Shown in pieces: positions 1 through 64,000 of a stretch of 64,000 nt of DNA. Origin of the DNA: Deltaproteobacteria bacterium. GTDB taxonomy: Bacteria > Desulfobacterota > Desulfobacteria > Desulfobacterales > C00003060. The position numbers and the translations under genes are program-made. Numbering within the stretch: the stretch's first letter is position 1; each line of letters opens with the position of its first letter. Where the stretch lies: assembly GCA_003647275.1 (NCBI GenBank), contig QMMN01000005.1, positions 1 to 64,000 of the forward strand, given 5' to 3'. The notes beneath the pieces are model-generated. The model saw only the letters and a program-made list of their open reading frames with translations, had not been told where the DNA came from and ran no database searches.

Positions 1-124
1 CCGCCTCCTTGAGCCCCTCCTTAAGGGTGAGCGCATATGTGGCATGATGCCCCATACGCATTATCATACGGGACAGCATGTCGCATATCATCTTGTCGTC
101 ATCAATGATCAGAATGTTGGCCAC
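1..124 (-). CDS. Response regulator, N-terminal end of receiver domain (partial)
   Basis: The gene runs off the left edge, so only about 41 residues are visible. They read NILIIDDDKMICDML, the beta-1 strand and acidic pair that open a CheY-like receiver domain, so this is probably the phosphoacceptor half of a two-component regulator. The GTG at 124 is chosen because GAGG lies six bases upstream; an in-frame ATG at 151 is also possible. The output domain is outside the window and cannot be named. A second, broken receiver gene lies just upstream on the same strand. Confidence 0.75.
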   Translation of the reverse strand, partial: MANILIIDDDKMICDMLSRMIMRMGHHATYALTLKEGLKEA

Positions 125-387
125 TTTCGTTCCTCGTTGCTCGTTAAACATCAATCTTATTTCCATTCGGCTTCAACATATTGAATTATCTATTAATCTT
201 TTTTCCCAACTTATCATTTTCTTCCTTCAGTTCTTTATAAACATAATCACTTGATATATCCTGAGTCACGGATCAATGCCAAATAAAGCTCAGTTCATCG
301 CATGATGCTTGTGCATAAATCAAAAATTTTACAAAACCATCCTTGTATTTTCTGCTTCCGTATCCCTTTCACCCGGTTAAATCATTT

Positions 388-709
388 CATATCAACAAGG
401 TATATTTTGTAAAGTTGATCGAGATCGGCACGTTCGGCGATTGAGTATCCGCGGTACCAAACGTTTCAAGGCCCCGGTTTCGGGCAACAATAAATCCAAA
501 AGGCATAGGTCGATGCCTCCTTCGGCCAGGTGCTCCAACCCTGTCGAGGGTTTTTCGGCCCACGCCAGACCGAACCCACCACCTTTCACTTCGGCCAGCA
601 TCTCCTGTATCAGGCGGACATCTCCGGAATTGTCCTCAACCAGCAGAACTTTGATCGTTTTGTCGTTCACCTCTTTCAACCACTTGGCAGTTTCATAATG
701 GTAAACCAA
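388..709 (-). pseudogene. Frameshifted and truncated receiver-domain remnant
   Basis: The first frame encodes a receiver start (KVLLVEDNSGDVRLIQEML, then DLCLLDLLLPE, which contains the phosphoacceptor Asp). The family pattern then stops at about base 460. The overlapping frame continues it as RGLETFGTADTQSPNVPI, which resembles the usual receiver segment after the phosphorylated Asp, and ends at 388. The second half of the domain (the conserved Thr/Lys part) is absent in every frame. A frameshift plus a 3' deletion therefore inactivated this gene. It may be a decaying relative of the regulator at the left edge. A sequencing indel could explain the frameshift but not the missing C-terminal half. 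Confidence 0.65.
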
Positions 710-1030
710 AACTCTTTTTGATCAACTTTAAACCTTGAAGAACTGCTCCAACTCAATCAACAAAATCTCGACTGGTCTACCGGTCGTGCGGGAAGATTTT
801 TGATTTAAGTAAAAAATTATCATAAGAATATCAAAACCTCAACCTCCTTATCTTTCCTTTCCGGCGTTTGACTATTGTATCTTATGAAACCTGCCAGCTA
901 AGATCAAAATCTCCGTCGAGTATTTGTTAGGTCAAGTCTCGCCCACGACACATAACCCCATCAGGCTTTTTCTTGACCATTTGGGCCCGTTGGTCTATTT
1001 TTTTGGTTTAAAAAAGTCCATTAAGAACAT
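710..1030. other. Intergenic region without a recognised gene
   Basis: These 321 bases separate the broken receiver gene from the plus-strand ATPase. No open frame here looks like a protein. There is no tRNA-like cloverleaf and no hairpin followed by a T-tract that I can support. The stretch is AT-richer than its neighbours and may hold a promoter for the ATPase, but I could not pick out a convincing -35/-10 pair. Confidence 0.4.
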
Positions 1031-1036
1031 TTGGAT

Positions 1037-1570
1037 ATGAGTGAAACCAACTGGTATGTTCTCACGGGGGCACCCTCGTCAGGCAAAACCACCCTGTTGA
1101 AGGAGTTGGAAAAGTTTGGGTATCGGGTCATCCACGAGGTGGCAAGGGGTTATATTGAAATGCAAATGGCACAGGGGCGCACCCTGGATGAAATCAGGGC
1201 TGATAAAAGATCTTTTGAAAGCTGGATACTGGACGCTAAAATAGACATAGAAGCGGCATTGCCAAAAGATGAAACGATTATCCTTGACCGAGCCATTCCG
1301 GACAGCATTGCTTACTTTGAGGTGGCCGGCCTTGACGTTAAAAGGGCCATTGAGAAAAGCCCTCGCCATCGATATAAGAAAGTTTTTTTGCTGGATCAAC
1401 TCCCCTATCAGGTTGATCATGTCAGAATCGAGGACAGAGAAACCGCCACTAGGCTGGATCGAAGCCTGGAGCAAGGCTACAAGATGCTCGGCTATGACGT
1501 GATAAGGATCCCTGCAATGTCTGTAAAGGAGAGGACAAAGATCATTTTGCAAGAGATAGAAGAAAACTGA
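1037..1570 (+). CDS. AAA_28-type P-loop ATPase/kinase-like protein
   Basis: The 177-residue protein begins with a Walker A motif, TGAPSSGKTTLL, near residues 10-20. A Walker-B-like TIILDRAIPDSIAYF follows about 70 residues later. This order and spacing match the AAA_28 family of small P-loop proteins, which are related to NadR-type ribosylnicotinamide kinases; the substrate is unknown. An in-frame TTG at 1031 also exists, but the ATG at 1037 is preferred. Neither has a clear ribosome binding site. The macro-domain gene 90 bases downstream on the same strand binds ADP-ribose-type ligands in other members of its family. A shared role in NAD or nucleotide metabolism is a guess from that proximity. 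Confidence 0.75.
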   Translation: MSETNWYVLTGAPSSGKTTLLKELEKFGYRVIHEVARGYIEMQMAQGRTLDEIRADKRSFESWILDAKIDIEAALPKDETIILDRAIPDSIAYFEVAGLDVKRAIEKSPRHRYKKVFLLDQLPYQVDHVRIEDRETATRLDRSLEQGYKMLGYDVIRIPAMSVKERTKIILQEIEEN

Positions 1571-1659
1571 GTAGTCGTTGCTCAGGTTTCGGGTTTGAAC
1601 GAGGTGGTTGGCCATTCGAGGCGAGGAAGACCGCTTCAGACAAAAAAGGAGGTATTGTT

Positions 1660-2187
1660 ATGGAAAAGAAAGTGGGGCGGGCGGTGCTTGAAGTCAGCCA
1701 GTGTGACATTACAGAGATGGACACAGATGCAATCGTTAATGCGGCGAACGCACAGCTCATCCTGGGTGCTGGGGTAGCCGGAGCCATCAAGGCCAAGGGC
1801 GGGCCTAAAATCCAGGAGGAATGCAATGCCATTGGCGGCACCTTTGTGGGTGGGGCCGTGATCACAACCGGCGGCAACCTCAAGGCCAAGCACGTGATTC
1901 ATGCTGTGGGCCCGCGCATGGGAGAAGGAAATGAAGACGAGAAATTGAAAAACGCCACCCTAAACAGTCTTAAGGTGGCTGATGAGAACAAGCTGACCAG
2001 TATCACGTTTCCGGCGATCAGCACGGGCATCTTCGGGTTCCCTAAAAAGCGCTGCGCCGAGATAATGCTTCGTACGGTCATTGATTACTTAAAAGGGGAC
2101 ACAGGACTTAAGAGGGTAGTCTTTTGCCTGCATGGGGCATCGAGTCACGAGATTTTCTCAGATGCGCTGAACCGCCTTTCGGCCTAA
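1660..2187 (+). CDS. Macro-domain protein (ADP-ribose binding/deacylating)
   Basis: The whole 175-residue product is a single macro domain. The ligand loops are visible: DAIVNAANAQLILGAGVAGAI near residues 24-44 and the phosphate loop ISTGIFGFP near residue 127. Family members bind ADP-ribose and often remove it, or O-acetyl groups, from proteins and metabolites in the cytoplasm. Which activity applies here cannot be read from sequence. The start is firm because AAGGAGG precedes the ATG by seven bases. The gene follows a small P-loop ATPase on the same strand and may be cotranscribed with it. Confidence 0.9.
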   Translation: MEKKVGRAVLEVSQCDITEMDTDAIVNAANAQLILGAGVAGAIKAKGGPKIQEECNAIGGTFVGGAVITTGGNLKAKHVIHAVGPRMGEGNEDEKLKNATLNSLKVADENKLTSITFPAISTGIFGFPKKRCAEIMLRTVIDYLKGDTGLKRVVFCLHGASSHEIFSDALNRLSA

Positions 2188-2224
2188 AAAGGGCGGCTAT
2201 CAGGGCCTGCGGTTCCACCACACA

Positions 2225-2611
2225 TTACGATTTGTACGGCAAGCGTAGGGCCTGTCTATATTGCCTCAGAATAAGCTTGCGGGGGAAGTCAGGGTTTGAT
2301 AGGTAGCCAAGGCTTATACTCAGAAAGCGATCCTTGAGTCCCTTGAAGACCTCGTCTTTTTCGGTTTCATCAATAAAGTTTCTCTCTTTCTTATACTGGT
2401 AGGTCGCCCTGTCGCCCACGGCGCTCTTTATCTCATTCAAACTAAAATCTTCGGTCCCTTGGTTTTCAAGGTACTCTGGCTTGACTGCGACATCTATGCG
2501 GGCAACAAAAGAGACCAGCCACCGGTCTCCAGCCACTGGTCTGGAAAGGTCATAAAGTTCAAGGGTAAGACCATTTTCAAGCCTTATCTTCTCGATCAAT
2601 TTGTCTTCCAT
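2225..2611 (-). CDS. Conserved-looking hypothetical protein, 128 aa
   Basis: I do not recognise the family. The protein is soluble and charged, with no signal peptide or membrane segment. An N-terminal part rich in beta-type residues (ENGLTLELYDLSRPVAGDRW) precedes a helical, Lys-rich C-terminal half. It starts six bases after the stop of the large EndoQ-UvrD helicase gene, and a GGTG in that gap could serve as ribosome binding site. The two genes are therefore probably cotranscribed and translationally coupled, which suggests an accessory role to the helicase, though nothing in the sequence proves it. Confidence 0.7.
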   Translation of the reverse strand: MEDKLIEKIRLENGLTLELYDLSRPVAGDRWLVSFVARIDVAVKPEYLENQGTEDFSLNEIKSAVGDRATYQYKKERNFIDETEKDEVFKGLKDRFLSISLGYLSNPDFPRKLILRQYRQALRLPYKS

Positions 2612-2617
2612 ATCACC

Positions 2618-5600
2618 TCAAAGCTGAAAAAGGCTGAGTTGCGTGCGCCTTGTTTTAGGATCTGACTTTGGGGAAAAGGGCTTTTTGTGTTGTTTTAAAT
2701 CTTTGTCAACGGCCTCAAGAAAAGGGGATATGTGCTGAACCGTCCTCTGCCCAAACCATTGTCGTCTCTTCACATGGGTCAGATAGATCTTTTCCTGCGC
2801 CCGTGTTAAAGCCACATAAAATAGTCTTCTCTCTTCAAGGAGATCTTCCTTTTCACTGTTTTTTCTCCTATAAGGGATCACACCGTCTTCACAACCAGCA
2901 ATAAAGACCACAGGGAACTCCAGCCCTTTGGCAGCATGCATCGTCATCAGGGAAACCTTTTCTGCAGCAGGGTCGTAAAGATCCTGCGCCTGCTCAAGGG
3001 CAAGGTGAGCCAAGAAATCATCGGCCCGGTCCTCAAAGGATCTGGACAGACCTAAAAAGGCATTGAGGTCTTCTTTAAAGGCCTCATGACCAGACATGGC
3101 ATCCATGATGCTGAATCGATCCAAAATATGGTGAATTTGTTCGTAGACACTTTTGCCATTGAGCGTCTCTTTGAGTTGGCTCAAATCCTTTGAAAATAGC
3201 CCGAGTTTGCTTCTCGGGCCTCGTTTGAGTCCGGAGATCTCGGCCGAGTGCTCGAGCGCACTGATAAGAGGATGCCCCGTGGTCTTAGTCCATTGTTTTA
3301 ACGCATGAACCGTGCTGGGGCCAATACCCCTTGAAGGAAAATTAAGGACCCTCTCCACATCAAGATCACATGCAATGGACCACCCCAACTTCAGGTAGGA
3401 AATAAGCTCTGTGATTCCCTTCCGGTTTTGAAGCTTTTCAATGCCAACCATCTGGTACGGGATACCAGATCGTGCAAAGGCCTCATCCAGGGCCTTTCCC
3501 TGTTCCTTAACCCGGTAAAGCACGGCAAAATCCGAAAAACTTCGTTCCTTTTTCTCCTGAACCCGATCAATCCGCCGGCTGTCCATGGAAAAGTGGCTGA
3601 TCCCGCCAACCGCCTGCTCAATGGTCTTGACGATGTATTCGGCCTCTGCCCTTTGGGTGGGAAGCTCAGCAACCGTCAGGACCTTTGCCCCGTAAATGCC
3701 AGACCAAATCCCTTTTTCTCCTCTCCCCGTATCATCGACACCAATAACCTGCCCGGAGGCCCGTAAAATCGTCTCTGTGGAGCGATAGTTCTGCTTAAGC
3801 AGAATCCTTTTCGCACCTGGAAAATCCTCACAAAATCTGTGAAAATATTGAACATCTGCCCCCCTGAATCCGTATATGGCCTGATCCGGGTCACCGATGA
3901 CACAAATGTCATGGCCTTCAGGTGCAAGGAGGCGGATGAGGCGATATTGGGCATAATTGACGTCCTGATATTCGTCCACAGATATGAAACAAAACCTTTG
4001 TTGGTACTTTCTCAGGATCATCCGATGGGTTTCAAAAAGTCTGACTGTCTTATAAATGAGGTCGTCAAAATCAAGAAGATGGTTCTCATCAAGGATCTCC
4101 TGATAGGCCCCATATATGGAAGGGAACTGATCCAACAAGGGCTCTGGGACAAGTCCGGCCAAATCGTCGTCCGGGGAGAGCAAGCACTGTTTGACCTTAG
4201 AAATGGTATCTGAAATGCCCTCCAGGTCAAGCCTTGACACAAGGAAGTCGTCGTGCGTCCTCTGCATGGCCGCCTTCACAAACTGGGTGCGGTCGCTTTC
4301 ATTCAATATAGATACCGTATTTCTTATTCCTAGGGCATTTGCCTCAAGAGAGATGATATCAAGACACAACCCGTGAAAAGTCTTAATGGTGACCCCCTTT
4401 AGGGCCTTTGAATCGTCAAGAATCTTGCTCAACCGTTCGGCCATCTCCTGGGCAGCTTTATTTGTAAAGGTCACAGCAAGGACCTGCTCGGGCCGGGCGA
4501 CCCTTTCTGAGATCAGGTAAGCGATGCGGTGGGTCAGGGTGAGGGTCTTTCCGGTCCCGGGGCCTGCGACGATCAAGAGTGGCCCCCCGGTGTATTGGAC
4601 CGCCTCACGCTGGGCCTCATTCAAACGATCCAATAAACCCTTTTTAGGAAAATGGTCCTCCCGGAGAAGGGGCGCTTGCTCCGGTGGAACAAAGGTTTTC
4701 TCTTTTACAGTTGAAGTAAGATGGGCGGTCTGTAATGGTTCATCGTGCGGGATAAGGGAAATCGTTTCTCTTCGGCCCCTTATCTTGGCTTTCGACAACC
4801 CCCCAAAGAGTCTCTTTTGTCCGAAAAGCTGGCTGCGTTCCTGCTCATCAAAGAGTGAGACAGTGCCAAATTCGCCGTCATATCCCGGAGCAATATAGAC
4901 CTGGTTGTTTCGCATCCTGTTGATCGCCTCGGCAAGAAGGGCTGGCCCATGTCGGTCAAGGGCCTCTAAGGGGATCTTTCTGAGGATCTCAAATTCCGGG
5001 CCAAGCCTTTCAACAAGCATCCGGTAAGCATGGGTCACCTTCTTGCTCTTGGCGCCCACCTGAAAGACCTGTGATAAGACATCGGTCAGGGGAAGGAGGC
5101 TCGTATATGGATGAGCCCCTTTTGGCTTTACACCAGCTTTGCGGTCGCCCAGTTCTTCTACCCGGTACATCACCCCAATGGTCACTGGCCTGCCACAAAT
5201 CGGGCAAAGCCCCTGGTGACGTCTGGTTTCCGCTGGTGAAAGTCTCGCGCCACATTTCCTGTGGCCATCAAAATGATATTTCCCCTCCTCGGCAAAGTAT
5301 TCAAGGGTACCCAGAAAACGTTTTGGGTCACCGGTCTTCAGGGCATCCCTGATGGCAAAATAGGAAAGGTCCGTGTCAAAAAGGTTCGCCTCCCTTCCAA
5401 GGTTACTCGGGGAGTGAGCATCCGAATTGGAAACCAGAGTGAGCCCGTCCAAGGATGAGACCCGCCAGTTCATGGCAGGATCAGAGGAAAGACCGGTTTC
5501 CACAGCAAAGATGTGGGGCGTCAGGTCCTCAAAACATTCCTCAAGCGAGTCAAAACCGGACTTGGAACCCAGGACTGAAAACCAAGGGGTCCAGATATGG

Positions 5601-6088
5601 GCCGGGATCAGGAAGGCATCTTCAGAGGTTTCAAGGACAATTTCAAGGAGAGATCTGCACGCCAGCCCGAGGATCGGCCTCCCATCCGAGCCAATATTGC
5701 CGATCCGGCCAAGCCTTTGGTTGAATTTCTCTGTAAGCTCAAGATCGGGTAAAAAGACCACATTATGAACTTTGCGGGTCTTCCCATCTTTTTTGTAGAT
5801 GCTGCTAATCTCGACGCTGAGCATAAAGCGTACAGGCCCTTTGCAGCGAGGCGGAACCATCTGGTCTGTTTGGGCTGCAAACTCTGGTCTTAACTTAAAG
5901 AGTCCGTTTTCTGCTGGCTCCAGTTTCTTGCTCAGTTCTGAAAACCACTGAGGATGGGTAAAATCTCCAGTCCCCACAACCGTGATCCCCTTTAGCTGGG
6001 CCCACAGATTCAGATGCTCGAGATTGAGATTTTTGGCTGTCGCCCGGGAAAGATAGGAATGAATATGAAGATCAGCAATGAATTCCAT
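2618..6088 (-). CDS. EndoQ/PHP-type nuclease fused to UvrD/Rep helicase
   Basis: This 1156-residue protein joins two DNA-repair modules. Residues 1 to about 400 resemble archaeal endonuclease Q: a PHP-domain metal site (ADLHIHSYLSRAT at 5-17, then GTGDFTHP), followed by a short Cys cluster (CGA...CPICG). EndoQ nicks DNA 5' of deaminated bases and abasic sites. From about residue 485 the protein is a superfamily 1A helicase, with Walker A GPGTGKT near 509, Walker B DEYQD near 705, QNYRST, and a late HAAKGLEFPVVF motif. UvrD-like helicases unwind nicked duplexes, so the fusion plausibly couples nicking to strand removal. No ribosome binding site is obvious at the ATG. A small hypothetical gene follows six bases downstream. 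Confidence 0.9.
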   Translation of the reverse strand: MEFIADLHIHSYLSRATAKNLNLEHLNLWAQLKGITVVGTGDFTHPQWFSELSKKLEPAENGLFKLRPEFAAQTDQMVPPRCKGPVRFMLSVEISSIYKKDGKTRKVHNVVFLPDLELTEKFNQRLGRIGNIGSDGRPILGLACRSLLEIVLETSEDAFLIPAHIWTPWFSVLGSKSGFDSLEECFEDLTPHIFAVETGLSSDPAMNWRVSSLDGLTLVSNSDAHSPSNLGREANLFDTDLSYFAIRDALKTGDPKRFLGTLEYFAEEGKYHFDGHRKCGARLSPAETRRHQGLCPICGRPVTIGVMYRVEELGDRKAGVKPKGAHPYTSLLPLTDVLSQVFQVGAKSKKVTHAYRMLVERLGPEFEILRKIPLEALDRHGPALLAEAINRMRNNQVYIAPGYDGEFGTVSLFDEQERSQLFGQKRLFGGLSKAKIRGRRETISLIPHDEPLQTAHLTSTVKEKTFVPPEQAPLLREDHFPKKGLLDRLNEAQREAVQYTGGPLLIVAGPGTGKTLTLTHRIAYLISERVARPEQVLAVTFTNKAAQEMAERLSKILDDSKALKGVTIKTFHGLCLDIISLEANALGIRNTVSILNESDRTQFVKAAMQRTHDDFLVSRLDLEGISDTISKVKQCLLSPDDDLAGLVPEPLLDQFPSIYGAYQEILDENHLLDFDDLIYKTVRLFETHRMILRKYQQRFCFISVDEYQDVNYAQYRLIRLLAPEGHDICVIGDPDQAIYGFRGADVQYFHRFCEDFPGAKRILLKQNYRSTETILRASGQVIGVDDTGRGEKGIWSGIYGAKVLTVAELPTQRAEAEYIVKTIEQAVGGISHFSMDSRRIDRVQEKKERSFSDFAVLYRVKEQGKALDEAFARSGIPYQMVGIEKLQNRKGITELISYLKLGWSIACDLDVERVLNFPSRGIGPSTVHALKQWTKTTGHPLISALEHSAEISGLKRGPRSKLGLFSKDLSQLKETLNGKSVYEQIHHILDRFSIMDAMSGHEAFKEDLNAFLGLSRSFEDRADDFLAHLALEQAQDLYDPAAEKVSLMTMHAAKGLEFPVVFIAGCEDGVIPYRRKNSEKEDLLEERRLFYVALTRAQEKIYLTHVKRRQWFGQRTVQHISPFLEAVDKDLKQHKKPFSPKSDPKTRRTQLSLFQL

Positions 6089-6157
6089 TTGGTCTTATTA
6101 ATTTAATGGGCAAGGTTTTCGGGTTTTATTGTGATCCAATGCTGCGAATTAAAAGGG

Positions 6158-7171
6158 TTAGCAGATGCGTGGCAGTTGTTCTCCAACTAACATGTCAAGG
6201 ATCCGGGTGCCTCCAATGCGAGTCTTCATAAAGACCCGCCCACGGTTTTCTGAGACCACCCTCCCGATGATCCCCGCTCCACGTCCATAGGGGTGGGCCT
6301 GCATACAGCTCAAAACCTTATCTGCATCCTCAGATGCAACAAATGCGATTAACTTTCCCTCGTTAGCCACATAAAGGGGATCGAGTCCAAGGAGTTCACA
6401 GGCCCCCTGCACGCCTTCGCTCACTGGAATCTGGTCTTCAAGGAGTTCGATTCCCACATTCGACTGAATGGCAATCTCGTTTAGGGTGGTAGCAAGCCCC
6501 CCACGCGTGGGATCCCGCATGGCGTGGATTCCATCACTCACCAACATCATTTCTGCCACCAACCCATTCAGGGGGGCAGAATCGGTCTGAATGACCGACT
6601 CAAAGGAAAGCCCTGCCCGTTGAGACAGAATGGCTATCCCATGATCTCCGATAGAGCCACTTACCAGTACGGCGTCTCCAGGCTGCGCATTTCTCCCCGA
6701 AATATGCGCATGACCCCTGATTAAACCGATCCCGGACGTGTTAATAAAAATCTTATCCACCCCCCCGCGATTCACGACCTTGGTGTCGCCGGTAATGATC
6801 TGCACCCCGGCAGTCTTTGCGGTCGCCTTCATGGAACCCAGAATTCGCTTCAGGTCGGCCATCGGAAAACCCTCCTCGATAATAAAACCGGCACTGAGAT
6901 AGAGAGGGTCTGCCCCCTGCATGGCCAAGTCGTTCACCGTGCCATTCACGGCCAAGCAACCAATATCGCCACCCGGGAAAAAGATAGGATCTACCGTGTA
7001 GGAATCCGTGGAAAAGGCAAGCTTGTGATCTCCTATTTCGAATACGGTGCTGTCGTCCAGGCCTTCCAGGAGTGAGTTCTTGAACTGAGGCAGAAATACC
7101 TGTCTGAGCAGTTCATGGGAGGCCCGGCCTCCACTGCCGTGATCCAACAAAATGATATCTTCTTTTTTCAT
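6158..7171 (-). CDS. hypE: [NiFe]-hydrogenase maturation protein HypE
   Basis: HypE dehydrates a carbamoyl group on its own C-terminal cysteine to a thiocyanate, supplying the CN ligands of the NiFe site together with HypF, HypC and HypD. The product has the PurM-like fold signatures: LLDHGSGGRAS at the N-terminus, a GGDIG loop, and MRDPTRGGLATTLNEIA in the middle. It ends in the diagnostic PRIC, whose last residue carries the modification. The start MKKEDIILLD at 7171 fits the family better than the ATG seven codons upstream. No other hyp or hydrogenase genes are in the window, so the rest of the pathway must lie elsewhere. Confidence 0.95.
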   Translation of the reverse strand: MKKEDIILLDHGSGGRASHELLRQVFLPQFKNSLLEGLDDSTVFEIGDHKLAFSTDSYTVDPIFFPGGDIGCLAVNGTVNDLAMQGADPLYLSAGFIIEEGFPMADLKRILGSMKATAKTAGVQIITGDTKVVNRGGVDKIFINTSGIGLIRGHAHISGRNAQPGDAVLVSGSIGDHGIAILSQRAGLSFESVIQTDSAPLNGLVAEMMLVSDGIHAMRDPTRGGLATTLNEIAIQSNVGIELLEDQIPVSEGVQGACELLGLDPLYVANEGKLIAFVASEDADKVLSCMQAHPYGRGAGIIGRVVSENRGRVFMKTRIGGTRILDMLVGEQLPRIC

Positions 7172-7260
7172 ACCTAATCTTTTGCAGTGCAAAAATGGTC
7201 AATCAGACCAAGGAAAAGGGTTTTGAAATAGCTTCTAGTCGCTTATAACCAGAGACATGA

Positions 7261-7296
7261 TTGAAGCTCCCTGCAGCAAGCTGCAGGGAGCTTCAA
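7261..7296. repeat. Perfect 17-bp palindrome, copy of dispersed GAAGCTCCC repeat
   Basis: Two 17-base arms (TTGAAGCTCCCTGCAGC and its exact complement) flank a two-base loop between hypE and lemA. Neither strand has a T-tract after the stem, so a classic terminator is unlikely, although it could block 3' decay of the lemA transcript. The left arm recurs near 21591, 35132, 42561, 44451 and 45721, all between or at the edges of genes. Confidence 0.8.
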
Positions 7297-7316
7297 TTTG
7301 CGTAATGCTTCAGCGC

Positions 7317-7892
7317 CTAGAACTTGACCTTCGGGACCTCCTGTCTCTCCTTGGGCACTTGAAAGAAGCTGGCCTTTTCAAATCCGAACATGCCCGCGAT
7401 CAAATTGGTCGGAAAGCTTCGAAGCTTCGTATTGTAAGCCCTCACCGCTTCGTTAAAACGCCGGCGCTCCACTGCAATCCTGTTCTCAGTCCCTGCCAAT
7501 TCATCCTGAAGGCGGATAAAATTGGTGTTGGCCTTAAGTTCTGGATACCGTTCCACCACCACCAGCAGTCGCGCCAGGGCGGATGAAAGAGCGTTGTTGG
7601 CTGCAATCTTTTCACTGATGGTGCCGGCACCTGCCACCCTGGAACGCGCCTCAGTGACCTTCAGAAGGACTTCCTTTTCATGTTTTGCGTATCCCTTTAC
7701 AGTCTCTACATAGTTGGGGATCAAGTCATAGCGACGTTGAAGTTGATTTTCCACCTGTGCCCAAGCCGCCTTGACCGCCTCGTCCATGCCCACAAGGCGA
7801 TTGTAAGTCGCCTTGAGCGATAGAAGGGGGATCAAGACAACAAGCAGCACAACCCCAACAACGATGATCGCGGTCTTTTGTCCCTGTGTCAT
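7317..7892 (-). CDS. lemA: LemA family membrane protein
   Basis: The 191-residue product has an N-terminal membrane helix (about residues 8-26) and then the LemA helical bundle, with the signature YNRLVGMDEAVKAAWAQVEN and RRYDLIPNYVETVKGYA. LemA proteins sit in the inner membrane with the helical domain outside. Their biochemical role is unknown, but they are recurrently linked to TPM-domain proteins, as here. The ATG overlaps the stop of the nucleotidyltransferase gene by four bases, which indicates translational coupling in a TPM-nucleotidyltransferase-lemA operon. Confidence 0.9.
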   Translation of the reverse strand: MTQGQKTAIIVVGVVLLVVLIPLLSLKATYNRLVGMDEAVKAAWAQVENQLQRRYDLIPNYVETVKGYAKHEKEVLLKVTEARSRVAGAGTISEKIAANNALSSALARLLVVVERYPELKANTNFIRLQDELAGTENRIAVERRRFNEAVRAYNTKLRSFPTNLIAGMFGFEKASFFQVPKERQEVPKVKF

Positions 7893-8632
7893 TTAACTTC
7901 CTCCTTGTCCAGCCTGTCTACCAGTTTCCAGAGTTTTTGCATCTCCCTTATATAGGCCTGAAACAGCTTGGCAACTTCAGAGCTGGTCGGCTTGATCTTT
8001 TTTTCTGTGATGTCAACGAGCTTTTCAAAAAGCCCTCTGTCCAGCTCAAAGGCCTCACAGCCCCGCCTGATTACCTCCCGCCTGTGACGGGAAAGCGCTT
8101 TTCCTTTCAGGTAAAGGAGCCCGTTAAAGATAGCGACAAATGCACGAAGAGACTGTGCTATGACCTGCTGCAGGTACTTTCCCTTACCCTGACTGTCCAG
8201 AAAGGCCTCTCTCAAAAGGAGTAACTTCCCCTTGACCTCTCTTTCGCATTGCAGTCTCAAAAACGTTCGATCAAAGGTGAGGTCCTTCAGGATATCCTTC
8301 CCATAAACCAGTTTATAGCTGTTCTGAAAATTCAGATACTCAATCGGAAAGGCATCCAACGATGTCCTGACATACGCCTCGGTTAGAAACAGGGGGGTGG
8401 CCACGTTCCGCTTTTTCCATTTGGCAATGAGGTCAAAGGCCTGATCAAGAGAATCGATCCCCCTTTCGGAAAGCACAATCATAAAATTGATATCTGATTT
8501 TCCGGGAACGTAGTCAGCACTCACGGCACTCCCATAAAGTATAACGGAGACCAAGTCCTCGCCAAATAGGCCCTTGTAATCATCCACGATGCTGGGGAAT
8601 ATCTCGTCCGGTTCTTTTGGAATCCTGGACAT
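7889..8632 (-). CDS. Nucleotidyltransferase-fold protein with altered active site
   Basis: The N-terminal region carries the Pol-beta-type nucleotidyltransferase signature VILYGSAV followed by GKSDINFMIV. The usual second metal-binding Asp of GS...DxD is Asn here (SDIN), so catalysis may be weak, changed or lost. The C-terminal half is helical and resembles the partner or HEPN-like helices seen in such proteins. AAGGAGG precedes the ATG at 8632. The gene lies between a TPM-domain gene and lemA and overlaps lemA by four bases, so a role in the same envelope-related process is likely, but no substrate can be named. Confidence 0.7.
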   Translation of the reverse strand: MSRIPKEPDEIFPSIVDDYKGLFGEDLVSVILYGSAVSADYVPGKSDINFMIVLSERGIDSLDQAFDLIAKWKKRNVATPLFLTEAYVRTSLDAFPIEYLNFQNSYKLVYGKDILKDLTFDRTFLRLQCEREVKGKLLLLREAFLDSQGKGKYLQQVIAQSLRAFVAIFNGLLYLKGKALSRHRREVIRRGCEAFELDRGLFEKLVDITEKKIKPTSSEVAKLFQAYIREMQKLWKLVDRLDKEEVK

Positions 8633-8732
8633 AAGTCGTCCTCCTTAAAACGTGTTTCGCATTCCGCGTTGCGGATTACCGGTTGGAACCTTCTGGCAAA
8701 TTAAATTCACCACGCCAACCCCCTCAATCGGC

Positions 8733-9533
8733 CTAGAAGCTGCCGCCAGCACCGCCACCGCCACTCAGCCCGCCGCCAAAGCCACCAAAGCCCCCGCCAA
8801 AGCTGCCAAAGCTGCCACCAAAGCCCCCCCGGCTGTAGACTCCTCCGTATCCTCCCCCTCTTCCCATGGCCAGAAGGAATAAGAGCGGCCAAAGCCCCCC
8901 TCGCCTCCCCATAGAAAAGAAGACCAACAAAAAGAGAAAGAGCACTGCCAGGGCCGATAGGCCGGAACGCCTCTTCACCGGCCGTTTCACCGGGACCTGT
9001 CCGGTCAGGCTGACACCCGCATCCTTGGCAATGATGCTGGCTATCGCAAGGGTGCCATTTAAAAGTCCTTTCCCAAACTGATTCTGCTTTAGGTAGGGAA
9101 TGATATATTGGTCGCGTATCTCACCAGCCAGGCCATCAGGGATGAGACCTTCTATTCCGTAACCCGTTTCAATGCGCATCTTTCGTTCCTTGAGGGCCAC
9201 AAAGATGAGCACACCCCGGTCCTCCCCCTTTTTTCCGATTCCCCAGGCCTCATACAGGCGGTTGGCATAATCAGTGTAGTCAGAGCCACCAATGTCTGGC
9301 ATGGTGACCACAACTACGGGCACACCCGTTTTTGCAAGAAGCTCACTGGTTAGTTGTACCAGCTTCTGTTCGTACTGAGAGGAAATGACATTGGCAAAAT
9401 CATTAATTAATCCCCGTGGCTTCGGAAACCCTTCTGCCGCATGATTTGCAACCGGACCTGCCAGTGTCAAAAACAGGAAGGTTAAAAGGGTAAGCGTGCC
9501 TTGCTCTCTTGAATATGGTCGCCTTGTTCTCAT
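8733..9533 (-). CDS. TPM-domain (YgcG/Psb32-like) membrane protein
   Basis: The protein has an N-terminal hydrophobic signal (residues 13-32), a TPM domain (about 40-175, with INDFANVIS, VPVVVVTMPDIGG and ETGYGIEGLIPDG), and a membrane helix near 195-212. A Gly/Phe-rich tail rises to an almost pure GGGFGG composition and ends GGGGAGGSF. This layout is the standard one for YgcG-like proteins, whose TPM domain is exported and whose Gly-rich tail is cytoplasmic or membrane-proximal. Function is poorly known. It heads the operon with the nucleotidyltransferase and lemA. An apparent Ala/Pro-rich frame on the other strand is only the shadow of the Gly repeats. Confidence 0.9.
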   Translation of the reverse strand: MRTRRPYSREQGTLTLLTFLFLTLAGPVANHAAEGFPKPRGLINDFANVISSQYEQKLVQLTSELLAKTGVPVVVVTMPDIGGSDYTDYANRLYEAWGIGKKGEDRGVLIFVALKERKMRIETGYGIEGLIPDGLAGEIRDQYIIPYLKQNQFGKGLLNGTLAIASIIAKDAGVSLTGQVPVKRPVKRRSGLSALAVLFLFLLVFFSMGRRGGLWPLLFLLAMGRGGGYGGVYSRGGFGGSFGSFGGGFGGFGGGLSGGGGAGGSF

Positions 9534-9658
9534 GTAAAATAAACCAGTCGTTACAACCTTCTAACAGGAATCATAAAAGAAGCCTATCAACCTACCTAGG
9601 CTTTCTATCAGGAAATCCAACACGATTCAAGGAAAGGTTGGGCCGCCCTGCTTACCTG

Positions 9659-9690
9659 GAAGCTCTCCCGCCCTGTAGGCGGGGAGCTTC
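9659..9690. repeat. Palindromic GAAGCTC repeat copy
   Basis: GAAGCTCTCCCGCC pairs with GGCGGGGAGCTTC across a five-base loop with one bulge. The sequence just after it (AAAGCAGGCCG near 9720) resembles the tail of the copies near 22795 and 45750. It lies in the 305-base gap between the divergent TPM and YchF-like genes. Apart from this repeat and probable promoters for both genes, nothing recognisable was seen there. Confidence 0.6.
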
Positions 9691-9838
9691 ACTGGGCCCC
9701 GCCTCGCTTTGCGTGGCGAAAAGCAGGCCGCTCATTAGGTTGATAAAAATTTTGATTCATGAAATAATGATTAAAAATCATGTAATGATGAACTGAAACA
9801 TCTTCGCACTGCTGACAAACCCAAGGTAGGTTTAAACC

Positions 9839-10876
9839 ATGAGGCTCGGCATTATCGGTCTTCCAGGATCAGGCAAATCAACCATCTTTAAGGCCCTCAC
9901 CCGGAGCAGGTCTGAGGAAGGCGCCCACCAGGGGCATCGCATTGCCACCGTCCGCGTGCCAGACCCAAGGGTCGATAGGCTCACCATGGTGGTCAAACCC
10001 AAAAAGACCGTTTATGCCCAGCTTGAATACCTGCTTCCTTATGGCCAAAAGGGATACAGGCACGACACAAAGGTGGATGAAAGTTTCTGGAATGAGGTTC
10101 GGTCCTGTGATGCCCTCATCCATGTGGTACGAAATTTCCACCAGCCTGGTGGCGAGGCCCCACACCTACGAGACGATTTTCTAAAGCTTGAAACTGACAT
10201 GATCTTTGCCGACCTTGTGGTGGTTGAAAAGCGGCTCGAACGGCTCGATCTTGACAAAAAGCGCGGTAAGGAAATAAGCGATGAAGAGCGCCGTCTCCTG
10301 GAAGCCTGCCATAAGATGCTTGAAGCCCAAAGACCACTGCGGGACGATCCTGAACTGGCGGCTGCTCACCTATTGAAGGGGTATGCCCTCCTTTCGGCCA
10401 AACCGGTCCTTGTCCTTTTCAACAACGACGATGAAGACGAAAGCCCACCACCATGGGAGGCCCCCCCTGAACTTTACAATCTGCTGGTGGTTCGGGGCAA
10501 ACTGGAAATGGAACTTGCGGAGTTGCCTGCTGAAGAGGCCGCAGAGTTTCTGAGCGCATATCACATCGAGAGTTCGGCCATGGACCGGGTGATTCAACAT
10601 TCTTGCAGGACACTTGGACTGATTGCATTTTTCACCATGGTTCACGATGAAATACGCTCATGGATGATCCCCGAGGGGACCACGGCCTTAGATGCGGCCG
10701 GGTTTATCCACTCGGATATGAAAAAGGGGTTTATCCGTGCCGAGGTCGTTGCCTATGACGATCTAATGGCCACAGGCACATACCAGCAAGCCAAAAAAGA
10801 GGCCAAGGTTCGCCTTGAGGGAAAAACCTACATCGTCCAAGACGGGGATATTATAAATTTTCATTTCAATGTTTGA
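9839..10876 (+). CDS. Divergent YchF/Obg-family nucleotide-binding protein
   Basis: The start (MRLGIIGLPGSGKSTIFKAL) is a P-loop in the YchF style. The last 90 residues match the YchF C-terminus with its TGS-like domain: AAGFIHSDMKKGFIRAEV and GKTYIVQDGDIINFHFNV. YchF is a ribosome-associated ATPase/GTPase. Between these ends the protein departs from the family. I see no G3 DxxG of the VDIAGL type and no NKxE-type base motif; instead VLVLFNNDDED follows the expected strand. It is therefore probably a paralogue rather than the housekeeping YchF. It stands alone on the plus strand. Confidence 0.75.
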   Translation: MRLGIIGLPGSGKSTIFKALTRSRSEEGAHQGHRIATVRVPDPRVDRLTMVVKPKKTVYAQLEYLLPYGQKGYRHDTKVDESFWNEVRSCDALIHVVRNFHQPGGEAPHLRDDFLKLETDMIFADLVVVEKRLERLDLDKKRGKEISDEERRLLEACHKMLEAQRPLRDDPELAAAHLLKGYALLSAKPVLVLFNNDDEDESPPPWEAPPELYNLLVVRGKLEMELAELPAEEAAEFLSAYHIESSAMDRVIQHSCRTLGLIAFFTMVHDEIRSWMIPEGTTALDAAGFIHSDMKKGFIRAEVVAYDDLMATGTYQQAKKEAKVRLEGKTYIVQDGDIINFHFNV

Positions 10877-11006
10877 TTGCGTGTCGTGTTCGTGATCCGT
10901 TATCAACAAGTTGTCCCTACATTATCAGACACTTGGCTGAGGACTGACATGACCTGATTACTGACGAATGGGGATAAAATCCGGCGAGGTTTACGGATGA
11001 ATGAGG

Positions 11007-12104
11007 TTAATGCTTAAACATCTTCTTGATCTTGGTGGATAGCTTGGCAGACTCCAGTTTAGCAAACTCTTTTAGGAGGGCTTCTTGTTTCTTGGTTAGA
11101 CCCGTTGGCGTCTTTACCAGTACCTGTATGATCTGATCCCCCTTTCCATATCCCCTTAAAGAAGGGATCCCCTCGCCCTTGAACCGAAACACCTCACCCG
11201 GCTGGGTCCCCTTGGGGATATGGAGTTTCTTTTTTCCTGTCAGGGTTGGCACATCAATATCAGCGCCAAGCGCTGCCTGGACAAAGGAAATGGGAACCTG
11301 GCAGATGACGTCATTGTTGTTGCGCTTGAAAAACTCATGGGGCTCTACATTGATGAAGACATACAGGTCACCGGGTGGGCCACCCCGAGTACCGCTTTCC
11401 CCCTCACCGGTGAGTCGTAACCTTGAGCCTGTATCGACGCCAGCAGGGATTCTCACAGAAACTTTCTTTCTACGCTCCACTTGCCCCGTCCCACGGCACT
11501 CAGGGCAGGGATGGGGTATGGTGCGGCCCTCGCCACGACAATAAGGGCATGTGGTTCTGATGCTGAAAAAGCCATGGCTTCGGCTGATCTGCCCACCTCC
11601 GCCGCAATGGCGGCAGGTTTCTGGATGGGTTCCACGCTCACATCCTGTGCCCTCGCACGTAGAACAGCTTACGAGTTTTTCAATCTCAATATCGGTCTCA
11701 ACGCCGAAAGCAGCATCCATAAAGCTGATCGTAAGGTCATATCTGAGATCCGCCCCCCGGGAGGCTGCCGTCCTGGAGCGTCTCCTACTCCCAAAGCCAA
11801 AGAATTCGTCAAAAATATCGCTGAAACTTGAGAATATATCATCAAAGCCCCTAAATCCGGAAAAACCGGTCCCTTGCAGGCCCTCGTGCCCATAGTGGTC
11901 ATAGATATTCCTTTTCTGAGGGTCCCGGAGTACCTCGTAAGCCTCGGCAGCCTCCTTGAATCTCTCCTCGGCCTCTTTATTACCAGGGTTGCGGTCTGGG
12001 TGATATTTCAAGGCTAGCTTCCGGTAACTGGCCTTGAGTTCGTCTTCACTGGCGTTTCGGTCAACACCCAGGATCTCATAGTAGTCCCGTTTGGTTGTCA
12101 TCAT
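11007..12104 (-). CDS. dnaJ: Chaperone DnaJ (type I, Hsp40)
   Basis: All domains of a full-length DnaJ are present: the J domain (residues 5-70, with HPD in KYHPDRNPG), a Gly/Phe-rich linker, a zinc domain with four cysteine pairs ([33 protein letters not shown]), and the C-terminal substrate domains. DnaJ delivers unfolded clients to DnaK and stimulates its ATPase. Unusually, the gene is the last of a five-gene operon encoding a Gld-type ABC exporter, beginning five bases after the DUF4340 gene, rather than following dnaK/grpE. It may therefore be an extra copy. Confidence 0.95.
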
Positions 12105-12109
12105 CTTGC

Positions 12110-13051
12110 TTACTTTTTCCCTTTTTCTTCCTCTGGCTTTGGAAGGTCCTTTACAAAGTCGTAAGAGAGCTCATACACCGCGTCGGCCCTTTCTGCCTTT
12201 GCATAGTAAGAAACCGTAGGCTCCGTTGTCATCCCGAAGTTTAACTCGACGATCGTCTCCTTCCTCTGATCCAAAAGTTTAATCATGCCATAGGGTTTGT
12301 CCAGGGCATAATATGAAATGGGATGACCCGGTTTTTCATATATTTTCTTGAACTTCAGGTCCTCCAGTCGCCAAACAAGGCTCTTGATTTTGCTCTCCGG
12401 GATCTTTTTACCGGCAGGCTCGACGAGAGCCCACCTGTTTTCTTTTTTTTCGGCCACAAAGGTCTTATTGTCAGCGCGCCACACGATCTTGAAAACATCG
12501 TCTTCCTTAAATCGAAGGATATGCTTGTCACGGAGATCATCAGGGGTCTTGTCCAAAACATCTTTGAAACGGGCATATACCAGGAGCACTCTTCCCTCCT
12601 GATCCACTCTGACATACCGCATGTTTCCCGTGGGGTTTTCTGCCCCGATCAAAACCTTACAAGGCTTAGCGATCCCTTTGCCAGAGAGTTCCACCTCTAT
12701 CTCAGGATCGGCAAGACCAAAGTCACCCAGGTTATTTGTAAGTGGGGTGAATTCTCGTTCCCACGTGCTGTTTGTTAGTGTATTGATGATCTGCTCAACC
12801 GCCCAGGTATCAGCCAAGGCTTTGATGGGTTCGGCCAAAAACCACGACTTGTCCTTTTTTTCAAGCACCACCTCGCCTTTGGGATTCTTAACGCGTATGC
12901 CCTCGATGTCTTTGTCTTTGATCTTCAAAACCTTCCTGGATAAAGCGGCCTTTTCCTTTTGTTTTCCTGTATAAGAGACCTCATAAAAATAATAGAAACC
13001 CACCAGCAAAAACAAAATGATCGAAAGAAAGGCTATCTTTTTCCCATTCAT
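12110..13051 (-). CDS. DUF4340 domain-containing membrane-anchored protein
   Basis: A single N-terminal membrane helix (residues 7-25, [20 protein letters not shown]) is followed by a roughly 280-residue exported domain with the DUF4340 pattern. Signs of this are [15 protein letters not shown] near 42, the repeated WFLAEP/WALVEP beta units, and a central region [20 protein letters not shown]4340 proteins accompany GldG/ABC exporters in many Gram-negatives and are thought to act in the periplasm, but no activity is established. The ATG overlaps the gldG-like stop by four bases, so both are made from one transcript and probably in fixed ratio. Confidence 0.85.
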
Positions 13052-14667
13052 TCGGCGATCCTTCTCCGGCGTAACACCACAATACCAATGATTAGCACTG
13101 CTGCAGGTAGCAGCACGACCGATGTCCAGAATATGACTCGGCCCTGGGTATATGAGAGGACGACAGGTTGGCTTTCTTGCTTTTTCGGACGAATGGCAAT
13201 CAGGTCTTCTTCTTCGGCCAACCAGCTGATGGTATTCATGAAAAGATCACGGTTTCCAGAAAGATTGAGATAGGTATTACCAGCAAAGTCAGAATCTCCA
13301 AACACGACAATTCTGGCTGGCCGTAGGGTATCCTTTTTTCTATCAGGCGCTTCCGTCTTATTTTCAACCGTTTCTTTTGCCTCATCATTGTTTGCTTCCG
13401 TGGTTTCGTGTCTTATGGTCGAAACCACGGCCACCGGAATGGGTCCCATGGTATCCTTCTGATTGTCAAAAGAGGCCTTGCCTTTCTTGAGCATGACAAG
13501 ATCGGTCTCAGCCCAGCTGCTTGGCCCGGTCTTGGCTAGTTCTATGTTTTGCACATGCTGGGGCACATCTTGTGCCACGCTAATAGACCTGGCAAGTGGA
13601 AAGAACGATGCTATCTTGAAATTCTCGGTGATGGGGTGGTAACCAGCATACTGGGAGACAATGGGGGTCAAATAATCGGCCCCAAAGAGCCTGCTCAGCT
13701 TATCCACAATGACGTCTTGGCCCACCTCAATGCCACACGATCTCAAAAACTCGCTCAGACCGGTATCGGTTTCCGGATCAATGAGGATCAACAGATGCCC
13801 TCCCTGATCAATGAAGCGTTTTAAGGTGAAGATCTCTTCAGGAAAAAGAGCTTTCTTGGGCCCTGCAATGATGAGTACCGAGGCGTCTGCCGGTACCTTC
13901 TCAGCTCGCATCAGAAGAAGGTCTCGCACCGCATAGTTTTGGTCCTCTATAGCCTTCTTTACACCACTGTAACCGTCCTTCCCGTAGTTCTCGGTCGATT
14001 TTTCATCATGTCCGGTCATAAAGTAGATGACCTTTTCTCCTTTTCGCGTCACTCGCAACAGGGCGTTGGTCAATTCTTGCTCAGTGGCCTGGGTGATCTT
14101 CTCCTCACGGGTGTCTGTCTCCAGTACTAAGGTGCCATAAGTGGTGATCTTGTAACGCCTGGCCTTTCCCGGGAACCGATCAGGATCTACAAAATCGAAA
14201 GAGAACTTCCGTGAGGCGTAAGCATACTGGTCAAGGAGGTCCCTGGCCTTTTCAGCCTGCGGTGATGCCTCCTGGTAGAAGGCTGTGACGCGGACCGGCT
14301 TTTCCAAGTTCTTTAATATTTTTAATGTCTGTTCTGAAAGGGTAAATCTCTTGCTGGCTGTCAGGTCGAATCGCGCACTGTGTCTGGCGGAAATCGCCTC
14401 CACAAAGACCAGGATGCCCAAAACAAGCAAAATCAGGATGAAAGCATTAACGCCATATCGAGCTGATCGCTTCTTAAAATAGTCTCGGATGGTGTTAAAA
14501 CTGCCAACCACATAAGCAATAAGACACAAGAGACCAACGATCCATCCGACCCAGGTATACCTTTGCGCGGCAGGTATCATGCCATAGGTTATGGCCGTGG
14601 CCACGATGATAATGAACCCCGCATATCCCAAACCGGTGAAAAGTTTTGCTCGATCTATCCTCGCCAT
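13048..14667 (-). CDS. GldG-like ABC transporter auxiliary protein
   Basis: The 539-residue protein has membrane helices at the N-terminus (about 13-30, 38-57 and 75-92) and a final one near 510-530. A large extracytoplasmic domain lies between them, with the GldG-type features ARFDLTASKRFTLSEQTLK, VTAFYQE and VYFMTG-like IYFMTGHDEKS. GldG is the auxiliary subunit of the GldA-GldF-GldG exporter, first defined in gliding Bacteroidetes; here gliding need not be implied. It overlaps the permease gene by 13 bases and the DUF4340 gene by four, so the set is one operon. Confidence 0.85.
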   Translation of the reverse strand: MARIDRAKLFTGLGYAGFIIIVATAITYGMIPAAQRYTWVGWIVGLLCLIAYVVGSFNTIRDYFKKRSARYGVNAFILILLVLGILVFVEAISARHSARFDLTASKRFTLSEQTLKILKNLEKPVRVTAFYQEASPQAEKARDLLDQYAYASRKFSFDFVDPDRFPGKARRYKITTYGTLVLETDTREEKITQATEQELTNALLRVTRKGEKVIYFMTGHDEKSTENYGKDGYSGVKKAIEDQNYAVRDLLLMRAEKVPADASVLIIAGPKKALFPEEIFTLKRFIDQGGHLLILIDPETDTGLSEFLRSCGIEVGQDVIVDKLSRLFGADYLTPIVSQYAGYHPITENFKIASFFPLARSISVAQDVPQHVQNIELAKTGPSSWAETDLVMLKKGKASFDNQKDTMGPIPVAVVSTIRHETTEANNDEAKETVENKTEAPDRKKDTLRPARIVVFGDSDFAGNTYLNLSGNRDLFMNTISWLAEEEDLIAIRPKKQESQPVVLSYTQGRVIFWTSVVLLPAAVLIIGIVVLRRRRIAE

Positions 14668-15422
14668 CTTTTCGACTCTAATGATCGCATGGTCATAAAG
14701 AGGAACAGAATGTTGAAGTTAATATAATAGATAATGTCACGGGTATCGATCACACCCTTTGAAAAGTTTTCAAAGTGTTCAAGCATCGAAAGGTGAGAAA
14801 GAACTTTTCCCAAAGCAGGCCCAGCAAGGGCCTCAGCCCAGCCAATAAGCCAGAACATCAAAATCGCCCCAAAGGAAATAGCCGCGGCTACAATCTGGTT
14901 TTCTGTAAGAGAAGATACCATAAGTCCCAGGGCGATAAAGGCCGCCCCCATCAAGAAAAGTCCGAGATAACCCGTGACAACAGGGCCGATATCAGGCTTA
15001 GCATACAGCCATAAGAGGACCGGATAGAGCCAGGTCAGGGCAAGCATGATCAAAAAGACCACCAGGCATGCAGCAAACTTTCCAAAGAGTAACTCGGTCT
15101 CACGGATCGGATAGCTCAGAAGCAATTCAAGCGTGCCTGTCTTCTTCTCTTCGGCAAAAAGGCGCATGGTCAAAAGGGGTATCATCAAGAGCATGATCAC
15201 ACTCATGTTTGCAAACATAGGGTCCAGGACCATATCCGTGACATTGATTCCGCTGGCCAAGGGCATCTGCATGGCCTGCATGCTGATCATGCTGAAATAG
15301 GCAAAGGCACTGTAAAAAAAGTAACCCGAAAGAAGCAGAAAAATAGTCACCACCACATAAGCAATGGGAGATGAAAAATAGACATACAATTCCCGCTTTA
15401 AAATGGCATAAAAGCTTCTCAT
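14655..15422 (-). CDS. ABC-2 type permease (GldF-like)
   Basis: The 255-residue integral membrane protein has about six predicted helices. It starts with the ABC-2 pattern MRSFYAILKRELYVYFSSPIA and contains the cytoplasmic EEKKTGTLELLLSYPI segment typical of GldF/NosY-like permeases. It would form the membrane pore of the exporter with the ATPase encoded 12 bases upstream. The substrate is unknown. The 3' end overlaps the GldG-like gene. Confidence 0.9.
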   Translation of the reverse strand: MRSFYAILKRELYVYFSSPIAYVVVTIFLLLSGYFFYSAFAYFSMISMQAMQMPLASGINVTDMVLDPMFANMSVIMLLMIPLLTMRLFAEEKKTGTLELLLSYPIRETELLFGKFAACLVVFLIMLALTWLYPVLLWLYAKPDIGPVVTGYLGLFLMGAAFIALGLMVSSLTENQIVAAAISFGAILMFWLIGWAEALAGPALGKVLSHLSMLEHFENFSKGVIDTRDIIYYINFNILFLFMTMRSLESKRWRG

Positions 15423-15434
15423 GGTTCTGTGACC

Positions 15435-16376
15435 TTACCCCTTGCCTTGCTCGTCGGTGACAAGACGGATAAAAACATCTTCCAGGCTCAGCCGAAGCAT
15501 GTGCATTTCAAGAAGCGACCATCCTGCACTCACGATCGATTGAACGATGGCATCTCGAACATCCTTGCCCTGCTCCATCTCTACCACGTAACGGCCTGCG
15601 TGGTCTGCAGGCTGGGCTTCAGCAGAAGCGGTCGCAACGCCCGGCACAGAACGAAGCCTTGCCAGGACTTCGGCCTCAGGCCCCTTTATCTCCAAAACAA
15701 CCCTTCTCTCATCCTTGCCAGTCAGTCGTTCCGGGGTATCTTCGGCCACGATCCGTCCCTCATTGATGATCACAACCCTTTGACAGGTCATACTCACCTC
15801 GGGAAGGATGTGACTGCTCAGAATGACGGTCTTATATCCGGCAAAACTCTTTATCAACTCCCGGATCTCTATGATCTGTTTGGGGTCAAGGCCGATCGTG
15901 GGCTCATCCAGGATGAGCACATCAGGATCATTCAAAATGGCTTGGGCAATACCAACCCTTTGTTGAAATCCCTTAGATAGCCTACCCAGAAACTTTTTGC
16001 GTGCGGCTTGCAGCCCGCACTGCTCTATGACCCGATCCACCTCTCTTTGATGCTGACGCGCTGGCACGCCCTTAACCTCGGCCACGAATCTGAGATAGGC
16101 CTCGGTTCTCATCTCCTTGTACAGGGGAACGTTTTCGGGGAGGTATCCGAGTCGCTTCCGAACATCTAGGGAGCGGTCAAATACGTCCAGGCCGTTGATA
16201 CGCGCATAGCCGGATGTGGGTGGGAAAAACCCATTAAGCATTCGAATCGTTGTCGTCTTGCCGGCACCATTGGGCCCGAGAAATCCGATGATTTCCCCTT
16301 TTTCTACCCGGAAGGAGACATCTACGACGGCTGGAACAGGGCCAAAATATTTGGTCAGGTGATCAACTTCGATCAT
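15435..16376 (-). CDS. ABC transporter ATP-binding protein (GldA-like)
   Basis: This is a standard ABC ATPase. It has Walker A GPNGAGKTTTIRML near residue 34, the signature LSKGFQQRVGIAQ near 135 and Walker B VLILDEPTIGLDP near 155. A C-terminal extension of about 90 residues is typical of GldA/NosF/CcmA-type proteins. It would energise the permease and GldG-like subunits encoded downstream. A sigma-70-like promoter sits about 33 bases upstream, making this the first gene of the five-gene operon ending in dnaJ. Confidence 0.95.
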   Translation of the reverse strand: MIEVDHLTKYFGPVPAVVDVSFRVEKGEIIGFLGPNGAGKTTTIRMLNGFFPPTSGYARINGLDVFDRSLDVRKRLGYLPENVPLYKEMRTEAYLRFVAEVKGVPARQHQREVDRVIEQCGLQAARKKFLGRLSKGFQQRVGIAQAILNDPDVLILDEPTIGLDPKQIIEIRELIKSFAGYKTVILSSHILPEVSMTCQRVVIINEGRIVAEDTPERLTGKDERRVVLEIKGPEAEVLARLRSVPGVATASAEAQPADHAGRYVVEMEQGKDVRDAIVQSIVSAGWSLLEMHMLRLSLEDVFIRLVTDEQGKG

Positions 16377-16408
16377 AGGCTTCGTGCAAGGAAAAGATAA
16401 ACTTTTTT

Positions 16409-16436
16409 AACATAATGCAGGACTCATCTTTGTCAA
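16409..16436 (-). promoter_or_regulatory. Sigma-70-like promoter for the ABC/GldG/dnaJ operon
   Basis: Reading the minus strand, a perfect -35 TTGACA (16436-16431) is followed after 16 bases by TATGTT (16414-16409). The predicted transcript starts about 25 bases before the ATG of the ATPase gene. Spacing and the perfect -35 box support it; the -10 box is only a 4/6 match. Confidence 0.5.
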
Positions 16437-16570
16437 GAGATTCGTTCTTCCTGCTTCATGACGCAAAAACAGCTTGACGCTGAAACGATTTTTGTGGGAA
16501 GCTCTACATCTATCAAAGTATCGAATGAAAGTTGGCCAAGCAAAAGACTTGAAGCGGGAAGGAGGGGGGC

Positions 16571-17257
16571 ATGGCAATCAACATCGTTGAAAAAATTGAC
16601 GGGTTCGTCAAGGTCAGACATGTTATTGTCAGTGTATCTAACAAGCGTGGACTGGAAAGCTTTATACCATCACTCCTGGACATCAATCCAGAGATGCGGT
16701 TATTTTCAACAGGTGGAACATACAGCAGGATCAAGGAAATCCTCGGTAATCGAGCTTCTTCATGCCTGACGTCTGTGTCTGATTTCACCGGACAGCCAGA
16801 AACCCAGGGCGGGCTGGTCAAGACACTTGATTTTAAAATTTACCTTGGTCTGCTCACAGAGACTTACAATGATGCCCACCAGCAAGACCTCCAAAGGACC
16901 GGGGCGATTCCCATAGATATGGTTGTGGTTAACCTTTATCCCTTTAAGGAAACCATATCCAAAGAGGGTGTCACTGTAGAACAGGCCAGGGGGAATATCG
17001 ACATTGGAGGCCCATGCATGATAAGGGCCTCGGCAAAGAATTTCATTCGGGTTGCAGCCGTTGTCGATCCTGCCGATTATACAAGAATCATCTCTGAGAT
17101 GAAGGCAAACAGCGGCAAAATTTCCCTCGAACTTCGATACGAGCTGGCCAAAAAGGCCTTTGAACACACGGCCGTATATGACCGGTATATCGCAGATTTT
17201 CTCGCCAGCAGGCCTTTTGGCGATGTGAGCAGATGTTATCAGATCATGGAGGGCTAA
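16571..17257 (+). CDS. purH: IMP cyclohydrolase (PurH N-terminal domain as separate protein)
   Basis: This 228-residue protein corresponds to the methylglyoxal-synthase-like IMP cyclohydrolase domain of PurH, which closes FAICAR to IMP in the last step of purine synthesis. Visible signatures are VSVSNKRGLESFIPSL, the phosphate-site FSTGGTYSRI, TQGGLVKTLDFKIYLGLL, VVVNLYPFKETI and NIDIGGPCMIRASAKNF. In most bacteria it is fused to the AICAR transformylase. Here the transformylase is the next gene, beginning four bases after the stop. GGAAGGAGGGGG lies just before the ATG, a very strong ribosome binding site. Confidence 0.9.
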   Translation: MAINIVEKIDGFVKVRHVIVSVSNKRGLESFIPSLLDINPEMRLFSTGGTYSRIKEILGNRASSCLTSVSDFTGQPETQGGLVKTLDFKIYLGLLTETYNDAHQQDLQRTGAIPIDMVVVNLYPFKETISKEGVTVEQARGNIDIGGPCMIRASAKNFIRVAAVVDPADYTRIISEMKANSGKISLELRYELAKKAFEHTAVYDRYIADFLASRPFGDVSRCYQIMEG

Positions 17258-17261
17258 TACG

Positions 17262-18512
17262 ATGGCTGAAGATCTCAAAAAGATGTACAGAACCGTTATG
17301 GATGACCACTTTCCTTCAAACATGGAAATAAGCTTTGTAGAAGGAACCAATCGACAAACGCTCTTCTATGAGAAGGTGGTCTGGGTCATTGATGACGTTG
17401 AAAAGGGTCTCAGATATGGGGAAAACCCTGGCCAGGAGGCCGCCCTTTACAGGTTAATCAATGGTAATCTGGTCCTAGGCGAAACACAAACCATTCAGCC
17501 GGGTCGGTACCTGGCTTCTGATATCGAACTGTTGCAGTCAGGAAAGCATCCGGGAAAGACTAACCTGACCGATGCAGACAACGCCTTAAATATCCTGAGA
17601 TATTTTGTTGATAAACCAACCGTTGTTATTGTCAAACACAACAATCCGTGCGGGGTTGCACGGGCCGACTCCCTTGAGGAAGCATACACGAAAGCCAACA
17701 TTGCCGATCGTGTGGCCGCCTTTGGCGGTTGTATCGCTCTTAACCGTTCGGTGGACAAGCCCACGGCAGAGGCGATTAGCAGACAATATGCGGAAGTGGT
17801 TGTGGCCCCGGATTTTGAAGGTGGGGTCATGGATATCTTTGCTAAAAAGAAAAATCTCAGGGTCATCAGAATTGCCAATATCAACCGCTTACAAACATTT
17901 GTGGGCGAGCGTTTTGTGGAGTTTAAGAGCTTGATTGACGGTGGCATCATAGCCCAATGGTCTTTTGTGCCACAAGCGCGGTCCAAGGAGGATCTTAAGC
18001 TGGCCGAATGTGAGTATAAAGGAAAAACGTATCGCATCAAGCGGGAACCGACCGACCAGGAATATGCTGACATGCTGTTTGGCTGGTTGGTGGAATCCGG
18101 GGTCACATCTAATTCGGTCATATATGTCAAGAACGAGGTCACCGTGGGCATTGGAACCGGTGAACAGGACCGTGTGGGCGTAGCGGAAATTGCCAGGGAT
18201 AAGGCGTATCGCAAGCTGGCAGACCGCTATTGCTTTGAGCAGCTTGGTATCCCTTATAACGAGCTTACCGATGAGGAAAAGAAAAGGGAGATCGACGATA
18301 GAGTGGCCCAGGAAAAGGGTGGCCTGATCGGTGCAGCCATGGTCAGCGATGCCTTCTTCCCCTTCCGGGACGGCGTGGATGTGGGCATACGGGAAGGTAT
18401 CTCAGCGGTCATCCAGCCTGGTGGCTCGCTCAACGACTACCAGTCTATTGAAGCATGCAACGAGGCCAACGTGACCATGGTATATACCGGTCAGAGAAGC
18501 TTCAAGCATTGA
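17262..18512 (+). CDS. purH: AICAR transformylase (PurH C-terminal domain as separate protein)
   Basis: The 416-residue product is the formyltransferase half of PurH, which moves a formyl group from 10-formyl-THF to AICAR. The catalytic Lys-His motif is intact in [20 protein letters not shown] (about residues 122-141), and [12 protein letters not shown] marks the domain start. The C-terminal AICARFT signatures IQPGGSLND and [11 protein letters not shown] are present. It starts four bases after the cyclohydrolase gene, so the split is clean: each half has its own start and stop, with no sign of a recent frameshift. folC, a folate gene, follows on the same strand. Confidence 0.92.
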
Positions 18513-18667
18513 TACTTCCGGGAAAACCCCATCTACGGCATTCTGCTTTATCCCTGCCCCGTTAGATAAAAGTGCCCAAATCGGGATATTGATGGTGATA
18601 TCTAGGGCTTGTACAAAAGCGTCAGCATTGACCGTCCATGTAAAGATAACTATCACCAGATGTGACC

Positions 18668-19951
18668 ATGATCTCCTCCATTGACAAGCATCTGTCTGCC
18701 CTTTATTGCCTCAGGCGCTTTGGAATCAAGCTCGGGCTGACCACAATTTCCCGTCTGTTGAGAGGCCTCGGAAATCCTCAAGATCGTTTTCCCGCCATCC
18801 ACATTGCAGGCACCAACGGCAAGGGATCGATTGCTGCCTTCCTGTCTTCAGTCCTTGCACAAGGGGGATACAAGGTGGGCCTTTACACCTCCCCACACCT
18901 TGTTCGTTTCAACGAACGAATACAGATCAATGGATGCCCCATATCTGATAAAGATTTGGCACAAGTCGCAGAAGCGGTTCAGCGAATATATGCCCAGGCA
19001 GAGCCCCCGACTTTCTTCGAATGTGCCACTGCTATGGCTTTTTACTACTTTGCCTCAGAAGGGGTTGACTGGGCTGTCCTTGAAACAGGCATGGGCGGCC
19101 GCTATGATGCAACCAACATAGTCCATCCCAAGGCCAGCATCATTTCCAATATCAGTATGGAACACCAAGAATACCTTGGGAACACCTTGGCCAAAATCGC
19201 TCGTGAGAAGGCAGGCATTATCAAAAAAGGCGCTGGCGTTGTCACGGGAACTCGGCAGAAAGGCCCATTGCGGGTCATCGAGCAGGCCGCTGTAGAAAAA
19301 GGGGTGCCCTTGTACAGGCTCGGAAAGGAGATCAGGATTCGTAAAAACAAGGAGGGGTCCTTCACCTATCTGGGCATTCGTCGCCGATGGCCCCGGGTCA
19401 AGATTGGACTGCTCGGAGACCACCAGATCACCAATGCGGCACTGGCCCTGGGGACCGTTGAACTCTTGCAGGAGAAAGGGCTTCACCTGACGGACGAAGC
19501 AATTTACACTGGCCTCGCCTCTACCCGCTGGCCCGGTCGTCTTGAGGTCGCCTCAAAGGAGCCGTTTATCCTTTTGGATGGTGCACACAATCCGTCTGCG
19601 GTAAGGACGCTCAAGAAGTTTCTGGAAAACACCAGCGCCTTCCGTCGGTTGACCCTGGTGCTGGGTATTTTAAAGGACAAGGCATGGAAACCCATGCTAC
19701 GAGAACTCGCCGATGTTGCAGACCGTATCATTCTCACCCGGCCCCGGTATGAGCGTGCTGCCGATCCCCACGAATTGGCATCATTTGTGCGTCCCATGAA
19801 ACAGGACCTGGTCATCATACCCTATTTACCGGATGCCATATCGCTTGCCCTTGAAGAGGCCAGTCCCGCAGATGCTGTGTGCATCACCGGTTCTCTTTAC
19901 ATGGTAGGTGATGCCAAGGCCTATCTTGAGGGTTATCATGCTCCTTGCTGA
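18668..19951 (+). CDS. folC: Folylpolyglutamate/dihydrofolate synthase
   Basis: FolC is a Mur-ligase-like ATP enzyme that adds glutamate to dihydropteroate and to reduced folates. The P-loop HIAGTNGKGSIAAF, the folate-loop region YTSPHLVRFNERIQING, ETGMGGRYDATN, and the C-terminal LLDGAHNPSAVRTLK are all present. At about 428 residues it is full length. The ATG at 18668 is chosen; a GTG two codons earlier is equally possible and neither has a clear ribosome binding site. The gene overlaps the following corrinoid/Fe-S gene by 14 bases. Its place after the folate-using AICAR transformylase fits one-carbon metabolism. Confidence 0.93.
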   Translation: MISSIDKHLSALYCLRRFGIKLGLTTISRLLRGLGNPQDRFPAIHIAGTNGKGSIAAFLSSVLAQGGYKVGLYTSPHLVRFNERIQINGCPISDKDLAQVAEAVQRIYAQAEPPTFFECATAMAFYYFASEGVDWAVLETGMGGRYDATNIVHPKASIISNISMEHQEYLGNTLAKIAREKAGIIKKGAGVVTGTRQKGPLRVIEQAAVEKGVPLYRLGKEIRIRKNKEGSFTYLGIRRRWPRVKIGLLGDHQITNAALALGTVELLQEKGLHLTDEAIYTGLASTRWPGRLEVASKEPFILLDGAHNPSAVRTLKKFLENTSAFRRLTLVLGILKDKAWKPMLRELADVADRIILTRPRYERAADPHELASFVRPMKQDLVIIPYLPDAISLALEEASPADAVCITGSLYMVGDAKAYLEGYHAPC

Positions 19952-20564
19952 CACCTATCTAGACAGAATCGATTTTTTGAGATACCTCCCTCGAACCGAT
20001 TGTGCAAAGTGCGGGGCTAAGGCCTGTGAGGAATTCGTGGAAGATTTAAAGGCCGGCCGGAAAAAGCCTGCAGATTGTCCTGATATTCCCGAAAGTCTTT
20101 ATTATCCCTTTCAGGTTTCACTGGGTGCTGACAACCTCCTGCCAAAATTCCCTTGCCTGTCGGCGCCTCGCCCAGGCCCGACCGGATTGGTGGAAATGAA
20201 TAACCCCGACGAAGATAGCCCCATCCTGATCTCAGGAAACAACATCCATACGCAGGATGTCCTGACATCGATTCTGAGCACAACAAAAAGCCCATTTTTT
20301 CTGCTTTTTGTGGATACGAAGGGAGACACAGTCGATATGGCCGTAATCTATGAAACTCTGTCCGGCGAGCAGATCAGGAAAGAAGTCCTGAAATCAGGTG
20401 TTCTTGAAAAAGTTTGTCACCAGGAGATCATCATCCCCGGACTGGCCGCAGCCCTTGGCCATGACCTGATCAGATCCACAGGCTGGAAGGTTATCGTAGG
20501 GCCGATCTGTGCTGCGGAATTGCCCCTGTTTTTTGGAGACAAATGGCTGACACCTGCCACCTGA
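19938..20564 (+). CDS. Minimal corrinoid/iron-sulfur protein (CdhE/AcsC-like ends, no TIM barrel)
   Basis: The N-terminus carries a four-cysteine cluster, DCAKCGAKACEEF...DCP (C-x2-C-x4-C-x16-C), as in the large subunit of the corrinoid iron-sulfur protein of the acetyl-CoA pathway. The last 110 residues match that subunit's corrin-binding domain: FVDTKGDTVDMAV, EKVCHQEIIIPGLAA and GWKVIVGPICAAELP. The methyl-binding TIM barrel that separates these domains in CdhE/AcsC is missing; only about 50 linker residues remain. The start at 19938 lies inside the end of folC, with the two reading frames overlapping. A methyl-carrier, reductive-activation or cobamide-handling role is possible. No ACS/CODH genes are nearby. 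Confidence 0.75.
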   Translation: MLLADTYLDRIDFLRYLPRTDCAKCGAKACEEFVEDLKAGRKKPADCPDIPESLYYPFQVSLGADNLLPKFPCLSAPRPGPTGLVEMNNPDEDSPILISGNNIHTQDVLTSILSTTKSPFFLLFVDTKGDTVDMAVIYETLSGEQIRKEVLKSGVLEKVCHQEIIIPGLAAALGHDLIRSTGWKVIVGPICAAELPLFFGDKWLTPAT

Positions 20565-20582
20565 TCTGTGAGCGTTCAGGTG

Positions 20583-20618
20583 TGAAGCCTCCCCGTGCTT
20601 CCGCACGGGGGTTCTGCC
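20583..20618. repeat. Hairpin repeat GTGAAGCCTCCCC...GGGGGTTCTGCC
   Basis: CCCCGTGC and GCACGGGG pair across a four-base loop, flanked by GTGAAGCCT and TTCTGCC. The same frame of bases occurs at 22733-22768. This places it in the dispersed GAAG-CTCCC repeat family, in a subtype that resembles hairpins at the ends of IS200/IS605-type elements. No transposase or TnpB is nearby. Confidence 0.6.
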
Positions 20619-20670
20619 ATTAGGGATAGCCCTGAACCCTTGCGAAATCCGGGTTAAACGAGGCACGGAA

Positions 20671-21501
20671 ATGCATATGCTGGTTAAAATCGTTTCAGCC
20701 GTCCTCTTCTTATACCTCGTTTATTGTGGTCTTCTTTTCCTGTTGCAACGGCAAATTCTGTTCCCTCGCCATCAGATTGAGGTCCCTCGCGAAACGGACA
20801 AAAATATTCCAGGCTTGGACAAAATTTGGCTAGACACGAATTACGGAAAGGTGGAGGCATGGTTTCTCCCCCCTGCCCCGAACCATAGTAAGGGGTTGGC
20901 ACCAGCGGTTATCTTCGCTCACGGCAATGCAGAGTTAATTGACTTCTGGCCAGAAGAACTTAAGAAGTTCACATCTCTTGGAATCGGGGTATTGCTTGTC
21001 GAGTATCCGGGTTACGGGCGTTCGGAGGGGAGGCCGTCCCAAAGAAGCATTGCTGAAGCGTTCGTCACAGCTTATGATGCTCTCATTGCACGTAAGGAGA
21101 TCGACCCCACCCGAATCGTTCTATTCGGACGTTCCCTTGGCGGTGGCGCAGTCTGCGCGCTCGCCGCGGAGCGACCTTCGGCAGCGCTGATTCTTCTATC
21201 GACATTTACCAGTGTCCAAGCATTGGCCTCGAATTTCCTTGTTCCTGGCTTTCTTGTCCGAGATCCATTCGATAATCTCACCGTCGTCCGTTCATACCCC
21301 GGACCAATTCTTGTAATCCATGGAAGGCATGACAGTCTAGTCCCCCATGAACACGGCGCCGATCTTTACCGCGCGGCACAGCGCGGCAAAATGCTTACCT
21401 ACGACTGCCGACACAATGATTGTCCGCCAAGTTGGGATACATTCTGGCGAGACGTGGAATCGTTTCTTCTCGATGCTGGAATCATTAAGAATTCAGATTG
21501 A
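20671..21501 (+). CDS. Alpha/beta hydrolase, membrane-anchored (ABHD13/17-like)
   Basis: The 276-residue protein has one N-terminal membrane helix (residues 6-24) and then an alpha/beta-hydrolase fold. The catalytic triad can be read directly: nucleophile Ser in FGRSLGGGA near 155, Asp in VIHGRHDSLVP near 219, and His in CRHNDCP near 248. FAHGNAE provides the oxyanion region. This arrangement is that of serine-aminopeptidase-like S33 or BEM46/ABHD17-type hydrolases, usually esterases or thioesterases facing the membrane. The substrate is unknown. GAGG eight bases before the first ATG supports this start. It stands alone between repeat copies. Confidence 0.85.
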   Translation: MHMLVKIVSAVLFLYLVYCGLLFLLQRQILFPRHQIEVPRETDKNIPGLDKIWLDTNYGKVEAWFLPPAPNHSKGLAPAVIFAHGNAELIDFWPEELKKFTSLGIGVLLVEYPGYGRSEGRPSQRSIAEAFVTAYDALIARKEIDPTRIVLFGRSLGGGAVCALAAERPSAALILLSTFTSVQALASNFLVPGFLVRDPFDNLTVVRSYPGPILVIHGRHDSLVPHEHGADLYRAAQRGKMLTYDCRHNDCPPSWDTFWRDVESFLLDAGIIKNSD

Positions 21502-21590
21502 AGCCACTTATAAGGATGGAATGCTGTGCAGAGCTCAGTATCAGACATCTGGGGCCGCATGTCACCGGCAAAGTTAGAGCCTACTTGCTG

Positions 21591-21613
21591 AATTGAAGAT
21601 CCCTGCAGCAAGC
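21591..21613. repeat. Partial GAAGCTCCC-family repeat
   Basis: AATTGAAGATCCCTGCAGCAAGC matches the left arm of the palindrome at 7261 with one substitution; the complementary right arm is lost. The following bases GCGCTCGCTGTGCATTTTCA resemble the tail of the copies at 42561 and 44451, so this is a decayed copy. Confidence 0.55.
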
Positions 21614-21688
21614 CCCGTTGAACTGCACAAGCGCTCGCTGTGCATTTTCAATACCAGCCTGTTACCCGCCTACAAGAACATATCAATC

Positions 21689-22606
21689 CTATTCGGTGAT
21701 CTCTTGTTCTATGATCTTGCCTGGTGCTGGGATGAGAGTATCTCGTGCGGTCTCGGCCGCGGGCTTTTCTTTGGGATGAGGAATTTCGGCCTCAGATACC
21801 GCATGCCTTTTTACTGCCAAGTTAACTCGTTTTTCTAATCGTGAAATCTCCCCCTTGAGTGATTCTATCTTCTTCTCTAGTAGAGAGATGGTAGCCTGAT
21901 AAGTTGCCCGTTCATTCTTAAGGAAACGATCGAATTCTTTTTTCTCTACTTTACGCTTTGACAGATCTTTAATAGCTGAGTTTCGTTCCTGACCATCGCT
22001 TCGTATAGATTCAACCGCCTGGATAAGCCCGGCCACCTCCTTTTTCAGTGTCTGGTCCAAATTTTCAACCGTCCGCTTCTGCTTGTTTAGCTCAGCTCGC
22101 AACGTCACCAACCCGTTAGCAACCTCAGCCGATTGTTTCTTTATGGCTTGTTCTAAGGTTTCCTGGTCAACTTTGGCTGTGGTCAGCTTTTTGATCTCCC
22201 GTTGATTTCTTTTTAGATCTTTTTGAATCGAGGCAGAGGATTTTTCAAAGGCAGATAGCCTGTCGGCCAATGATTTCTCAAGATCTCTGTACTGGTGTGA
22301 CAGGGATTCTATTTTATCGACAACATCTTCATACAAAGCCCTCACCTCTTTTGACCCGATATTTTTTATGTTATCGAGTCTTTCCCTCATGTGCAAGTAG
22401 GCAAACAGCACGATTGTGATAAGCAGGGATGGAATAAGAATTGACCATAATGTGATTCGATGATTCAATTTTTCAATCTGTAATTCCAGCCGCAAATCGC
22501 GCGTTTCATCCTGGCAAGAAAAATCAGGAGGTTCTCCGTTTATCCGGATTTCTCTTTCAAAAGGGACTTCATCCTCTTGGTCTTCTTTGGTTGGAAACTT
22601 ATTCAC
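21689..22606 (-). CDS. Single-pass membrane coiled-coil protein, unknown function
   Basis: I do not recognise the family. The start is a GTG at 22606, four bases after AGGAGG, giving 305 residues. A charged N-terminus precedes one membrane helix (LWSILIPSLLITIVLFAYLH, around residues 52-71). About 190 residues of heptad-rich helix follow (for example QREIKKLTTAKVDQETLEQA and ISLLEKKIESLKGEISRLEK), and then a short Pro-rich tail. The order suggests a membrane-tethered rod, either cytoplasmic or periplasmic. A 63-residue hypothetical gene lies upstream on the same strand, beyond a repeat copy. Confidence 0.75.
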   Translation of the reverse strand: MNKFPTKEDQEDEVPFEREIRINGEPPDFSCQDETRDLRLELQIEKLNHRITLWSILIPSLLITIVLFAYLHMRERLDNIKNIGSKEVRALYEDVVDKIESLSHQYRDLEKSLADRLSAFEKSSASIQKDLKRNQREIKKLTTAKVDQETLEQAIKKQSAEVANGLVTLRAELNKQKRTVENLDQTLKKEVAGLIQAVESIRSDGQERNSAIKDLSKRKVEKKEFDRFLKNERATYQATISLLEKKIESLKGEISRLEKRVNLAVKRHAVSEAEIPHPKEKPAAETARDTLIPAPGKIIEQEITE

Positions 22607-22732
22607 AATGCCTCCTAAACTTGTACAACAGCGGGCCCCATAACATGGGTATGTGACTCCCCTTTGCCACAAAGGGTGCTCAACACACAAAGCCTCTCCC
22701 GGTATCAGGAGCTATTCCGCAAACGCTGTCAA

Positions 22733-22768
22733 GTGAAGTCTCCCTGCCCTTTTGGACAGGGGTCTGCC
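22733..22768. repeat. Hairpin repeat GTGAAGTCTCCCTG...GGGGTCTGCC
   Basis: This copy parallels the one at 20583 base for base at its ends (GTGAAG, CTCCC, GGGG, TCTGCC). It is followed at about 22790-22808 by GGGGAGCAGGCCGGTCAAAG, a tail also seen next to the copy at 45721. The unit therefore appears to be longer than the hairpin, about 75 bases. It separates two hypothetical genes. Confidence 0.55.
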
Positions 22769-22817
22769 TTACGGCAGCGCTTCGCGTCCGGGGAGCAGGC
22801 CGGTCAAAGCACCTTCC

Positions 22818-23009
22818 TTATGATCCCTCGCCCTCATCCACAAGATAATCCTTGAGTTTTTCAATAAGAGAATCGGGCCATACCTCCTCATACAGAAATG
22901 CGTCGGCTTCTTCTTTTGTGAGGGACTGCTTGATGTGGAGAGGCAGTCCCCTTAAGGCCTCCATCTTTACAGGATCTGGCTTTCGCCTTGGCGGTTTCTC
23001 TTTGCCCAT
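22818..23009 (-). CDS. Small hypothetical protein, 63 aa
   Basis: The ATG at 23009 follows AAGGGGAACC at a reasonable distance and gives a short, very polar product: a basic N-terminus (MGKEKPPRRKPDPVKMEAL) and an acidic, helical C-terminus with TKEEADAFLYEEVWPDSLIE. No family is recognised. The composition resembles small DNA- or protein-binding adaptors and antitoxin-like proteins, but no toxin partner is evident. An in-frame upstream start at 23063 would add 18 residues. Confidence 0.5.
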   Translation of the reverse strand: MGKEKPPRRKPDPVKMEALRGLPLHIKQSLTKEEADAFLYEEVWPDSLIEKLKDYLVDEGEGS

Positions 23010-23111
23010 GCCGGTTCCCCTTTCGGTCAATACGGTAAGTAAAATTGAAGCTTCGTGAAACATGAATAAGAAAGGATTTGGGTCCTGTTACTCGTAAAGC
23101 TTTATCCGCAT

Positions 23112-24203
23112 TTAACTTGTCTGTTTAATCGTGATATCGCGTTTTGGATAAGGGATCTCGATCCCCTCTTTATCAAAAGCTTCTTTAATATGGTCCGTTA
23201 TATAGGATATGGTGTCCATCCGCCTTCGGGCATCCTTGATCCAGACCCGCAGTTGAAGGTCCACCGAGGATTCTCCGAATTGCTTTACCACCACTTGGGG
23301 GGGTGGATCTTTCAAGACCCACTCAGCTGTCCCCGCCACCTCCAGTATGACTGACTTGGCCTTTTTGATATCGGTGTCATACGAGACACCGATGGGAATT
23401 CGAACGCGAATGTCCTTTGAAATGGTGGTATAATTGACAATATCACGTGTCATGATCTCGTTGTTCGGGATGATAATAACAACGTTGTCTGTGGTTCGGA
23501 TTTTGGTGGCCCTGAGGCCGATATCCATCACATCCCCCCAGGTTGAAGAACCTTCCGGCGAGGACCACACTTCGATCCGGTCACCAATTTCAAAGGGCCG
23601 GTCAATAATAAGCAAAATGCCTGCTATGAGATTTGACAGGGTATCTTTGGCTGCAAAGCCTACAGCAATCCCGGCCACGCCGGCCCCAGCCACAAAAGGC
23701 ATCACGTTGATTCCCAACACATCAAGGGCAAGTAAAATAGCAATGGCAAAAATGACGACGCCGGAAAACTTGTTTAGAATATCCAGAACAATATCATCTA
23801 TCTTGCTCTGGGTCTTTTTGGTAAAATTGGCCTCAAGGTAGCTGAGTACAAGCAAGGTGAAATCCTTAACAGGTATGGCCAAAAGAACAATCAGGGCCGC
23901 ATAAAAAACCCTTTCCAAGATCGGAATCCTGAAGAGATTCACCAGATAGACGCCACAGATAAAGACTAAGGCGTACAAAACAGCCCTCTGAATCAGCCCG
24001 AAGATCTGGTCGTGAATACGCACAAATTCATATTTCTGGATCCTTTTTCGAACCCGCTTCATCGCCTGTTTAAAAATCACCCAAACAACGAATGCCCCTG
24101 TCAAGACCAGGCATGCCTTGGCAAATAGAGGATAAAACCCCACCCATTTAGACACAATACCGGCTGATATCTGCTCGAAAAGATGCTTCAGGTAATCCAA
24201 CAT
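23112..24203 (-). CDS. Small-conductance mechanosensitive channel (MscS family)
   Basis: Four hydrophobic segments (around residues 20-45, 65-90, 95-115 and 135-165) lead into the MscS pore helix and beta domain. The family signature is plain in VMPFVAGAGVAGIAVGFAAK, LSNLIAGILLIIDRPFEIGDRIEV and VVIIIPNNEIMTRDIVNYT. The channel opens under membrane tension and releases solutes on hypo-osmotic shock. The ATG at 24203 is chosen because GGTGGAGG lies eight bases upstream; a GTG five codons earlier is in frame. The gene is monocistronic. Confidence 0.93.
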   Translation of the reverse strand: MLDYLKHLFEQISAGIVSKWVGFYPLFAKACLVLTGAFVVWVIFKQAMKRVRKRIQKYEFVRIHDQIFGLIQRAVLYALVFICGVYLVNLFRIPILERVFYAALIVLLAIPVKDFTLLVLSYLEANFTKKTQSKIDDIVLDILNKFSGVVIFAIAILLALDVLGINVMPFVAGAGVAGIAVGFAAKDTLSNLIAGILLIIDRPFEIGDRIEVWSSPEGSSTWGDVMDIGLRATKIRTTDNVVIIIPNNEIMTRDIVNYTTISKDIRVRIPIGVSYDTDIKKAKSVILEVAGTAEWVLKDPPPQVVVKQFGESSVDLQLRVWIKDARRRMDTISYITDHIKEAFDKEGIEIPYPKRDITIKQTS

Positions 24204-24332
24204 TTGATGAACCTCCACCTTCCATCACAACGATGTTTAATGCCAACAGGTATTTCAACCTTTGGCATGCGTTGATTCCTTGCCAGGGAATGATTCTAAT
24301 ACACAATTCTGGCTCATCATTTTACTAGAAGC

Positions 24333-24446
24333 GGTTTCAAAACTTTCCTCTCACTGGTTTGGCCGTTTTGAGAAGTTCTAAGCTCGCTTCGCTAAGAACT
24401 TCTTACAAAATGGTCAAAATTGGCTTGAAAAAAAGGTTTTGAGACC
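24333..24446. repeat. 114-bp imperfect palindrome
   Basis: The ends (GGTTTCAAAAC and GTTTTGAGACC) are near-complementary. The centre is a strong hairpin, GAAGTTCTAAGC against GCTAAGAACTTC with one mismatch, and the intervening parts (GCCGTTTTGAGAAG, CTTCTTACAAAATGGTC) also pair imperfectly. The structure fills most of the 340-base gap between mscS and the DUF488 gene and stops five bases short of the MITE-like element at 24452. It may be a MITE-like palindrome or a bidirectional terminator; no run of T follows the centre. Confidence 0.55.
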
Positions 24447-24451
24447 AGTTG

Positions 24452-24557
24452 TAAGGAGAGCATCAAATCGTTTACATCAAAACAGGTTGTTGCCAAAACA
24501 GCCATACATCAAAACTTGTTTGCATGATTTATTGCAAACAATATTATGCTCTCCTTA
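24452..24557. mobile_element. MITE-like element, copy 1 (12-bp perfect terminal inverted repeats)
   Basis: The 106-base element begins TAAGGAGAGCAT and ends ATGCTCTCCTTA, a perfect 12-base inverted pair. Its interior (CAAATCGTTTACATC, AACAGGTTGTTGCC, CAAACAATATTATG) is repeated at 28032-28132. It has no coding capacity. Its right end lies inside the 3' end of the DUF488 gene and supplies the final codons and stop. Confidence 0.7.
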
Positions 24558-25101
24558 GTAATTCCAGCTGCTCAGGCTGAACACGGTCGTAAAAGAGATT
24601 CCCCTGGCTGATCCGTGCATATTTTGAGAGCTTATGAGGCTCGCTTTTCTTTATACTAATAATATGAATGACCACCATCTGGTTGGCCACCAGATAGTCG
24701 GACAACATCCATCGGTGGCACCTGAAAGGGAGCGTTTCTGCACACATGAGGCACGTATTTCCACTGTAGGCCAATTGCAATAGCGCATTAACGTTTTCCT
24801 TGAATGGTTTGGTCATCATGTGGTCAGCATAATTCCGGAAACCCTGGCTTTTCAGAACAATATGGGGGGAGTTTGCCCCCAGCCCGTTTTTCCTATACCC
24901 GCCCAGCCCCTTGAACCACTTGTATGCAATGTCTATCTGTGGCAATTTGGCCTCAAGGACTTCACGGTTGAAATGAGGATGCCTCTTCGACACAGGATAT
25001 GAGCGGATATCGACAAGGGTTCGTATGTGATACGCCTTGAGCAGTTCAATCAGTTCATCAAGGCCCTTGGTGCCGTGTCCTATGGTATAAATTTTTCGCA
25101 A
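24544..25101 (-). CDS. DUF488 family protein
   Basis: The product carries the DUF488 pattern: KIYTIGHGTKGLDELIELL at the N-terminus, VDIRSYPVSKRHPHFN, FKGLGGYRKN, and the conserved LMCAETLPFRCHRWMLSDYL near residue 140. DUF488 proteins are small, probably nucleic-acid or nucleotide-related, and have no settled activity. The TTG at 25101 gives the usual family start; an in-frame TTG at 25134 would add 11 hydrophobic residues. The last codons (LLRRA-stop) are read from the terminal inverted repeat of the MITE-like element, so the original C-terminus was replaced on insertion. Confidence 0.8.
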   Translation of the reverse strand: MRKIYTIGHGTKGLDELIELLKAYHIRTLVDIRSYPVSKRHPHFNREVLEAKLPQIDIAYKWFKGLGGYRKNGLGANSPHIVLKSQGFRNYADHMMTKPFKENVNALLQLAYSGNTCLMCAETLPFRCHRWMLSDYLVANQMVVIHIISIKKSEPHKLSKYARISQGNLFYDRVQPEQLELLRRA

Positions 25102-25150
25102 TTCAAATCGTTGAAAAAGACAAATCAAAAACAATGATCATAGAAAAGAG

Positions 25151-26509
25151 TTATGGCTGTCTTTTCTTATTGTCCTGAAGCATCGACTCTTTGAGCCGGC
25201 GCCATCTTTCGAGTCTTTCTTTGATCGTCTTCTCATAACCCCTTTCTGTTGGGGTATAAAAAACCTGCCCCCTGAGTTCTTCCGGCAAATACACCTGTGG
25301 TATATAGGCCCCAGAAAAGTCATGGGCATACTTGTAGCCTTTACCGTAGCCAAGATCTTTCATCAATCTTGTCGGAGCGTTTCGTATGTGCATCGGCACC
25401 GGCAGTGAGCCCGTTTGACTAATGGTCTGTTTAACCTTGCTGTAGCCTGCATAAAGGGCATTGCTCTTTGGGGCTGTGGCAAGATAAATAGCGGCCTGAG
25501 CTAGGGCCAGATCCCCTTCTGGAAGACCCACAAACTGAAAAGCCTGCATGGCCGACACAGCCACAGACAATGCCCTGGGATCGGCATTTCCCACGTCCTC
25601 AGAAGCGAATCTGACCATCCGGCGAGCAACGTAAAGCGGGTCCTCACCTGCTGCGAGCATGCGACCTAACCAGTAAAGGGCAGCATCCGGGTCACTGCCC
25701 CGAAGGCTCTTATGAAACGCCGAAATAAGGTTATAGTGCGCCTCGCCGGCCTTGTCGTAGCGCAGGGCTTTCTTCTGGAGGGCGGCTTCGACCACGGTAC
25801 GCGTAACCTTTCTTCCTCTAACGTCCTTTTTCTGAACAAGAGATGTAGCCGCTTCCAGATTGTTCAGGGCGGCCCGGGCATCTCCATCAGCTGCCCAGAT
25901 GATGTGTGCAAGGGCATCCGGCTCAACTTCCAACGACAGTCTTCCCAAACCGTTTTCCTTATCCGTGATGGCTCGCTTTAAGATGACAGACAGCTCTTCA
26001 TCGGAAAACGGATGGAGAACCATCACCCGGGCCCTGGAAAGGAGTGGCGCAATTACCTCAAAAGAGGGATTCTCCGTAGTGGCCCCAATCAGTGTGATCA
26101 AACCACTTTCCACATGTGGCAAAAAAGCATCCTGCTGTGCCTTGTTAAATCGATGGATCTCATCCACAAAAAGGACGGTCTTTTTTTGATGGTAGCGGCG
26201 GTAGGTTATGGCTTTTTCAATCACCTCCCGGATCTCCTTCACCCCGGAAAGCACGGCTGAAAAGGTCTCAAAGTGCGACTTTGTCTCATGGGCCATGATT
26301 CGGGCCAGGGTGGTCTTGCCTGAGCCAGGCGGCCCCCATAAAATCACCGAAAACAGGCGATCCTCCTCTATGGCACGACGGAGCAAACGCTTTTTTCCAA
26401 GAAGGTGAGCCTGTCCCACAAAGCCATCGAGGGTCCTGGGTCGCATCCTGTCTGCCAGGGGGCGAGCCGTTCTTTCTACCTCCTTCTCAGATTGATTAAA
26501 TAGGTCCAT
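25151..26509 (-). CDS. rarA: Replication-associated recombination protein A (RarA/MgsA)
   Basis: RarA is a clamp-loader-like AAA+ ATPase that acts at stalled replication forks. The 452-residue product has [19 protein letters not shown], Walker [17 protein letters not shown] near 63, Walker [21 protein letters not shown] near 120, the sensor [11 protein letters not shown], and the RarA C-terminal domain with [19 protein letters not shown]. The C-terminus ([17 protein letters not shown]) is intact. It lies just upstream of the DUF488 gene on the same strand with a 50-base gap or less, so the two may be cotranscribed. Confidence 0.95.
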
Positions 26510-26584
26510 ATTCTGAATCTACATCCCGATGACCAATAGCCAATGACAAGGCCCTATCCCGCCTTCGGGACCCGGCATCGGGCA

Positions 26585-27898
26585 TCATCTCTTTTCCCGT
26601 TTTCGAAAAATGAGCCTGAGGGGTGTCTTGTCCAGCCCCAGCGCTTCTCGAAGCTGATTGATCATGTACCGTTCATAAGACAAAGGAATACCTTCCGGAT
26701 AGTTCACAAAACAAACAAATGTAGGTGGCGCCGAAAACACCTGCGTGGCATAGTAGAACTTAATCCGTCTCTCACGGTAGGAAGGGGGCTGATGTTGTTC
26801 AACAACAGTTTGAAATATTCTATTGAGTTGTCCTGTACTGATCCGTGTAGTATATTGCTCATATACGGTCTCCACCCAGTCAAAAATCTTGAACGTCCGC
26901 TGCCCGGTCAGGGCCGAAATGGTCAATATGGGAGCAAAACTCAAGAACTTGAGTCGATCTTTAACTGCATCCACGTACTGCCGGGCCATCTTGTCGTTCT
27001 TTTCAACCAAATCCCATTTGTTCAAAAGGATGATACAGGCTCGACCCCGTTCCAGGGCGTAACTGGCGATCTTAACATCCTGGGCTGTAACCCCTTCAAA
27101 GGCATCCATCATCACCAGCGCGATATCGCATCGATTAAGGCTCTTCAGGGCCTTGATAATGGAAAATTTTTCCACCTTCCTCTTAACGCGCCCCCTTTTT
27201 CGGATTCCGGCCGTGTCAATCAAAACATATTCCTTCTTGTTCACCTTACAAATCGTGTCAACTGCATCGCGGGTTGTGCCCGGGATGTCGCTCACCACAA
27301 GTCGATCATCTCCCAGGATACGATTGATTAAAGACGATTTGCCCACGTTTGGCCGTCCTATGACCGCCAGTCTGATCCGATCGGAGATGGGTTCATGCGT
27401 ACTCTGAGGCAAAACAGCCGTCAAGGCATCCATGAGATCGCCCACACCATATCCTTGTTCAGCAGAGATGGAATAGAGAGGATCCACACCCAGGACGGAA
27501 AAATCAGCAAGGACCCATTCATGCCTTGGCCCGTCAATTTTGTTGACGCCATAAAAGACGGGCTTGCTCGATCGGCGCAGCATGTGAACCAGGTCTGTAT
27601 CGATTGGGGTGGGCCCTTCCCTCCCGTCCAGAAGCATGAGAATCGCGTCCGCTTCTTCTATGGCCTGCATCACCTGGTATCGGACTAGGGAACCAAATCC
27701 TTCCGACTCAAAATCAGAAAATCCTCCGGTGTCCACCAGCGTGAAGGGGACCTCGTCCCATTGGGCATCTTCGTAAATTCGGTCTCGCGTCACACCAGGG
27801 AAATTATCCACCAAGGCCTTGCGTGACTTCGTAATTCGGTTAAAGAAGGTGGATTTGCCCACGTTGGGGCGCCCTACAATGGCGACAATCGGCTTCAT
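26585..27898 (-). CDS. der: Ribosome assembly GTPase Der (EngA)
   Basis: Der has two tandem GTPase domains and a KH-like C-terminal domain and works in 50S subunit maturation. Both G1 loops are clear (GRPNVGKSTFFNRI at 8 and GRPNVGKSSLINRI near 183), as are both G3 motifs (DTGGF and DTAGIRKRGRVKRKVEKFS) and G4 motifs (NKID, NKWD). The KH-like tail contains YATQVFSAPPTFVCFVN and YERYMINQLREALGLDKTPL. At 437 residues it is full length. It precedes rarA on the same strand with a 75-base gap. Confidence 0.97.
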   Translation of the reverse strand: MKPIVAIVGRPNVGKSTFFNRITKSRKALVDNFPGVTRDRIYEDAQWDEVPFTLVDTGGFSDFESEGFGSLVRYQVMQAIEEADAILMLLDGREGPTPIDTDLVHMLRRSSKPVFYGVNKIDGPRHEWVLADFSVLGVDPLYSISAEQGYGVGDLMDALTAVLPQSTHEPISDRIRLAVIGRPNVGKSSLINRILGDDRLVVSDIPGTTRDAVDTICKVNKKEYVLIDTAGIRKRGRVKRKVEKFSIIKALKSLNRCDIALVMMDAFEGVTAQDVKIASYALERGRACIILLNKWDLVEKNDKMARQYVDAVKDRLKFLSFAPILTISALTGQRTFKIFDWVETVYEQYTTRISTGQLNRIFQTVVEQHQPPSYRERRIKFYYATQVFSAPPTFVCFVNYPEGIPLSYERYMINQLREALGLDKTPLRLIFRKREKR

Positions 27899-28031
27899 AT
27901 CCTAAAAATGAGTGGTTTTTACAACCTGTCGTCTACCCTCTGTTTGGTGGGGCGCTATTCGTTATAGCTATCGCCTTTCGTCAGCGCTATTTTAAAACCA
28001 TTTGACGAAAATCGACCACCTTGACGGTTAC

Positions 28032-28132
28032 TAAGGAGAGCATCAAATCGTTTACATCTAAACAGGCTGTTGCCCAAACAGCCACACATCAAAACATCTC
28101 TGCATTCTTCAAACAATATTATGTTTTTCTTA
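28032..28132. mobile_element. MITE-like element, copy 2 (degenerate right end)
   Basis: This 101-base copy matches the element at 24452 through TAAGGAGAGCATCAAATCG, ACAGGCTGTTGCCCAAACAGCC, ACATCAAAACAT and CAAACAATATTATG. Its right inverted repeat has decayed to ATGTTTTTCTTA. It sits in the 504-base gap between der and the plus-strand hypothetical at 28403. Nothing else recognisable occupies that gap, apart from a good ribosome binding site (AAGGAGGAG) just before 28403. Confidence 0.65.
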
Positions 28133-28402
28133 GTATGTAACCGCAAGCCCCTTGACGAAAACGTGTAAGCGAAAAAAGAAAATTTCCATGTTATAAAAAT
28201 TATGATATCTGAATTCTGCCGGTAGGGCAAGACCCGCTGTGAAAGAAAGGAAAAAAGGCATAGATGTTGCATGAATAAACAGCAGATATACACACCTTCC
28301 ACCACATCGTGGCCCCATCATAAGGATGAAAAGCATGGGCTTGAAACGAGTCAGTCACCAACTTGACCCTGGAAGCGAAAAGCCACCAAAAAGGAGGAGC
28401 CG

Positions 28403-29008
28403 ATGACACGCCTGGAAACAAGGGGAATCATGGAATATTTTAAGGAAACCGTTGAAAAAGCTGCAAAACAGCTCCAGGTAGAGATTTCAGACTATACGGA
28501 ATTTTATCTGGTGGATCTCCTGTTTCGCTATACGAAAATGAAGGCTCTCAGAAATACAGAATTTATCAGTAGAGAAAAAACCTTTGCAGAGCTTTTCCTG
28601 GAAAGCTACGAAGAGAGCAGTCATAGGCGTGCCCGCATTCTTAAGTACATTGGGGATACCACGCTTTTTCTTACAGGTTTTTTCTCTGACAGCTTCCAAC
28701 GAAGCATAGTAGACATAGATTATTACGCCAACCTCGGCCGGACATCTTATCGGAATTTGCTTGACTTGCTAACAGCCCGAGTGGTGCGTTGGGGTCTTGA
28801 GGAAGTCTTTGACGAGTTGAGCGAGAAATTTCTCCAATTGACGGATGTGCTGGCTGAGGTCAGTGAGTCAGGAGGACGCCAACATGCAGGAGGCTTGCTT
28901 CGCATTTACGAACGCTGGCTTCGCACTCGAAGCAAGCGGGATGAAGCGCTTCTACGGCAAAAGGGGATCTGGCCCCTGGAAGCCTCTCCCCCAAGCGTTC
29001 TTCACTAA
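28403..29008 (+). CDS. Hypothetical helical protein, 201 aa
   Basis: The family is not recognised. AAAGGAGGAG precedes the ATG closely, so the start is good. The protein appears all-helical and soluble: a start with EYFKETVEKAAKQLQVEISD, a middle with ARILKYIGDTTLFLTGFFSDS and IDYYANLGRTSYRNLLDLL, and a basic C-terminal region. The TLFLTGFFSDS and YYANLGRTSY phrases look like a conserved core rather than chance sequence. There is no signal peptide or membrane helix. It is transcribed towards the minus-strand gene at 29060. Confidence 0.7.
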   Translation: MTRLETRGIMEYFKETVEKAAKQLQVEISDYTEFYLVDLLFRYTKMKALRNTEFISREKTFAELFLESYEESSHRRARILKYIGDTTLFLTGFFSDSFQRSIVDIDYYANLGRTSYRNLLDLLTARVVRWGLEEVFDELSEKFLQLTDVLAEVSESGGRQHAGGLLRIYERWLRTRSKRDEALLRQKGIWPLEASPPSVLH

Positions 29009-29059
29009 AAAAATGGTCACTCCTCTCGGGAGACAATTAAAGGAGATAGAAACAGAAAA

Positions 29060-29326
29060 TCAGCCTCGGTCTGGTACCTGTTTTCGCCTTTTCGCTTTTT
29101 CTATAAGCTCAATCAAGGTGGCCATTTTATCCTTTTGGGGTCGATTGAAACAGCGATCCCATTCTGGCTGGGTGAGTCTTCCTCTAAGATAGGTCTCCAC
29201 AGGAAAGTACGGCTGCCAGCAGGCAATAATACGCGGGCAGGGGAGATCGCCCCCCTCTTTCTGACAATAGGCAAAGGTAACCTCCCCGCCCAGCCTGGGA
29301 CATCTAATCTCTAAGTGGTCATACAT
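29060..29326 (-). CDS. Small cysteine-containing hypothetical protein, 88 aa
   Basis: The N-terminal 36 residues contain four cysteines in a C-x11-C-x8-C-x5-C pattern (IRCPRLGGEVTFAYC, then DLPCPRIIACW). This suggests a zinc or iron-sulfur site, or disulfides. The C-terminal half is helical and basic (KDKMATLIELIEKAKRRKQV). No family name can be given. It lies 37 bases downstream of trpB2 on the same strand and could be read from the same attenuated transcript, but a functional tie to tryptophan synthesis is unproven. Confidence 0.65.
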   Translation of the reverse strand: MYDHLEIRCPRLGGEVTFAYCQKEGGDLPCPRIIACWQPYFPVETYLRGRLTQPEWDRCFNRPQKDKMATLIELIEKAKRRKQVPDRG

Positions 29327-29363
29327 TTCAACTTATTGTCTTGGTCATGCTCATGATATCTAG

Positions 29364-30725
29364 TTACGGTTTTGGAAGCCCTGCTATGGAATTGAGCGAC
29401 CCCTGGATCTCTTCATCTGGAAGTTCATACTTGGTAAGCTTACCCGAAAGATAGGCGTCATAGGCGGCAAGATCTACCAACCCATGGCCGCTCCAGTTGA
29501 AGAGGATGGTTTTCTCTTTTCCCTCCTCTTTTGCACGCTGGGCCTCTTGAACAACGGCTGCGATCGCGTGGTTGGTTTCCGGCGCCGGGATATAGCCTTC
29601 TGTCCGGGCCCATTTCACACCCGCATCAAAAGTCTCTAGCTGATTGTACGCCCTGGCTTCAACGATCTGTTCCTTGACCAGGTGGCTGATGATAGGCGCC
29701 ATACCGTGATACCTGAGACCACCTGCGTGGATGGGGGCCGGCACAAAATCATGGCCTAGGGTATGCATGGGCAACAGAGGTGTTGTCATAGCCGTATCCC
29801 CAAAATCGTAAGCAAAAGGGCCACGCGTCATGGTCGGGCATGAGGTAGGCTCAGCCGCCACAATGGAGATATCCTTACCGTGGATCTTATCCCGCACAAA
29901 CGGAAGGCATAGCCCGGCAAAGTTGCTGCCCCCGCCCGTGCAACCTATAACGACGTCAGGATATACGCCGAGTTTTTCGAGCTGCTTCTGGCATTCCAGG
30001 CCATTTATGGTCTGGTGCAACAAAACATGATTTAAAACGCTGCCCAGGGAATACCGTGCGTCTTCATCGCTCACAGCATCTTCAATGGCTTCGCTGATAG
30101 CTATGCCCAGGCTCCCCGGCGAATCTGGAATTTCAGCCAGGATCTTTCTCCCTGCCTCGGTCTTGTCGCTCGGGCTTGGAATACAATTGGCGCCCCAGGT
30201 CATCATCATCATCCGTCGGTATGGTTTTTGTTCATAGCTGACTTTCACCATGAACACCCGACATTCAAGGCCAAACATCTGACACGCCATGCTCAGGGCA
30301 CTTCCCCACTGGCCCGCGCCGGTCTCCGTAGAAAGTCGCTTTACCCCAAAAACCTTGTTGTAATAGGCCTGGGCAACGGCCGTATTGGGCTTATGGGATC
30401 CAGGAGGACTCACCCCTTCATTCTTGTAGTAGATCTTCACAGGGGCGTCTAGCAACTTCTCAAAGTTTCTCGCCCGGCAAAGCGGTGTTGGTCTCCACAG
30501 GAGATATTTTTCCAGGACTTCCTCAGGGATGTCAATCCAGCGTTCTGTGCTCACCTCCTGTTCGATAAGATTCATGGGAAAAACCGGGGCCAGATCGTCA
30601 GGGCCAATTGGTTGCCCTGTTCCTGGATGGAGTGGTGGACTCATAGGAGTTGGCATGTCAGCCAAAATATTGTACCACTGCTTCGGGATTTCACGGTCAT
30701 CTAAGAATACCTTCACCGGTTCCAT
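29364..30725 (-). CDS. trpB: TrpB2-type tryptophan synthase beta chain
   Basis: The 453-residue product is the long TrpB2 form, a PLP enzyme that condenses indole (or takes O-phosphoserine in some archaea) with serine to make tryptophan. The PLP lysine is in [16 protein letters not shown] near residue 112, followed by [16 protein letters not shown]. The phosphate-binding loop is [11 protein letters not shown], and the C-terminal NWSGHG is intact. TrpB2 differs from TrpB1 in having an N-terminal extension and in often lacking an adjacent trpA, as is true here. AGGAGG precedes the ATG. A leader peptide with three Trp codons and an attenuator lie upstream, which strongly supports a tryptophan-related role. 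Confidence 0.95.
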
Positions 30726-30785
30726 AACACGTCCTCCTTATCAGGTTTTTCAAGAAAACTAACAGCTAAAGGTGAACTATTACCC

Positions 30786-30813
30786 AAAAAAAGCCATGGA
30801 GAAAACCCATGGC
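30786..30813 (-). terminator. Rho-independent terminator (trp attenuator) upstream of trpB2
   Basis: On the minus strand GCCATGG (30812-30806) pairs with CCATGGC (30799-30793) across a short T-rich loop and is followed by seven Ts (30792-30786). The terminator lies about 60 bases before the trpB2 ATG, inside its leader. It must be read through for trpB2 to be expressed. Confidence 0.85.
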
Positions 30814-30918
30814 AGTTCTGCTTATGCTCAGAGCCGTGGGAAGATTTCTCTTGCCCACAACTCACCTTTTATTTTTTAGAATGGCGCGTCCGTGGGCAGG
30901 CTCATCTCACGGCCTGCC
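30786..30918 (-). promoter_or_regulatory. Tryptophan attenuator: six-segment alternative hairpin leader
   Basis: Six segments can pair in alternative ways. Segment 1 is GGCAGGC (30918-30912), 2 is GCCTGCCCACGG (30901-30890), 3 is GTGGGCAAGA (30858-30849), 4 is TCTTCCCACGGC (30844-30833), 5 is GCCATGGG (30813-30806) and 6 is CCATGGC (30799-30793). Pairs 1:2, 3:4 and 5:6 form one state, ending in the terminator. Pairs 2:3 (TGCCCAC with GTGGGCA) and 4:5 (seven of eight bases) form the other and free the U-tract. A ribosome stalled on the Trp codons covers segment 1 and favours read-through. One that reaches the stop codon covers segment 2 and favours termination. The pairings are seen; the switching is inferred. 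Confidence 0.75.
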
Positions 30919-30958
30919 ACCACCAATAGAAGGCTTTATGCCCTCCTCTAAGACTCAT
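30902..30958 (-). CDS. trpL: Trp leader peptide with three consecutive Trp codons
   Basis: The 18-codon frame encodes MSLRGGHKAFYWWWQAVR. The run of three TGG codons (30925-30917) lies directly at the first pairing segment of the attenuator hairpins, and the TGA (30904-30902) abuts the second. This is the arrangement of classical leader peptides that sense charged tRNA-Trp through ribosome stalling. The ribosome binding site is weak (AAGTGG upstream of the ATG). An in-frame GTG three codons earlier is possible. Chance is unlikely given position, Trp content and the terminator that follows. Confidence 0.8.
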   Translation of the reverse strand: MSLRGGHKAFYWWWQAVR

Positions 30959-31099
30959 AAGTGCCACTTATCTTTACGTGTTCTTCGATTTTAAATAACA
31001 AAATGGCAAACATGTGTCAAGGCCGAAAATCACCATCTAGAAATCAAGACTTCGCCCCCTTAGGGGAACGCCACACTGCTACGCCAGCCTGCCGACTTT

Positions 31100-31354
31100 C
31101 TATACAATTTTATAAACAGTATCGTGTTCGCGGACCCTTTCTTTAACCTTAATCCCGATAAGATCTCCTGGCCTTGCCTCCTCAATAGGCTGGTTGTCCA
31201 TTTGCATGCTCGTGACAGTCTCTTCAAAATCGCTGGTATGCCCCTTAAAATGGAGCTTGTCTCCAATCCTGAGCACACCTGAAGTGATTTCAACAGCTGC
31301 CACACTCGGTTTGGCAAAAAACTTTTGCACCTTGCCGACCTTTTCTTCTTCCAT
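31100..31354 (-). CDS. EF-Tu domain-2-like small protein
   Basis: This 84-residue protein consists only of an EF-Tu/EF-G domain-2-like beta barrel: KVGKVQKFFAKPSVAAVEIT, VLRIGDKLHFKGHTSDFEETV, and the typical IEEARPGDLIGIKVKERVREHD. It has no GTPase domain. Such proteins are usually annotated as translation elongation factor-like and their role is unknown. In larger GTPases the fold contacts tRNA acceptor ends or the ribosome. The ATG at 31354 is preferred because AGGAGGTAAT lies just before it; the frame stays open further upstream without an SD. A promoter-like pair is visible 38 bases upstream of this start. Confidence 0.8.
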   Translation of the reverse strand: MEEEKVGKVQKFFAKPSVAAVEITSGVLRIGDKLHFKGHTSDFEETVTSMQMDNQPIEEARPGDLIGIKVKERVREHDTVYKIV

Positions 31355-31391
31355 ATCATTACCTCCTGCACGCAGGTTAAGGTTGATACTA

Positions 31392-31420
31392 TTTATACAC
31401 TTAACCCATTTACAAAGCAA
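31392..31420 (-). promoter_or_regulatory. Sigma-70-like promoter for the EF-Tu-like gene
   Basis: On the minus strand TTGCTT (31420-31415) and TATAAA (31397-31392) are separated by 17 bases. They lie upstream of the strong ribosome binding site and ATG at 31354. The site is in the gap between two divergent genes. No experimental support is implied. Confidence 0.45.
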
Positions 31421-31470
31421 CCGCGTTTTGGTAAAATTTTCTTTTAATTTGAAAATCTGAGGAGTCCATA

Positions 31471-33552
31471 ATGTTTTTCGTGGCCGATAAGTCAGGGCCC
31501 AACAAATTCAGGGTCTGGCAATACCTTCTTATAATGGGCCTTTTTGTCCTTTCGGCTTGTGCGCCGATCCGTGTGCCGACTAAGGTACCGCCATCACCTG
31601 AGGTCACCCGGGCCCTCAAGCAATTTGAAAAAGCCGAACGCTTCTTTCAAGAGCAGGCGTATGCAAAGGCTCTCGCCATCTATCAGGATTACCTCAAGCG
31701 ATCTCCAAAGGGCCCTCTGGTCGACACAGCGCTGATGAAGGCAGGCTTAGCTTACATGGCTGTGGGGAACTATGCTAAAGCCGGACAAGCTTTTCAGCGT
31801 CTGGTATCTGAGTATCCGAAAAGTCCATTTGTGGAAGAGGCCAGAGTCAACGTCATACTTACGTATTATCATGAGGGAGATTACGCATCAGCTATTCAGT
31901 CCGCAAAATCCGCTCTAAGGTTTGCGATGACGCCTCGCCAAAAAGCTCGCATACACAATTTTATGGGCTACGCCTATAGCGCCACCAAGCAGTTCAAGGA
32001 CGCAATCAAAAGTTATATGGACGCTTATAAACTAGCTCCAGAACAGGAGCGCCCGGAAATCTTGAGCAAGGTGAAGGAGGTTATAACCTACCTAAAAGAA
32101 GTAGAATTGAATTCCCTTCTTGAGGTGTTTAGGGACAGGATACCCGGCGGCTATTTACGCCTTCAACTGGCAAAGGAGTACGCATCAAAGGACCGCATTG
32201 AGCCCGCCTTGAAAGTCCTGTCGGATTTCATCGCCCTATTCCCGCACCATGACGAACTTGAAACTGCCATGGCCCTCATGGAGGAATTAAAGTCCAGATC
32301 ACTCGTGAATCGTTTCTTGATCGGTTGTATCCTGCCGCTGAGTGGGCCCTACAGCACATTTGGGAATCGAGCCCTTACGGGGATTGAGCTTGCTCTTGCC
32401 CAATTCAACGCAAAAAGCGATGTGCACCCCGTTCAGTTGCTCATCAGGGACTCAAAAGGAGACCCCAGTGCGGCCGCCAGGGCTGTTGAGAGCCTAGCCC
32501 TGAAGGATGGTGTCATAGGTATTATCGGACCCATGATTACATCAGAGTCCGCTGCCATCAAGGCCCAGGCCCTCAAGGTTCCCATCATGACACTGACCCA
32601 GAAGTCGGATATAACCAAATTGGGAGACTACGTCTTTCGAAATTTTCTGACCCTATCCCTGCAGGTAAAAGCCATTGTAGCTTATACAGCCCAGGAGCTG
32701 GGAATCAAAAAATTCGCCATCCTGTACCCTCAGGAACCCTATGGTATTTCCTTTATGAACAAATTTTGGGACGAATTAATAGCCCACGGTGCTGAGGTCG
32801 TGGGCATTGAATCGTATGGCCCCGACCAAACCGACTTTGCCGATGCCATTAAGAAATTAGTCGGCCTCTATTATCCAAGACCTGAAGAACCCGAAGACGA
32901 AGAAAGCCCTGAAATCACAGACCCCCTCCTCGACTTCCTATCAGCCAGGCAGGAAGCTGAGGGCCCCTTCTTAGACGCTCAAGGAAATAAGATGCCTCAG
33001 TTAGGTCCGCAGGTACCCCTTTCACCACCAAATGAAACCGATCTCCCATCAGAAGAGGAGAAGGAGCCTGAACCGATCGTTGATTTCGAAGCCATCTTTA
33101 TCCCGGACACTTTCGAGAAAGTGGGTCTGATTGCCCCCCAGTTCCTGTATTATGATGTGGCTAATGTCCTGCTGATAGGGACCAATCTATGGCATTCGGA
33201 TAAACTCATTGAAATGGCCCGAGGCTATGTGCAAGGTGCTGTTGTGCCTGATGGTTTTTTCATAGATAGCCCATCTTCCAAGGTCCAAAATTTTGTCAAA
33301 GCCTTTCAAGACCTCTTTGGTAGCTCGCCAGGATTTCTGGAAGCTCAAGCCTACGACGCGGCCTGTATCCTTTTCCAACTGGTCAACCAGCCTCAGGTCC
33401 GGTCCAGACACACGTTGAAAATGGGCCTCATGCAAGTCAAAGACTTTCCCGGAGTAACTGGCCCTACCTCCTTTGATGAAACCGGGGATGTGGAAAAAGA
33501 GATTTACCTCCTCAAGATAAAAGGACGTCAGTTTGTACAAATAAGGCCATGA
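31471..33552 (+). CDS. Lipoprotein with TPR repeats and periplasmic-binding (LpoA/Peripla_BP_6-like) domain
   Basis: A lipoprotein signal ends in FVLSAC, with the lipid-bearing Cys at residue 30. Residues about 45-250 are TPR units like those of BamD/YbgF-type proteins (FFQEQAYAKALAIYQDYLKR, GNYAKAGQAFQRLVSEYPKS). From about 283 a type-1 periplasmic-binding fold follows (IGCILPLSGPYSTFGNRALTG, GVIGIIGPMITSESAAIKAQ). The order matches LpoA-type activators of penicillin-binding proteins, so a peptidoglycan-synthesis role in the outer membrane is plausible. An acidic, Pro-rich insertion of about 65 residues (near 472-537) interrupts the binding fold. The stop overlaps waaA by four bases. Confidence 0.85.
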   Translation: MFFVADKSGPNKFRVWQYLLIMGLFVLSACAPIRVPTKVPPSPEVTRALKQFEKAERFFQEQAYAKALAIYQDYLKRSPKGPLVDTALMKAGLAYMAVGNYAKAGQAFQRLVSEYPKSPFVEEARVNVILTYYHEGDYASAIQSAKSALRFAMTPRQKARIHNFMGYAYSATKQFKDAIKSYMDAYKLAPEQERPEILSKVKEVITYLKEVELNSLLEVFRDRIPGGYLRLQLAKEYASKDRIEPALKVLSDFIALFPHHDELETAMALMEELKSRSLVNRFLIGCILPLSGPYSTFGNRALTGIELALAQFNAKSDVHPVQLLIRDSKGDPSAAARAVESLALKDGVIGIIGPMITSESAAIKAQALKVPIMTLTQKSDITKLGDYVFRNFLTLSLQVKAIVAYTAQELGIKKFAILYPQEPYGISFMNKFWDELIAHGAEVVGIESYGPDQTDFADAIKKLVGLYYPRPEEPEDEESPEITDPLLDFLSARQEAEGPFLDAQGNKMPQLGPQVPLSPPNETDLPSEEEKEPEPIVDFEAIFIPDTFEKVGLIAPQFLYYDVANVLLIGTNLWHSDKLIEMARGYVQGAVVPDGFFIDSPSSKVQNFVKAFQDLFGSSPGFLEAQAYDAACILFQLVNQPQVRSRHTLKMGLMQVKDFPGVTGPTSFDETGDVEKEIYLLKIKGRQFVQIRP

Positions 33553-34859
33553 AGCTTGTATATGCAGCATATATTGGGCTGACCAGCGGCATGCTTGTCT
33601 CCTGCCTTCCCCCGTTCTGGATATATACGCGCCTGAGCGGACGTTATGGCAAGGGACTGGGAGAGCGCCTGGGGTTTATTCCCCGTACCCTCACTCAATG
33701 TCTTTCGGGGTCGCCCCGTATCTGGATCCACGCCGCATCCCTTGGTGAGGTTAAGGTGGCGGCTCCCCTGGTAAAGGCCCTCACAAGGATTATACCAGGC
33801 TGCTCAGTCATCCTTTCAACGACCACCGAGCATGGCCGCGACCTCGCAAGGAAAACATTCAAACAGGATATTCCCATAACGTATGCGCCCATCGATTTTA
33901 TTGGTTCAGTACGCAAAGCACTCTCCCGTGTACGTCCAGATGTTCTGGTTTTTCTGGAGACTGAAATCTGGCCTACGTGGCTGGCCGAAGCCCGGCAGAA
34001 GGGAATCAAGACTGCGCTGATTAATGGCCGAATCTCTGTGAGATCAATCGGAGGTTACCTCAAATTCCGCCCCTTTTTTCGCAACATTTTAAAAAATGTC
34101 GATGCATTTAGCATGATTTTGGAAGAAGACGCAGCTCGCATCAGGGCGATGGGGGCCGATCCACACAAAATCGAGGTCAATGGCAATGCCAAATATGATC
34201 TCCTAGCCAGCATCGCAGACCCTGCCATGGAAGCAGAAATGCGACAGATCTTGAATCTTGAAGCCTCCCATCACGTCTTTGTTGCAGGGAGTACCCGTGA
34301 GGGGGAGGAGGCTATGGTCCTGGAAGCCTATGAAAAAATTCTCAGACAATTTCCAGACACGGTTCTGATCATTGCACCGCGGCATATTGAGCGAATACCC
34401 GTCATTGGATCCCTGGTTGAGAGACATGGCCTCAGGTATCAGCTCCGGAGCGATATCAACAGCGGTGCGGCAAAGCGCAAAGAGCCTGTCGTCATCATCA
34501 ACACCTTTGGAGAACTTTTTAAGGTGTACAGTATTGGAACGATTGTATTTTGTGGCGCAAGCCTCGTGCCGCTGGGCGGACAGAACCCCCTGGAGGCGGC
34601 CGTTTGGGGAAAAGTTGTCTTTTATGGCCCTTCCATGGAAGATTTCCTGGACGCAAAGGCCCTGTTGGAGGAGGTGGGTGCGGGCGTGCCAATTGCCAGT
34701 TCTGAAATGCTGGCCGAAAAGGCGATCTGGTTTCTTGAGCATCCGGATGCCTTGAAAAGATATGGGGACCAGGCTCGGGAAGCTGTCATAAGAAACCAGG
34801 GCGCATCGGAAAAACATGCCCGGGTAATCGGTCGATTGGTGTTTAGTAACAAGAGGTGA
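33549..34859 (+). CDS. waaA: 3-deoxy-D-manno-octulosonic acid (Kdo) transferase
   Basis: WaaA (KdtA) is the inner-membrane glycosyltransferase that adds Kdo from CMP-Kdo to the lipid A precursor. An N-terminal membrane anchor (residues 1-25) precedes the N-terminal glycosyltransferase domain with IWIHAASLGEVKVAAPLVKA, PGCSVILSTTTEHGRDLA and FLETEIWPTWLAEA. The nucleotide-binding half contains FVAGSTREGEEAMVLEAY and GASLVPLGGQNPLEAAVWGK. It is full length at 436 residues. The ATG overlaps the lipoprotein stop (ATGA), which suggests coordinated synthesis of an envelope lipoprotein and LPS core. Confidence 0.95.
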   Translation: MKLVYAAYIGLTSGMLVSCLPPFWIYTRLSGRYGKGLGERLGFIPRTLTQCLSGSPRIWIHAASLGEVKVAAPLVKALTRIIPGCSVILSTTTEHGRDLARKTFKQDIPITYAPIDFIGSVRKALSRVRPDVLVFLETEIWPTWLAEARQKGIKTALINGRISVRSIGGYLKFRPFFRNILKNVDAFSMILEEDAARIRAMGADPHKIEVNGNAKYDLLASIADPAMEAEMRQILNLEASHHVFVAGSTREGEEAMVLEAYEKILRQFPDTVLIIAPRHIERIPVIGSLVERHGLRYQLRSDINSGAAKRKEPVVIINTFGELFKVYSIGTIVFCGASLVPLGGQNPLEAAVWGKVVFYGPSMEDFLDAKALLEEVGAGVPIASSEMLAEKAIWFLEHPDALKRYGDQAREAVIRNQGASEKHARVIGRLVFSNKR

Positions 34860-34973
34860 ATCGTCAGATGATGAATTTAGTTCGCCCTGTACATATCTTC
34901 GTGATTCGTTATTGGTAAAGACAGCCGAAATACCCTTTTTTGTCACATCATCCCGTTTCTACCACCCACAATC

Positions 34974-35134
34974 GCATACCGTCTAAAGGCATTGGGGCCC
35001 TAAGACTTGCCCGCAACGCTCTCGCTTGCGAAGCGGGCGGGGAAGTGGTCTTCCTTACCCCGAATGGTGAGCAATTACCTTTGAACCGTAATAGCGAGCG
35101 CATTCCCCGTAGCTTGCTACAGGGAGCTTCAATG
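34974..35134. repeat. Long copy of the dispersed intergenic repeat (reverse orientation)
   Basis: The right end, read on the minus strand, is TTGAAGCTCCCTGTAGCAAG followed by CTACGGGGAATGCGCTCGCT, as in copies at 42561 and 44451. The left part (CGTCTAAAGGCATTGGGG, GGTCTTCCTTACCCCGAAT, AATTACCT) matches the piece at 49821-49887. This is thus the fullest copy, about 160 bases, and defines a unit with a hairpin end and a separate conserved body. It occupies most of the 346-base gap between waaA and the M24 peptidase gene. No frame in it codes for anything recognisable. Confidence 0.6.
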
Positions 35135-35205
35135 GTTCTTAAGAAAATTATGCGGATTTTATAAGTTAGATCAAATAGTTAAATAGGATGCGAAACTTAA
35201 GTTGC

Positions 35206-36477
35206 CTATAAAACAACGGTGATCTCATCAGAACCAGGTGTCAACTTCTCGCCGCCCTGCTCTGTGACCAGGAAGGTATTCTCCACCCCCACAAGTCCGA
35301 TCCCCTTGAGGCCCTTTTTGGGTTCCACGGCAATCACCATGTTTTCCTTAAGGGGAAAGTCGATCTTTCCGGCAATAGCCGGGAACTCATCTATGACTAA
35401 ACCGATGCCATGACCAAGAAACGGGACCTGGTTGCTTCCGAATCCCATGAAGTGTTCCTCAAAGTTTCGTGAGAACACCTCAGTTTGGTACACCTCCTTA
35501 AATATTTGAGCCGGAATCATACCTGGTTTCAACCGAGACCGAACCGCCTCCTGGATGTCCAGGCAGACATTGTGGGCATCCACAGCTGCCTGAGGAGGAC
35601 GACCCAGAGAAAAGATCCTGGTCTTGTCCGTGAAATATCCCTCATAGGCAAATCCTGTATCTGCGAAGATGATATCACCCTTCTTAAGCCTCCTCGCACC
35701 GCCAAGGAAGGGAAATGCTGGGGAAAGCCCCACGAAGCCATCTGGGCCTACTGAAGCGGTTGGGAAATTTCCCGATTCCCCAAAACTGATCACGCCGGCA
35801 AAAAACTCGCTGTTGAAAGTTGCAAGCCTCCCGATTCCTGTGTAGCCGAGCCGAAGCATGTTGGCATGGATCGCAGATCCGAGTTCCCATTCCGTGATAC
35901 CCTCCTGGATCATGTCTGGTATCTGGTCATAAATGGCTCTGTGCCTTTTACCCGCCTCTCGAATCAGGCCGATTTCGTAGTCGGATTTCACAGACCGAAT
36001 CATAGACAGGGTCAGGCTGATGTCTTCAAAAACGGTGTGGGGAAGGGCCTTCGAAAGTTTCTTAAAAATCGAAACCGGGATGGTGGTCTCGTCCAGGCCT
36101 AGCCTTGCCACCTGGTAACCGGAGCCCGCCAGTTTGGCAGGCAGTTCGCCAAAGCGCTTGAACTGAACAAGGACCTTAAGGGGGGTTTCTCGTTTTGCCC
36201 GTTCAAAGCTCCGACGGATGAAAAAGACAGGAACTCCATCAGTCGGGACAAACAGGGCGCCATCTTGGATGGTGCCAGTGTAATAAAACATGTTGACCCC
36301 ATCGAGGATGATAGCGCCGTTTAGGGCGGTCTGTGCCAGTTCCTGCTGAAGCCTTGAAATCCGGCTGAGAATCTCTGTTGGAGGCACCAGATCGTAGCTC
36401 ACCGGATAGGTCGCGTGTGTCGTCATTTGTCGCTGGTTACTCGTCAACAAGCTACTGCCCAAATCACAACCATTCAA
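35206..36477 (-). CDS. M24-family aminopeptidase (Xaa-Pro type)
   Basis: The 423-residue protein has a creatinase-like N-terminal domain and a C-terminal pita-bread metallopeptidase domain. The five metal ligands can be placed in DTGFAYEGYFTDKTRIF (two Asp), FLGHGIGLVIDEFP (His), AVEPKKGL (Glu) and GVENTFLVTEQG (Glu). Enzymes of this type remove N-terminal residues before proline. The TTG at 36477 is favoured because AGGAGGGG lies just upstream; an ATG at 36426 would remove 17 residues but has a poor ribosome binding site. A hairpin over that binding site is noted separately. It follows the PPi-phosphofructokinase gene by about 56 bases on the same strand. Confidence 0.88.
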   Translation of the reverse strand: MNGCDLGSSLLTSNQRQMTTHATYPVSYDLVPPTEILSRISRLQQELAQTALNGAIILDGVNMFYYTGTIQDGALFVPTDGVPVFFIRRSFERAKRETPLKVLVQFKRFGELPAKLAGSGYQVARLGLDETTIPVSIFKKLSKALPHTVFEDISLTLSMIRSVKSDYEIGLIREAGKRHRAIYDQIPDMIQEGITEWELGSAIHANMLRLGYTGIGRLATFNSEFFAGVISFGESGNFPTASVGPDGFVGLSPAFPFLGGARRLKKGDIIFADTGFAYEGYFTDKTRIFSLGRPPQAAVDAHNVCLDIQEAVRSRLKPGMIPAQIFKEVYQTEVFSRNFEEHFMGFGSNQVPFLGHGIGLVIDEFPAIAGKIDFPLKENMVIAVEPKKGLKGIGLVGVENTFLVTEQGGEKLTPGSDEITVVL

Positions 36478-36513
36478 GTTCCCCTCCTCTGTTTTGGTGT
36501 TTGTGAGGGGAAC
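36478..36513 (-). promoter_or_regulatory. Hairpin sequestering the M24 gene ribosome binding site
   Basis: Nine bases GTTCCCCTC (36513-36505) are exactly complementary to GAGGGGAAC (36486-36478), which contains the Shine-Dalgarno bases immediately before the TTG start. When folded, the start region would be closed. It may reduce read-in translation from the upstream phosphofructokinase gene or respond to an unknown factor. Confidence 0.45.
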
Positions 36514-36533
36514 AAATGAAGAAAACTGAAGGA

Positions 36534-37700
36534 TTAATAGAGAAACATCGGTTTTCCTACAATCAATCGGACCCTTGGCCGATATTCATCCATGTCATAG
36601 AGCTCTCGAACATCCACGCGTTTTTGCCCGGATGTAACCGTGCTTATCGGGACATCCGTGTATATCCCCCCAGACAATGCGACCATACGGCCTGCAACCC
36701 CCTTCTTTGCCAGGTTAACCGCCATATTGGCAAAATTGATAGCCACCATGAGGTCAAGCGAATCTGGTGCACCGCCCCTCATGAGATAGGAAAGCTGTTG
36801 GAAAATAATCCCTTGACCAGTCAATTTTTTTAATACATCTCCGGTTACAATGCCAATTCCACCAAGTTTTCTATGGCCGTATGCGTCCTTCTCGCCATAC
36901 TCAATGACTTGTCCACCCACCATTTTAGCCCCTTCCGAGATTGTCAACATAGCATAGTTGCTCGGATTTGCCTTTTTATCTTCCATAATGAGTTTAGCCA
37001 ATTTTTCGGGATCAAAGGGAACCTCGGAAATAATAGCCCGGTCAACCCCTGCAAGGTATGCAGATATCAGTGATGTCTCACCGCAATTCCTTCCAAATAA
37101 CTCAATCACTGCAATCCGCTCATGGGAGCCAGAAGACGTACGCAGGGCATGAATAAAATTGACTGACCGGGTCACCGCAGTGGAAAAGCCTATACAGTAA
37201 TCGGTTCCAAATACGTCATTATCCATTGTTTTCGGAATAGCGATGACCGGGAAGCCTTCGTCGTGCAGCCGCACGCCATAGCTCAAGGTATCATCGCCAC
37301 CAATGGGGATCAGCAAATCAATACCAAGATGTTCCAAATTTTTTAGAATATGAGGGGTTACATCCGTCTTTTCCGCGGTCGGGTGGGCATCTAAGAAGGC
37401 CGGCATCTCGCTCTTCTTCACCGCGCTGGGATTGGTACGCGAGGTGTGCAAAATGGTACCGCCTGAGCGGTCAATCGTTCGCACCATTCCTTTATCCATA
37501 AAAACCACGTTATCGTGCGTACGTTCATCTTCGATGTGATATTCTACAAGTCCTGCCCATCCTCTTCTTATGCCAAGGACACGCATCCCTTCGTCAACCG
37601 CGCGGTAAACAACAGCCTTTAGGCACGGATTCAGGCCTGGAACGTCACCGCCTCCTGTAAGGATCCCGATTGTTTTGACCTTATCTTTCCCTGTCATCAC
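36534..37700 (-). CDS. pfp: Phosphofructokinase, pyrophosphate-type signature
   Basis: The protein is a full-length phosphofructokinase, with [20 protein letters not shown] at the N-terminus. The donor-site residues are those of PPi-dependent enzymes: [10 protein letters not shown] (Asp where ATP enzymes have Gly) and [12 protein letters not shown] (Lys replacing the Gly of PGTIDND). It would therefore phosphorylate fructose-6-phosphate with pyrophosphate, reversibly, saving ATP in an energy-limited anaerobe. Mixed substrate use cannot be excluded. The sugar site with [19 protein letters not shown] is normal. A second phosphofructokinase of ATP type is the next gene upstream, about 340 bases away on the same strand. 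Confidence 0.9.
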
Positions 37701-37727
37701 GCACCTCCTGTACGCGTGCCCAAGCGT

Positions 37728-37866
37728 CTTTGGACCGGCTTGCCTGCCCTGTTGCGGTAGCTATACGGGTAGGCGGGGTTAAGGGAAGCTATTAAAGAAT
37801 AGACATCTTCTTTACCAGGTGCGTAAGCCCGCGAAGCGGGCCTCGGCCCTGTGGGTGGAGGGCTTC
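37728..37866. repeat. Reverse-oriented copy of the dispersed repeat, with GCCCGC hairpin
   Basis: Read on the minus strand it starts TGAAGCCCTCCACCCACAGG, includes the GCCCGC-TTC-GCGGGC hairpin, and ends GCAAGCCGGTCCAAAG. The ends match the head and tail seen at 22733 and 45721. It fills much of the 335-base gap between the two phosphofructokinase genes; no other feature was seen there. Confidence 0.5.
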
Positions 37867-38035
37867 ATCATTTTCTAAAACGCCCCCAAAAGGACCTTTA
37901 GACGATAAAAATATATTGAGAAAAGGCCCGAGAGTCAAGAAAAACGATGTTAGATGATAAGGTGCAGTGGCCCGGGAAGCTGTCATATCGTTTCACTATT
38001 CATGGGACAGCTCATGTGGGACATTAGCTGACGTT

Positions 38036-39355
38036 TCAGTTTTTCAAAGAGGGCTGGCCCGTGGTCTCCAGCACGCTCAACCACTTACCGCCAAAGAGGT
38101 GTACCTGTTTTCGCTTTCCAGCCGTTGCCTCCATGGGAATATGAACAAGCTGATTATTACACAGTCCCACAAGCATTTTTGTCTTTCCAGCCATGCCGGC
38201 ATGAACTGCACTATGGGCCAGGAAACCGCACAAGACATGGTCATTTGCATTGGCGGGAACACTGCGGATCGTGTAACTCGGGTCAATATATTTCAGGTTG
38301 ATCGGCATCTTCTGTTCCCGGAAATACCCAGAAATGGCCTCTTTCAGAAAGAGGCCGATGTCATTCAAACGGATGTTTCCAGAGGCATCACGCTCCTTGG
38401 GTTTGTTATCAAAGAACTTTTGGCCTGCCCCTTCGGCCACGACAATCACGGCATGTTTTCTGTGGATTAATCGCTCTTTCAAGGCTTCAAGGAGTCCCTT
38501 TGGACCTTCCAGATCAAAGTCCGACTCCGGGATGAGGCAAAAGTTAACATCCGGCATGGCCAGCGTGGCTGCTGCTGCGATAAATCCTGAATGGCGGCCC
38601 ATAAGCTTTACCAGTCCTATCCCGTTCGGGGCACTGATGGCCTCGTTGTGGGCAGAGCGAATCACATTAACCGCTACGTCCACAGCCGTGTCAAAGCCAA
38701 AAGAACGGTCTATTAGATAGATATCATTGTCAATGGTCTTTGGTATGCCTATGACACCGATCTTTAATTGTCTCTTGCTGATTTCATCGGCAATCTCTAC
38801 AGAGGCCGCCATGGTGCCGTCTCCGCCAATGGTAAAAAGGAGACCCACATTCATTCGCTCCAGGGCATCTACAATGCTTTCAATATCCTGAGGGCCCCTC
38901 GAAGAGCCGAGAACAGTGCCACCTCTCTCGTGGATATTGAGTACGGAGTCTGGTGTCAGGGTGATGAGCTCATGGCCATATGAGGATATAAAGCCCTCAA
39001 GCCCGTATCGGACCCCATAAATATTGCGTACGCCATAGTTATGGTGGAGTGCCAGAACGATGCCACGAACAACGTCGTTTATCCCCGGACAGAGTCCGCC
39101 GCAACTCACCACGGCACAGCGAAGTTTGCTCGGATCAAAATAGATTTTACAGCGAGGCCCTGCTCGTTCAAAGGATAAAAGCTTCTTGCCATTCTTAACA
39201 GCTTTCATCACATCACTTTCAAAAATGTTTACCAGAATACGCTCCTTGTCCGATACAAAACACCTAGTCCCGCCCCCCTCTGCCCCAATGGGGGAGGTAA
39301 TCTTTGCCGGGCCAAGGCTCATGATGGAGGTGTCAATATGTTCCTTGTTCTTCAT
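38036..39355 (-). CDS. pfkA: 6-phosphofructokinase, ATP-type signature
   Basis: This 439-residue enzyme belongs to the longer phosphofructokinase branch found in plants, trypanosomes and many anaerobes. CGGLCPGINDVVRGIVLALHH opens the catalytic domain. The donor site reads TIGGDGTMAAS, with the Gly of ATP users, and the transition-state loop reads IPKTIDNDIYLIDRSFGFD. FKMGRHSG-like VKLMGRHSGFIAAAA marks the sugar site. The N-terminal 70 residues are an extension typical of this branch. Together with the PPi-type gene downstream, the cell would hold one irreversible and one reversible route at this step of glycolysis. Confidence 0.9.
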   Translation of the reverse strand: MKNKEHIDTSIMSLGPAKITSPIGAEGGGTRCFVSDKERILVNIFESDVMKAVKNGKKLLSFERAGPRCKIYFDPSKLRCAVVSCGGLCPGINDVVRGIVLALHHNYGVRNIYGVRYGLEGFISSYGHELITLTPDSVLNIHERGGTVLGSSRGPQDIESIVDALERMNVGLLFTIGGDGTMAASVEIADEISKRQLKIGVIGIPKTIDNDIYLIDRSFGFDTAVDVAVNVIRSAHNEAISAPNGIGLVKLMGRHSGFIAAAATLAMPDVNFCLIPESDFDLEGPKGLLEALKERLIHRKHAVIVVAEGAGQKFFDNKPKERDASGNIRLNDIGLFLKEAISGYFREQKMPINLKYIDPSYTIRSVPANANDHVLCGFLAHSAVHAGMAGKTKMLVGLCNNQLVHIPMEATAGKRKQVHLFGGKWLSVLETTGQPSLKN

Positions 39356-39551
39356 GTTATATCACCCTTTCCACGTGAACGATTCGATTCGTCGGTCATT
39401 TGCTGTCGCGCCTTTTACTGGATGCTGAATAGATGAAATAGTTATCAACACCTCATCCAGAATCAAGCATCAAATATCCGTCTATAGATCTGTCCCCGCA
39501 CCTTGAACCCTTACTAGAAGTGACAACACAAAAATCCTTTTCCGTAACGCT

Positions 39552-40511
39552 CTATATCAGGTCATATTTCTTGCAAATAGCCTCAACCGTCCGATTCTGA
39601 GTCCTGTCAGTACGCGGTGTGCTTGAGGCAGTGTGGGCATTTGGAAGCACCCCTGCAACATGGAGCATGCGTTTTAGGACGGCCGCAGAATTTTTTGAAT
39701 AAAGATCATAAAATTCCTGAACCATGGCACCGGTTTCCCATATCTGGCTCACGTGGTCAGCATACTGCCACTGAACATCGTATCGGTTTAGGCAAGACCA
39801 TGTAATCTCATGCCAAGCCTCGGGAAGCAAGTTTGCCCCGCCAGCCACCACGCCATTTGAGCTTGGCTGTTTTATAAAGGCGGCCTCATCCCCATCGTAA
39901 AACATGAAGTCCCGTCGATGCCGAACCGCTTTATGGTAGTTGATCGACCGATTTAACGAACCGCTAAAGATCAAACCTTGTATGTGGTCGATTCCCGAGA
40001 GTTTTCTTAGGACATTGGTTCGAATATTCTTGTGTTTAATATACCCCTTGCGCCTTTCGGCCAGCCCGGGATGGTTGCCTAATATAAGAGGAATCCCTGT
40101 ATCGCGAGCTATGGCCTCATAGAATTGGGGAAGCCCCCGGTTACTGTGGTAATAGATAGGGTAATCCACCCAGAAGACACTTCCTGAATAACCTGAACGT
40201 TCAATAAAGGACTCGACTTTGGCCAGAAGTTCACGTGTGGCCTGGGATGTGTCAGAGGTAATCGTAATAAACACGGGCCATTTCCCCTGGACAATCTCCA
40301 GTGCAGTGCTTGCCAGCTCTATCCTTGTGTCGGGACTCAGAACGAGGCCTTCACCCCAGAAAACATCCCCTAGAAGTAAGGCATCTGCCCCAATCCCTGC
40401 GTGGCCGATGAGCCTGTCAAGGGCAGCCACATCCAGCACGTCCCCGGTCTTCAACGGAGTAACCAACGGACAAATCAATCCCTTTGGGAGTTTGTTCGTA
40501 TCAGACGCCAT
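39552..40511 (-). CDS. DapA-superfamily protein lacking the Schiff-base lysine
   Basis: The fold is that of dihydrodipicolinate synthase/N-acetylneuraminate lyase: PLVTPLKTGDVLDVAALDRL at the N-terminus, WVDYPIYYHSNRGLPQFYEA around the conserved Tyr, and LILGNHPGL. At the place where active members have GIKEAS with the catalytic lysine, this protein reads GLIFSGS. The aldolase mechanism should therefore be lost, and a binding or structural role, or another chemistry, is more likely. The ATG at 40511 overlaps the 3' end of kdsD by 11 bases, so the two are coexpressed, which hints at a role near Kdo or sugar-acid metabolism. The C-terminal 30 residues are a polar extension. Confidence 0.75.
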   Translation of the reverse strand: MASDTNKLPKGLICPLVTPLKTGDVLDVAALDRLIGHAGIGADALLLGDVFWGEGLVLSPDTRIELASTALEIVQGKWPVFITITSDTSQATRELLAKVESFIERSGYSGSVFWVDYPIYYHSNRGLPQFYEAIARDTGIPLILGNHPGLAERRKGYIKHKNIRTNVLRKLSGIDHIQGLIFSGSLNRSINYHKAVRHRRDFMFYDGDEAAFIKQPSSNGVVAGGANLLPEAWHEITWSCLNRYDVQWQYADHVSQIWETGAMVQEFYDLYSKNSAAVLKRMLHVAGVLPNAHTASSTPRTDRTQNRTVEAICKKYDLI

Positions 40512-41475
40512 TGAACTTAAAAGCACCCTTCCCCAGGATATCATGAAGGTGCAGGATCCCCCGAATCTTTCGGACTGGGTTAACGATGGGCAAAATTGTG
40601 ATCTCGTGCTTTTCCATAATGTTCAAGGCCCGTGAGGCTAGGCTGTCAGGACCGAGTGTTTTCGGGTCCTTTGTCATCACTTCTTCCACAGGCCGGTCAT
40701 AGATGCGCTCCTGTGTCATGAGAAACCGTCGGATGTCCCCATCGGTTATAATCCCAACAAGGCGGTTGTCTCTTTCCACAACCAGTGTGGCCCCCAGTTG
40801 CATACGATTGATCTCCTGTATGGCGTGGCGCATGGTCTGCCCCTTGGAAACCACAGGGATCTTCTTGCCAGTCAGCATGATTTCTTGAACCTTAACCGAA
40901 AGACACTGCCCCAGAGTCCCACCCGGATGAAATCTTCTGAAGTCGATTGAGTTAAAGTTCCGCTTACGGATAAGCGTAACCGCCAATGCATCGCCCATAG
41001 CCAAAAGAGCCGTGGTGCTGGCCGTTGGTGCAAGCCCTAAGGGGCAGGCCTCCCGCTCAACACCCACATCGATCACAATATCGCTCTTCCTACCTAAGGT
41101 AGAATCCACCTGACCGGCAAACGCAATGAGCGGGCACCCAATTCTCTTGATACTGGGTATCAGCATGTTCAGTTCATCTGTCTCCCCGCTGTTGGAAAGT
41201 GCAATCACGACATCGTCCGCACTGACCATGCCTAGATCACCATGCATCGCCTCCACAGGATGGAGGAAAAGCGAGGGGGTTCCCGTACTGTTCAGGGTTG
41301 CCACGATCTTCCGTGCGACAATCCCGGATTTTCCAATACCTGTCAGAATGACCCGTCCCTTGCAGGCATAAATCAGGTCCACCATCTTCACAAAGTTGTT
41401 GTCCAGGCGATCCACAACACCTAAAATACCTTCGGCCTCGATCTGAAGTACCTCTTTGGCTTGTTTTAATATCAT
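40501..41475 (-). CDS. kdsD: Arabinose-5-phosphate isomerase (KdsD/KpsF/GutQ)
   Basis: KdsD converts ribulose-5-phosphate to arabinose-5-phosphate, the first step of Kdo synthesis for LPS. The N-terminal SIS domain has ILTGIGKSGIVARKIVATLN, FLHPVEAMHGDLGM and ALSNSGETDELNMLI. Two CBS domains follow (MRHAIQEINRMQLGATLVVE, SLASRALNIMEKHEITILPI). The ATG at 41475 is chosen over a GTG seven codons upstream; GGAAGG lies about ten bases before it. The 3' end overlaps the DapA-like gene. waaA, another Kdo gene, is 6 kb away. Confidence 0.94.
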   Translation of the reverse strand: MILKQAKEVLQIEAEGILGVVDRLDNNFVKMVDLIYACKGRVILTGIGKSGIVARKIVATLNSTGTPSLFLHPVEAMHGDLGMVSADDVVIALSNSGETDELNMLIPSIKRIGCPLIAFAGQVDSTLGRKSDIVIDVGVEREACPLGLAPTASTTALLAMGDALAVTLIRKRNFNSIDFRRFHPGGTLGQCLSVKVQEIMLTGKKIPVVSKGQTMRHAIQEINRMQLGATLVVERDNRLVGIITDGDIRRFLMTQERIYDRPVEEVMTKDPKTLGPDSLASRALNIMEKHEITILPIVNPVRKIRGILHLHDILGKGAFKFNGV

Positions 41476-41802
41476 GGTAAACGCCCTTCCTTCCACCTCG
41501 GTCCCGTTCTCAGCCAGTCAGCATTGGATTGTATATACACGTACCGTTTAAGATCAAGAACTATTTGTAAGGGATGTGGATGTAAAGCCCAGCATGGGCG
41601 GCCTTATCACTGTTTTCAGGTTGCAATCTCATAGGATATCTATTAAATAAAAAGGTTATCATATTTAGTGTCCGCTTACAATGAACACCAAAGGAATGGC
41701 ACATATCAAACCTTAGGAACCGAGGATTCAACACCTGCTGGCCAAACGGGGTGGCTGGTGCTGAATGACCAATGACAAACAGGTTAATCTTTGGGAATTG
41801 CC
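41476..41802. other. Divergent promoter region between kdsD and surE
   Basis: This 327-base gap has no plausible coding frame. It is AT-rich in the middle (around 41635-41670) and must carry the promoters for the divergent kdsD and surE genes. I could not choose a firm -35/-10 pair. CACCTGCTGGCC and GGTGGCTGGTG near 41730-41760 could form a weak hairpin before surE. Confidence 0.35.
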
Positions 41803-42561
41803 ATGAATATTCTGCTTACCAATGATGACGGTATCCACGCCCAGGGCCTGTGGGCCATGGAAAGGGTTTTGGCCTGCGAACACAAGGTTTCTGTGGTTGC
41901 CCCGGACAAGGAACGAAGTGCAGTGGGGCACAGCATCACATTGGTCAACCCTTTGAGGGTCAATAGGATTCAGACAAACGGCGGCTGGGGCTATGCAGTC
42001 AACGGGACCCCGGCCGATTGTGTTAAACTGGCCGTACTCGAGCTCCTGGAAACCCGACCCGACATGGTCATTTCAGGGATCAACCCGGGGGCAAACGTAG
42101 GTATCAATCTCAACTACTCGGGCACGGTGTCAGCAGCCAAGGAAGCAGCCCTCATGGGCATACCCGCCATTGCCGTTTCACAAGACCAGTCCCCTTATCA
42201 TGAATATGGGGCTGCAGCGCACTTCATTGGCAGCTTGATCACCAAGGTTATGGAAAAAGGTCTTCCATCGGGTACCTTTCTGAACGTAAACATCCCAGCC
42301 TGCCCTCCAGAGAAGATTCGCGGCGTTTGCATAACCAGACAAGGGATATCGCCTCTCAGGGAAAACCTGCATAAGAGAATTGACCCAAGGAATCAGATCT
42401 ATTACTGGCAAGGAATCGAAACCCAGGTCTTTGACCAGGAGCCAGACACCGACGGGGCAGCCCTTTGTCAAAACTGCATCTCTATTACACCCGTGCAATG
42501 CGATATGACCGACTATCGAACGATGGAGCAACTCAAGCACTGGGATATTGGGCAAAGCTGA
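41803..42561 (+). CDS. surE: 5'/3'-nucleotidase SurE
   Basis: SurE is a divalent-metal nucleoside monophosphatase of stationary phase, also active on short polyphosphates in some species. The 252-residue product starts MNILLTNDDGIHAQGLWAM with the metal-binding DD pair. It continues with VVAPDKERSAVGHSITL, VNGTPADCVKLAV and SGINPGANVGINLNYSGTVS, all family signatures. The ATG at 41803 gives the canonical N-terminus. The stop lies at the edge of a dispersed repeat, which separates it from the next gene. Confidence 0.95.
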   Translation: MNILLTNDDGIHAQGLWAMERVLACEHKVSVVAPDKERSAVGHSITLVNPLRVNRIQTNGGWGYAVNGTPADCVKLAVLELLETRPDMVISGINPGANVGINLNYSGTVSAAKEAALMGIPAIAVSQDQSPYHEYGAAAHFIGSLITKVMEKGLPSGTFLNVNIPACPPEKIRGVCITRQGISPLRENLHKRIDPRNQIYYWQGIETQVFDQEPDTDGAALCQNCISITPVQCDMTDYRTMEQLKHWDIGQS

Positions 42562-42638
42562 TTGAAGCTCCCTGCAGCCCGCGAAGCACTGCCGTCAGGC
42601 AGAACCTGCGGGGAATACGCTCACTGGGCATTTTCACT
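42561..42638. repeat. GAAGCTCCC-family repeat between surE and the exonuclease gene
   Basis: The copy begins ATTGAAGCTCCCTGCAGC directly at the surE stop and ends AATACGCTCACTGGGCATTT, the same tail as the copy at 44451. Internally CTGCCGTCAGGCAG is a small hairpin. It ends about 20 bases before the downstream ATG and may influence translation of that gene. Confidence 0.65.
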
Positions 42639-42656
42639 GGCTGCCCCCAAGGTTTC

Positions 42657-43679
42657 ATGGATCGGAGAAAAGCGTTGAAAAAAGCCTTTGTCAATACAAT
42701 CAAGGCGGGCCAAGCAGTAGACGACCTCTTTGTCGCCCGCGACAAGCAACTAGCTTATAAAAAAGACGGAGCCCCTTATCTCACCCTAAGCCTTGTGGAC
42801 CGCAGTGGCAATATGAAGGCAGTGGCATGGGATAATGTTCAGGCTATCAGCAAGGCCTTTTCAGCCGGAGACTATGTGAAAGTCAGGGGGAATGCTGTTG
42901 AATACAGGGACACGTTACAACTTGTCGTGCGACACCTTGAACGGTCTGATCCCGCTGAGGTAGATGTGCGGGATTTCCTGCCAGCCACTGAGCGCGATGT
43001 GGACCAGATGCTCGAGCGATTGATCCAGATCAGCCAAACAGTGGAAAATGAACACCTGTCAAGACTCCTGGCCGCCTTCTTTGAAGATAAGGCCTTTGTG
43101 GAGCTCTTTAAGACTGCCCCTGCAGCAAAAAAGATGCATCATGCCTACCTTGGTGGTTTGCTGGAACATACGCTTTCCATCGCACTGCTCATCCAGGCAA
43201 TTGCAGGTCATTACAAAGGCATTGACAAAGATCTATTGCTAACAGGTGGCATCCTCCACGACATCGGCAAGGTTCACGAGTTTTCCTATGAAACTCACAT
43301 TGACTATTCTGATGCAGGCCGGCTACTGAATCATATCGTGATTGGCGTAGAAATGCTCGAAAAAAGGATTGCCACCCTCAATGACTTTCCAAAAGATTTG
43401 GCTCTTGTCTTAAAACACATGATTGTAAGCCACCATGGCACCCGTGATTTCGGATCACCTGAACCGCCCAAGACCCTTGAGGCCATGATCCTGAACTACT
43501 TGGACGAGCTGGATGCCAAGGTCACTGGCGTCCGCGCTTTCATGGATACCGAGGACCCAGAGGCCACATGGACATCCTTCCACAGGGTTTTGGATCGGTT
43601 TTTCTATAAAGGTCCCCGGCCGGGAGGGATGTCTGGCCCCGAAGACAAGATAGCCAACTCAAGTCCTACAGAGGATTAA
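42657..43679 (+). CDS. OB-fold plus HD-domain 3'-5' exoribonuclease (YhaM-like)
   Basis: An N-terminal OB fold (about residues 10-95, with LTLSLVDRSGNMKAVAWDN) precedes an HD phosphohydrolase domain. The HD metal ligands are in LLEHTLSIA, GGILHDIGKVHEF and HMIVSHHG. This is the architecture of YhaM/CbfA, which degrades RNA and single-stranded DNA from the 3' end. The start is uncertain: the ATG at 42657 is given, but a TTG at 42675 has a better ribosome binding site (GGAG, eight bases) and would give the shorter N-terminus usual in the family. tmk follows 12 bases after the stop. Confidence 0.85.
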   Translation: MDRRKALKKAFVNTIKAGQAVDDLFVARDKQLAYKKDGAPYLTLSLVDRSGNMKAVAWDNVQAISKAFSAGDYVKVRGNAVEYRDTLQLVVRHLERSDPAEVDVRDFLPATERDVDQMLERLIQISQTVENEHLSRLLAAFFEDKAFVELFKTAPAAKKMHHAYLGGLLEHTLSIALLIQAIAGHYKGIDKDLLLTGGILHDIGKVHEFSYETHIDYSDAGRLLNHIVIGVEMLEKRIATLNDFPKDLALVLKHMIVSHHGTRDFGSPEPPKTLEAMILNYLDELDAKVTGVRAFMDTEDPEATWTSFHRVLDRFFYKGPRPGGMSGPEDKIANSSPTED

Positions 43680-43691
43680 GGAAAAACTGAC

Positions 43692-44333
43692 ATGTTCATT
43701 ACCTTTGAGGGAATCGAGGGTTCCGGCAAAACCACCCAGATACAGCTTCTCATCCCCGTGCTGCGAGCAAAGGGCTATGAGTGCATATCCACTCGTGAAC
43801 CGGGTGCGACCAAGATCGGGGAGAAAATTCGGGCCATCCTTTTGAACGCTAATCACAGCAACATGCTTCCCATAACTGAGCTGCTTCTTTACGAGGCTGA
43901 CCGGGCACAACATGTCCGTGAGATCATCGAGCCTGCCCTGGCAGCCAATAAGACGGTCGTGTCAGATCGATTTTTTGACGCCACCACAGTATATCAGGGC
44001 TATGCCAGGGGCTTTGACCTGAAACTCATTGAGCAAATGCATCGCATTGTGCTCGGCTGTCTGAAACCCGATCTCACCATTATTCTGGATCTCCCGGTTG
44101 AGATAGGGTTGAAGCGGGCATGGCAGCGTATCAATAGCCAGTCCGGGGACCTGCCTGAAGATCGTTTTGAAAAGGAGTCATTTGCCTTTCACGAAAAGGT
44201 CCGCCAGGGCTATCTGACCTTGGCCGAGCTGGAGCCAGGGCGCTTTCGAATCATTGACGCCTCAAAAGACTCAAAAACAATCCATAAAGACATCACAGAA
44301 ATCGTCTTGCGTCTTAGTCATAAAGGAGAATGA
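43692..44333 (+). CDS. tmk: Thymidylate kinase
   Basis: Tmk phosphorylates dTMP to dTDP. The 213-residue product has the P-loop FITFEGIEGSGKTTQIQLLI at the N-terminus, the DR[YF] base motif in VVSDRFFDATTVYQGYARG, TREPGATKIGEKIR, and a lid region with EDRFEKESFAFHEKVRQGYL. Length and motif order are normal. The gene begins 12 bases after the YhaM-like gene, in the same operon. Confidence 0.95.
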   Translation: MFITFEGIEGSGKTTQIQLLIPVLRAKGYECISTREPGATKIGEKIRAILLNANHSNMLPITELLLYEADRAQHVREIIEPALAANKTVVSDRFFDATTVYQGYARGFDLKLIEQMHRIVLGCLKPDLTIILDLPVEIGLKRAWQRINSQSGDLPEDRFEKESFAFHEKVRQGYLTLAELEPGRFRIIDASKDSKTIHKDITEIVLRLSHKGE

Positions 44334-44450
44334 CGGAGGCCCTCAAAGGGTATTTTGAACACTTAAAAAAGGCTATCCGAATTTCCCAAAAGCGTTGAAC
44401 GTCAGAAATTACCGTGCCAGACCAGAAGATGTTCTCCACTCACACCTTCT

Positions 44451-44505
44451 GAATTGAAGCTCCCTGCAGCAAGCTGGAGGAAATGCGCTCACTGGGCATT
44501 TTCAG
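44451..44505. repeat. GAAGCTCCC-family repeat between tmk and thiL
   Basis: The copy reads GAATTGAAGCTCCCTGCAGC, AAGCTGGAGGAAATGCGCTC and ACTGGGCATTTTCAGC. Head and tail are almost identical to the copy at 42561, but without its internal hairpin. It lies in a 290-base gap that holds nothing else recognisable apart from the region just upstream of thiL. Confidence 0.65.
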
Positions 44506-44623
44506 CACTGTATTGTAAGCATTCAATCCAATGGTGGGTCCGTTTTGTCATTTGCCTTCTCTGTAAACAAACCGCATAAAGGTTGCTATTTGGCCATAAA
44601 ATCATTTTGAGAAGGGAATCGGC

Positions 44624-45670
44624 TTGAAAACCATTGCAAATAACAAAAATTTGAATGACCTCGGCGAAGCTGACATCATCCAATTCATCCAGGAGAAAGG
44701 ACCTTCCAGACTTCCGTCTCACTTAAAGAAGGGGATTGGCGATGACTGCGCAGTCCTGAAAACAGACGGCGATAGGCCCCTCCTTGTGACCACAGATACC
44801 CTCGTCGAAGGGATTCATTTTACGAACCAAACCCTTTCCCCGAAAGCCCTTGGCTGGAAGGCCCTTGCGGTGAATGTCAGCGACATTTCCGCCATGGGTG
44901 GTACCCCCCACACGGCATTTCTCTCCCTCGGGATAAAGCCTGAAACAAACGTCAGCTTCATCGAATCATTCATGGCGGGATTCCAGGCCATTTCGGACAA
45001 AACCGGTATTGTCCTGGCCGGAGGAGACACAGTGGAAAGCCCATCTTTTCTCGTGATCACTGTAACCCTCCTGGGAGACTGCCTGCCAGAACACGTCGTG
45101 TACCGGTGTGGCGCCAGGGAGGGCGACGACCTGTGGGTGACCGGTACGTTGGGTAATGCAGCTGCGGGGCTATTTCTGCTCCAAAACAAGCAGGTAGCTC
45201 AATCTTCTGAATTCAAATCCCAGATCCGGGCCCACCAAAAACCAATGCCCCCCCTTGAGGTGGGAAAAGCCCTGGGAGAAAGTGGCCTTGTGCATGCTAT
45301 GATCGATATTTCAGATGGCATCGCCAAAGACCTTGCCCATATCTGCGAGCAAAGCGGTGTGGGCGCGGTGCTCCAGGCGGCTGAAATACCCATATCGCCG
45401 AGGGTGATGAAACTGGCCGCTGAGATGGGAAAAAACCCTCTGGACTGGGCCCTTCATGGCGGTGAGGACTATGAACTCTTGTTTGCGGCCTCACCGGCTG
45501 ATAGACAAAAGATCATTTCTCTGACCGCCAAGGTCTCAAATATCCCTGCCACAAGGATAGGCAAGGCCATCCGGCAACAGGGCATCTGGCTTGAGACGGC
45601 AAAAGGCAGGGATCGTCTTGGACCGGGCGGTTACTTTCACTTTTCCAGATCGCCTGCTGAGACACGATAG
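44624..45670 (+). CDS. thiL: Thiamine-monophosphate kinase
   Basis: ThiL makes thiamine diphosphate from the monophosphate with ATP. The 348-residue protein shows the PurM-like signatures GIGDDCAVLKTDGDRPLLVTT, TDTLVEGIHF, NVSDISAMGGTPHTAFLSLG, AGGDTVESPSFLVITVTLLG, and MIDISDGIAKDLAHI. The start is a TTG at 44624 preceded by AAGGGA; no good ATG exists further upstream. It may be cotranscribed with tmk but lies 290 bases away. I saw no THI-box-like leader in front of it. Confidence 0.93.
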   Translation: MKTIANNKNLNDLGEADIIQFIQEKGPSRLPSHLKKGIGDDCAVLKTDGDRPLLVTTDTLVEGIHFTNQTLSPKALGWKALAVNVSDISAMGGTPHTAFLSLGIKPETNVSFIESFMAGFQAISDKTGIVLAGGDTVESPSFLVITVTLLGDCLPEHVVYRCGAREGDDLWVTGTLGNAAAGLFLLQNKQVAQSSEFKSQIRAHQKPMPPLEVGKALGESGLVHAMIDISDGIAKDLAHICEQSGVGAVLQAAEIPISPRVMKLAAEMGKNPLDWALHGGEDYELLFAASPADRQKIISLTAKVSNIPATRIGKAIRQQGIWLETAKGRDRLGPGGYFHFSRSPAETR

Positions 45671-45720
45671 CGCCTTTGAGTAATAGCATCCCCAGGTCGA
45701 TCTTCATGCCTACAAGCTGT

Positions 45721-45759
45721 TTGAAGCTCCCTGCAGCCCGCGAAGCAAGCCGGTCAAAG
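45721..45759. repeat. GAAGCTCCC-family repeat with GCCGGTCAAAG tail
   Basis: TTGAAGCTCCCTGCAGCCCG and CGAAGCAAGCCGGTCAAAG join the head of the family directly to the tail that follows the copy at 22733. This is the shortest complete version. It sits just upstream of the promoter of the HIT gene. Confidence 0.6.
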
Positions 45760-45783
45760 AACCAACAGAGCCAGGAATTTTTC

Positions 45784-45812
45784 TTGACTGGGTTTTGTTG
45801 CTTTTTTAATAT
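45784..45812 (+). promoter_or_regulatory. Sigma-70-like promoter for the HIT gene
   Basis: TTGACT (45784-45789) and TAATAT (45807-45812) are separated by 17 bases, 5/6 matches at both boxes. They lie about 60 bases before the ATG of the HIT gene. It could also drive the CysK-CysRS-like fusion, which starts 34 bases after the HIT gene. Confidence 0.6.
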
Positions 45813-45873
45813 GTAGAAATAGTTATCGTTGTTTTCTCGAAAAGATTCTTATTTAACAAGGAGGTCATAGCTG

Positions 45874-46287
45874 ATGGATTGCATCTTTTGTAAGATCGTT
45901 AGCGGTGAAATTCCCTCGGTGAAGCTTTATGAGGATGATAGGGTACTCGCCTTTATGGATATTAATCCGCTGAATGATGGCCATCTTCTGATTATCCCTA
46001 AGGCCCATGCTGCCACCATCCATGAAATTACTGAAGCGGACTTCTTGGCGGTTATGTCTGCCACACGCAAACTGGCGGCCGCTGTCAAAAAGGCCCTGAA
46101 TCCTGAGGGAATCAACTTACTGCAACTCAATGGTAAAGCTGCCAATCAAGTGGTCCCACATCTCCACGTCCACATTGTTCCCAGGTGGTCTGGCGACGGG
46201 GTAACCGTCTCCCAGTGGGAGTTGGTTCCAGGAGATATGGAAAAGATCAAGGGGATAGCGGATCAGATTCGAAAGGACCTGAAGTAA
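45874..46287 (+). CDS. HIT-family nucleotide-binding hydrolase
   Basis: The 137-residue protein is a histidine-triad hydrolase of the HinT/Fhit branch. It starts MDCIFCKIVSGEIPSVKLYE and has the triad in VVPHLHVHIVPRW near residue 92-104. Such enzymes cleave AMP from amino-acyl or lysyl adenylates and phosphoramidates. AAGGAGGTCATAGCTG precedes the ATG, giving a firm start. The next gene carries a cysteinyl-tRNA-synthetase-like domain, whose ancestral chemistry makes aminoacyl adenylates, so a link as an adenylate-clearing enzyme is tempting but unproven. Confidence 0.93.
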   Translation: MDCIFCKIVSGEIPSVKLYEDDRVLAFMDINPLNDGHLLIIPKAHAATIHEITEADFLAVMSATRKLAAAVKKALNPEGINLLQLNGKAANQVVPHLHVHIVPRWSGDGVTVSQWELVPGDMEKIKGIADQIRKDLK

Positions 46288-46321
46288 GAAAATCGTGGAT
46301 CGAAATACAAAATCGTAAATA

Positions 46322-48598
46322 ATGCACTCAATTTTAAATACCATCGGCCAGACACCCCTCGTTGAAATCAAGCGGCTCAACCCAAACCCTAAGGTCACGC
46401 TGCTGGCCAAGCTGGAGTATTTCAACCCTGGGGGCTCCATAAAAGACCGCATTGCCAAGGCCATGATCGAAGCGGGTGAGGCCTCAGGGGCCCTGACGCC
46501 AGACAAAATTGTGCTGGAGGCCACCAGTGGCAATACGGGAATTGGCTTAGCCATGGTCTGTGCAGTCAAGGGATATCGGCTTCTGTTGACCATGTCTGAA
46601 TCGGCCAGCATAGAGCGACGCAAGATCCTCCGGGCGATGGGGGCTGAAATCCGGCTAACACCCGATTTTCTTGGAACCGATGGCGCCATAGAGGAGGCCT
46701 ACCGCTTGGCCCGCGAACATCCTGAAACCTACTTTATAACGGATCAGTTTAACAACGAAGCGAACTGGCGTGCCCATTATGACGGTACCGGCCCGGAAAT
46801 CTGGGAACAAACAGCAGGGGAAATCACCATGCTGGTAGCAACCATGGGGACCACCGGAACACTCATGGGTATCTCAAGGCGATTAAAGGAATACAATCCC
46901 AAAATTCAGATCGTGGGCGTAGAGCCCTATCTCGGTCATAAAATTCAAGGTCTCAAGAACATGAAGGAATCTTATCGGCCTGAGATCTATGAAAAAGGGC
47001 GCTTAGACAAAAAGGTCAACATTGATGATGAGGTCGCATTTGAGATGACCCGGCGTCTGGCCCGGGAGGAAGGCATTTTTGCAGGCATGAGTGCGGGAGC
47101 CGCTGTAGCTATTGCCCGAGAAGAAGTCAAATCAATGCCTGGGGGTGTGGTGGTGGTCATTTTACCAGATGGCGGAGAACGCTATCTGAGTACCCCGCTT
47201 TTTGCCATACGGGAGGAAACCAACCTTAAATTTTATAATACCCTCACACGCGCCAAAGAATCCTTCATACCCCTCCAGCCTGGCAAGGTATCTATCTATT
47301 CTTGTGGCCCCACGGTCCACGATCGGATGCACATTGGAGAATGTCGCCGTTTTGTCTTGGCTGACCTCGTTCGACGGTACCTGGAATATAAGAAATATGA
47401 AGTTACACATATCGTGAACATCTCCGATCTGAACGACAAGACCATCCAAGGGGCTGAAAAGGCCGGCATGCCGCTAAAACCCTTTACAGATCAGTATCTC
47501 CAGGCCTTTATGGAGGATATGGAGATACTGCGGGTCAAACCAGCCACACAGTATCCCAGGGCAAGTGAACATGTGGAAGATATGGTGGCACTGACCGGAC
47601 GACTTATGGAAAAGGGGTTTGCTTATGAAAAACTTCGGTCGGTCTATTTTGATATTTCCAGATTTCCGGACTACGGCAAGTTGTCAGGGATCAATCTTGA
47701 TAAGATCAGGCTGGGCTCTACTGTTGATCTGGACGAGTATGAAAAAGACAATCCAAGGGATTTTACACTTCTCAAGCGAGCCAAGCTTTCTGAACTCAAG
47801 CGGGGGATCTATACGAAAACCGAATGGGGTCAGGTAAGGCCAAGCTGGCACATCGAGTCTGCCGCAATGGCCATGAAATACCTTGGGGAGACATTTGACA
47901 TTTACACCAGCAGCCGGGACCTGATCTTTCCTCACCACGAAAATGAGATGGCCGTCAGCGGCGCTCTGACCGGAAAGCCGTTAGCACGCTATTGGATAAA
48001 CAGCGAATTGGTGCTGTCGGGAGGGAAAAAGGCAGGCCGGGATGCTGCCATCCCTTATATCCGGGACCTATTAAAACAGGGGTACAGCGGCAGGGTGATT
48101 CGATACTGGCTTCTTTCTAATCATTACCGGAAACCCTTGAATTTGTCCTATGAAGCACTGGACCAGGCTGGTCGTGCCATCCGTCGACTTGACGAATGCG
48201 TCCACCCCTTAAGTACCGTGCAGAGCGGACGTCCCTATCCTGATCTGGACCAACTCCTGTATGATATGAAAACCGGCTTTTCAGATGCCATGGATGATGA
48301 CTTGAATGTATCATCTGCCATGGCGACGATCTTCCGGATCGTCAGAAAAATCAATCGCCTGATCATGAACAAGGAGTTAGATCAGGCCGGGGCCAAACGA
48401 ATCATTGATGCCTTCAAAAGAGTCGATGCGGTGTTAAACATCTTTGATTTTGAAAAACAGCCCTATGATGCCCAAGTTAAAAAGCTGATACTTGAACGTG
48501 AAGAGGCGAGGCGCAGGAAGGACTGGAAGCTGGCAGACGAGATTAGAGACCGCCTCAAGGCCATGGGGATAGAGGTTAGAGACAGGAAGATTTCATAG
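46322..48598 (+). CDS. Cysteine synthase fused to degenerate cysteinyl-tRNA synthetase-like domain
   Basis: Residues 1 to about 298 are a cysteine synthase: the PLP Lys is K41 in NPGGSIKDR, the substrate loop is EATSGNTG, and TMGTTGTLMG binds the PLP phosphate. Residues about 300-758 align along the full length of CysRS (CGPTVHDRMHIG, FPHHENE, HYRKPLNLS, C-terminal DWKLADEIRDRLKAMGI). Key residues differ, however. HIGH is HIGE. The zinc Cys of GWHIECSAM is Ser (SWHIESAAM). DIHGGG is DIYTSS. KMSKS is missing (GGKKAGRDA). Normal aminoacylation is therefore doubtful. No RBS is obvious at the ATG, 34 bases after the HIT gene. Confidence 0.9.
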   Translation: MHSILNTIGQTPLVEIKRLNPNPKVTLLAKLEYFNPGGSIKDRIAKAMIEAGEASGALTPDKIVLEATSGNTGIGLAMVCAVKGYRLLLTMSESASIERRKILRAMGAEIRLTPDFLGTDGAIEEAYRLAREHPETYFITDQFNNEANWRAHYDGTGPEIWEQTAGEITMLVATMGTTGTLMGISRRLKEYNPKIQIVGVEPYLGHKIQGLKNMKESYRPEIYEKGRLDKKVNIDDEVAFEMTRRLAREEGIFAGMSAGAAVAIAREEVKSMPGGVVVVILPDGGERYLSTPLFAIREETNLKFYNTLTRAKESFIPLQPGKVSIYSCGPTVHDRMHIGECRRFVLADLVRRYLEYKKYEVTHIVNISDLNDKTIQGAEKAGMPLKPFTDQYLQAFMEDMEILRVKPATQYPRASEHVEDMVALTGRLMEKGFAYEKLRSVYFDISRFPDYGKLSGINLDKIRLGSTVDLDEYEKDNPRDFTLLKRAKLSELKRGIYTKTEWGQVRPSWHIESAAMAMKYLGETFDIYTSSRDLIFPHHENEMAVSGALTGKPLARYWINSELVLSGGKKAGRDAAIPYIRDLLKQGYSGRVIRYWLLSNHYRKPLNLSYEALDQAGRAIRRLDECVHPLSTVQSGRPYPDLDQLLYDMKTGFSDAMDDDLNVSSAMATIFRIVRKINRLIMNKELDQAGAKRIIDAFKRVDAVLNIFDFEKQPYDAQVKKLILEREEARRRKDWKLADEIRDRLKAMGIEVRDRKIS

Positions 48599-48692
48599 GA
48601 TTTTGGATTGCAGATTGCGGAGACAAAATCCGAAATCCACCAAGTCAGCACCAAAAAGGAGTCACGAGAATACAAAAGGACAAGATAATAGT

Positions 48693-49781
48693 ATGTTTTC
48701 TAAATCCGAAATCGTATCTCCGGTCTATTTTCCCTTTACTTTCATATCCCCTTCGCTGGTGGAGACCATGTCGCTTTTTTTTCACCGGATGTGCCTCTAC
48801 CAGCCTGTCTGCTCCAAGCCCCAAACAGCCCTTCGGCCCTGGATGGATAAGGGATTCCTGAATATTCGTGTCCCTTTCGAAAACCTTATCAACAAGAAGT
48901 CCATAGAGGCAATGCTCCGGAATTACAAAAACTGGGGCCTTTTACACCAGCACGCCGACCTGGCCTACCTGAAGACGGTTGGGGACCAAATTGCACCTGA
49001 TGGGCCAGTGACAGCCAGAATCATTTCTGAAATTAGGGGCTTGACCGGAAAGACCTCAAAGGAATCTGAAAACAGGGATCTTGCACTTCAGATATTTCTA
49101 CACCTGGCACAAGATTTTGACCAGCAATCCTTGGAGTTAAGGCAGCAATTGAATCAATTGAATGACCAGTATCAGGCCCTGCAAAGTTTCTTTCGCCAGA
49201 ACGAAACCGAGCAAGGGCATCACGTGATCCCGAGTGAGCTGTTCCCTTTTATAGAAGACGACCCGGGGAATTTTTTGATTGAAAAGCGGATGGCCGCCTG
49301 GAATCACCTGTTCCAAAAAGATCCTGCCGAATCAACGATTCTTTTTACAGACTCTCCTGCAGCACTTGCCTGGCTTCTTGATACAGTAAAAGAAAAAGTC
49401 GAGGTGTTGAAATTTGACATCGCCTATGCACAAGCCCCAACAGACCAGCCGCCAAGGACAGACCATCTCGAAAAACTATTTGACGGGTTGCTTAGGACGC
49501 CATGGGGCGAACAACTACAAGAATCGATTAAACAGACAAGCCGTCACACAAAAGCGATGCTTGATCAGTGGAAAAAATCAACCCCAGGGCCTTATGAGAA
49601 AATCGCCTCTTTCCGCTGGTATTTGGTGCCGAATCAGGGGGCTTGCAGGTTTCTAAATCGAAGGTGTGCCGGGAACAACGGCGGTGAAGAAAAAGGGGAT
49701 GTTAAGAATACCGTGGTTGGCCTTGTCACCCATGGGCCCCAATCATGGAGTCATGGTCCGAAGGGTAAGAACAGCTGCTGA
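48693..49781 (+). CDS. Hypothetical protein, 362 aa
   Basis: No family is recognised. The N-terminal part contains a compact, aromatic-rich region (FPFTFISPSLVETMSLFFHR) and then helical segments with heptad character around residues 140-170 (QSLELRQQLNQLNDQYQALQ). There is no clear signal peptide or membrane helix. The ATG at 48693 is chosen as the first good start, about 95 bases after the CysK-CysRS-like fusion, with AAAGGA rather far upstream. The last 30 residues are Gly/His/Ser-rich and may be read-out beyond the true end. Its place behind the fusion suggests a shared transcript. Confidence 0.6.
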   Translation: MFSKSEIVSPVYFPFTFISPSLVETMSLFFHRMCLYQPVCSKPQTALRPWMDKGFLNIRVPFENLINKKSIEAMLRNYKNWGLLHQHADLAYLKTVGDQIAPDGPVTARIISEIRGLTGKTSKESENRDLALQIFLHLAQDFDQQSLELRQQLNQLNDQYQALQSFFRQNETEQGHHVIPSELFPFIEDDPGNFLIEKRMAAWNHLFQKDPAESTILFTDSPAALAWLLDTVKEKVEVLKFDIAYAQAPTDQPPRTDHLEKLFDGLLRTPWGEQLQESIKQTSRHTKAMLDQWKKSTPGPYEKIASFRWYLVPNQGACRFLNRRCAGNNGGEEKGDVKNTVVGLVTHGPQSWSHGPKGKNSC

Positions 49782-49820
49782 ACGACGCCCCCCAGCCATT
49801 TCCACTGACAATAACTGCAC

Positions 49821-49887
49821 ATATCGCCTAAAGGCATGGGAAGCCGCAGAAAAGCGGTTTCCTTTCCCCGGAATTGTATTACCTAAT
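49821..49887. repeat. Body segment of the dispersed intergenic repeat
   Basis: ATCGCCTAAAGGCATGGG, GCGGTTTCCTTTCCCCGGAA and TTGTATTACCT line up with the left half of the copy at 34974 in the same order and spacing. The GAAGCTCCC end is not seen here. The 288-base gap up to the ferredoxin gene shows nothing else. Confidence 0.45.
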
Positions 49888-50069
49888 GGGAGCACATCGA
49901 AAACCCCGCCTATACCTTCACAAAAAATTGCTAACAAGCGACTAAGAAGACTTGACGGTTTTGGATAATTGGTGTATTAGGACATATCTCAAAACCCGGG
50001 AAACAGGGCAAATGCATCGGCCTAGATGTTGAAGTTATTGAAATAATATGAGAAAGGAGGAGTCACCTT

Positions 50070-50255
50070 ATGTTCACACCGACTGTGGATAAGGACAAGT
50101 GCACCGGTTGTGGTGAATGTGTTGAAGTCTGTCCGGTGGAAGTTTTCGAACTCGAAGATGAAAAATCCGAGCCTGTCAACGCGGAAGAATGTTTAGGGTG
50201 TGAAAGCTGCGTTGAGGTCTGTGAGGCCGGGGCAATTACTGTGGAAGAAACGTAA
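50070..50255 (+). CDS. 2[4Fe-4S] ferredoxin
   Basis: The 61-residue protein holds two classical cluster motifs: CTGCGECVEVCP (cysteines 11, 14, 17, 21) and CLGCESCVEVCE. It is very acidic, as expected of clostridial-type ferredoxins that carry low-potential electrons in anaerobes. GAAAGGAGGAGTCACC gives a strong ribosome binding site. It follows the 362-residue hypothetical after about 290 bases, and a strong hairpin lies just after it. Confidence 0.95.
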   Translation: MFTPTVDKDKCTGCGECVEVCPVEVFELEDEKSEPVNAEECLGCESCVEVCEAGAITVEET

Positions 50256-50276
50256 TGTAATCCTAATTGCTGGCAT

Positions 50277-50316
50277 CTGGTCCTTGATCCCGGTTAACTT
50301 GGGGATCAAGGGCCAG
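50277..50316 (+). terminator. Strong hairpin after the ferredoxin gene
   Basis: CTGGTCCTTGATCCC pairs with GGGATCAAGGGCCAG over 15 positions with one G-T pair, around a ten-base loop. It starts 21 bases after the ferredoxin stop. There is no T-tract after it, so it may be a 3'-end stabiliser or a Rho-assisted terminator rather than an intrinsic one. Confidence 0.5.
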
Positions 50317-50409
50317 CTTCCGATATCCTCGCCTCAAATATTTGATAGATTCTTTGCCTTACCCCTTTCTTCAGTCACATCACGGTGCTTTCCCAGTGGA
50401 GGCATGAAA

Positions 50410-50688
50410 ATGGACGAAAAACCGATTGCCCATTGCGAGGCCAATGGGGTTGATGCGTATGAGTATCCCTTTTACGTAAAACCCGCACAGGGCATGGAAC
50501 CAGCCTATATCTTTCTGGAAGATCACGTTTATAATTTCAATAGCGAGGAGATGGAAGAAATAATGGATCGCCTTATTCGCATCAAGCAGGAAAAAGATCT
50601 GCACGATCTAGGATACAAGAAAAATGAAGAAGGAATCTTTATCCTGTCAAAACCCGAGGAGCCCTGGTTGCACGGAGGCGAGTCATGA
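50410..50688 (+). CDS. Small hypothetical protein, 92 aa
   Basis: The product starts MDEKPIAHCEANGVDAYEYP and is acidic, with a predicted helix NSEEMEEIMDRLIRIKQEKD in the middle. The family is not recognised. The ATG at 50410 is favoured because GTGGAGG lies seven bases before it; an ATG two codons earlier is too close. The stop overlaps the start of the hydroxyacyl-CoA dehydrogenase gene by four bases, so the two are translated together. The open frame extends back to 50200 without a ribosome binding site and is not used in this call. Confidence 0.6.
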   Translation: MDEKPIAHCEANGVDAYEYPFYVKPAQGMEPAYIFLEDHVYNFNSEEMEEIMDRLIRIKQEKDLHDLGYKKNEEGIFILSKPEEPWLHGGES

Positions 50689-51530
50689 TCAATAAGATAG
50701 GTGTTATTGGTGCCGGCCAGATGGGCGCAGGGATTGCCCAGGTCGCAGCCATGAACGGATTTTCTGTGATCCTAAATGACCTAAAAGACGCCTTTCTGCA
50801 TCGTGGCATGGAGCGTATTGAAAAGGGCCTTTCGAGCTTTTTGAAAAAAGAACGCATCACTGAAGAGGAAAAAGGAGCAGCCCTCGGGCGAATTCAAACC
50901 TCACTCGAACTCAAGACATTCGAAGCTGCAGACTTTGTGGTGGAGGCTGTGATTGAAGATCAAGCGTTGAAACTGGATGTCTTCAGACAGCTGGACGAAA
51001 TTTGCAGGCCTGGGGTCATCCTGGCAAGTAATACATCTTCCATCCCCATCACGCGGATTGCCGCCGCCACCAAGCGGTCATCTGAGGTCATTGGTATGCA
51101 TTTCATGAATCCTGTCCCCCTCATGAAATTGGTTGAGGTGATCCGGGGGCTTGCCACATCTGACCACACCTTTGAAATCACCCAAGAGCTGGCTGTCATG
51201 CTAAAAAAGACCCCGGTTGCAGCCAATGACTTTCCAGGCTTTATATCCAATCGCATCCTGCTTCCCATGATCAACGAAGCCATCTTTGCTTTGTATGAGG
51301 GTGTGGGAACAGCCGAAGCAATCGACTCGGTCATGAAGCTAGGCATGAACCATCCCATGGGGCCCCTGGAATTGGCAGATTTGATCGGTCTGGATACCTG
51401 TCTATCGATCCTGGAAGTCCTCCATGAAGGTTTTGGAGATTCCAAATATCGCCCCTGTCCTTTGCTCAAAAAGTATGTGGATGCCGGATATCTCGGCCGT
51501 AAAACCGGCCGCGGATTCTATGTCTATTGA
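50685..51530 (+). CDS. hbd: 3-hydroxybutyryl-CoA dehydrogenase
   Basis: The 281-residue enzyme oxidises 3-hydroxyacyl-CoA with NAD(P), or reduces acetoacetyl-CoA in the reverse direction. The Rossmann loop IGVIGAGQMGAGIAQVAAMN opens the protein. SNTSSIPITRIAAATKRSSE and IGMHFMNPVPLMKLVEVIRG carry the catalytic His-Glu region, and the C-terminal domain ends GYLGRKTGRGFYVY. The start overlaps the upstream small gene (ATGA), and the LarA-like gene begins three bases after the stop. No thiolase or acyl-CoA dehydrogenase is in the window. Confidence 0.94.
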   Translation: MINKIGVIGAGQMGAGIAQVAAMNGFSVILNDLKDAFLHRGMERIEKGLSSFLKKERITEEEKGAALGRIQTSLELKTFEAADFVVEAVIEDQALKLDVFRQLDEICRPGVILASNTSSIPITRIAAATKRSSEVIGMHFMNPVPLMKLVEVIRGLATSDHTFEITQELAVMLKKTPVAANDFPGFISNRILLPMINEAIFALYEGVGTAEAIDSVMKLGMNHPMGPLELADLIGLDTCLSILEVLHEGFGDSKYRPCPLLKKYVDAGYLGRKTGRGFYVY

Positions 51531-51533
51531 CCT

Positions 51534-52784
51534 ATGCTCTTCCCTGAAATGGCCCTGGTACGGCAGAAGCTCCACGCCGAAAAAATCGAAGATGTCCCGG
51601 CGGCAGTAGGTAAAGCCCTTCAAAGCCTCCACCTTGCCTCGCTGGCAAAATCAGGCGAGTCTGTAGCCGTGGGGGTCGGAAGCCGGGGTATCAGCCATAT
51701 TTCTCTTATTGTTTCTGAATGCGTGAAATTCCTGAAAGACCAGGGTTTAAAGCCCTTTATCGTTCCGGCTATGGGGAGTCACGGAGGAAACACACCAGAG
51801 GGTGAACTCTCGGTCTTATCCAGGCTTGGCATTCATGAATCCTTCGCGGGTGTGCCCATACTTGCCGCTGAGGATGTGGTCGAAATCGGGACATTGGACA
51901 TTGGCATCCCCATCCTCATGGACAGACGCGCAGCCGAGGCCGACCAAATTGTAGTGATCAACCGGGTGAAGCCTCATACAAAATTCCACGGCTTCATTGA
52001 AAGCGGTCTGACCAAAATGCTCACTGTGGGGCTCGGCAAAGGGCAAGGGGCAGCTCTGTACCATCAGGCTGCCGTCCAGCACACCTTTGGCATCCTGCAA
52101 GACGCTGCCCGTCATATCATAGAAAGTCGCTCTGTCCTCTTTGGTCTTGCCATACTTGAAGACGGGTACAAGAATGTCTCTCGAATCTGTGCTGTAAGGC
52201 CCGAAAACTGGTTTGAAGCAGAACACACCTTGCTCGAAGAGGCACGCTTTATGATGCCCCGCATCCCATTTGACCCGATCGATATTTTAATCGTAGATGA
52301 AATCGGCAAGGACATCAGCGGGATTGGTATGGATTCAAATGTAACAGGAAGACACCGGGATATCGTGGGCGACTTTTACACAACCCCGCACGTGAAACGG
52401 ATATTTGTAAGAGATTTGAGCCCTGAATCGGACGGAAACGGCAATGGCATCGGCTTGGCGGACGTGACCACCCGGCGCCTCGTGAATGCCCTCGATCTTG
52501 AAAAAACCTACACGAATGCCCTGACTGCTATCTCACCTGAAAAGGCAGCTATTCCCATGTATTTTGACACAGATCGTAAATGCATAGAAGCCTGCTTAAA
52601 CACCATCGGCATGGTGAAGCCTCAGGCAGCGCGAATCATTCGTATCAAAAACACGGCCACGCTCGAAACGCTCATGGTCTCCCGGGCCCTTGAAGGCGAT
52701 GTCATGTCCAATCCGGACGTGCAGATCTTAAGGCCATGGGAACCAATGACCTTTGACCATAGCGGCAACCTCAAAGATCTATGA
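51534..52784 (+). CDS. LarA-like (DUF2088, lactate-racemase domain) protein
   Basis: The protein matches the N-terminal-type domain of nickel-pincer lactate racemase LarA in several places: the segment LKPFIVPAMGSHGGNTPEGE, VVEIGTLDIGIPILMDR, INRVKPHTKFHGFIESGLTK and MLTVGLGKGQGA. LarA uses a nicotinic-acid-derived Ni pincer to move hydride on 2-hydroxy acids; related proteins act on other hydroxy acids. None of the larB/larC/larE cofactor genes is nearby, so activity is uncertain. It lies three bases after hbd and overlaps ogt by four bases, forming a tight operon. Confidence 0.8.
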   Translation: MLFPEMALVRQKLHAEKIEDVPAAVGKALQSLHLASLAKSGESVAVGVGSRGISHISLIVSECVKFLKDQGLKPFIVPAMGSHGGNTPEGELSVLSRLGIHESFAGVPILAAEDVVEIGTLDIGIPILMDRRAAEADQIVVINRVKPHTKFHGFIESGLTKMLTVGLGKGQGAALYHQAAVQHTFGILQDAARHIIESRSVLFGLAILEDGYKNVSRICAVRPENWFEAEHTLLEEARFMMPRIPFDPIDILIVDEIGKDISGIGMDSNVTGRHRDIVGDFYTTPHVKRIFVRDLSPESDGNGNGIGLADVTTRRLVNALDLEKTYTNALTAISPEKAAIPMYFDTDRKCIEACLNTIGMVKPQAARIIRIKNTATLETLMVSRALEGDVMSNPDVQILRPWEPMTFDHSGNLKDL

Positions 52785-53296
52785 TCGCCTACCACACATG
52801 TGCCACGACATTTGGATACGCAGCCATCCTGTTTCAAGCTGAGCCATTCCTTTTGAAGCGAATCTTCTTGCCCCATTCACACAAAACGAGTTTAAAAAAG
52901 CAGATACAAAAGGCCGGTCCGGCTAAACCTGGACACACACCAGCAGTTCTTAACCTATGCAAAGATATCCGGGCCTATTTCACGGGGACCCCAATTAAGG
53001 TCCCGTGGGAATTCCTGGATCTAAGTCGGATGACGCCCCTGCAACGCTCGGTGCTGGAAGCTGTCGCAACCGTTCCTCACGGAGAGGTCCGAACTTACGG
53101 CCAAATAGCTGCACAAATCGGACATCCTCGGGCCTGTCGTTTTGTGGGTACCACCCTTGCCCGGAATCCTTTCCCCATCCTGATCCCATGCCATCGCATT
53201 ATCCGGGCCGATGGTTCCATAGGTAGGTTTTTTGGGGGAACCGATCTCAAGAACCGCATGCTTTTGCTGGAAAAACGGAAAGTCGTGCCCCCCTAA
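52781..53296 (+). CDS. ogt: Methylated-DNA-protein-cysteine methyltransferase
   Basis: Ogt/MGMT repairs O6-alkylguanine by suicidal transfer of the alkyl group to its cysteine. The acceptor motif is intact in ILIPCHRIIRADGSIGRFFG near residue 135, and the DNA-recognition helix region LEAVATVPHGEVRTYGQIAA precedes it. The first 60 residues are less conserved, as usual. The ATG overlaps the LarA-like stop by four bases (ATGA). It is transcribed towards the radical SAM gene on the other strand. Confidence 0.92.
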   Translation: MIAYHTCATTFGYAAILFQAEPFLLKRIFLPHSHKTSLKKQIQKAGPAKPGHTPAVLNLCKDIRAYFTGTPIKVPWEFLDLSRMTPLQRSVLEAVATVPHGEVRTYGQIAAQIGHPRACRFVGTTLARNPFPILIPCHRIIRADGSIGRFFGGTDLKNRMLLLEKRKVVPP

Positions 53297-53324
53297 CGGG
53301 CTGTTGTTCAAAAATGATGAAGGA

Positions 53325-55040
53325 TTATTTGCAGACACCGCAGGCCTTGCACTGGCCCACGACACAGGGAGGAGAGCTTTCTGCGCGAAGGGCCTTGTGG
53401 TACTCCTCAACCAGGAATGCCTTATTGATGCCATGGTCTATGAAGTCCCATGGAAGGATTTCATCCAGAGGGCGCTCCCTATAAACGTAAAAATCCGGAT
53501 TTATAATAGAGGCCTTGAGGGTCTTGGCCCAGTTTCCATTATTTTCGTGTGCGGCCGCCAGCAGCTGGGCTGTACGGCGATCCCCACGTGAAAGCAAGGC
53601 CTGAATGTATGCCCATCTGGGCACATCGGCATGCACCCGGACATTGGCCACCCGCCTCAGCGAGTCCCTCACATGTTTGATCTTTGCCTTAAGGCTCTTA
53701 ACATCCTCAAGAGGAACCCACTGAAACGGCGTGAAAGGCTTAGGGATAAAGGAATTGAGACTCACGATTATTTGTCCAATCCTTTCTGTTGTCCGGCTGG
53801 CCTTTAGAAATCGATGTTTGACCTGCTTGCAAAGCACCACGATCGCTTCCACATCAGACATGGTCTCGGTAGGAAGGCCTACCATGCAATAGAGCTTTAA
53901 GTTGGGTATGCCTGCATCCACCAAAAGGCCAGCGGCCCGTATCACATCCTGGTCAGTGATCCCTTTGTTGATGACACGCCGCATACGTTCTGAGCCCGCA
54001 TCCGGAGCAATTGCAGCTGTCTTAAAACCACTTTGTTTGAGAATATCCAGGATCTCCGGCGTAAGGCGATCCGCTCTTAAAGAGCTGAAAGAGAGTTGAA
54101 CACCGCGATCTAGGGCCTCTCGACAAAGCGCTTCGATATCTGGCACATCTAAAACTGCAGCAGCCATCAGGCCTATCCTTTTGGAGCGCGCGGCTCCCTC
54201 CTCTATGCAATTCTGTAGTACGGTCTTTGGCCTAAACCGTGGCGGCCGATAAACAAACCCGGCTGCACAAAAGCGGCATCCGTAGGGGCACCCACGCGCT
54301 ACCTCGACCAAGTAGGTATCTTGAAAGGTCGTGTGTGGCGTCAAGATAGCGGTGCAGGTATCCCCGTAAGAAAGGGCTTCCACGCCTACTCGCTGAACCT
54401 TTTCGGGGGCCCCTCTCTTTGGCCGAAACTCGGCAATAGTGCCGTCCAAATGATAAGCAACATCATATAGCGCAGGCACGTAGATGCCAGGCACATGTGC
54501 GGCTAAGGCTTCAAGAAGCGCCTGTTTGTCAGAATATCTTTTATAGACATCAAGAAAAACTGCCAGAATTGACTCAGCCTCTCCGATTAGGAAGCAATCC
54601 ACAAAAGGTGCGATAGGTTCAGGGTTTAAGAAGGTCGTCACTCCCCCGGCGATGATCAGAGGATGGGGGGGATTTCGCTCTGATGACCACCGGGGGATAC
54701 GTGACGCTGCCAGGAGTGTGAGGAGGTTGGGATAATCGTTTTCAAAGGAAATGGAGAACGCAATGATATCAAAATCGGCCAAGGGTCTCTGGGATTCCAT
54801 AGAGCGAAGACCGCCCTGGACTGTACCCTTGTCCTCCGGTAGAAAGACCCTTTCGCAAACAACATCCTCAAAATTGTTCAGGAGGCGGTATATTGCATGA
54901 AAACCGAGGTTTGACATCCCAACATGGTAATAGTTGGGATAGGCCAAGGCGATCCGTATCTTGCCTCCCCAATCTTTTCTGACGGTTCCCCTCTCTGCCT
55001 CCAGGAGCTCTTCTCTCGTTCCCATGACCTTGTGCAACAT
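53325..55040 (-). CDS. TIGR03960-type B12-binding radical SAM protein
   Basis: The N-terminal 150 residues have the B12-binding-like fold often seen in this group (RIALAYPNYYHVGMSNLGFH, FSISFENDYPNLLTLL). The radical SAM cluster follows in VARGCPYGCRFCAAGFVYRP near residue 235. The C-terminal region ends in a small cysteine cluster, GQCKACGVCK. Proteins of this group typically lie near ftsZ or next to a DUF2344 partner; the partner is not seen here. Their reaction is not settled. The gene is downstream of ftsZ on the same strand, 138 bases away. Confidence 0.88.
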   Translation of the reverse strand: MLHKVMGTREELLEAERGTVRKDWGGKIRIALAYPNYYHVGMSNLGFHAIYRLLNNFEDVVCERVFLPEDKGTVQGGLRSMESQRPLADFDIIAFSISFENDYPNLLTLLAASRIPRWSSERNPPHPLIIAGGVTTFLNPEPIAPFVDCFLIGEAESILAVFLDVYKRYSDKQALLEALAAHVPGIYVPALYDVAYHLDGTIAEFRPKRGAPEKVQRVGVEALSYGDTCTAILTPHTTFQDTYLVEVARGCPYGCRFCAAGFVYRPPRFRPKTVLQNCIEEGAARSKRIGLMAAAVLDVPDIEALCREALDRGVQLSFSSLRADRLTPEILDILKQSGFKTAAIAPDAGSERMRRVINKGITDQDVIRAAGLLVDAGIPNLKLYCMVGLPTETMSDVEAIVVLCKQVKHRFLKASRTTERIGQIIVSLNSFIPKPFTPFQWVPLEDVKSLKAKIKHVRDSLRRVANVRVHADVPRWAYIQALLSRGDRRTAQLLAAAHENNGNWAKTLKASIINPDFYVYRERPLDEILPWDFIDHGINKAFLVEEYHKALRAESSPPCVVGQCKACGVCK

Positions 55041-55178
55041 AGGTCTTTGTTATTCGCTGTTCGTTATTCGAACACGAAGTATGGGTTTTTCGTCGAGCCT
55101 CCGGCCTGGAAAGGGCAACCTTGCGCTAAGTCGTCATGCGTTTTACGATGACATGGTGATACGATCACGATCACCGTT

Positions 55179-56348
55179 TCAATCCGCCTTTCGTCTCATG
55201 AAGGTGGGAATATCCAGATCGTCATGATCCAGGATAATCCCGCGGTAGCCCCTGTAATGTGCCCCGCTCGATTCGCCCACTGCTTTTTCTTGTCGGATAA
55301 AGGTCGGCTCATCAAGGTTTACAGCCCGTGCAAAGTCGGCCTCTGTGATATCACGGACCTTGCCTGAAACTCGGCCCTTATCCTTTTCATCTTTGGAACC
55401 GATCCCGGTGGCGATGACCGTGACCCTGAGTTCGTCCCCTATGCTGTCATCCAGGACTGCACCCCAGATAATATCCGCCGTATCACCAGCCTCGTTGTAG
55501 ATACGATCTGAGGCCTCTGTCATTTCCGCCATGGTCAGGTCCGTCCCACTGGTAATGTTCATCAACAAGCCCCGTGCTCCGGCAATGGAGACATCCTCTA
55601 GAAGCGGATGGGATATGGCGTTTTCGGCCGCCTCCAACGCCCGGTTCTCTCCGCGGGCAATGCCAGTTCCCATGAGGGCCACCCCTGCCTTGGACATGGT
55701 GGTTCTGACATCAGCAAAATCAAGATTCACCAATCCAGGCATCATGATCAGATCAGTGATTCCTTTCACAGAGTGGACAAGGACTTCATCTGCTTTTTTG
55801 AACATCTCGAGCATCGTGGCGTTCCTGGATGCTAATCCCCGAAGCCTGTCGTTGGGAATGGTGATCACCGTGTCCGCGACATTCTTCAGAGCTTCCAGTC
55901 CGGCTTCAGCCTGATTCATTCGCTTCTTACCCTCAAAACCAAAGGGTTTTGTCACCACTGCCACGGTGAGGGCACCGATCTCTTTGCTGATCTCCGCAAT
56001 TACAGGTGCTGCACCTGTGCCCGTGCCCCCACCTAAGCCGGCAGTAATAAAGACCATGTGGCTGTCTTCCACTGCGCTTCGGATGGCATCTATGCTTTCC
56101 ATGGCAGCCTGTCGCCCGATTTCTGGATTTGCTCCAGCGCCAAGACCCTCGGTCAGCTTTTCCCCTATCTGGAGCTTCACCGGCGCATTTGACACTTCAA
56201 GAGCCTGGAGATCCGTGTTGGCCGATATGAATTTCACCCCCTGAAGCTTTGATGCAATCATGTTGTTGACAGCATTCCCACCGGCTCCACCTACCCCGAT
56301 CACCTTGATCCTGGCCGATTTTTCGTTCTCCACAAAATTGAACTTCAT
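55179..56348 (-). CDS. ftsZ: Cell division protein FtsZ
   Basis: FtsZ is the tubulin-like GTPase that forms the division ring. The GTP site is plain: [20 protein letters not shown], the T4 loop [20 protein letters not shown], the T7 loop [11 protein letters not shown], and the C-terminal peptide [14 protein letters not shown] that binds FtsA. At 389 residues it is full length with an intrinsically disordered linker before the tail. It is the last gene of the dcw cluster here; a 178-base gap with a 21-base direct repeat separates it from ftsA. Confidence 0.97.
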
Positions 56349-56383
56349 TACCCACCTCCTGTTGGTTTTCGTAATAAGCTGAG

Positions 56384-56436
56384 GTTTATCGTCTCTCGGT
56401 TGCGCTGCTTGTTACGTTTATCGTCTCTCGGTTGCG
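56384..56436. repeat. 21-bp direct repeat between ftsA and ftsZ
   Basis: The 21 bases beginning GTTTATCGTCTCTCGG and ending TTGCG occur at 56384-56404 and again at 56416-56436, separated by 11 bases. They lie in the leader of ftsZ. The repeat may arise from slippage, or may hold paired protein-binding sites for ftsZ control. Confidence 0.6.
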
Positions 56437-56525
56437 TTTCTCTTTCTGAGATACGCGCAACGAATAACGAAACGAGCCGCGCCACCGACAACCCTCTGAC
56501 GAATACCGATAAAACAAAAGAAGAC

Positions 56526-57755
56526 TCAAATAATATCCTTAAACCACTTCTTCATGCGCACCATGACACGATCAAAGATGTTGCTGTCTCGAATCCTGAA
56601 TTTCCTTTTCGGCTGAGTTCTGGCGCCATAGAGTACCAACCCTACAGCCGTGGCATACATGGGATTGTTCACCACATCCACCAATCCGCTAATTCCCAAG
56701 GGTTTCCCAATCCGTGTCGGAAGGTTGAAGATTGACTCGGCAATATCCACAACGCCTTCCAGCAGGCAAGACCCCCCAGTAACCACCACCCCCGAATTTA
56801 TCAAATCCTCCATGCCGGCCCGATAAACTTCCCGGTTGATCAGGGTAAAGATCTCTTCCACTCTCGGTTCAAGGATCTCACCCAGTATCTGTCTGGACAG
56901 CGTCCTTGGCTTACGTCCGCCTACACCCGCAACCTCAATGGTCTCGTCTTGGCCAATGGCACTGCTAAGGCAGCTGCCATACTTTATCTTGATCTTTTCT
57001 GCCTCAGCCATGGGTGTCCTCAGACCAACAGAGATGTCATGGGTGAGATTGTTTCCACCTAGGGCCAGCACGGACGTGTGTTTGATGCTATTGCCTTTGA
57101 GAATCGCCAGATCTGTGGTCCCACCTCCAAAGTCAATCAGGGCCGAACCCAGCATCTTTTCCTCTTCGCTAAGCACAGCTTCACTCGATGCAAGGGATTG
57201 AAGCACAATATCGCAGACATCAAGCCCTGCACGGTTGGCACACTTGATAATGTTTTGCGCTGAGGTGACGGCTCCGGTCACAATGTGGACCTTGGCCTCT
57301 AAGCGAACCCCTGACATACCACGGGGATCCTGAATCCCATCCTGCTCATCCACGATATACTCCTGGGGCAGCACATGAATGACCTCGCGGTCCATGGGAA
57401 TGGCCACTGCGCTTGCTGCATCAATCACGCGTTCAACGTCCTTCTGGGCTATCTCGTTTCCCTTGATGGCAACAATTCCGTGGCTGTTGAAACCCTTTAT
57501 ATGGCCTCCAGCAATCCCGGCATACACCGATGTGATCTCGCAACCTGCCATCAGCTCGGCTTCTTCGACGGCTTTTTTAATAGAGTCTACGGTCGATTCG
57601 ATATTGACAACCACACCTTTCCGAAGCCCAACAGACGGGTGGGTTCCGATTCCCACAATGTCGGTCCCATCACGGGTCACCTCCCCCACTACGGCACAAA
57701 TCTTGGTCGTCCCAATGTCCAGACCTACAATAAGTCCCCCATCACCCTGCACCAT
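56526..57755 (-). CDS. ftsA: Cell division protein FtsA
   Basis: FtsA is an actin-like ATPase that anchors FtsZ to the membrane. The 409-residue product has the phosphate-1 loop IVGLDIGTTKICAVVGEVTR, the 1c region (GITEAELM-like EEAELMAGCEITSVYAGIAG), SALIDFGGGTTDLAIL, and VVVTGGSCLLEGVVDIAES. A C-terminal amphipathic membrane-targeting helix is present (MKKWFKDII). The ATG at 57755 shares its A with the ftsQ stop (TAATG), and GGAGGTG precedes it. The upstream frame is longer but runs into ftsQ. Confidence 0.96.
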   Translation of the reverse strand: MVQGDGGLIVGLDIGTTKICAVVGEVTRDGTDIVGIGTHPSVGLRKGVVVNIESTVDSIKKAVEEAELMAGCEITSVYAGIAGGHIKGFNSHGIVAIKGNEIAQKDVERVIDAASAVAIPMDREVIHVLPQEYIVDEQDGIQDPRGMSGVRLEAKVHIVTGAVTSAQNIIKCANRAGLDVCDIVLQSLASSEAVLSEEEKMLGSALIDFGGGTTDLAILKGNSIKHTSVLALGGNNLTHDISVGLRTPMAEAEKIKIKYGSCLSSAIGQDETIEVAGVGGRKPRTLSRQILGEILEPRVEEIFTLINREVYRAGMEDLINSGVVVTGGSCLLEGVVDIAESIFNLPTRIGKPLGISGLVDVVNNPMYATAVGLVLYGARTQPKRKFRIRDSNIFDRVMVRMKKWFKDII

Positions 57756-58708
57756 TACACCTCCTTTCGCCTGCCCGGCCAAGGGTCTATATAGCGGCTT
57801 CCAGCCCCCCCGATCAAAGAGGGCCTGACCACCACGCGATCCAAATCGTTCAGATCGATGCACTGAAGATTCAAAAACGTCCTTTCTTTTTTTAAGTAAA
57901 AAATCATATCTTGAAGTCGTTTATATTTTGACTCGTAGTCCCCAAAACCAACCTTAATTGCCACCAAACTTTGGCCAATCGACCTCCCGTCTGTGCTGCT
58001 GGAAAAGGCAGGCGTACCGTCAGGCGTGGCAGTCATATTGCATTCAGGCAGAAAGGCATAAAGGGTCAATCCCATCTCCCTGTCGATGTGAATACGGCGC
58101 AGCGCATGGGATGGGATCACATTTTGGTAAAGCCGGCTCAAACGAAGTACCTCCATAACAGCCCCAATCAGCCGAGGACTTGACGAATCGCTGGAATCAA
58201 TATCTGACAGCGCAAGACCAGTCACCACGGGTAACATCACGTTATCTGGAGACTCCACCGATCTGAACATTTTACCCTCTTCGTCCAGGTAAAAATGTGG
58301 GTCCAGGTCCACGATGGCGACAGGTATCCGTTCCCTTACCCGAATATGAATCGCATCAGGCAACTCCCGATCGATCTCTGCAGCGGCAACCATTGGAAGG
58401 GCCATAAGCCTATAGCGAACTGCCGCCAGATTGACAGAAAGAATGTTCTCGCGGAGTTTCAGCCCGGCCTGTTTTAGAATTGTCTCTTTAGAAAGCCATT
58501 GGTTTCCCTCAACCGTGATCGTCCGGGCCTCAAAGTACGGACTCTGGGTCACTGCATCATAGGCCAGTATTAGAAAGAGGCTTGTTCCGCCTATGCCGGC
58601 CATCAGCAACATGATTTTAAGGCTCAGGAGACAGCACCTTATGACTCGCTGTCTTCTTTGTGCCCGACTGTTTTTATAATAGTTTTTACGAACCCGCTTC
58701 TTCACCAA
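57755..58708 (-). CDS. ftsQ: Cell division protein FtsQ/DivIB
   Basis: This is a bitopic membrane protein with a basic cytoplasmic N-terminus (VKKRVRKNYYKNSRAQRRQR), one helix (about residues 26-50) and a periplasmic POTRA domain beginning FEARTITVEGNQWLSKETIL. A beta domain follows, with EIDRELPDAIHIRVRERIPV. FtsQ links early and late division proteins through FtsB/FtsL. The start overlaps murB by 23 bases and the stop shares a base with ftsA, as expected of a dcw cluster. Confidence 0.93.
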   Translation of the reverse strand: MVKKRVRKNYYKNSRAQRRQRVIRCCLLSLKIMLLMAGIGGTSLFLILAYDAVTQSPYFEARTITVEGNQWLSKETILKQAGLKLRENILSVNLAAVRYRLMALPMVAAAEIDRELPDAIHIRVRERIPVAIVDLDPHFYLDEEGKMFRSVESPDNVMLPVVTGLALSDIDSSDSSSPRLIGAVMEVLRLSRLYQNVIPSHALRRIHIDREMGLTLYAFLPECNMTATPDGTPAFSSSTDGRSIGQSLVAIKVGFGDYESKYKRLQDMIFYLKKERTFLNLQCIDLNDLDRVVVRPSLIGGAGSRYIDPWPGRRKEV

Positions 58709-59621
58709 GAATCGTAACCTCTGGTTCTAAGTGAATGCCAAACCGCTCGAACACGGTCTCCTGTATCTGTCTTATCAGGTCAAGCACGTCGGAAGCCTTA
58801 GCATGCCCTTTGTTCACGATGAAATTGGCGTGTTTCGTTGAAACCTCAGCTTCGCCAACCCGACGCCCTTTCAAGCCTGCCTGGTCAATAAGCTCTCCAG
58901 CGGCCTTTTGTCCAGGTGGATTTCGAAACACGGACCCGGCACTGGGAAAGAATAGCGGTTGACTCGACCTTCGTCTCTTTTGCATGTGAACGGCCTCTTT
59001 TCGGAGGGCCTCACGATCTACATATTGTAGCTTGAACTGGCCACTCAAGATAATCGTACCTTTTTCCAGGTCCAGTCCCCTGTAAGAAAATCGAAGTTGC
59101 CCCCGACTCATGCTCACAACATCCCCATATCGGCCGAGCACTCTAATTGAGCTGGTCCTGTCGGCCATGCATGCTCCCCAAGCTCCTGCGTTCATTCGCA
59201 GGGCTCCACCTACAGTTCCCGGGATACCAAGCGTGAAGTTAAGCCCCCCCAGTCCCCGGTCAAGGGCATATTTACCGAGTCGACGAACCAAGACCGCTGC
59301 TCCTGCTGTTATCATGGCGCTGTTGTCATTAGCCTGGGGTACCAGGTGAATAGCCTCGAAGTCATCGGCCAACTTGAGCACGAGGCCTCTCATGCCCTCA
59401 TCCCTGACCAACAGATTACTCCCCGCCCCTATGATTGTGATGGGGTATCCTCTGTCCCGAGCCCATATGACTACATCCCTTATTTCCTGCTCGGTTTTTA
59501 CGGTAATAAGGGCGTCCACAGGCCCCCCGATTCTGAAAGTCGTATGACGCCACATCGGCTCGTCAAACAAGACGTGCGGGCCAAAATGCGCTATGAGCCA
59601 ATTTTCATCTGCTTCATTCAT
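58686..59621 (-). CDS. murB: UDP-N-acetylenolpyruvoylglucosamine reductase
   Basis: MurB is the FAD enzyme that reduces UDP-GlcNAc-enolpyruvate to UDP-MurNAc. The 311-residue product has the FAD-binding segment TIIGAGSNLLVRDEGMRGLV, GIPGTVGGALRMNAGAWG near residue 130, and the catalytic C-terminal region FPSAGSVFRNPPGQKAAGEL. It is of the short (type IIa/b) form. It overlaps ftsQ at the 3' end and follows murC by 99 bases. Confidence 0.95.
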   Translation of the reverse strand: MNEADENWLIAHFGPHVLFDEPMWRHTTFRIGGPVDALITVKTEQEIRDVVIWARDRGYPITIIGAGSNLLVRDEGMRGLVLKLADDFEAIHLVPQANDNSAMITAGAAVLVRRLGKYALDRGLGGLNFTLGIPGTVGGALRMNAGAWGACMADRTSSIRVLGRYGDVVSMSRGQLRFSYRGLDLEKGTIILSGQFKLQYVDREALRKEAVHMQKRRRSSQPLFFPSAGSVFRNPPGQKAAGELIDQAGLKGRRVGEAEVSTKHANFIVNKGHAKASDVLDLIRQIQETVFERFGIHLEPEVTILGEEAGS

Positions 59622-59720
59622 CGCAATATTTGTAAACGTTCAGCTATTGGCTGTGGGCTTTCAAAAGAAATGAAGGATAAAATGCAACACCTCCTAATGG
59701 CCAAAGCAACGCCTTCTTGC

Positions 59721-61103
59721 CTACACCGTAAGCTTTGACCACTCATCAAGAAACTGTTCCCCCACCTGCCAGACATTCCCCGCCCCCAGGGTCAACAGTA
59801 TATCCCCTTGCCTCAAGGTCTTCTTCAGATAGGATACGGCCGCATCCTGCCCATCATGAAAAACGACATCTTTGTGGCCATGCTGACGGATCTCCTCACA
59901 GAGGCTCTGGCTGTCCACGTTTTCTATCGGGGCCTCGCTTGCCGGGTAGATGGGCAGCACGACAAGGCTGTCCGCCTGGTAAAAGGCCCGCGTAAAATCG
60001 TTGAATAGCGCAGCAGTCCGCGAGTATCGATGAGGCTGAAACACCACGACAATCCGGCAATCTGGCCAGCACTGCCGTACCGCCTGGAGCGTCAGCCTAA
60101 TCTCCGTTGGATGGTGTCCATAGTCATCCACAACGGTTACCCCTCGTGAAGTTCCCTTTACCTGGAGCCTGCGCTGGACCCCCTCAAGATCCTTAAGTGC
60201 ATCCAGGATTGTATCAAAGGGAATCCCGAGTTCTATACCAATGGCAATGCTCGCCATAGAGTTATACACATTGTGAATGCCGGGAAGGTTCAGATCCACT
60301 GTGCCCAGGACCTCACCGCGGTGGGCTATACGGTACCGAGTTGTCAAACCTTCAAAGGTCACATCCTTGGCCTGATAATCTGCCTGGGACGTCATGCCAT
60401 ACGTGGTGAACCGTTTTTCAATCTTCGGGATCAAATCCTGAATCCCCTCGTTGTCCAAACACAGCACCGCCATGCCGTAAAAGGGGATCTTGTTAATAAA
60501 ATCAAGAAATACCTGTTTGATTTTTTCCAGATCCCCGTAAAAGTCCAGGTGTTCGGCATCAATGTTCGTTACCACGCCAATGGTCGGAGAAAGCTTCAGA
60601 AAAGAGCCATCACTTTCGTCAGCCTCAGCAACGATAAATGCCCCTTGCCCAAGGCGGGCATTGCTTCCCAGGCTATCGAGTTTCCCGCCGATGACGACTG
60701 TCGGGTCAAATCCCCCCTGGTCAAGAACCGAAGCAATCATCCAGGTGGTTGTGGTTTTGCCATGGGCACCAGCCACGGCGATACTGTACTTGAGCCTCAT
60801 TAGTTCTGCCAGCATCTCAGCCCTTGGGATAACCGGAACAATGGCCTCTTTGGCAGCCACGACCTCCGGGTTATCTGCCTCCACTGCTGAAGAAACCACT
60901 ACGACATCCGCGCCTTGAATGTGCTCCGGCCGGTGTCCTTGAAATATCGTCCCGCCAAGTTGGGCCAGGCGCGTTGTGATGTCAGTCAATCGCAGGTCAG
61001 AGCCGCTTACCTTATACCCCAGGTTCAAGAGGAGTTCCGCGATTCCGCTCATCCCAATTCCACCGATCCCAACAAAATGGATATGATATGATTTCTGATA
61101 CAT
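59721..61103 (-). CDS. murC: UDP-N-acetylmuramate-L-alanine ligase
   Basis: MurC adds L-Ala to UDP-MurNAc with ATP. The 460-residue protein carries the UDP-binding [20 protein letters not shown], the P-loop [20 protein letters not shown] near residue 112, [20 protein letters not shown], and the C-terminal [19 protein letters not shown]. Length and motif order are normal. murG lies about 50 bases upstream, with a short AAAGTGCCTAAAGTTAAA piece shared with the ftsW-murD gap in between. Confidence 0.96.
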
Positions 61104-61154
61104 ATAAAGTGCCTAAAGTTAAAGTTTTATGGGCAAAGAGCAAATAACCAATGA

Positions 61155-62234
61155 CTAATAACTCATCACCACCAACCTTCGGCACTGGTCTACAATAACG
61201 TCTGCAGCATCAGGACGCGCAAGAGCCGATGTCCGCACTGCCATATCATGCAGGGCTTCAGGGTGCGATGCATAATGATCGAGTCTGTCGGCCAACAGAG
61301 CACCATTCAAATCCTTTTCCAGGATAACCTCTGCCCCGCCAGCATCAGCCACATAACGGGCATTCATCTCCTGATGATTATTGGCTGCAAATGGGAACGG
61401 AATGAAAATAGCAGGCTTGCCCTGTGCCATCAACTCCGACACAGTCGTGGCCCCGGCCCTGGATATGACCAGATCAGCCGAGCTGTAAGCCCTGCCCATG
61501 TCCGAAAAGAATGGCTCCACAGTAGCCTTTATCCCCCGCGTTTCATAAGCCTGTGCGACCCATGCTGCATCCTTGGTCCCGGTCTGATGGACAAAGGCCA
61601 TCTTCTCCGGATTCTTTAAGCAATCAAGGGCCCCAACCACCGCACAGTTTACAGCATGAGCCCCCTGGCTGCCACCCAGCACCAAGACCGTAAATCGACC
61701 ACTATCCCTATCGTCCGATTTGCGTGTAAGGAGTTCGCGACGCACAGGGTTGCCTGTAATCAGTGTCTTCAAAGGCTTGAACATGCCCAGGTTATCCGGG
61801 AAGGAGATGAATATCTGGTCAGCAAAACGCCCGACGATTCGGTTCGTCAAACCTGGCAAAAGATTCTGTTCATGGATAACGATCTTTTTCCGCATGAGTC
61901 TTGCCGCCAAGGCCACGGGTCCTGAGGCATACCCCCCAACGCCGATGATGATGTCAGGATTAAACCGCCAGATAATGCGCAAGCCCTGCCATACTCCCAT
62001 GGGGATCTTGAACAACGATCGGACCTGTCGCCAGAATCCTCGTCCTTTAAAACCTTCGGCTACAATATCCACGTGATCAAATCCTTTCTTTGAAAGAGTA
62101 GAAACTTCCATGGGATTGCGAGTCCCCACAAACACAATTTCAACTCCAGGTTCCCTGTTTCTGAACGCCTCAGCAAGAGCGATTCCAGGGAAAAGATGCC
62201 CCCCTGTGCCGCCCCCAGCAATAAGAACCCTCAT
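61155..62234 (-). CDS. murG: Undecaprenyl-PP-MurNAc-pentapeptide GlcNAc transferase
   Basis: MurG makes lipid II from lipid I on the inner face of the membrane. The Gly-rich loop VLIAGGGTGGHLFPGIALAE, VGGYASGPVALAARLM, IHEQNLLPGLTNRIVG and LGGSQGAHAVN are all present. The second acceptor-donor region is VISRAGATTVSELMAQGKPA. The ATG at 62234 is used because it gives the family start; an ATG two codons earlier overlaps the ftsW stop. ftsW ends two bases upstream. Confidence 0.95.
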   Translation of the reverse strand: MRVLIAGGGTGGHLFPGIALAEAFRNREPGVEIVFVGTRNPMEVSTLSKKGFDHVDIVAEGFKGRGFWRQVRSLFKIPMGVWQGLRIIWRFNPDIIIGVGGYASGPVALAARLMRKKIVIHEQNLLPGLTNRIVGRFADQIFISFPDNLGMFKPLKTLITGNPVRRELLTRKSDDRDSGRFTVLVLGGSQGAHAVNCAVVGALDCLKNPEKMAFVHQTGTKDAAWVAQAYETRGIKATVEPFFSDMGRAYSSADLVISRAGATTVSELMAQGKPAIFIPFPFAANNHQEMNARYVADAGGAEVILEKDLNGALLADRLDHYASHPEALHDMAVRTSALARPDAADVIVDQCRRLVVMSY

Positions 62235-62236
62235 GA

Positions 62237-63352
62237 TCACACTGCCTGTCGGGCTGATATATTCATCAATATCCCAACTGCTGCGGCATTCATGACAAGG
62301 GATGTGCCCCCATAGCTAACAAACGGGAGCGTCAACCCCTTCGTGGGCAACAAGCCCATGGTGACACCTACGTTGACACACACCTGGAGGCCGAGGGCGG
62401 AAATCAACCCAACAGCTAAATAAGTTGCAAAAAGATCTCGGGCTTTCATCGCCACAACAATCCCCCGCCAAAGTATCATGGCATAAAGCCCCATGACAAG
62501 GCACACCCCCACGAGACCTAATTCCTCTCCCAGCACTGAAAAGATAAAGTCAGTATGGGGCTCCGGCAGATAGAAAAGTTTCTGGTAACTATTTCCGATG
62601 CCTGTACCAAAAACCCCCCCTGATCCAAAAGCCATCAATGAATGCACGATCTGATATCCGGCATCGCTCTGGTATGTCCACGGGTCGAGAAAGCTTGTGA
62701 GTCGCCTCAGGCGGTATCCCGCATGAATTAGTATGTAGTAAGCAATAGGGAGCATTCCTGCCACTGCTGTCAAAAGATAACTCAGGCGCACCCCACCCAC
62801 AAAGAGCATCGTCCATACAACGAAGACGAGCATCGCTGCCATCCCAAAGTCGGGCTGCATAACAATGAGGGCGCCAAAAGTTGCTAATACAACAACATGG
62901 GGAAGGAAGCCGACGGCAAATACCTTGATCTTTTCCTGTTTTTTGCTCATAGAGTAGGCCAAGTAGATGACTAGGGCCAGCCTCGCAAATTCTGATGGTT
63001 GAAAGGAAAGCCCAAAAACTTTCAACCAGCGTCTGGCACCCCCAACCGGATGCCCCACCCCAGGCAAGTAAAGGGCAACGAGCAGCAAAAAAGCAACGAC
63101 AAGGATCGGGTATGCCATCTTCCTGTAAAAAAGGTATGGCACATGCCGACAGATAATGAGAACCAGGATTGCTGCGAGGGCATACACCACCTGCCTTTTG
63201 AAAAAGTAGGCACCGCTTCCAAATCGCTTCAGGGAAACAACTGAACTTGCACTGTAGACCATCACCACGCCGATCCCGAGCAGCAGTAGCATCCCCAGCA
63301 AGAGGAAACCGTCATAGCCACCACGATCTTTTGTTTGGTTGTTATCGGTCAT
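62237..63352 (-). CDS. ftsW: SEDS peptidoglycan glycosyltransferase FtsW
   Basis: This is a polytopic protein of about ten membrane helices in the SEDS family, which polymerises lipid II at the septum. Diagnostic stretches are VGHPVGGARRWLKVFGLSFQ followed by PSEFARLALVIYLA, PDFGMAAMLVFVVWTMLFVG, and PEPHTDFIFSVLGEELGLVG near residue 260 with the conserved Asp-Glu. The C-terminus contains PTKGLTLPFVSYGGTSLVMN. The position between murD and murG fits FtsW better than RodA. Confidence 0.95.
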   Translation of the reverse strand: MTDNNQTKDRGGYDGFLLLGMLLLLGIGVVMVYSASSVVSLKRFGSGAYFFKRQVVYALAAILVLIICRHVPYLFYRKMAYPILVVAFLLLVALYLPGVGHPVGGARRWLKVFGLSFQPSEFARLALVIYLAYSMSKKQEKIKVFAVGFLPHVVVLATFGALIVMQPDFGMAAMLVFVVWTMLFVGGVRLSYLLTAVAGMLPIAYYILIHAGYRLRRLTSFLDPWTYQSDAGYQIVHSLMAFGSGGVFGTGIGNSYQKLFYLPEPHTDFIFSVLGEELGLVGVCLVMGLYAMILWRGIVVAMKARDLFATYLAVGLISALGLQVCVNVGVTMGLLPTKGLTLPFVSYGGTSLVMNAAAVGILMNISARQAV

Positions 63353-63364
63353 TGGTCAGTAACG

Positions 63365-63483
63365 GAGTGCCTAAAGTGAACTAAAGTGCCTAAAGTTAAA
63401 GGAAGAAAACGAATCTCAAAAAGGGTTTCTTCAAGTCCTCAACTTTAGCTCACTTTAGGCATTTTAGGCACTTTAGCTCACTT
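63365..63483. repeat. Inverted CTAAAG repeats between murD and ftsW
   Basis: Copies of GTGCCTAAAGTGAACTAAAG (63367-63397 region) face copies of AACTTTAGCTCACTTTAGGC (63441-63483), so the gap can fold into a long stem. A third copy, AAAGTGCCTAAAGTTAAAG, lies at 61106-61124 between murG and murC. The pattern looks like expansion of a seven- to ten-base unit. Its role is unknown. Confidence 0.5.
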
Positions 63484-63492
63484 CTCCACGGT

Positions 63493-63534
63493 CAATTCTC
63501 AATCGCCAATCATCAATCCTCAATCGTCAATCCT
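63493..63534. repeat. Six-fold 7-bp tandem repeat (CAATCNN) over the murD stop
   Basis: Six consecutive seven-base units (CAATTCT, CAATCGC, CAATCAT, CAATCCT, CAATCGT, CAATCCT) run through the murD 3' end. The stop codon and the last five codons (LTIED) of murD are made from this repeat. Confidence 0.7.
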
Positions 63535-64000
63535 CTCACTGCCTCACAAAATGCCTTACCTCGTTCGGCATAATCAGTGAACATGTCAAAACTGGAGCAC
63601 CCGGGCGACAGTAGCACGATGTCACCGGGAACTGCTGCCTGGTAGGCCAGATGAACCGCCTCACGGAGGGTCCTTGTCCCTTCACAGTGCGTTAGCCCTC
63701 CCACGGCGCTCAAGATCTTTTCGCGAGCCTCCCCAATGGCAATGAGTCTTTTGACCCGTTTCTTTATAGGCTCCTTGAGCAGTGCGTAACTGCCACTCTT
63801 ATCTCTGCCCCCCATGATCAAGATCACCGGCAAGTCAAAACTCTCAAGGGCCCGTTTGACAGCATCGACATTGGTCGCCTTGGAGTCATTGTAGTACTGG
63901 ATACCATTGACGTGCCCAATATATTCCAACCGGTGATGTAGGCCCTCATAGGTGTCCAGCGCCCTCTGGACCCCTGCACTGTCAGCACCTGCAACCAGCG
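63513..64000 (-). CDS. murD: UDP-N-acetylmuramoylalanine-D-glutamate ligase, C-terminal part
   Basis: The gene continues beyond the right edge; about 162 residues are visible. They cover the end of the central domain and the C-terminal Mur-ligase domain: NGIQYYNDSKATNVDAVKRA with the MurD-diagnostic DSKATN, and ILIMGGRDKSGSY, then LLSPGCSSFDMFTDYAERGK. MurD adds D-Glu to UDP-MurNAc-L-Ala. The gene leads into ftsW on the same strand after about 160 bases of repeat-rich sequence. Its very C-terminus (LTIED) is encoded by a seven-base tandem repeat. Confidence 0.95.
   Translation of the reverse strand, partial: LVAGADSAGVQRALDTYEGLHHRLEYIGHVNGIQYYNDSKATNVDAVKRALESFDLPVILIMGGRDKSGSYALLKEPIKKRVKRLIAIGEAREKILSAVGGLTHCEGTRTLREAVHLAYQAAVPGDIVLLSPGCSSFDMFTDYAERGKAFCEAVRGLTIED

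Follow-up and report, generated by a model that had tools for sequence, protein, structure and literature searches.

A window of 64,000 nucleotides (the whole stretch of DNA analysed here) from a Desulfobacterota genome encodes a 208-residue protein, which we call mini-CFeSP, that consists of a four-Cys iron-sulfur (FeS) domain, a short linker and a cobamide-binding domain (CBD). The protein shares this last domain with the large subunit of the corrinoid iron-sulfur protein (CFeSP) and with HgcA, and it belongs, with its own cluster motif unbroken, to an old, widespread and unnamed family that is separate from both. Judged from its sequences, this family probably serves one-carbon chemistry as an accessory carrier of B12. 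No CBD proteins are better known than CFeSP and HgcA, yet neither reveals what a CBD does when a reductase domain is its sole companion; a widespread family that keeps the predicted tail pocket and changes the residue under the predicted cobalt site would therefore offer a minimal single-chain system for relating the alpha-face residue to cobalt chemistry. It might also supply a missing step between methyl-folate and other methyl acceptors in anaerobes. The family was not found in open-licence papers on CFeSP-like, AcsC-like or CdhE-like small proteins.

The two-domain anatomy that a first-pass annotation had read at 19938-20564 was recovered by profile searches and by alignment to CFeSP, as follows:

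19938..20564, + strand: mini-CFeSP gene, 208 residues (FeS domain, linker, CBD); from translation, Pfam, NCBIfam, orthologues and pN/pS
19986..20081, + strand: four-Cys FeS domain PF04060, residues 17-48, Cys22/25/30/47; from Pfam and the motif in common with CFeSP
20094..20180, + strand: short linker, residues 53-81, replacing the CFeSP TIM barrel; from a phmmer alignment to 2h9a
20181..20546, + strand: CFeSP/HgcA-type CBD, residues 82-203; from the C-terminal part of PF03599, NF003195 positions 326-447 and the tree
20591..20610, + strand: 8-bp GC hairpin directly 3' of the gene; from a fold of 20560-20660, z -2.57

The reading frame opens with an ATG at 19938 and closes with a TGA at 20564; the start listed for it at 19908 is a GTG within folC, and the ATG was taken instead. 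PF04060 matches residues 17-48 with 34.2 bits (cut-off 23), and the alignment places Cys22, 25, 30 and 47 on the four-Cys motif of CFeSP. Residues 82-193 match PF03599 (CdhD) with 58.6 bits (cut-off 24.8), covering profile positions 270-381 of 387 only, and NF003195 (AcsC/CdhE) is matched at positions 326-447 with an E-value of 2.5e-32. Given these E-values and the orthologues described below, a match by chance is excluded. The NF003195 score of 112 bits nevertheless lies far under the full-length cut-off of 306, as compared to 639.5 for the AcsC of the same genome, and the HgcA family score is 55 bits against 275 required. In a PDB search, residues 11-52 aligned to residues 6-47 of the CFeSP gamma chain in 2h9a and residues 84-203 to 324-443, and the TIM barrel is indeed gone, as had been claimed, with 31 residues standing in for a stretch of about 277. 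The further claim that both domains are almost intact holds for the four-Cys motif and is generous for the CBD, because the latter is only 33-40% identical to that of CFeSP and differs in its cap segment. An AlphaFold2 model of the window protein, run on the question of a Rossmann-like fold with an alignment of five sequences only, reached a pLDDT of 42.7. The hairpin behind the gene has no T run, and its role as a terminator is therefore uncertain.

Two segments of the CBD bear on whether and how a cobamide would be held:

20232..20252, + strand: predicted nucleotide-tail pocket S99-G-N101-N-I-H-T105, in the columns of HgcA Thr60/Thr66 (PMC7305189)
20322..20342, + strand: cap segment G129-D-T-V132-D133-M134-A135, with Met134 in the column of CFeSP Thr374 and HgcA Cys93

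HgcA contacts the cobamide tail through Thr60, Thr66 and the backbones of Val91 and Ala153, and the polar contacts of CFeSP are kept in HgcA (PMC7305189). By spacing and alignment, the corresponding columns of the mini protein hold Ser99, Thr105, Val132 and probably Ala192. Among the 41 family members compared, every one has Ser or Thr at column 99, Asn at 101, Thr or Ser at 105, Gly129 and Pro189, and these five columns are common to CFeSP and HgcA. The predicted tail contacts are thus conserved among orthologues, which strengthens the earlier suggestion of a stand-alone corrinoid carrier. The cap is unlike that of either relative. Although the CBD is present, the column of the CFeSP cap-helix Thr holds Met in 35/41 members (Met134 in the window) and Asn in the other six, all of one subclade (C), and it is preceded in all 41 by an Asp (Asp133) where CFeSP has Leu or Met and HgcA has Trp. 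Similarly, the columns of the HgcA cap motif NVWCAAGK read T-V-D-M-A-V-I, without the cap-helix Cys. CFeSP places a Thr nearest under the cobalt and Mmp10/DUF512 a Leu, and a Cys is believed to take this position in HgcA (PMC13331322); the Met of the mini proteins is a further variation on the residue under the predicted cobalt site. Mmp10/DUF512 proteins are class 2 cobalamin radical SAM enzymes with a CFeSP-like cap-helix cobalamin fold, whose Leu is comparable to the mini Met, but they are likened to the mini protein here by description and not by sequence. The potential of CoFeSP may be tuned into the physiological range by its lack of an alpha ligand (PMC4934906). With Met or Asn at the cap instead of Thr, the chemistry of the mini proteins may differ.

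Set beside the CFeSP gamma subunit AcsC/CdhE (NF003195; 2h9a, 4djd), the mini protein shares the order of FeS domain and CBD, the tail-pocket residues and the PG and GP motifs, but it lacks the TIM barrel, a small-subunit gene next to its own and the cap Thr. With HgcA (NF040863) and the HgcAB-like fusion (NF043039) it shares a CBD without a TIM barrel and the tail contacts, but in contrast to HgcA it has no transmembrane domain, as the protein stops after the CBD, and its FeS domain is the N-terminal part of the same chain rather than a separate ferredoxin.

To place the protein among its relatives, we searched the order (194 genomes) and the phylum Desulfobacterota (395 genomes) for the short FeS-CBD layout, which yielded further proteins of this kind, and built an unrooted maximum-likelihood tree of 68 CBDs (126 columns) that included 41 minis, CFeSP and HgcA. 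The minis within loci were picked by HMM, and three loci without a usable reading frame (L088, L103, L110) were left out. All 41 mini CBDs, which come from many Desulfobacterota families, fell on one side of a branch with support of 99/89, and CFeSP and HgcA on the other. Within the minis we recognize subclades A (the genus of the window), B, C, D, F and G and two single rows (E); given so few columns and several long branches this inner order is uncertain, although the split itself is supported. Therefore the protein is not a CFeSP that was 'reduced', as it was first described, in recent times, but belongs to a family of its own. A plasmid search gave one match only, weak and partial. Full CFeSP (AcsC) is encoded in 37/40 mini-bearing genomes as compared to 25/40 genomes without a mini gene (Fisher p 0.0025, relatedness ignored). 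In the phylum search, the majority of CFeSP-bearing genomes had no mini gene, and the pathway thus has no need of it.

In the genus of the window the gene is linked by position to folate genes:

16571..17257, + strand: N-terminal part of purH (MGS/IMP cyclohydrolase) as a separate gene; Pfam MGS and the start of AICARFT_IMPCHas
17262..18512, + strand: C-terminal part of purH (AICAR transformylase, a user of formyl-THF) as a separate gene; Pfam AICARFT_IMPCHas 75-311
18662..19951, + strand: folC, overlapping the mini gene by 14 nt; TIGR01499, 420.9 bits

The mini gene occurs in 15/22 congeneric genomes and directly follows folC in 14 of these. The coupling to folC noted earlier stands as the 14-nt overlap in four congeners, but a gap of 8-319 nt separates the two genes in the others measured. 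In the fifteenth genome (G574, L158 1653-6878), folC is replaced as neighbour by a run of acsC, acsE, pabB, a pabC-like gene and the mini gene, of which the AcsE-type gene (methyl-THF:CFeSP methyltransferase) and the pabC-like gene score under their NCBIfam cut-offs. Clade A thus has two separate folate links, one of them directly with the methyl branch of CFeSP, and the proposed connection to folate one-carbon chemistry gains support; the linkage to folC is limited to this genus. Upstream of folC lie the two purH halves, and purH is split into two genes (16571-18512) in congeners too.

The host genome, which is 96% complete in 172 contigs, carries, on another contig, a complete acsC (453 residues) together with AcsD, CODH/ACS, MetF-like and AcsE-like genes. 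Its sole AcsD-like gene belongs to this canonical CFeSP operon, and no other PF03599 protein is encoded near the mini gene, which thus has no small subunit of its own at the locus. A RACo/AcsV gene overlaps the gene that follows it, for a CooC-like ATPase (L124 340-3089). The mini orthologues of 14 other congeners are 66-78% identical to that of the window and have the same layout, and a comparison of the window gene with those of four congeners gives an overall pN/pS of 0.23-0.36, with similar values, about 0.23, in the FeS part and the CBD, as expected under purifying selection. The missing middle of CFeSP and the fragmented assembly might have suggested a recent truncation of acsC, a pseudogene or a binning artefact; this was rejected, with a very small chance left to it, in view of the orthologues and their nearly uniform folC context, a pN/pS as low as about 0.23, the separate CBD branch and the full acsC elsewhere in the host.

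Outside this genus the neighbours vary by clade, and the look at homologues and their surroundings revealed no single conserved partner. Three clade C minis (L046, L048, L107) lie in methanol:corrinoid methyltransferase clusters with MtaB, MtaC-like and MtaA-like genes, and the clusters of L046 and L048 also include a RamA-type activase (TIGR04270, 742 bits) and rubrerythrin. Three others of this clade (L045, L047, L086) lie in arsenic-type clusters with genes for an ArsP-type permease, ACR3-like or ArsM-type proteins, a low-molecular-weight-phosphatase-type reductase and a DGC-domain protein. CobW-like GTPase genes were read by eye near clade C minis. Clade B minis are found near a CooC-like ATPase; an ATPase related to the host CooC-like one starts a clade B cluster (L040 2232-2981). 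In clade G (L095-L111) the mini gene forms a near-constant block with a REC-only response regulator and GlgC. In most of these loci a gene for the alpha-ribazole phosphatase CobC, which scores above the TIGR03162 cut-off, lies downstream of the block; cobD/cbiB-like genes, again read by eye, adjoin L097.

The iron-sulfur end is less uniform than the CBD. The window protein and 14/15 congeners keep all four Cys, as do clades A, C, D, E and F save for two proteins, L084, where Tyr replaces the fourth Cys, and that of the congener G041 (L051 9552-10154), where a 27-nt in-frame deletion takes out three of the four while the CBD is still constrained. In clade B the third Cys is Arg, and in clade G the second is never present. 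A [4Fe-4S] cluster is therefore to be expected in the window protein by virtue of its motif, yet it is no trait of the family, and reduction by such a cluster could operate in some lineages at most.

We tentatively favour, at somewhat under even confidence, an accessory stand-alone cobamide or methyl carrier that works beside CFeSP. The CBD would grip the nucleotide tail of a cobamide in the base-off state, and the N-terminal [4Fe-4S] cluster, acting in the window lineage as a reductase on the same chain, would reduce Co(II) to Co(I). A second protein, a TIM-barrel methyltransferase of the AcsE type, proposed because the mini protein lacks a barrel, would then let Co(I) accept the methyl group of methyl-tetrahydrofolate, and the methyl group would be handed on to another acceptor. 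The sequences themselves show the anatomy, the kept tail columns, the selection, the separate family, the co-occurrence with CFeSP and the gene context; we infer cobamide and cluster binding, electron transfer, methyl transfer and the identity of the partners. The carrier reading draws on the homology of the CBD to those of CFeSP and HgcA with all 41 sets of tail columns kept, on the intact four Cys and the purifying selection in both domains of the window protein, on the full CFeSP operon and RACo/AcsV in the host together with the co-occurrence with CFeSP, on the folC adjacency and the acsC-acsE run of G574, and on the corrinoid settings of distant clades (MtaB, MtaC-like and RamA-type proteins, the CooC-like ATPase, CobC). 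It is weakened by the breaks in the Cys motif, the frequent absence of minis, their varying partners, the changed cap residue and the restriction of the folC link to one genus.

Some of these same observations would suit a cobamide chaperone or reserve, whose CBD binds free base-off cobamide and supplies apo-CFeSP, MtaC or further corrinoid proteins with it, the FeS domain being of minor importance and dispensable. The retention of the CBD in clades B and G despite their missing Cys, the CobC and cobD/cbiB-like genes of clade G and the CobW-like GTPases of clade C all point this way; but in most lineages no genes of cobamide synthesis lie near the mini gene, nothing connects the GlgC of the clade G block with cobamides, and the strongly kept cap segment suggests cobalt chemistry beyond carrying, so we regard this as a possibility of lesser weight. 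Reductive activation, raised in the first-pass annotation, would have the FeS domain pass low-potential electrons while the CBD mimics CFeSP to dock activases of the RACo or RamA type, or methyltransferases. Such activases are possible partners, of unrelated fold, and the mini protein has no ASKHA domain. The intact Cys of clade C minis clustered with MtaB, MtaC-like and RamA-type genes, and of 14/15 genomes of the window lineage, would fit an electron adaptor; however, the host already has RACo/AcsV, and the broken motifs of clades B, G and G041 mean that reductive activation or electron transfer is not the general function of the family, which leaves this reading unlikely. Less likely still is a scaffold or sensor whose CBD has lost cofactor binding: the altered cap residue, the Asp133 introduced beside it and the degenerate FeS domains of clades B and G are what such a protein might show, but Ser/Thr99, Asn101, Thr/Ser105, Gly129 and Pro189 would hardly have been kept throughout in common with CFeSP and HgcA. 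One could go further and propose, as a speculation to which we give rather little credence, that the minis are a third class of CFeSP-fold corrinoid protein, marked by an Asp-Met or Asp-Asn pair under the cobalt: a Met thioether or hydrophobic cap would tune the cobalt for a methyl transfer outside the repertoire of CFeSP and HgcA, the FeS reductase domain would be optional, and the acceptors would vary by lineage (the folate branch, methanol and arsenic clusters).

With respect to methionine synthesis, MetH (PF02574, PF02965) had no match in the host genome (G000, about 96% complete), and the idea of the mini protein as partner of a MetH without its activation domain was dropped on this account. 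PF01717 (MetE/core MetE) and NF002119, run with a core methionine synthase in mind as partner, likewise had no match in the host, with models that may miss distant core synthases. The congener G041 has a full MetE.

Follow-up and report, generated by a model that had tools for sequence, protein, structure and literature searches.

The trpB2 gene on the minus strand of the 64,000-nt stretch of DNA analyzed here ("the window"; contig QMMN01000005.1 of a Deltaproteobacteria bacterium, assembly GCA_003647275.1) is probably controlled by a ribosome-mediated transcription attenuator that responds to charged tRNA-Trp. As the original prediction had it, trpB2 is preceded by an 18-codon leader ORF, in which three Trp codons stand in tandem, by three hairpins, and by an intrinsic terminator, the last lying between the leader ORF and the structural gene; all of these were recovered on the minus strand (Table 1). 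Judged from its sequence and its calculated folds, the element most likely serves to raise TrpB2 when charged tRNA-Trp is short.

Table 1. Features of the trpB2 locus, in window coordinates
Feature	Position	Strand	Remarks
trpB2 (TrpB-like PLP enzyme, 453 aa)	29364-30725	minus	start 30725
Ribosome-binding site of trpB2, AAGGAGGAC	30731-30739	minus	good
T7 tract	30786-30792	minus	directly after terminator stem
Hairpin 5:6	30813-30793	minus	intrinsic terminator stem
Hairpin 3:4	30863-30831	minus	extra (relay) hairpin; no U-tract in the window
Segment 2 in its 2:3-paired form	30890-30899	minus	
Hairpin 1:2	30918-30895	minus	segment 1 overlaps Trp codons; segment 2 after stop codon
Trp codons, three in tandem	30925-30917	minus	
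Leader ORF, 18 codons, MSLRGGHKAFYWWWQAVR	30958-30902	minus	stop TGA
Promoter-like TTGACA-17 nt-TATTTA	30992-31020	minus	TTGACA 31020-31015, TATTTA 30997-30992; a reading of the sequence

The product of trpB2 passes two curated cut-offs, those of NF009057 (747 bits; cut-off 366) and TIGR01415 (670.5 bits; cut-off 518.85). Among solved structures, the chains closest to it are 6hul, 4qys, and 6hte (E values of 4.5e-131 to 3.5e-125, the next being 5e-36), which we take to be TrpB2 enzymes. Hairpin 5:6 is the sole minus-strand terminator site in a scan of 30600-31480, which returned 2 sites in total against 1.0 expected in shuffled sequence, and the stability of the leader fold is equaled or bettered by 1 of 200 shuffles (z -3.06). 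Transcription of the leader would start from the promoter-like site. This site is unlisted by a consensus scan that requires T at the sixth -10 position; TTGACA and TTGTTAT are found again in the related loci L085 and L086. No clear Shine-Dalgarno sequence was found at the window's leader ORF, a point against the attenuator. Two further structures were set aside: a fold on the plus strand, which mirrors the minus-strand element, and a long-range stem, AAAGGTGA/TCACCTTT, which encloses 3:4 and 5:6 in the window, is lost in L002, and is partial in L083.

The locus has small neighbors on both sides. An 88-aa ORF with no Pfam match (29060-29326, minus strand) begins 37 nt downstream of trpB2 in the same orientation and may share its transcript. 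Just upstream of the promoter-like site, at 31100-31420 on the minus strand, lies a gene for a small protein like part of elongation factors Tu and 1-alpha; a similar coding sequence also precedes trpB2 in L082 and L085.

The proposed switch has three states. When Trp is plentiful, the ribosome would pass the Trp codons, reach the stop codon, and cover segment 2; 3:4 would then fold, segment 5 would be left free to form 5:6, and transcription would end. When Trp is short, the ribosome would stall on the Trp codons and cover segment 1, allowing segment 2 to pair with segment 3; with 2:3 formed, segment 4 would be free to pair with segment 5, and the terminator would come too late to form. When the leader is not translated, 1:2, 3:4, and 5:6 would all form, again giving termination. 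In this scheme, the part played by the extra hairpin 3:4 would be to limit basal read-through, a role that has been suggested for the additional hairpin of the his attenuator.

By itself, TGGTGGTGG is not rare in the window, with 5 occurrences against 0.69 expected, and the case for the leader therefore rests on conservation. The same frequency speaks for a plain constitutive terminator beside a chance Trp-rich ORF, with no Trp control. That explanation is extremely improbable, since the frame, the Trp run, and the pairings recur before trpB2 in distant genomes, and Trp runs also occur before trpE.

Conservation was assessed at 110 TrpB2 loci, i.e., the best 80 of at least 558 from genome contigs and 30 from 60 related genomes; setting aside 2 loci cut at the start and 4 duplicates leaves 104 distinct upstream regions. 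The leader is present at 27 of these: 26 of the 40 loci with TrpB2 identity of at least 75%, and 1 of the 64 below that value. At the other 14 close loci, it is absent or unreadable; these include L003, L082, and L088 (85-91% identity), and the start of L091 is unreadable. The list of 27 was made by eye and equals the set of leader-strand matches to a covariance model with E <1e-4, the model having been run on 100 of the 110 loci (excluding the 2 cut loci, the 4 duplicates, and L107-L110, which had the pattern screen only). Seeded with 23 leaders, the model recovered L009, L014, L044, and L104, which were known from the pattern and lie outside the seed. It also found new leaders, L120-L125, in six genomes from one genus of another family; by eye, five of these precede a TrpB2 gene, and the contig of L125 ends before the following gene. 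The combined set of 32 trpB2 leaders omits L121, since L121 and L123 have identical leaders. Loci that carry the leader include L025 and L020, from records named Syntrophus and Smithella. A search for relatives of L104 returned its own genome only. Inspection by eye of the region upstream of trpB2 in L011 pointed to a variant leader, MAIIRWCENMNRRWRPRARGMPL, with an apparently single terminator behind it, which suggests a four-segment form.

An alignment of related trpB2 leaders, proposed along with the original prediction, shows conservation of the Trp run, the frame, and pairings 2:3 and 4:5, with compensatory changes. The frame is open from a start codon through the Trp codons in 31 of the 32 leaders (26 with ATG, 1 with GTG, 4 with TTG). 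At least three consecutive Trp codons are present in 28 (WWWQ in 21, WWWR in 5, WWWA in 1, WWWP in 1), as expected of a leader peptide that would report on Trp supply. The leaders that fall short of a three-Trp run are L044 (two), L085 and L087 (not consecutive), and L086 (two), the last of which also has an in-frame stop ahead of the Trp codons. The peptide ends in VCP or ICP in several Syntrophaceae-like records, so that the stop codon falls at the end of segment 2.

The pairings were examined in two alignments: A2, with 23 rows, made with MAFFT and unfitted, and A4, with all 32 rows, fitted to the 1:2/3:4/5:6 fold and not to 2:3 or 4:5 (L104 is partly misaligned in A4). In A4, all five helices are complementary in 88-99% of cells, with two single flanking pairs lower, and the terminator helix 5:6 is paired in 99.2%. 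The alternative helices 2:3 and 4:5 are together paired in 90.4% of cells, against 29-53% in slid controls. Both-side changes occur at 6 of their 16 pairs, a number reached in 2 of 500 shuffles, and 16 cells are changed on both sides, a number reached in none of 500, with the caveat that these shuffle statistics, like those for A2, ignore the relatedness of the rows. In A2, 89.6% of cells of the two helices are paired (slid controls, 36-51%), and both-side changes affect 14 cells, compared with 5.8 in shuffles. They affect 4 pairs, which is not exceptional, since 96 of 500 shuffles match that number. The outer pair of 2:3 is CG in 19 leaders, UA in 9, UG in 3, and GC in 1. One 4:5 pair is UA in 22, UG in 4, CG in 2, and unpaired in 4, among them the window, whose own 4:5 helix has one C.A mismatch.

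Folds were also calculated for the leaders. To represent a stalled ribosome, the RNA was masked as far as 15 nt beyond the point where the third Trp-run codon begins, and the transcript was ended after segment 5. Under these conditions, 2:3 is predicted in 27 of 32 leaders, 4:5 in 27, and both in 26, including the window's leader (26 and 26 for the two helices by a stricter measure), and segment 5 is held back in 30. Hairpin 3:4 retains four or more expected pairs in 7 of the 32. In L002, the closest named relative, 4:5 does not form in the stall fold, and in L086, neither 2:3 nor 4:5 forms. When the ribosome is placed at the stop codon, 24 of 30 leaders fold 3:4 and all 30 fold the terminator; with no ribosome, the terminator forms in 32 of 32. 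The mutually exclusive pairings named in the original prediction are thus present in both the comparative and the calculated evidence, and they are predicted to link the Trp codons to the terminator.

Two features of the calculation count against the attenuator. When the complete leader is folded with a stalled ribosome, 5:6 is favored at equilibrium in 26 of 32 leaders (0.44 in the window's leader); read-through must therefore be kinetic, needing co-transcriptional timing. In 5 of 30 leaders, 4:5 is above 0.5 even in the translated state as long as segment 6 is still missing from the transcript.

Three of the 32 leaders (L004, L005, and L044) use 2:5 in the stalled state instead. This behavior, together with the likeness of segments 2 and 4, is what would be seen in a Trp attenuator without a relay, in which 3:4 is a mere insert and the stalled state is a direct 2:5 pairing around it, in four-segment style. 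We consider such an arrangement very unlikely for the window, because its own leader is among the 26 that fold 2:3 with 4:5 and because 2:3 has changed on both sides, with CG, UA, and GC all found at its outer pair.

A different difficulty arises from the resemblance of hairpin 3:4 to hairpin 5:6, through which the complementarity of 4 and 5 could be a by-product. The leader might then consist of two serial terminators, the first worn down in the window's lineage, with 4:5 a functionless consequence of the duplicated hairpin. In the window's genus, the 4:5 core is indeed what duplicate stems would yield, and extension of 4:5 into the loops is zero (L001, L002, L083, L085, and L086). Across 19 representatives of the trpB2 leaders, however, 4:5 extends into both hairpin loops, which neither stem constrains, with a total of 29 against 12.0 (reached by 3 of 5,000 shuffles; L104 and L044 were left out). 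L104 has unlike sequence and yet retains a 9-bp 4:5 helix between the loop regions, matched by 2 of 5,000 shuffles for stretches that were picked by eye. The loop extension and the L104 helix speak against 4:5 as a by-product, and we regard serial terminators with a functionless 4:5 as unlikely.

Leaders before other genes bear on the same question. The leader model matches 160 of the 291 genomes of the order at E <=0.01, many of them weakly. For 22 weaker matches, the first downstream ORF, judged by eye, resembles TrpE in 18, TrpD in 1, TrpC in 1, and an aldolase in 1, and it is unavailable in 1; Pfam confirms TrpE downstream of L149, L151, and L166, the last lying outside the 22. A trpB2 leader and a trpE leader occur together in two genomes, G011 and G036. 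The trpE leaders resemble the trpB2 leaders in their Trp-run peptide and in having hairpins caught by the same covariance model. They differ in scoring lower (31-61 bits versus 77-114 bits for 29 of the 32 trpB2 leaders) and in that their 3:4 hairpin is usually followed by its own T-run, a feature found also in trpB2 leaders L120-L125, L014, and L044. At least two terminator-like hairpins are present in 21 of the 22 weaker, mostly trpE-side leaders (among L128-L155). Both this and the T-runs after 3:4 in some trpB2 leaders favor serial terminators.

Because the trpE leaders are misplaced in several rows of the model alignment A5, pair counts were dropped and folds were computed, for all 22 weak matches and seven trpB2 leaders. 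In this rough calculation, a stalled ribosome gives 4:5 in 13 of 21 weaker-match leaders, 4:5 also forms after release in 8 of 21, and 16 of 21 still fold the first hairpin at the T-run that belongs to it. Switching is clean in only 5 of 21, a poor result for a trpE-side relay that again favors serial terminators, with some rows misplaced by the hairpin finder. In L128, L132, L120, L122, L123, and L125, what the finder took for the second site is a T-run within the last loop, and in L135, L142, and L151, it chose an early hairpin that is spurious; for the trpB2 leaders, the alignment-based fold counts are used over the hairpin-finder counts.

These observations could be accommodated by a Trp attenuator family, so far unlisted, with a single ribosome controlling two serial hairpins through strand exchange. 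Both hairpins would be terminators in trpE leaders and some trpB2 leaders, and in the window's lineage, the first would have lost its U-tract and would serve as a relay only. We put this forward tentatively and think it rather doubtful, given the small share of trpE-side leaders that switch cleanly.

Two other matches to the leader model were recorded. At L162, in genome G037, a TrpD-like gene (4118-5194, minus strand) is convergent with trpB2 and has its own match at 5252-5416 (minus strand; 44.7 bits). The match at L141 (1501-1619, minus strand) has no Trp-rich peptide; judged by eye, the gene after it resembles a DhnA-type aldolase.

The original prediction also described trpB2 as lacking trpA or other trp genes nearby. 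This is true of the neighborhood, and in the window's assembly (3.0 Mb, 96.3% complete), we found no trpB1, no trpA (found in 17 of 21 genomes), no trpC (found in 9 of 13), and no strong trpE, the single match being of 50.8 bits compared with 108-142 bits in five other genomes. It cannot be carried over to the organism with the same force: in relatives from the genus, a single operon holds these genes, and in G012, G013, and G016, contigs are broken within or next to that operon, so that the absence from the window's assembly may be an assembly gap. One gene that lies next to trpE in G016 has matches in 6 of 8 genomes, but relatives that possess it carry it on a different contig from their trp genes. 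For TrpD, the window's assembly has a 244-bit gene resembling the second G036 copy. A search for TrpR in 20 genomes found it in none; among 14 controls, E. coli and B. subtilis were positive.

In E. coli, the trp attenuator has a tandem-Trp leader peptide, a segment 1 overlapping the Trp codons, and an intrinsic terminator before the gene, and the his attenuator pairs in a full A-to-F scheme. No Rfam family, Trp_leader (RF00513) included, matches the window or 20 loci at gathering score, nor does a T-box match the window at that score; the low-score matches (best E 1.3) look like chance. The element shares with RF00513 all three of the trp features just listed (see also PMC1183508). It differs in having six segments and a lone trpB2, where E. 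coli has four regions (PMC1183508) and a trp operon. The six segments, presented in the original prediction as unlike the E. coli design, do set the element apart from E. coli trp; they are not a novelty, since an additional hairpin also separates the pause hairpin from the terminator in the his attenuator of Salmonella and E. coli (PMC1183508), whose terminator stem is named E+F (PMC10065794). Hairpin 3:4 occupies the corresponding position here, between the first hairpin and the terminator. The his attenuator has His codons and his genes, whereas Trp codons and trpB2 are found here. The authors of PMC1183508 propose, in the part cited, that the extra his hairpin minimizes basal read-through, while in trp the repressor shuts expression off; no such repressor turned up among the 20 genomes searched for TrpR. 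Given the his-like extra hairpin and a TrpR that was not found, we place the window's element as a Trp attenuator on the his plan. It is a variant of the Trp attenuator, and its six-segment plan, having a his precedent, is new only relative to E. coli trp.

A candidate attenuator before trpB2A of Corynebacterium diphtheriae has already been published (PMC1262725). It likewise has a Trp leader peptide ahead of a gene named trpB2; unlike the present case, the gene is in an operon with trpA, and the cited part of that paper calls Corynebacterium trp attenuators classical. In the open-licence literature, we found no report of such an element for a lone trpB2 or for these bacteria.

The role of stand-alone TrpB2 is debated: serine deaminase has been proposed as a second role, and gene neighborhoods are described, in the part of PMC1854888 cited here, as uninformative on an additional function. 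Trp control of trpB2 through an attenuator of its own, in addition to the one before trpE, suggests that TrpB2 counts, for the cell, as an enzyme of Trp synthesis; it may make Trp from indole and serine or phosphoserine in this organism. If one ribosome does control two serial hairpins by strand exchange across a wider family, TrpB2 and the trp operon would answer to one signal in genomes that yielded no TrpR. The element also offers a natural setting for testing the proposed effect of an extra hairpin, namely, lower basal read-through where no Trp repressor acts.
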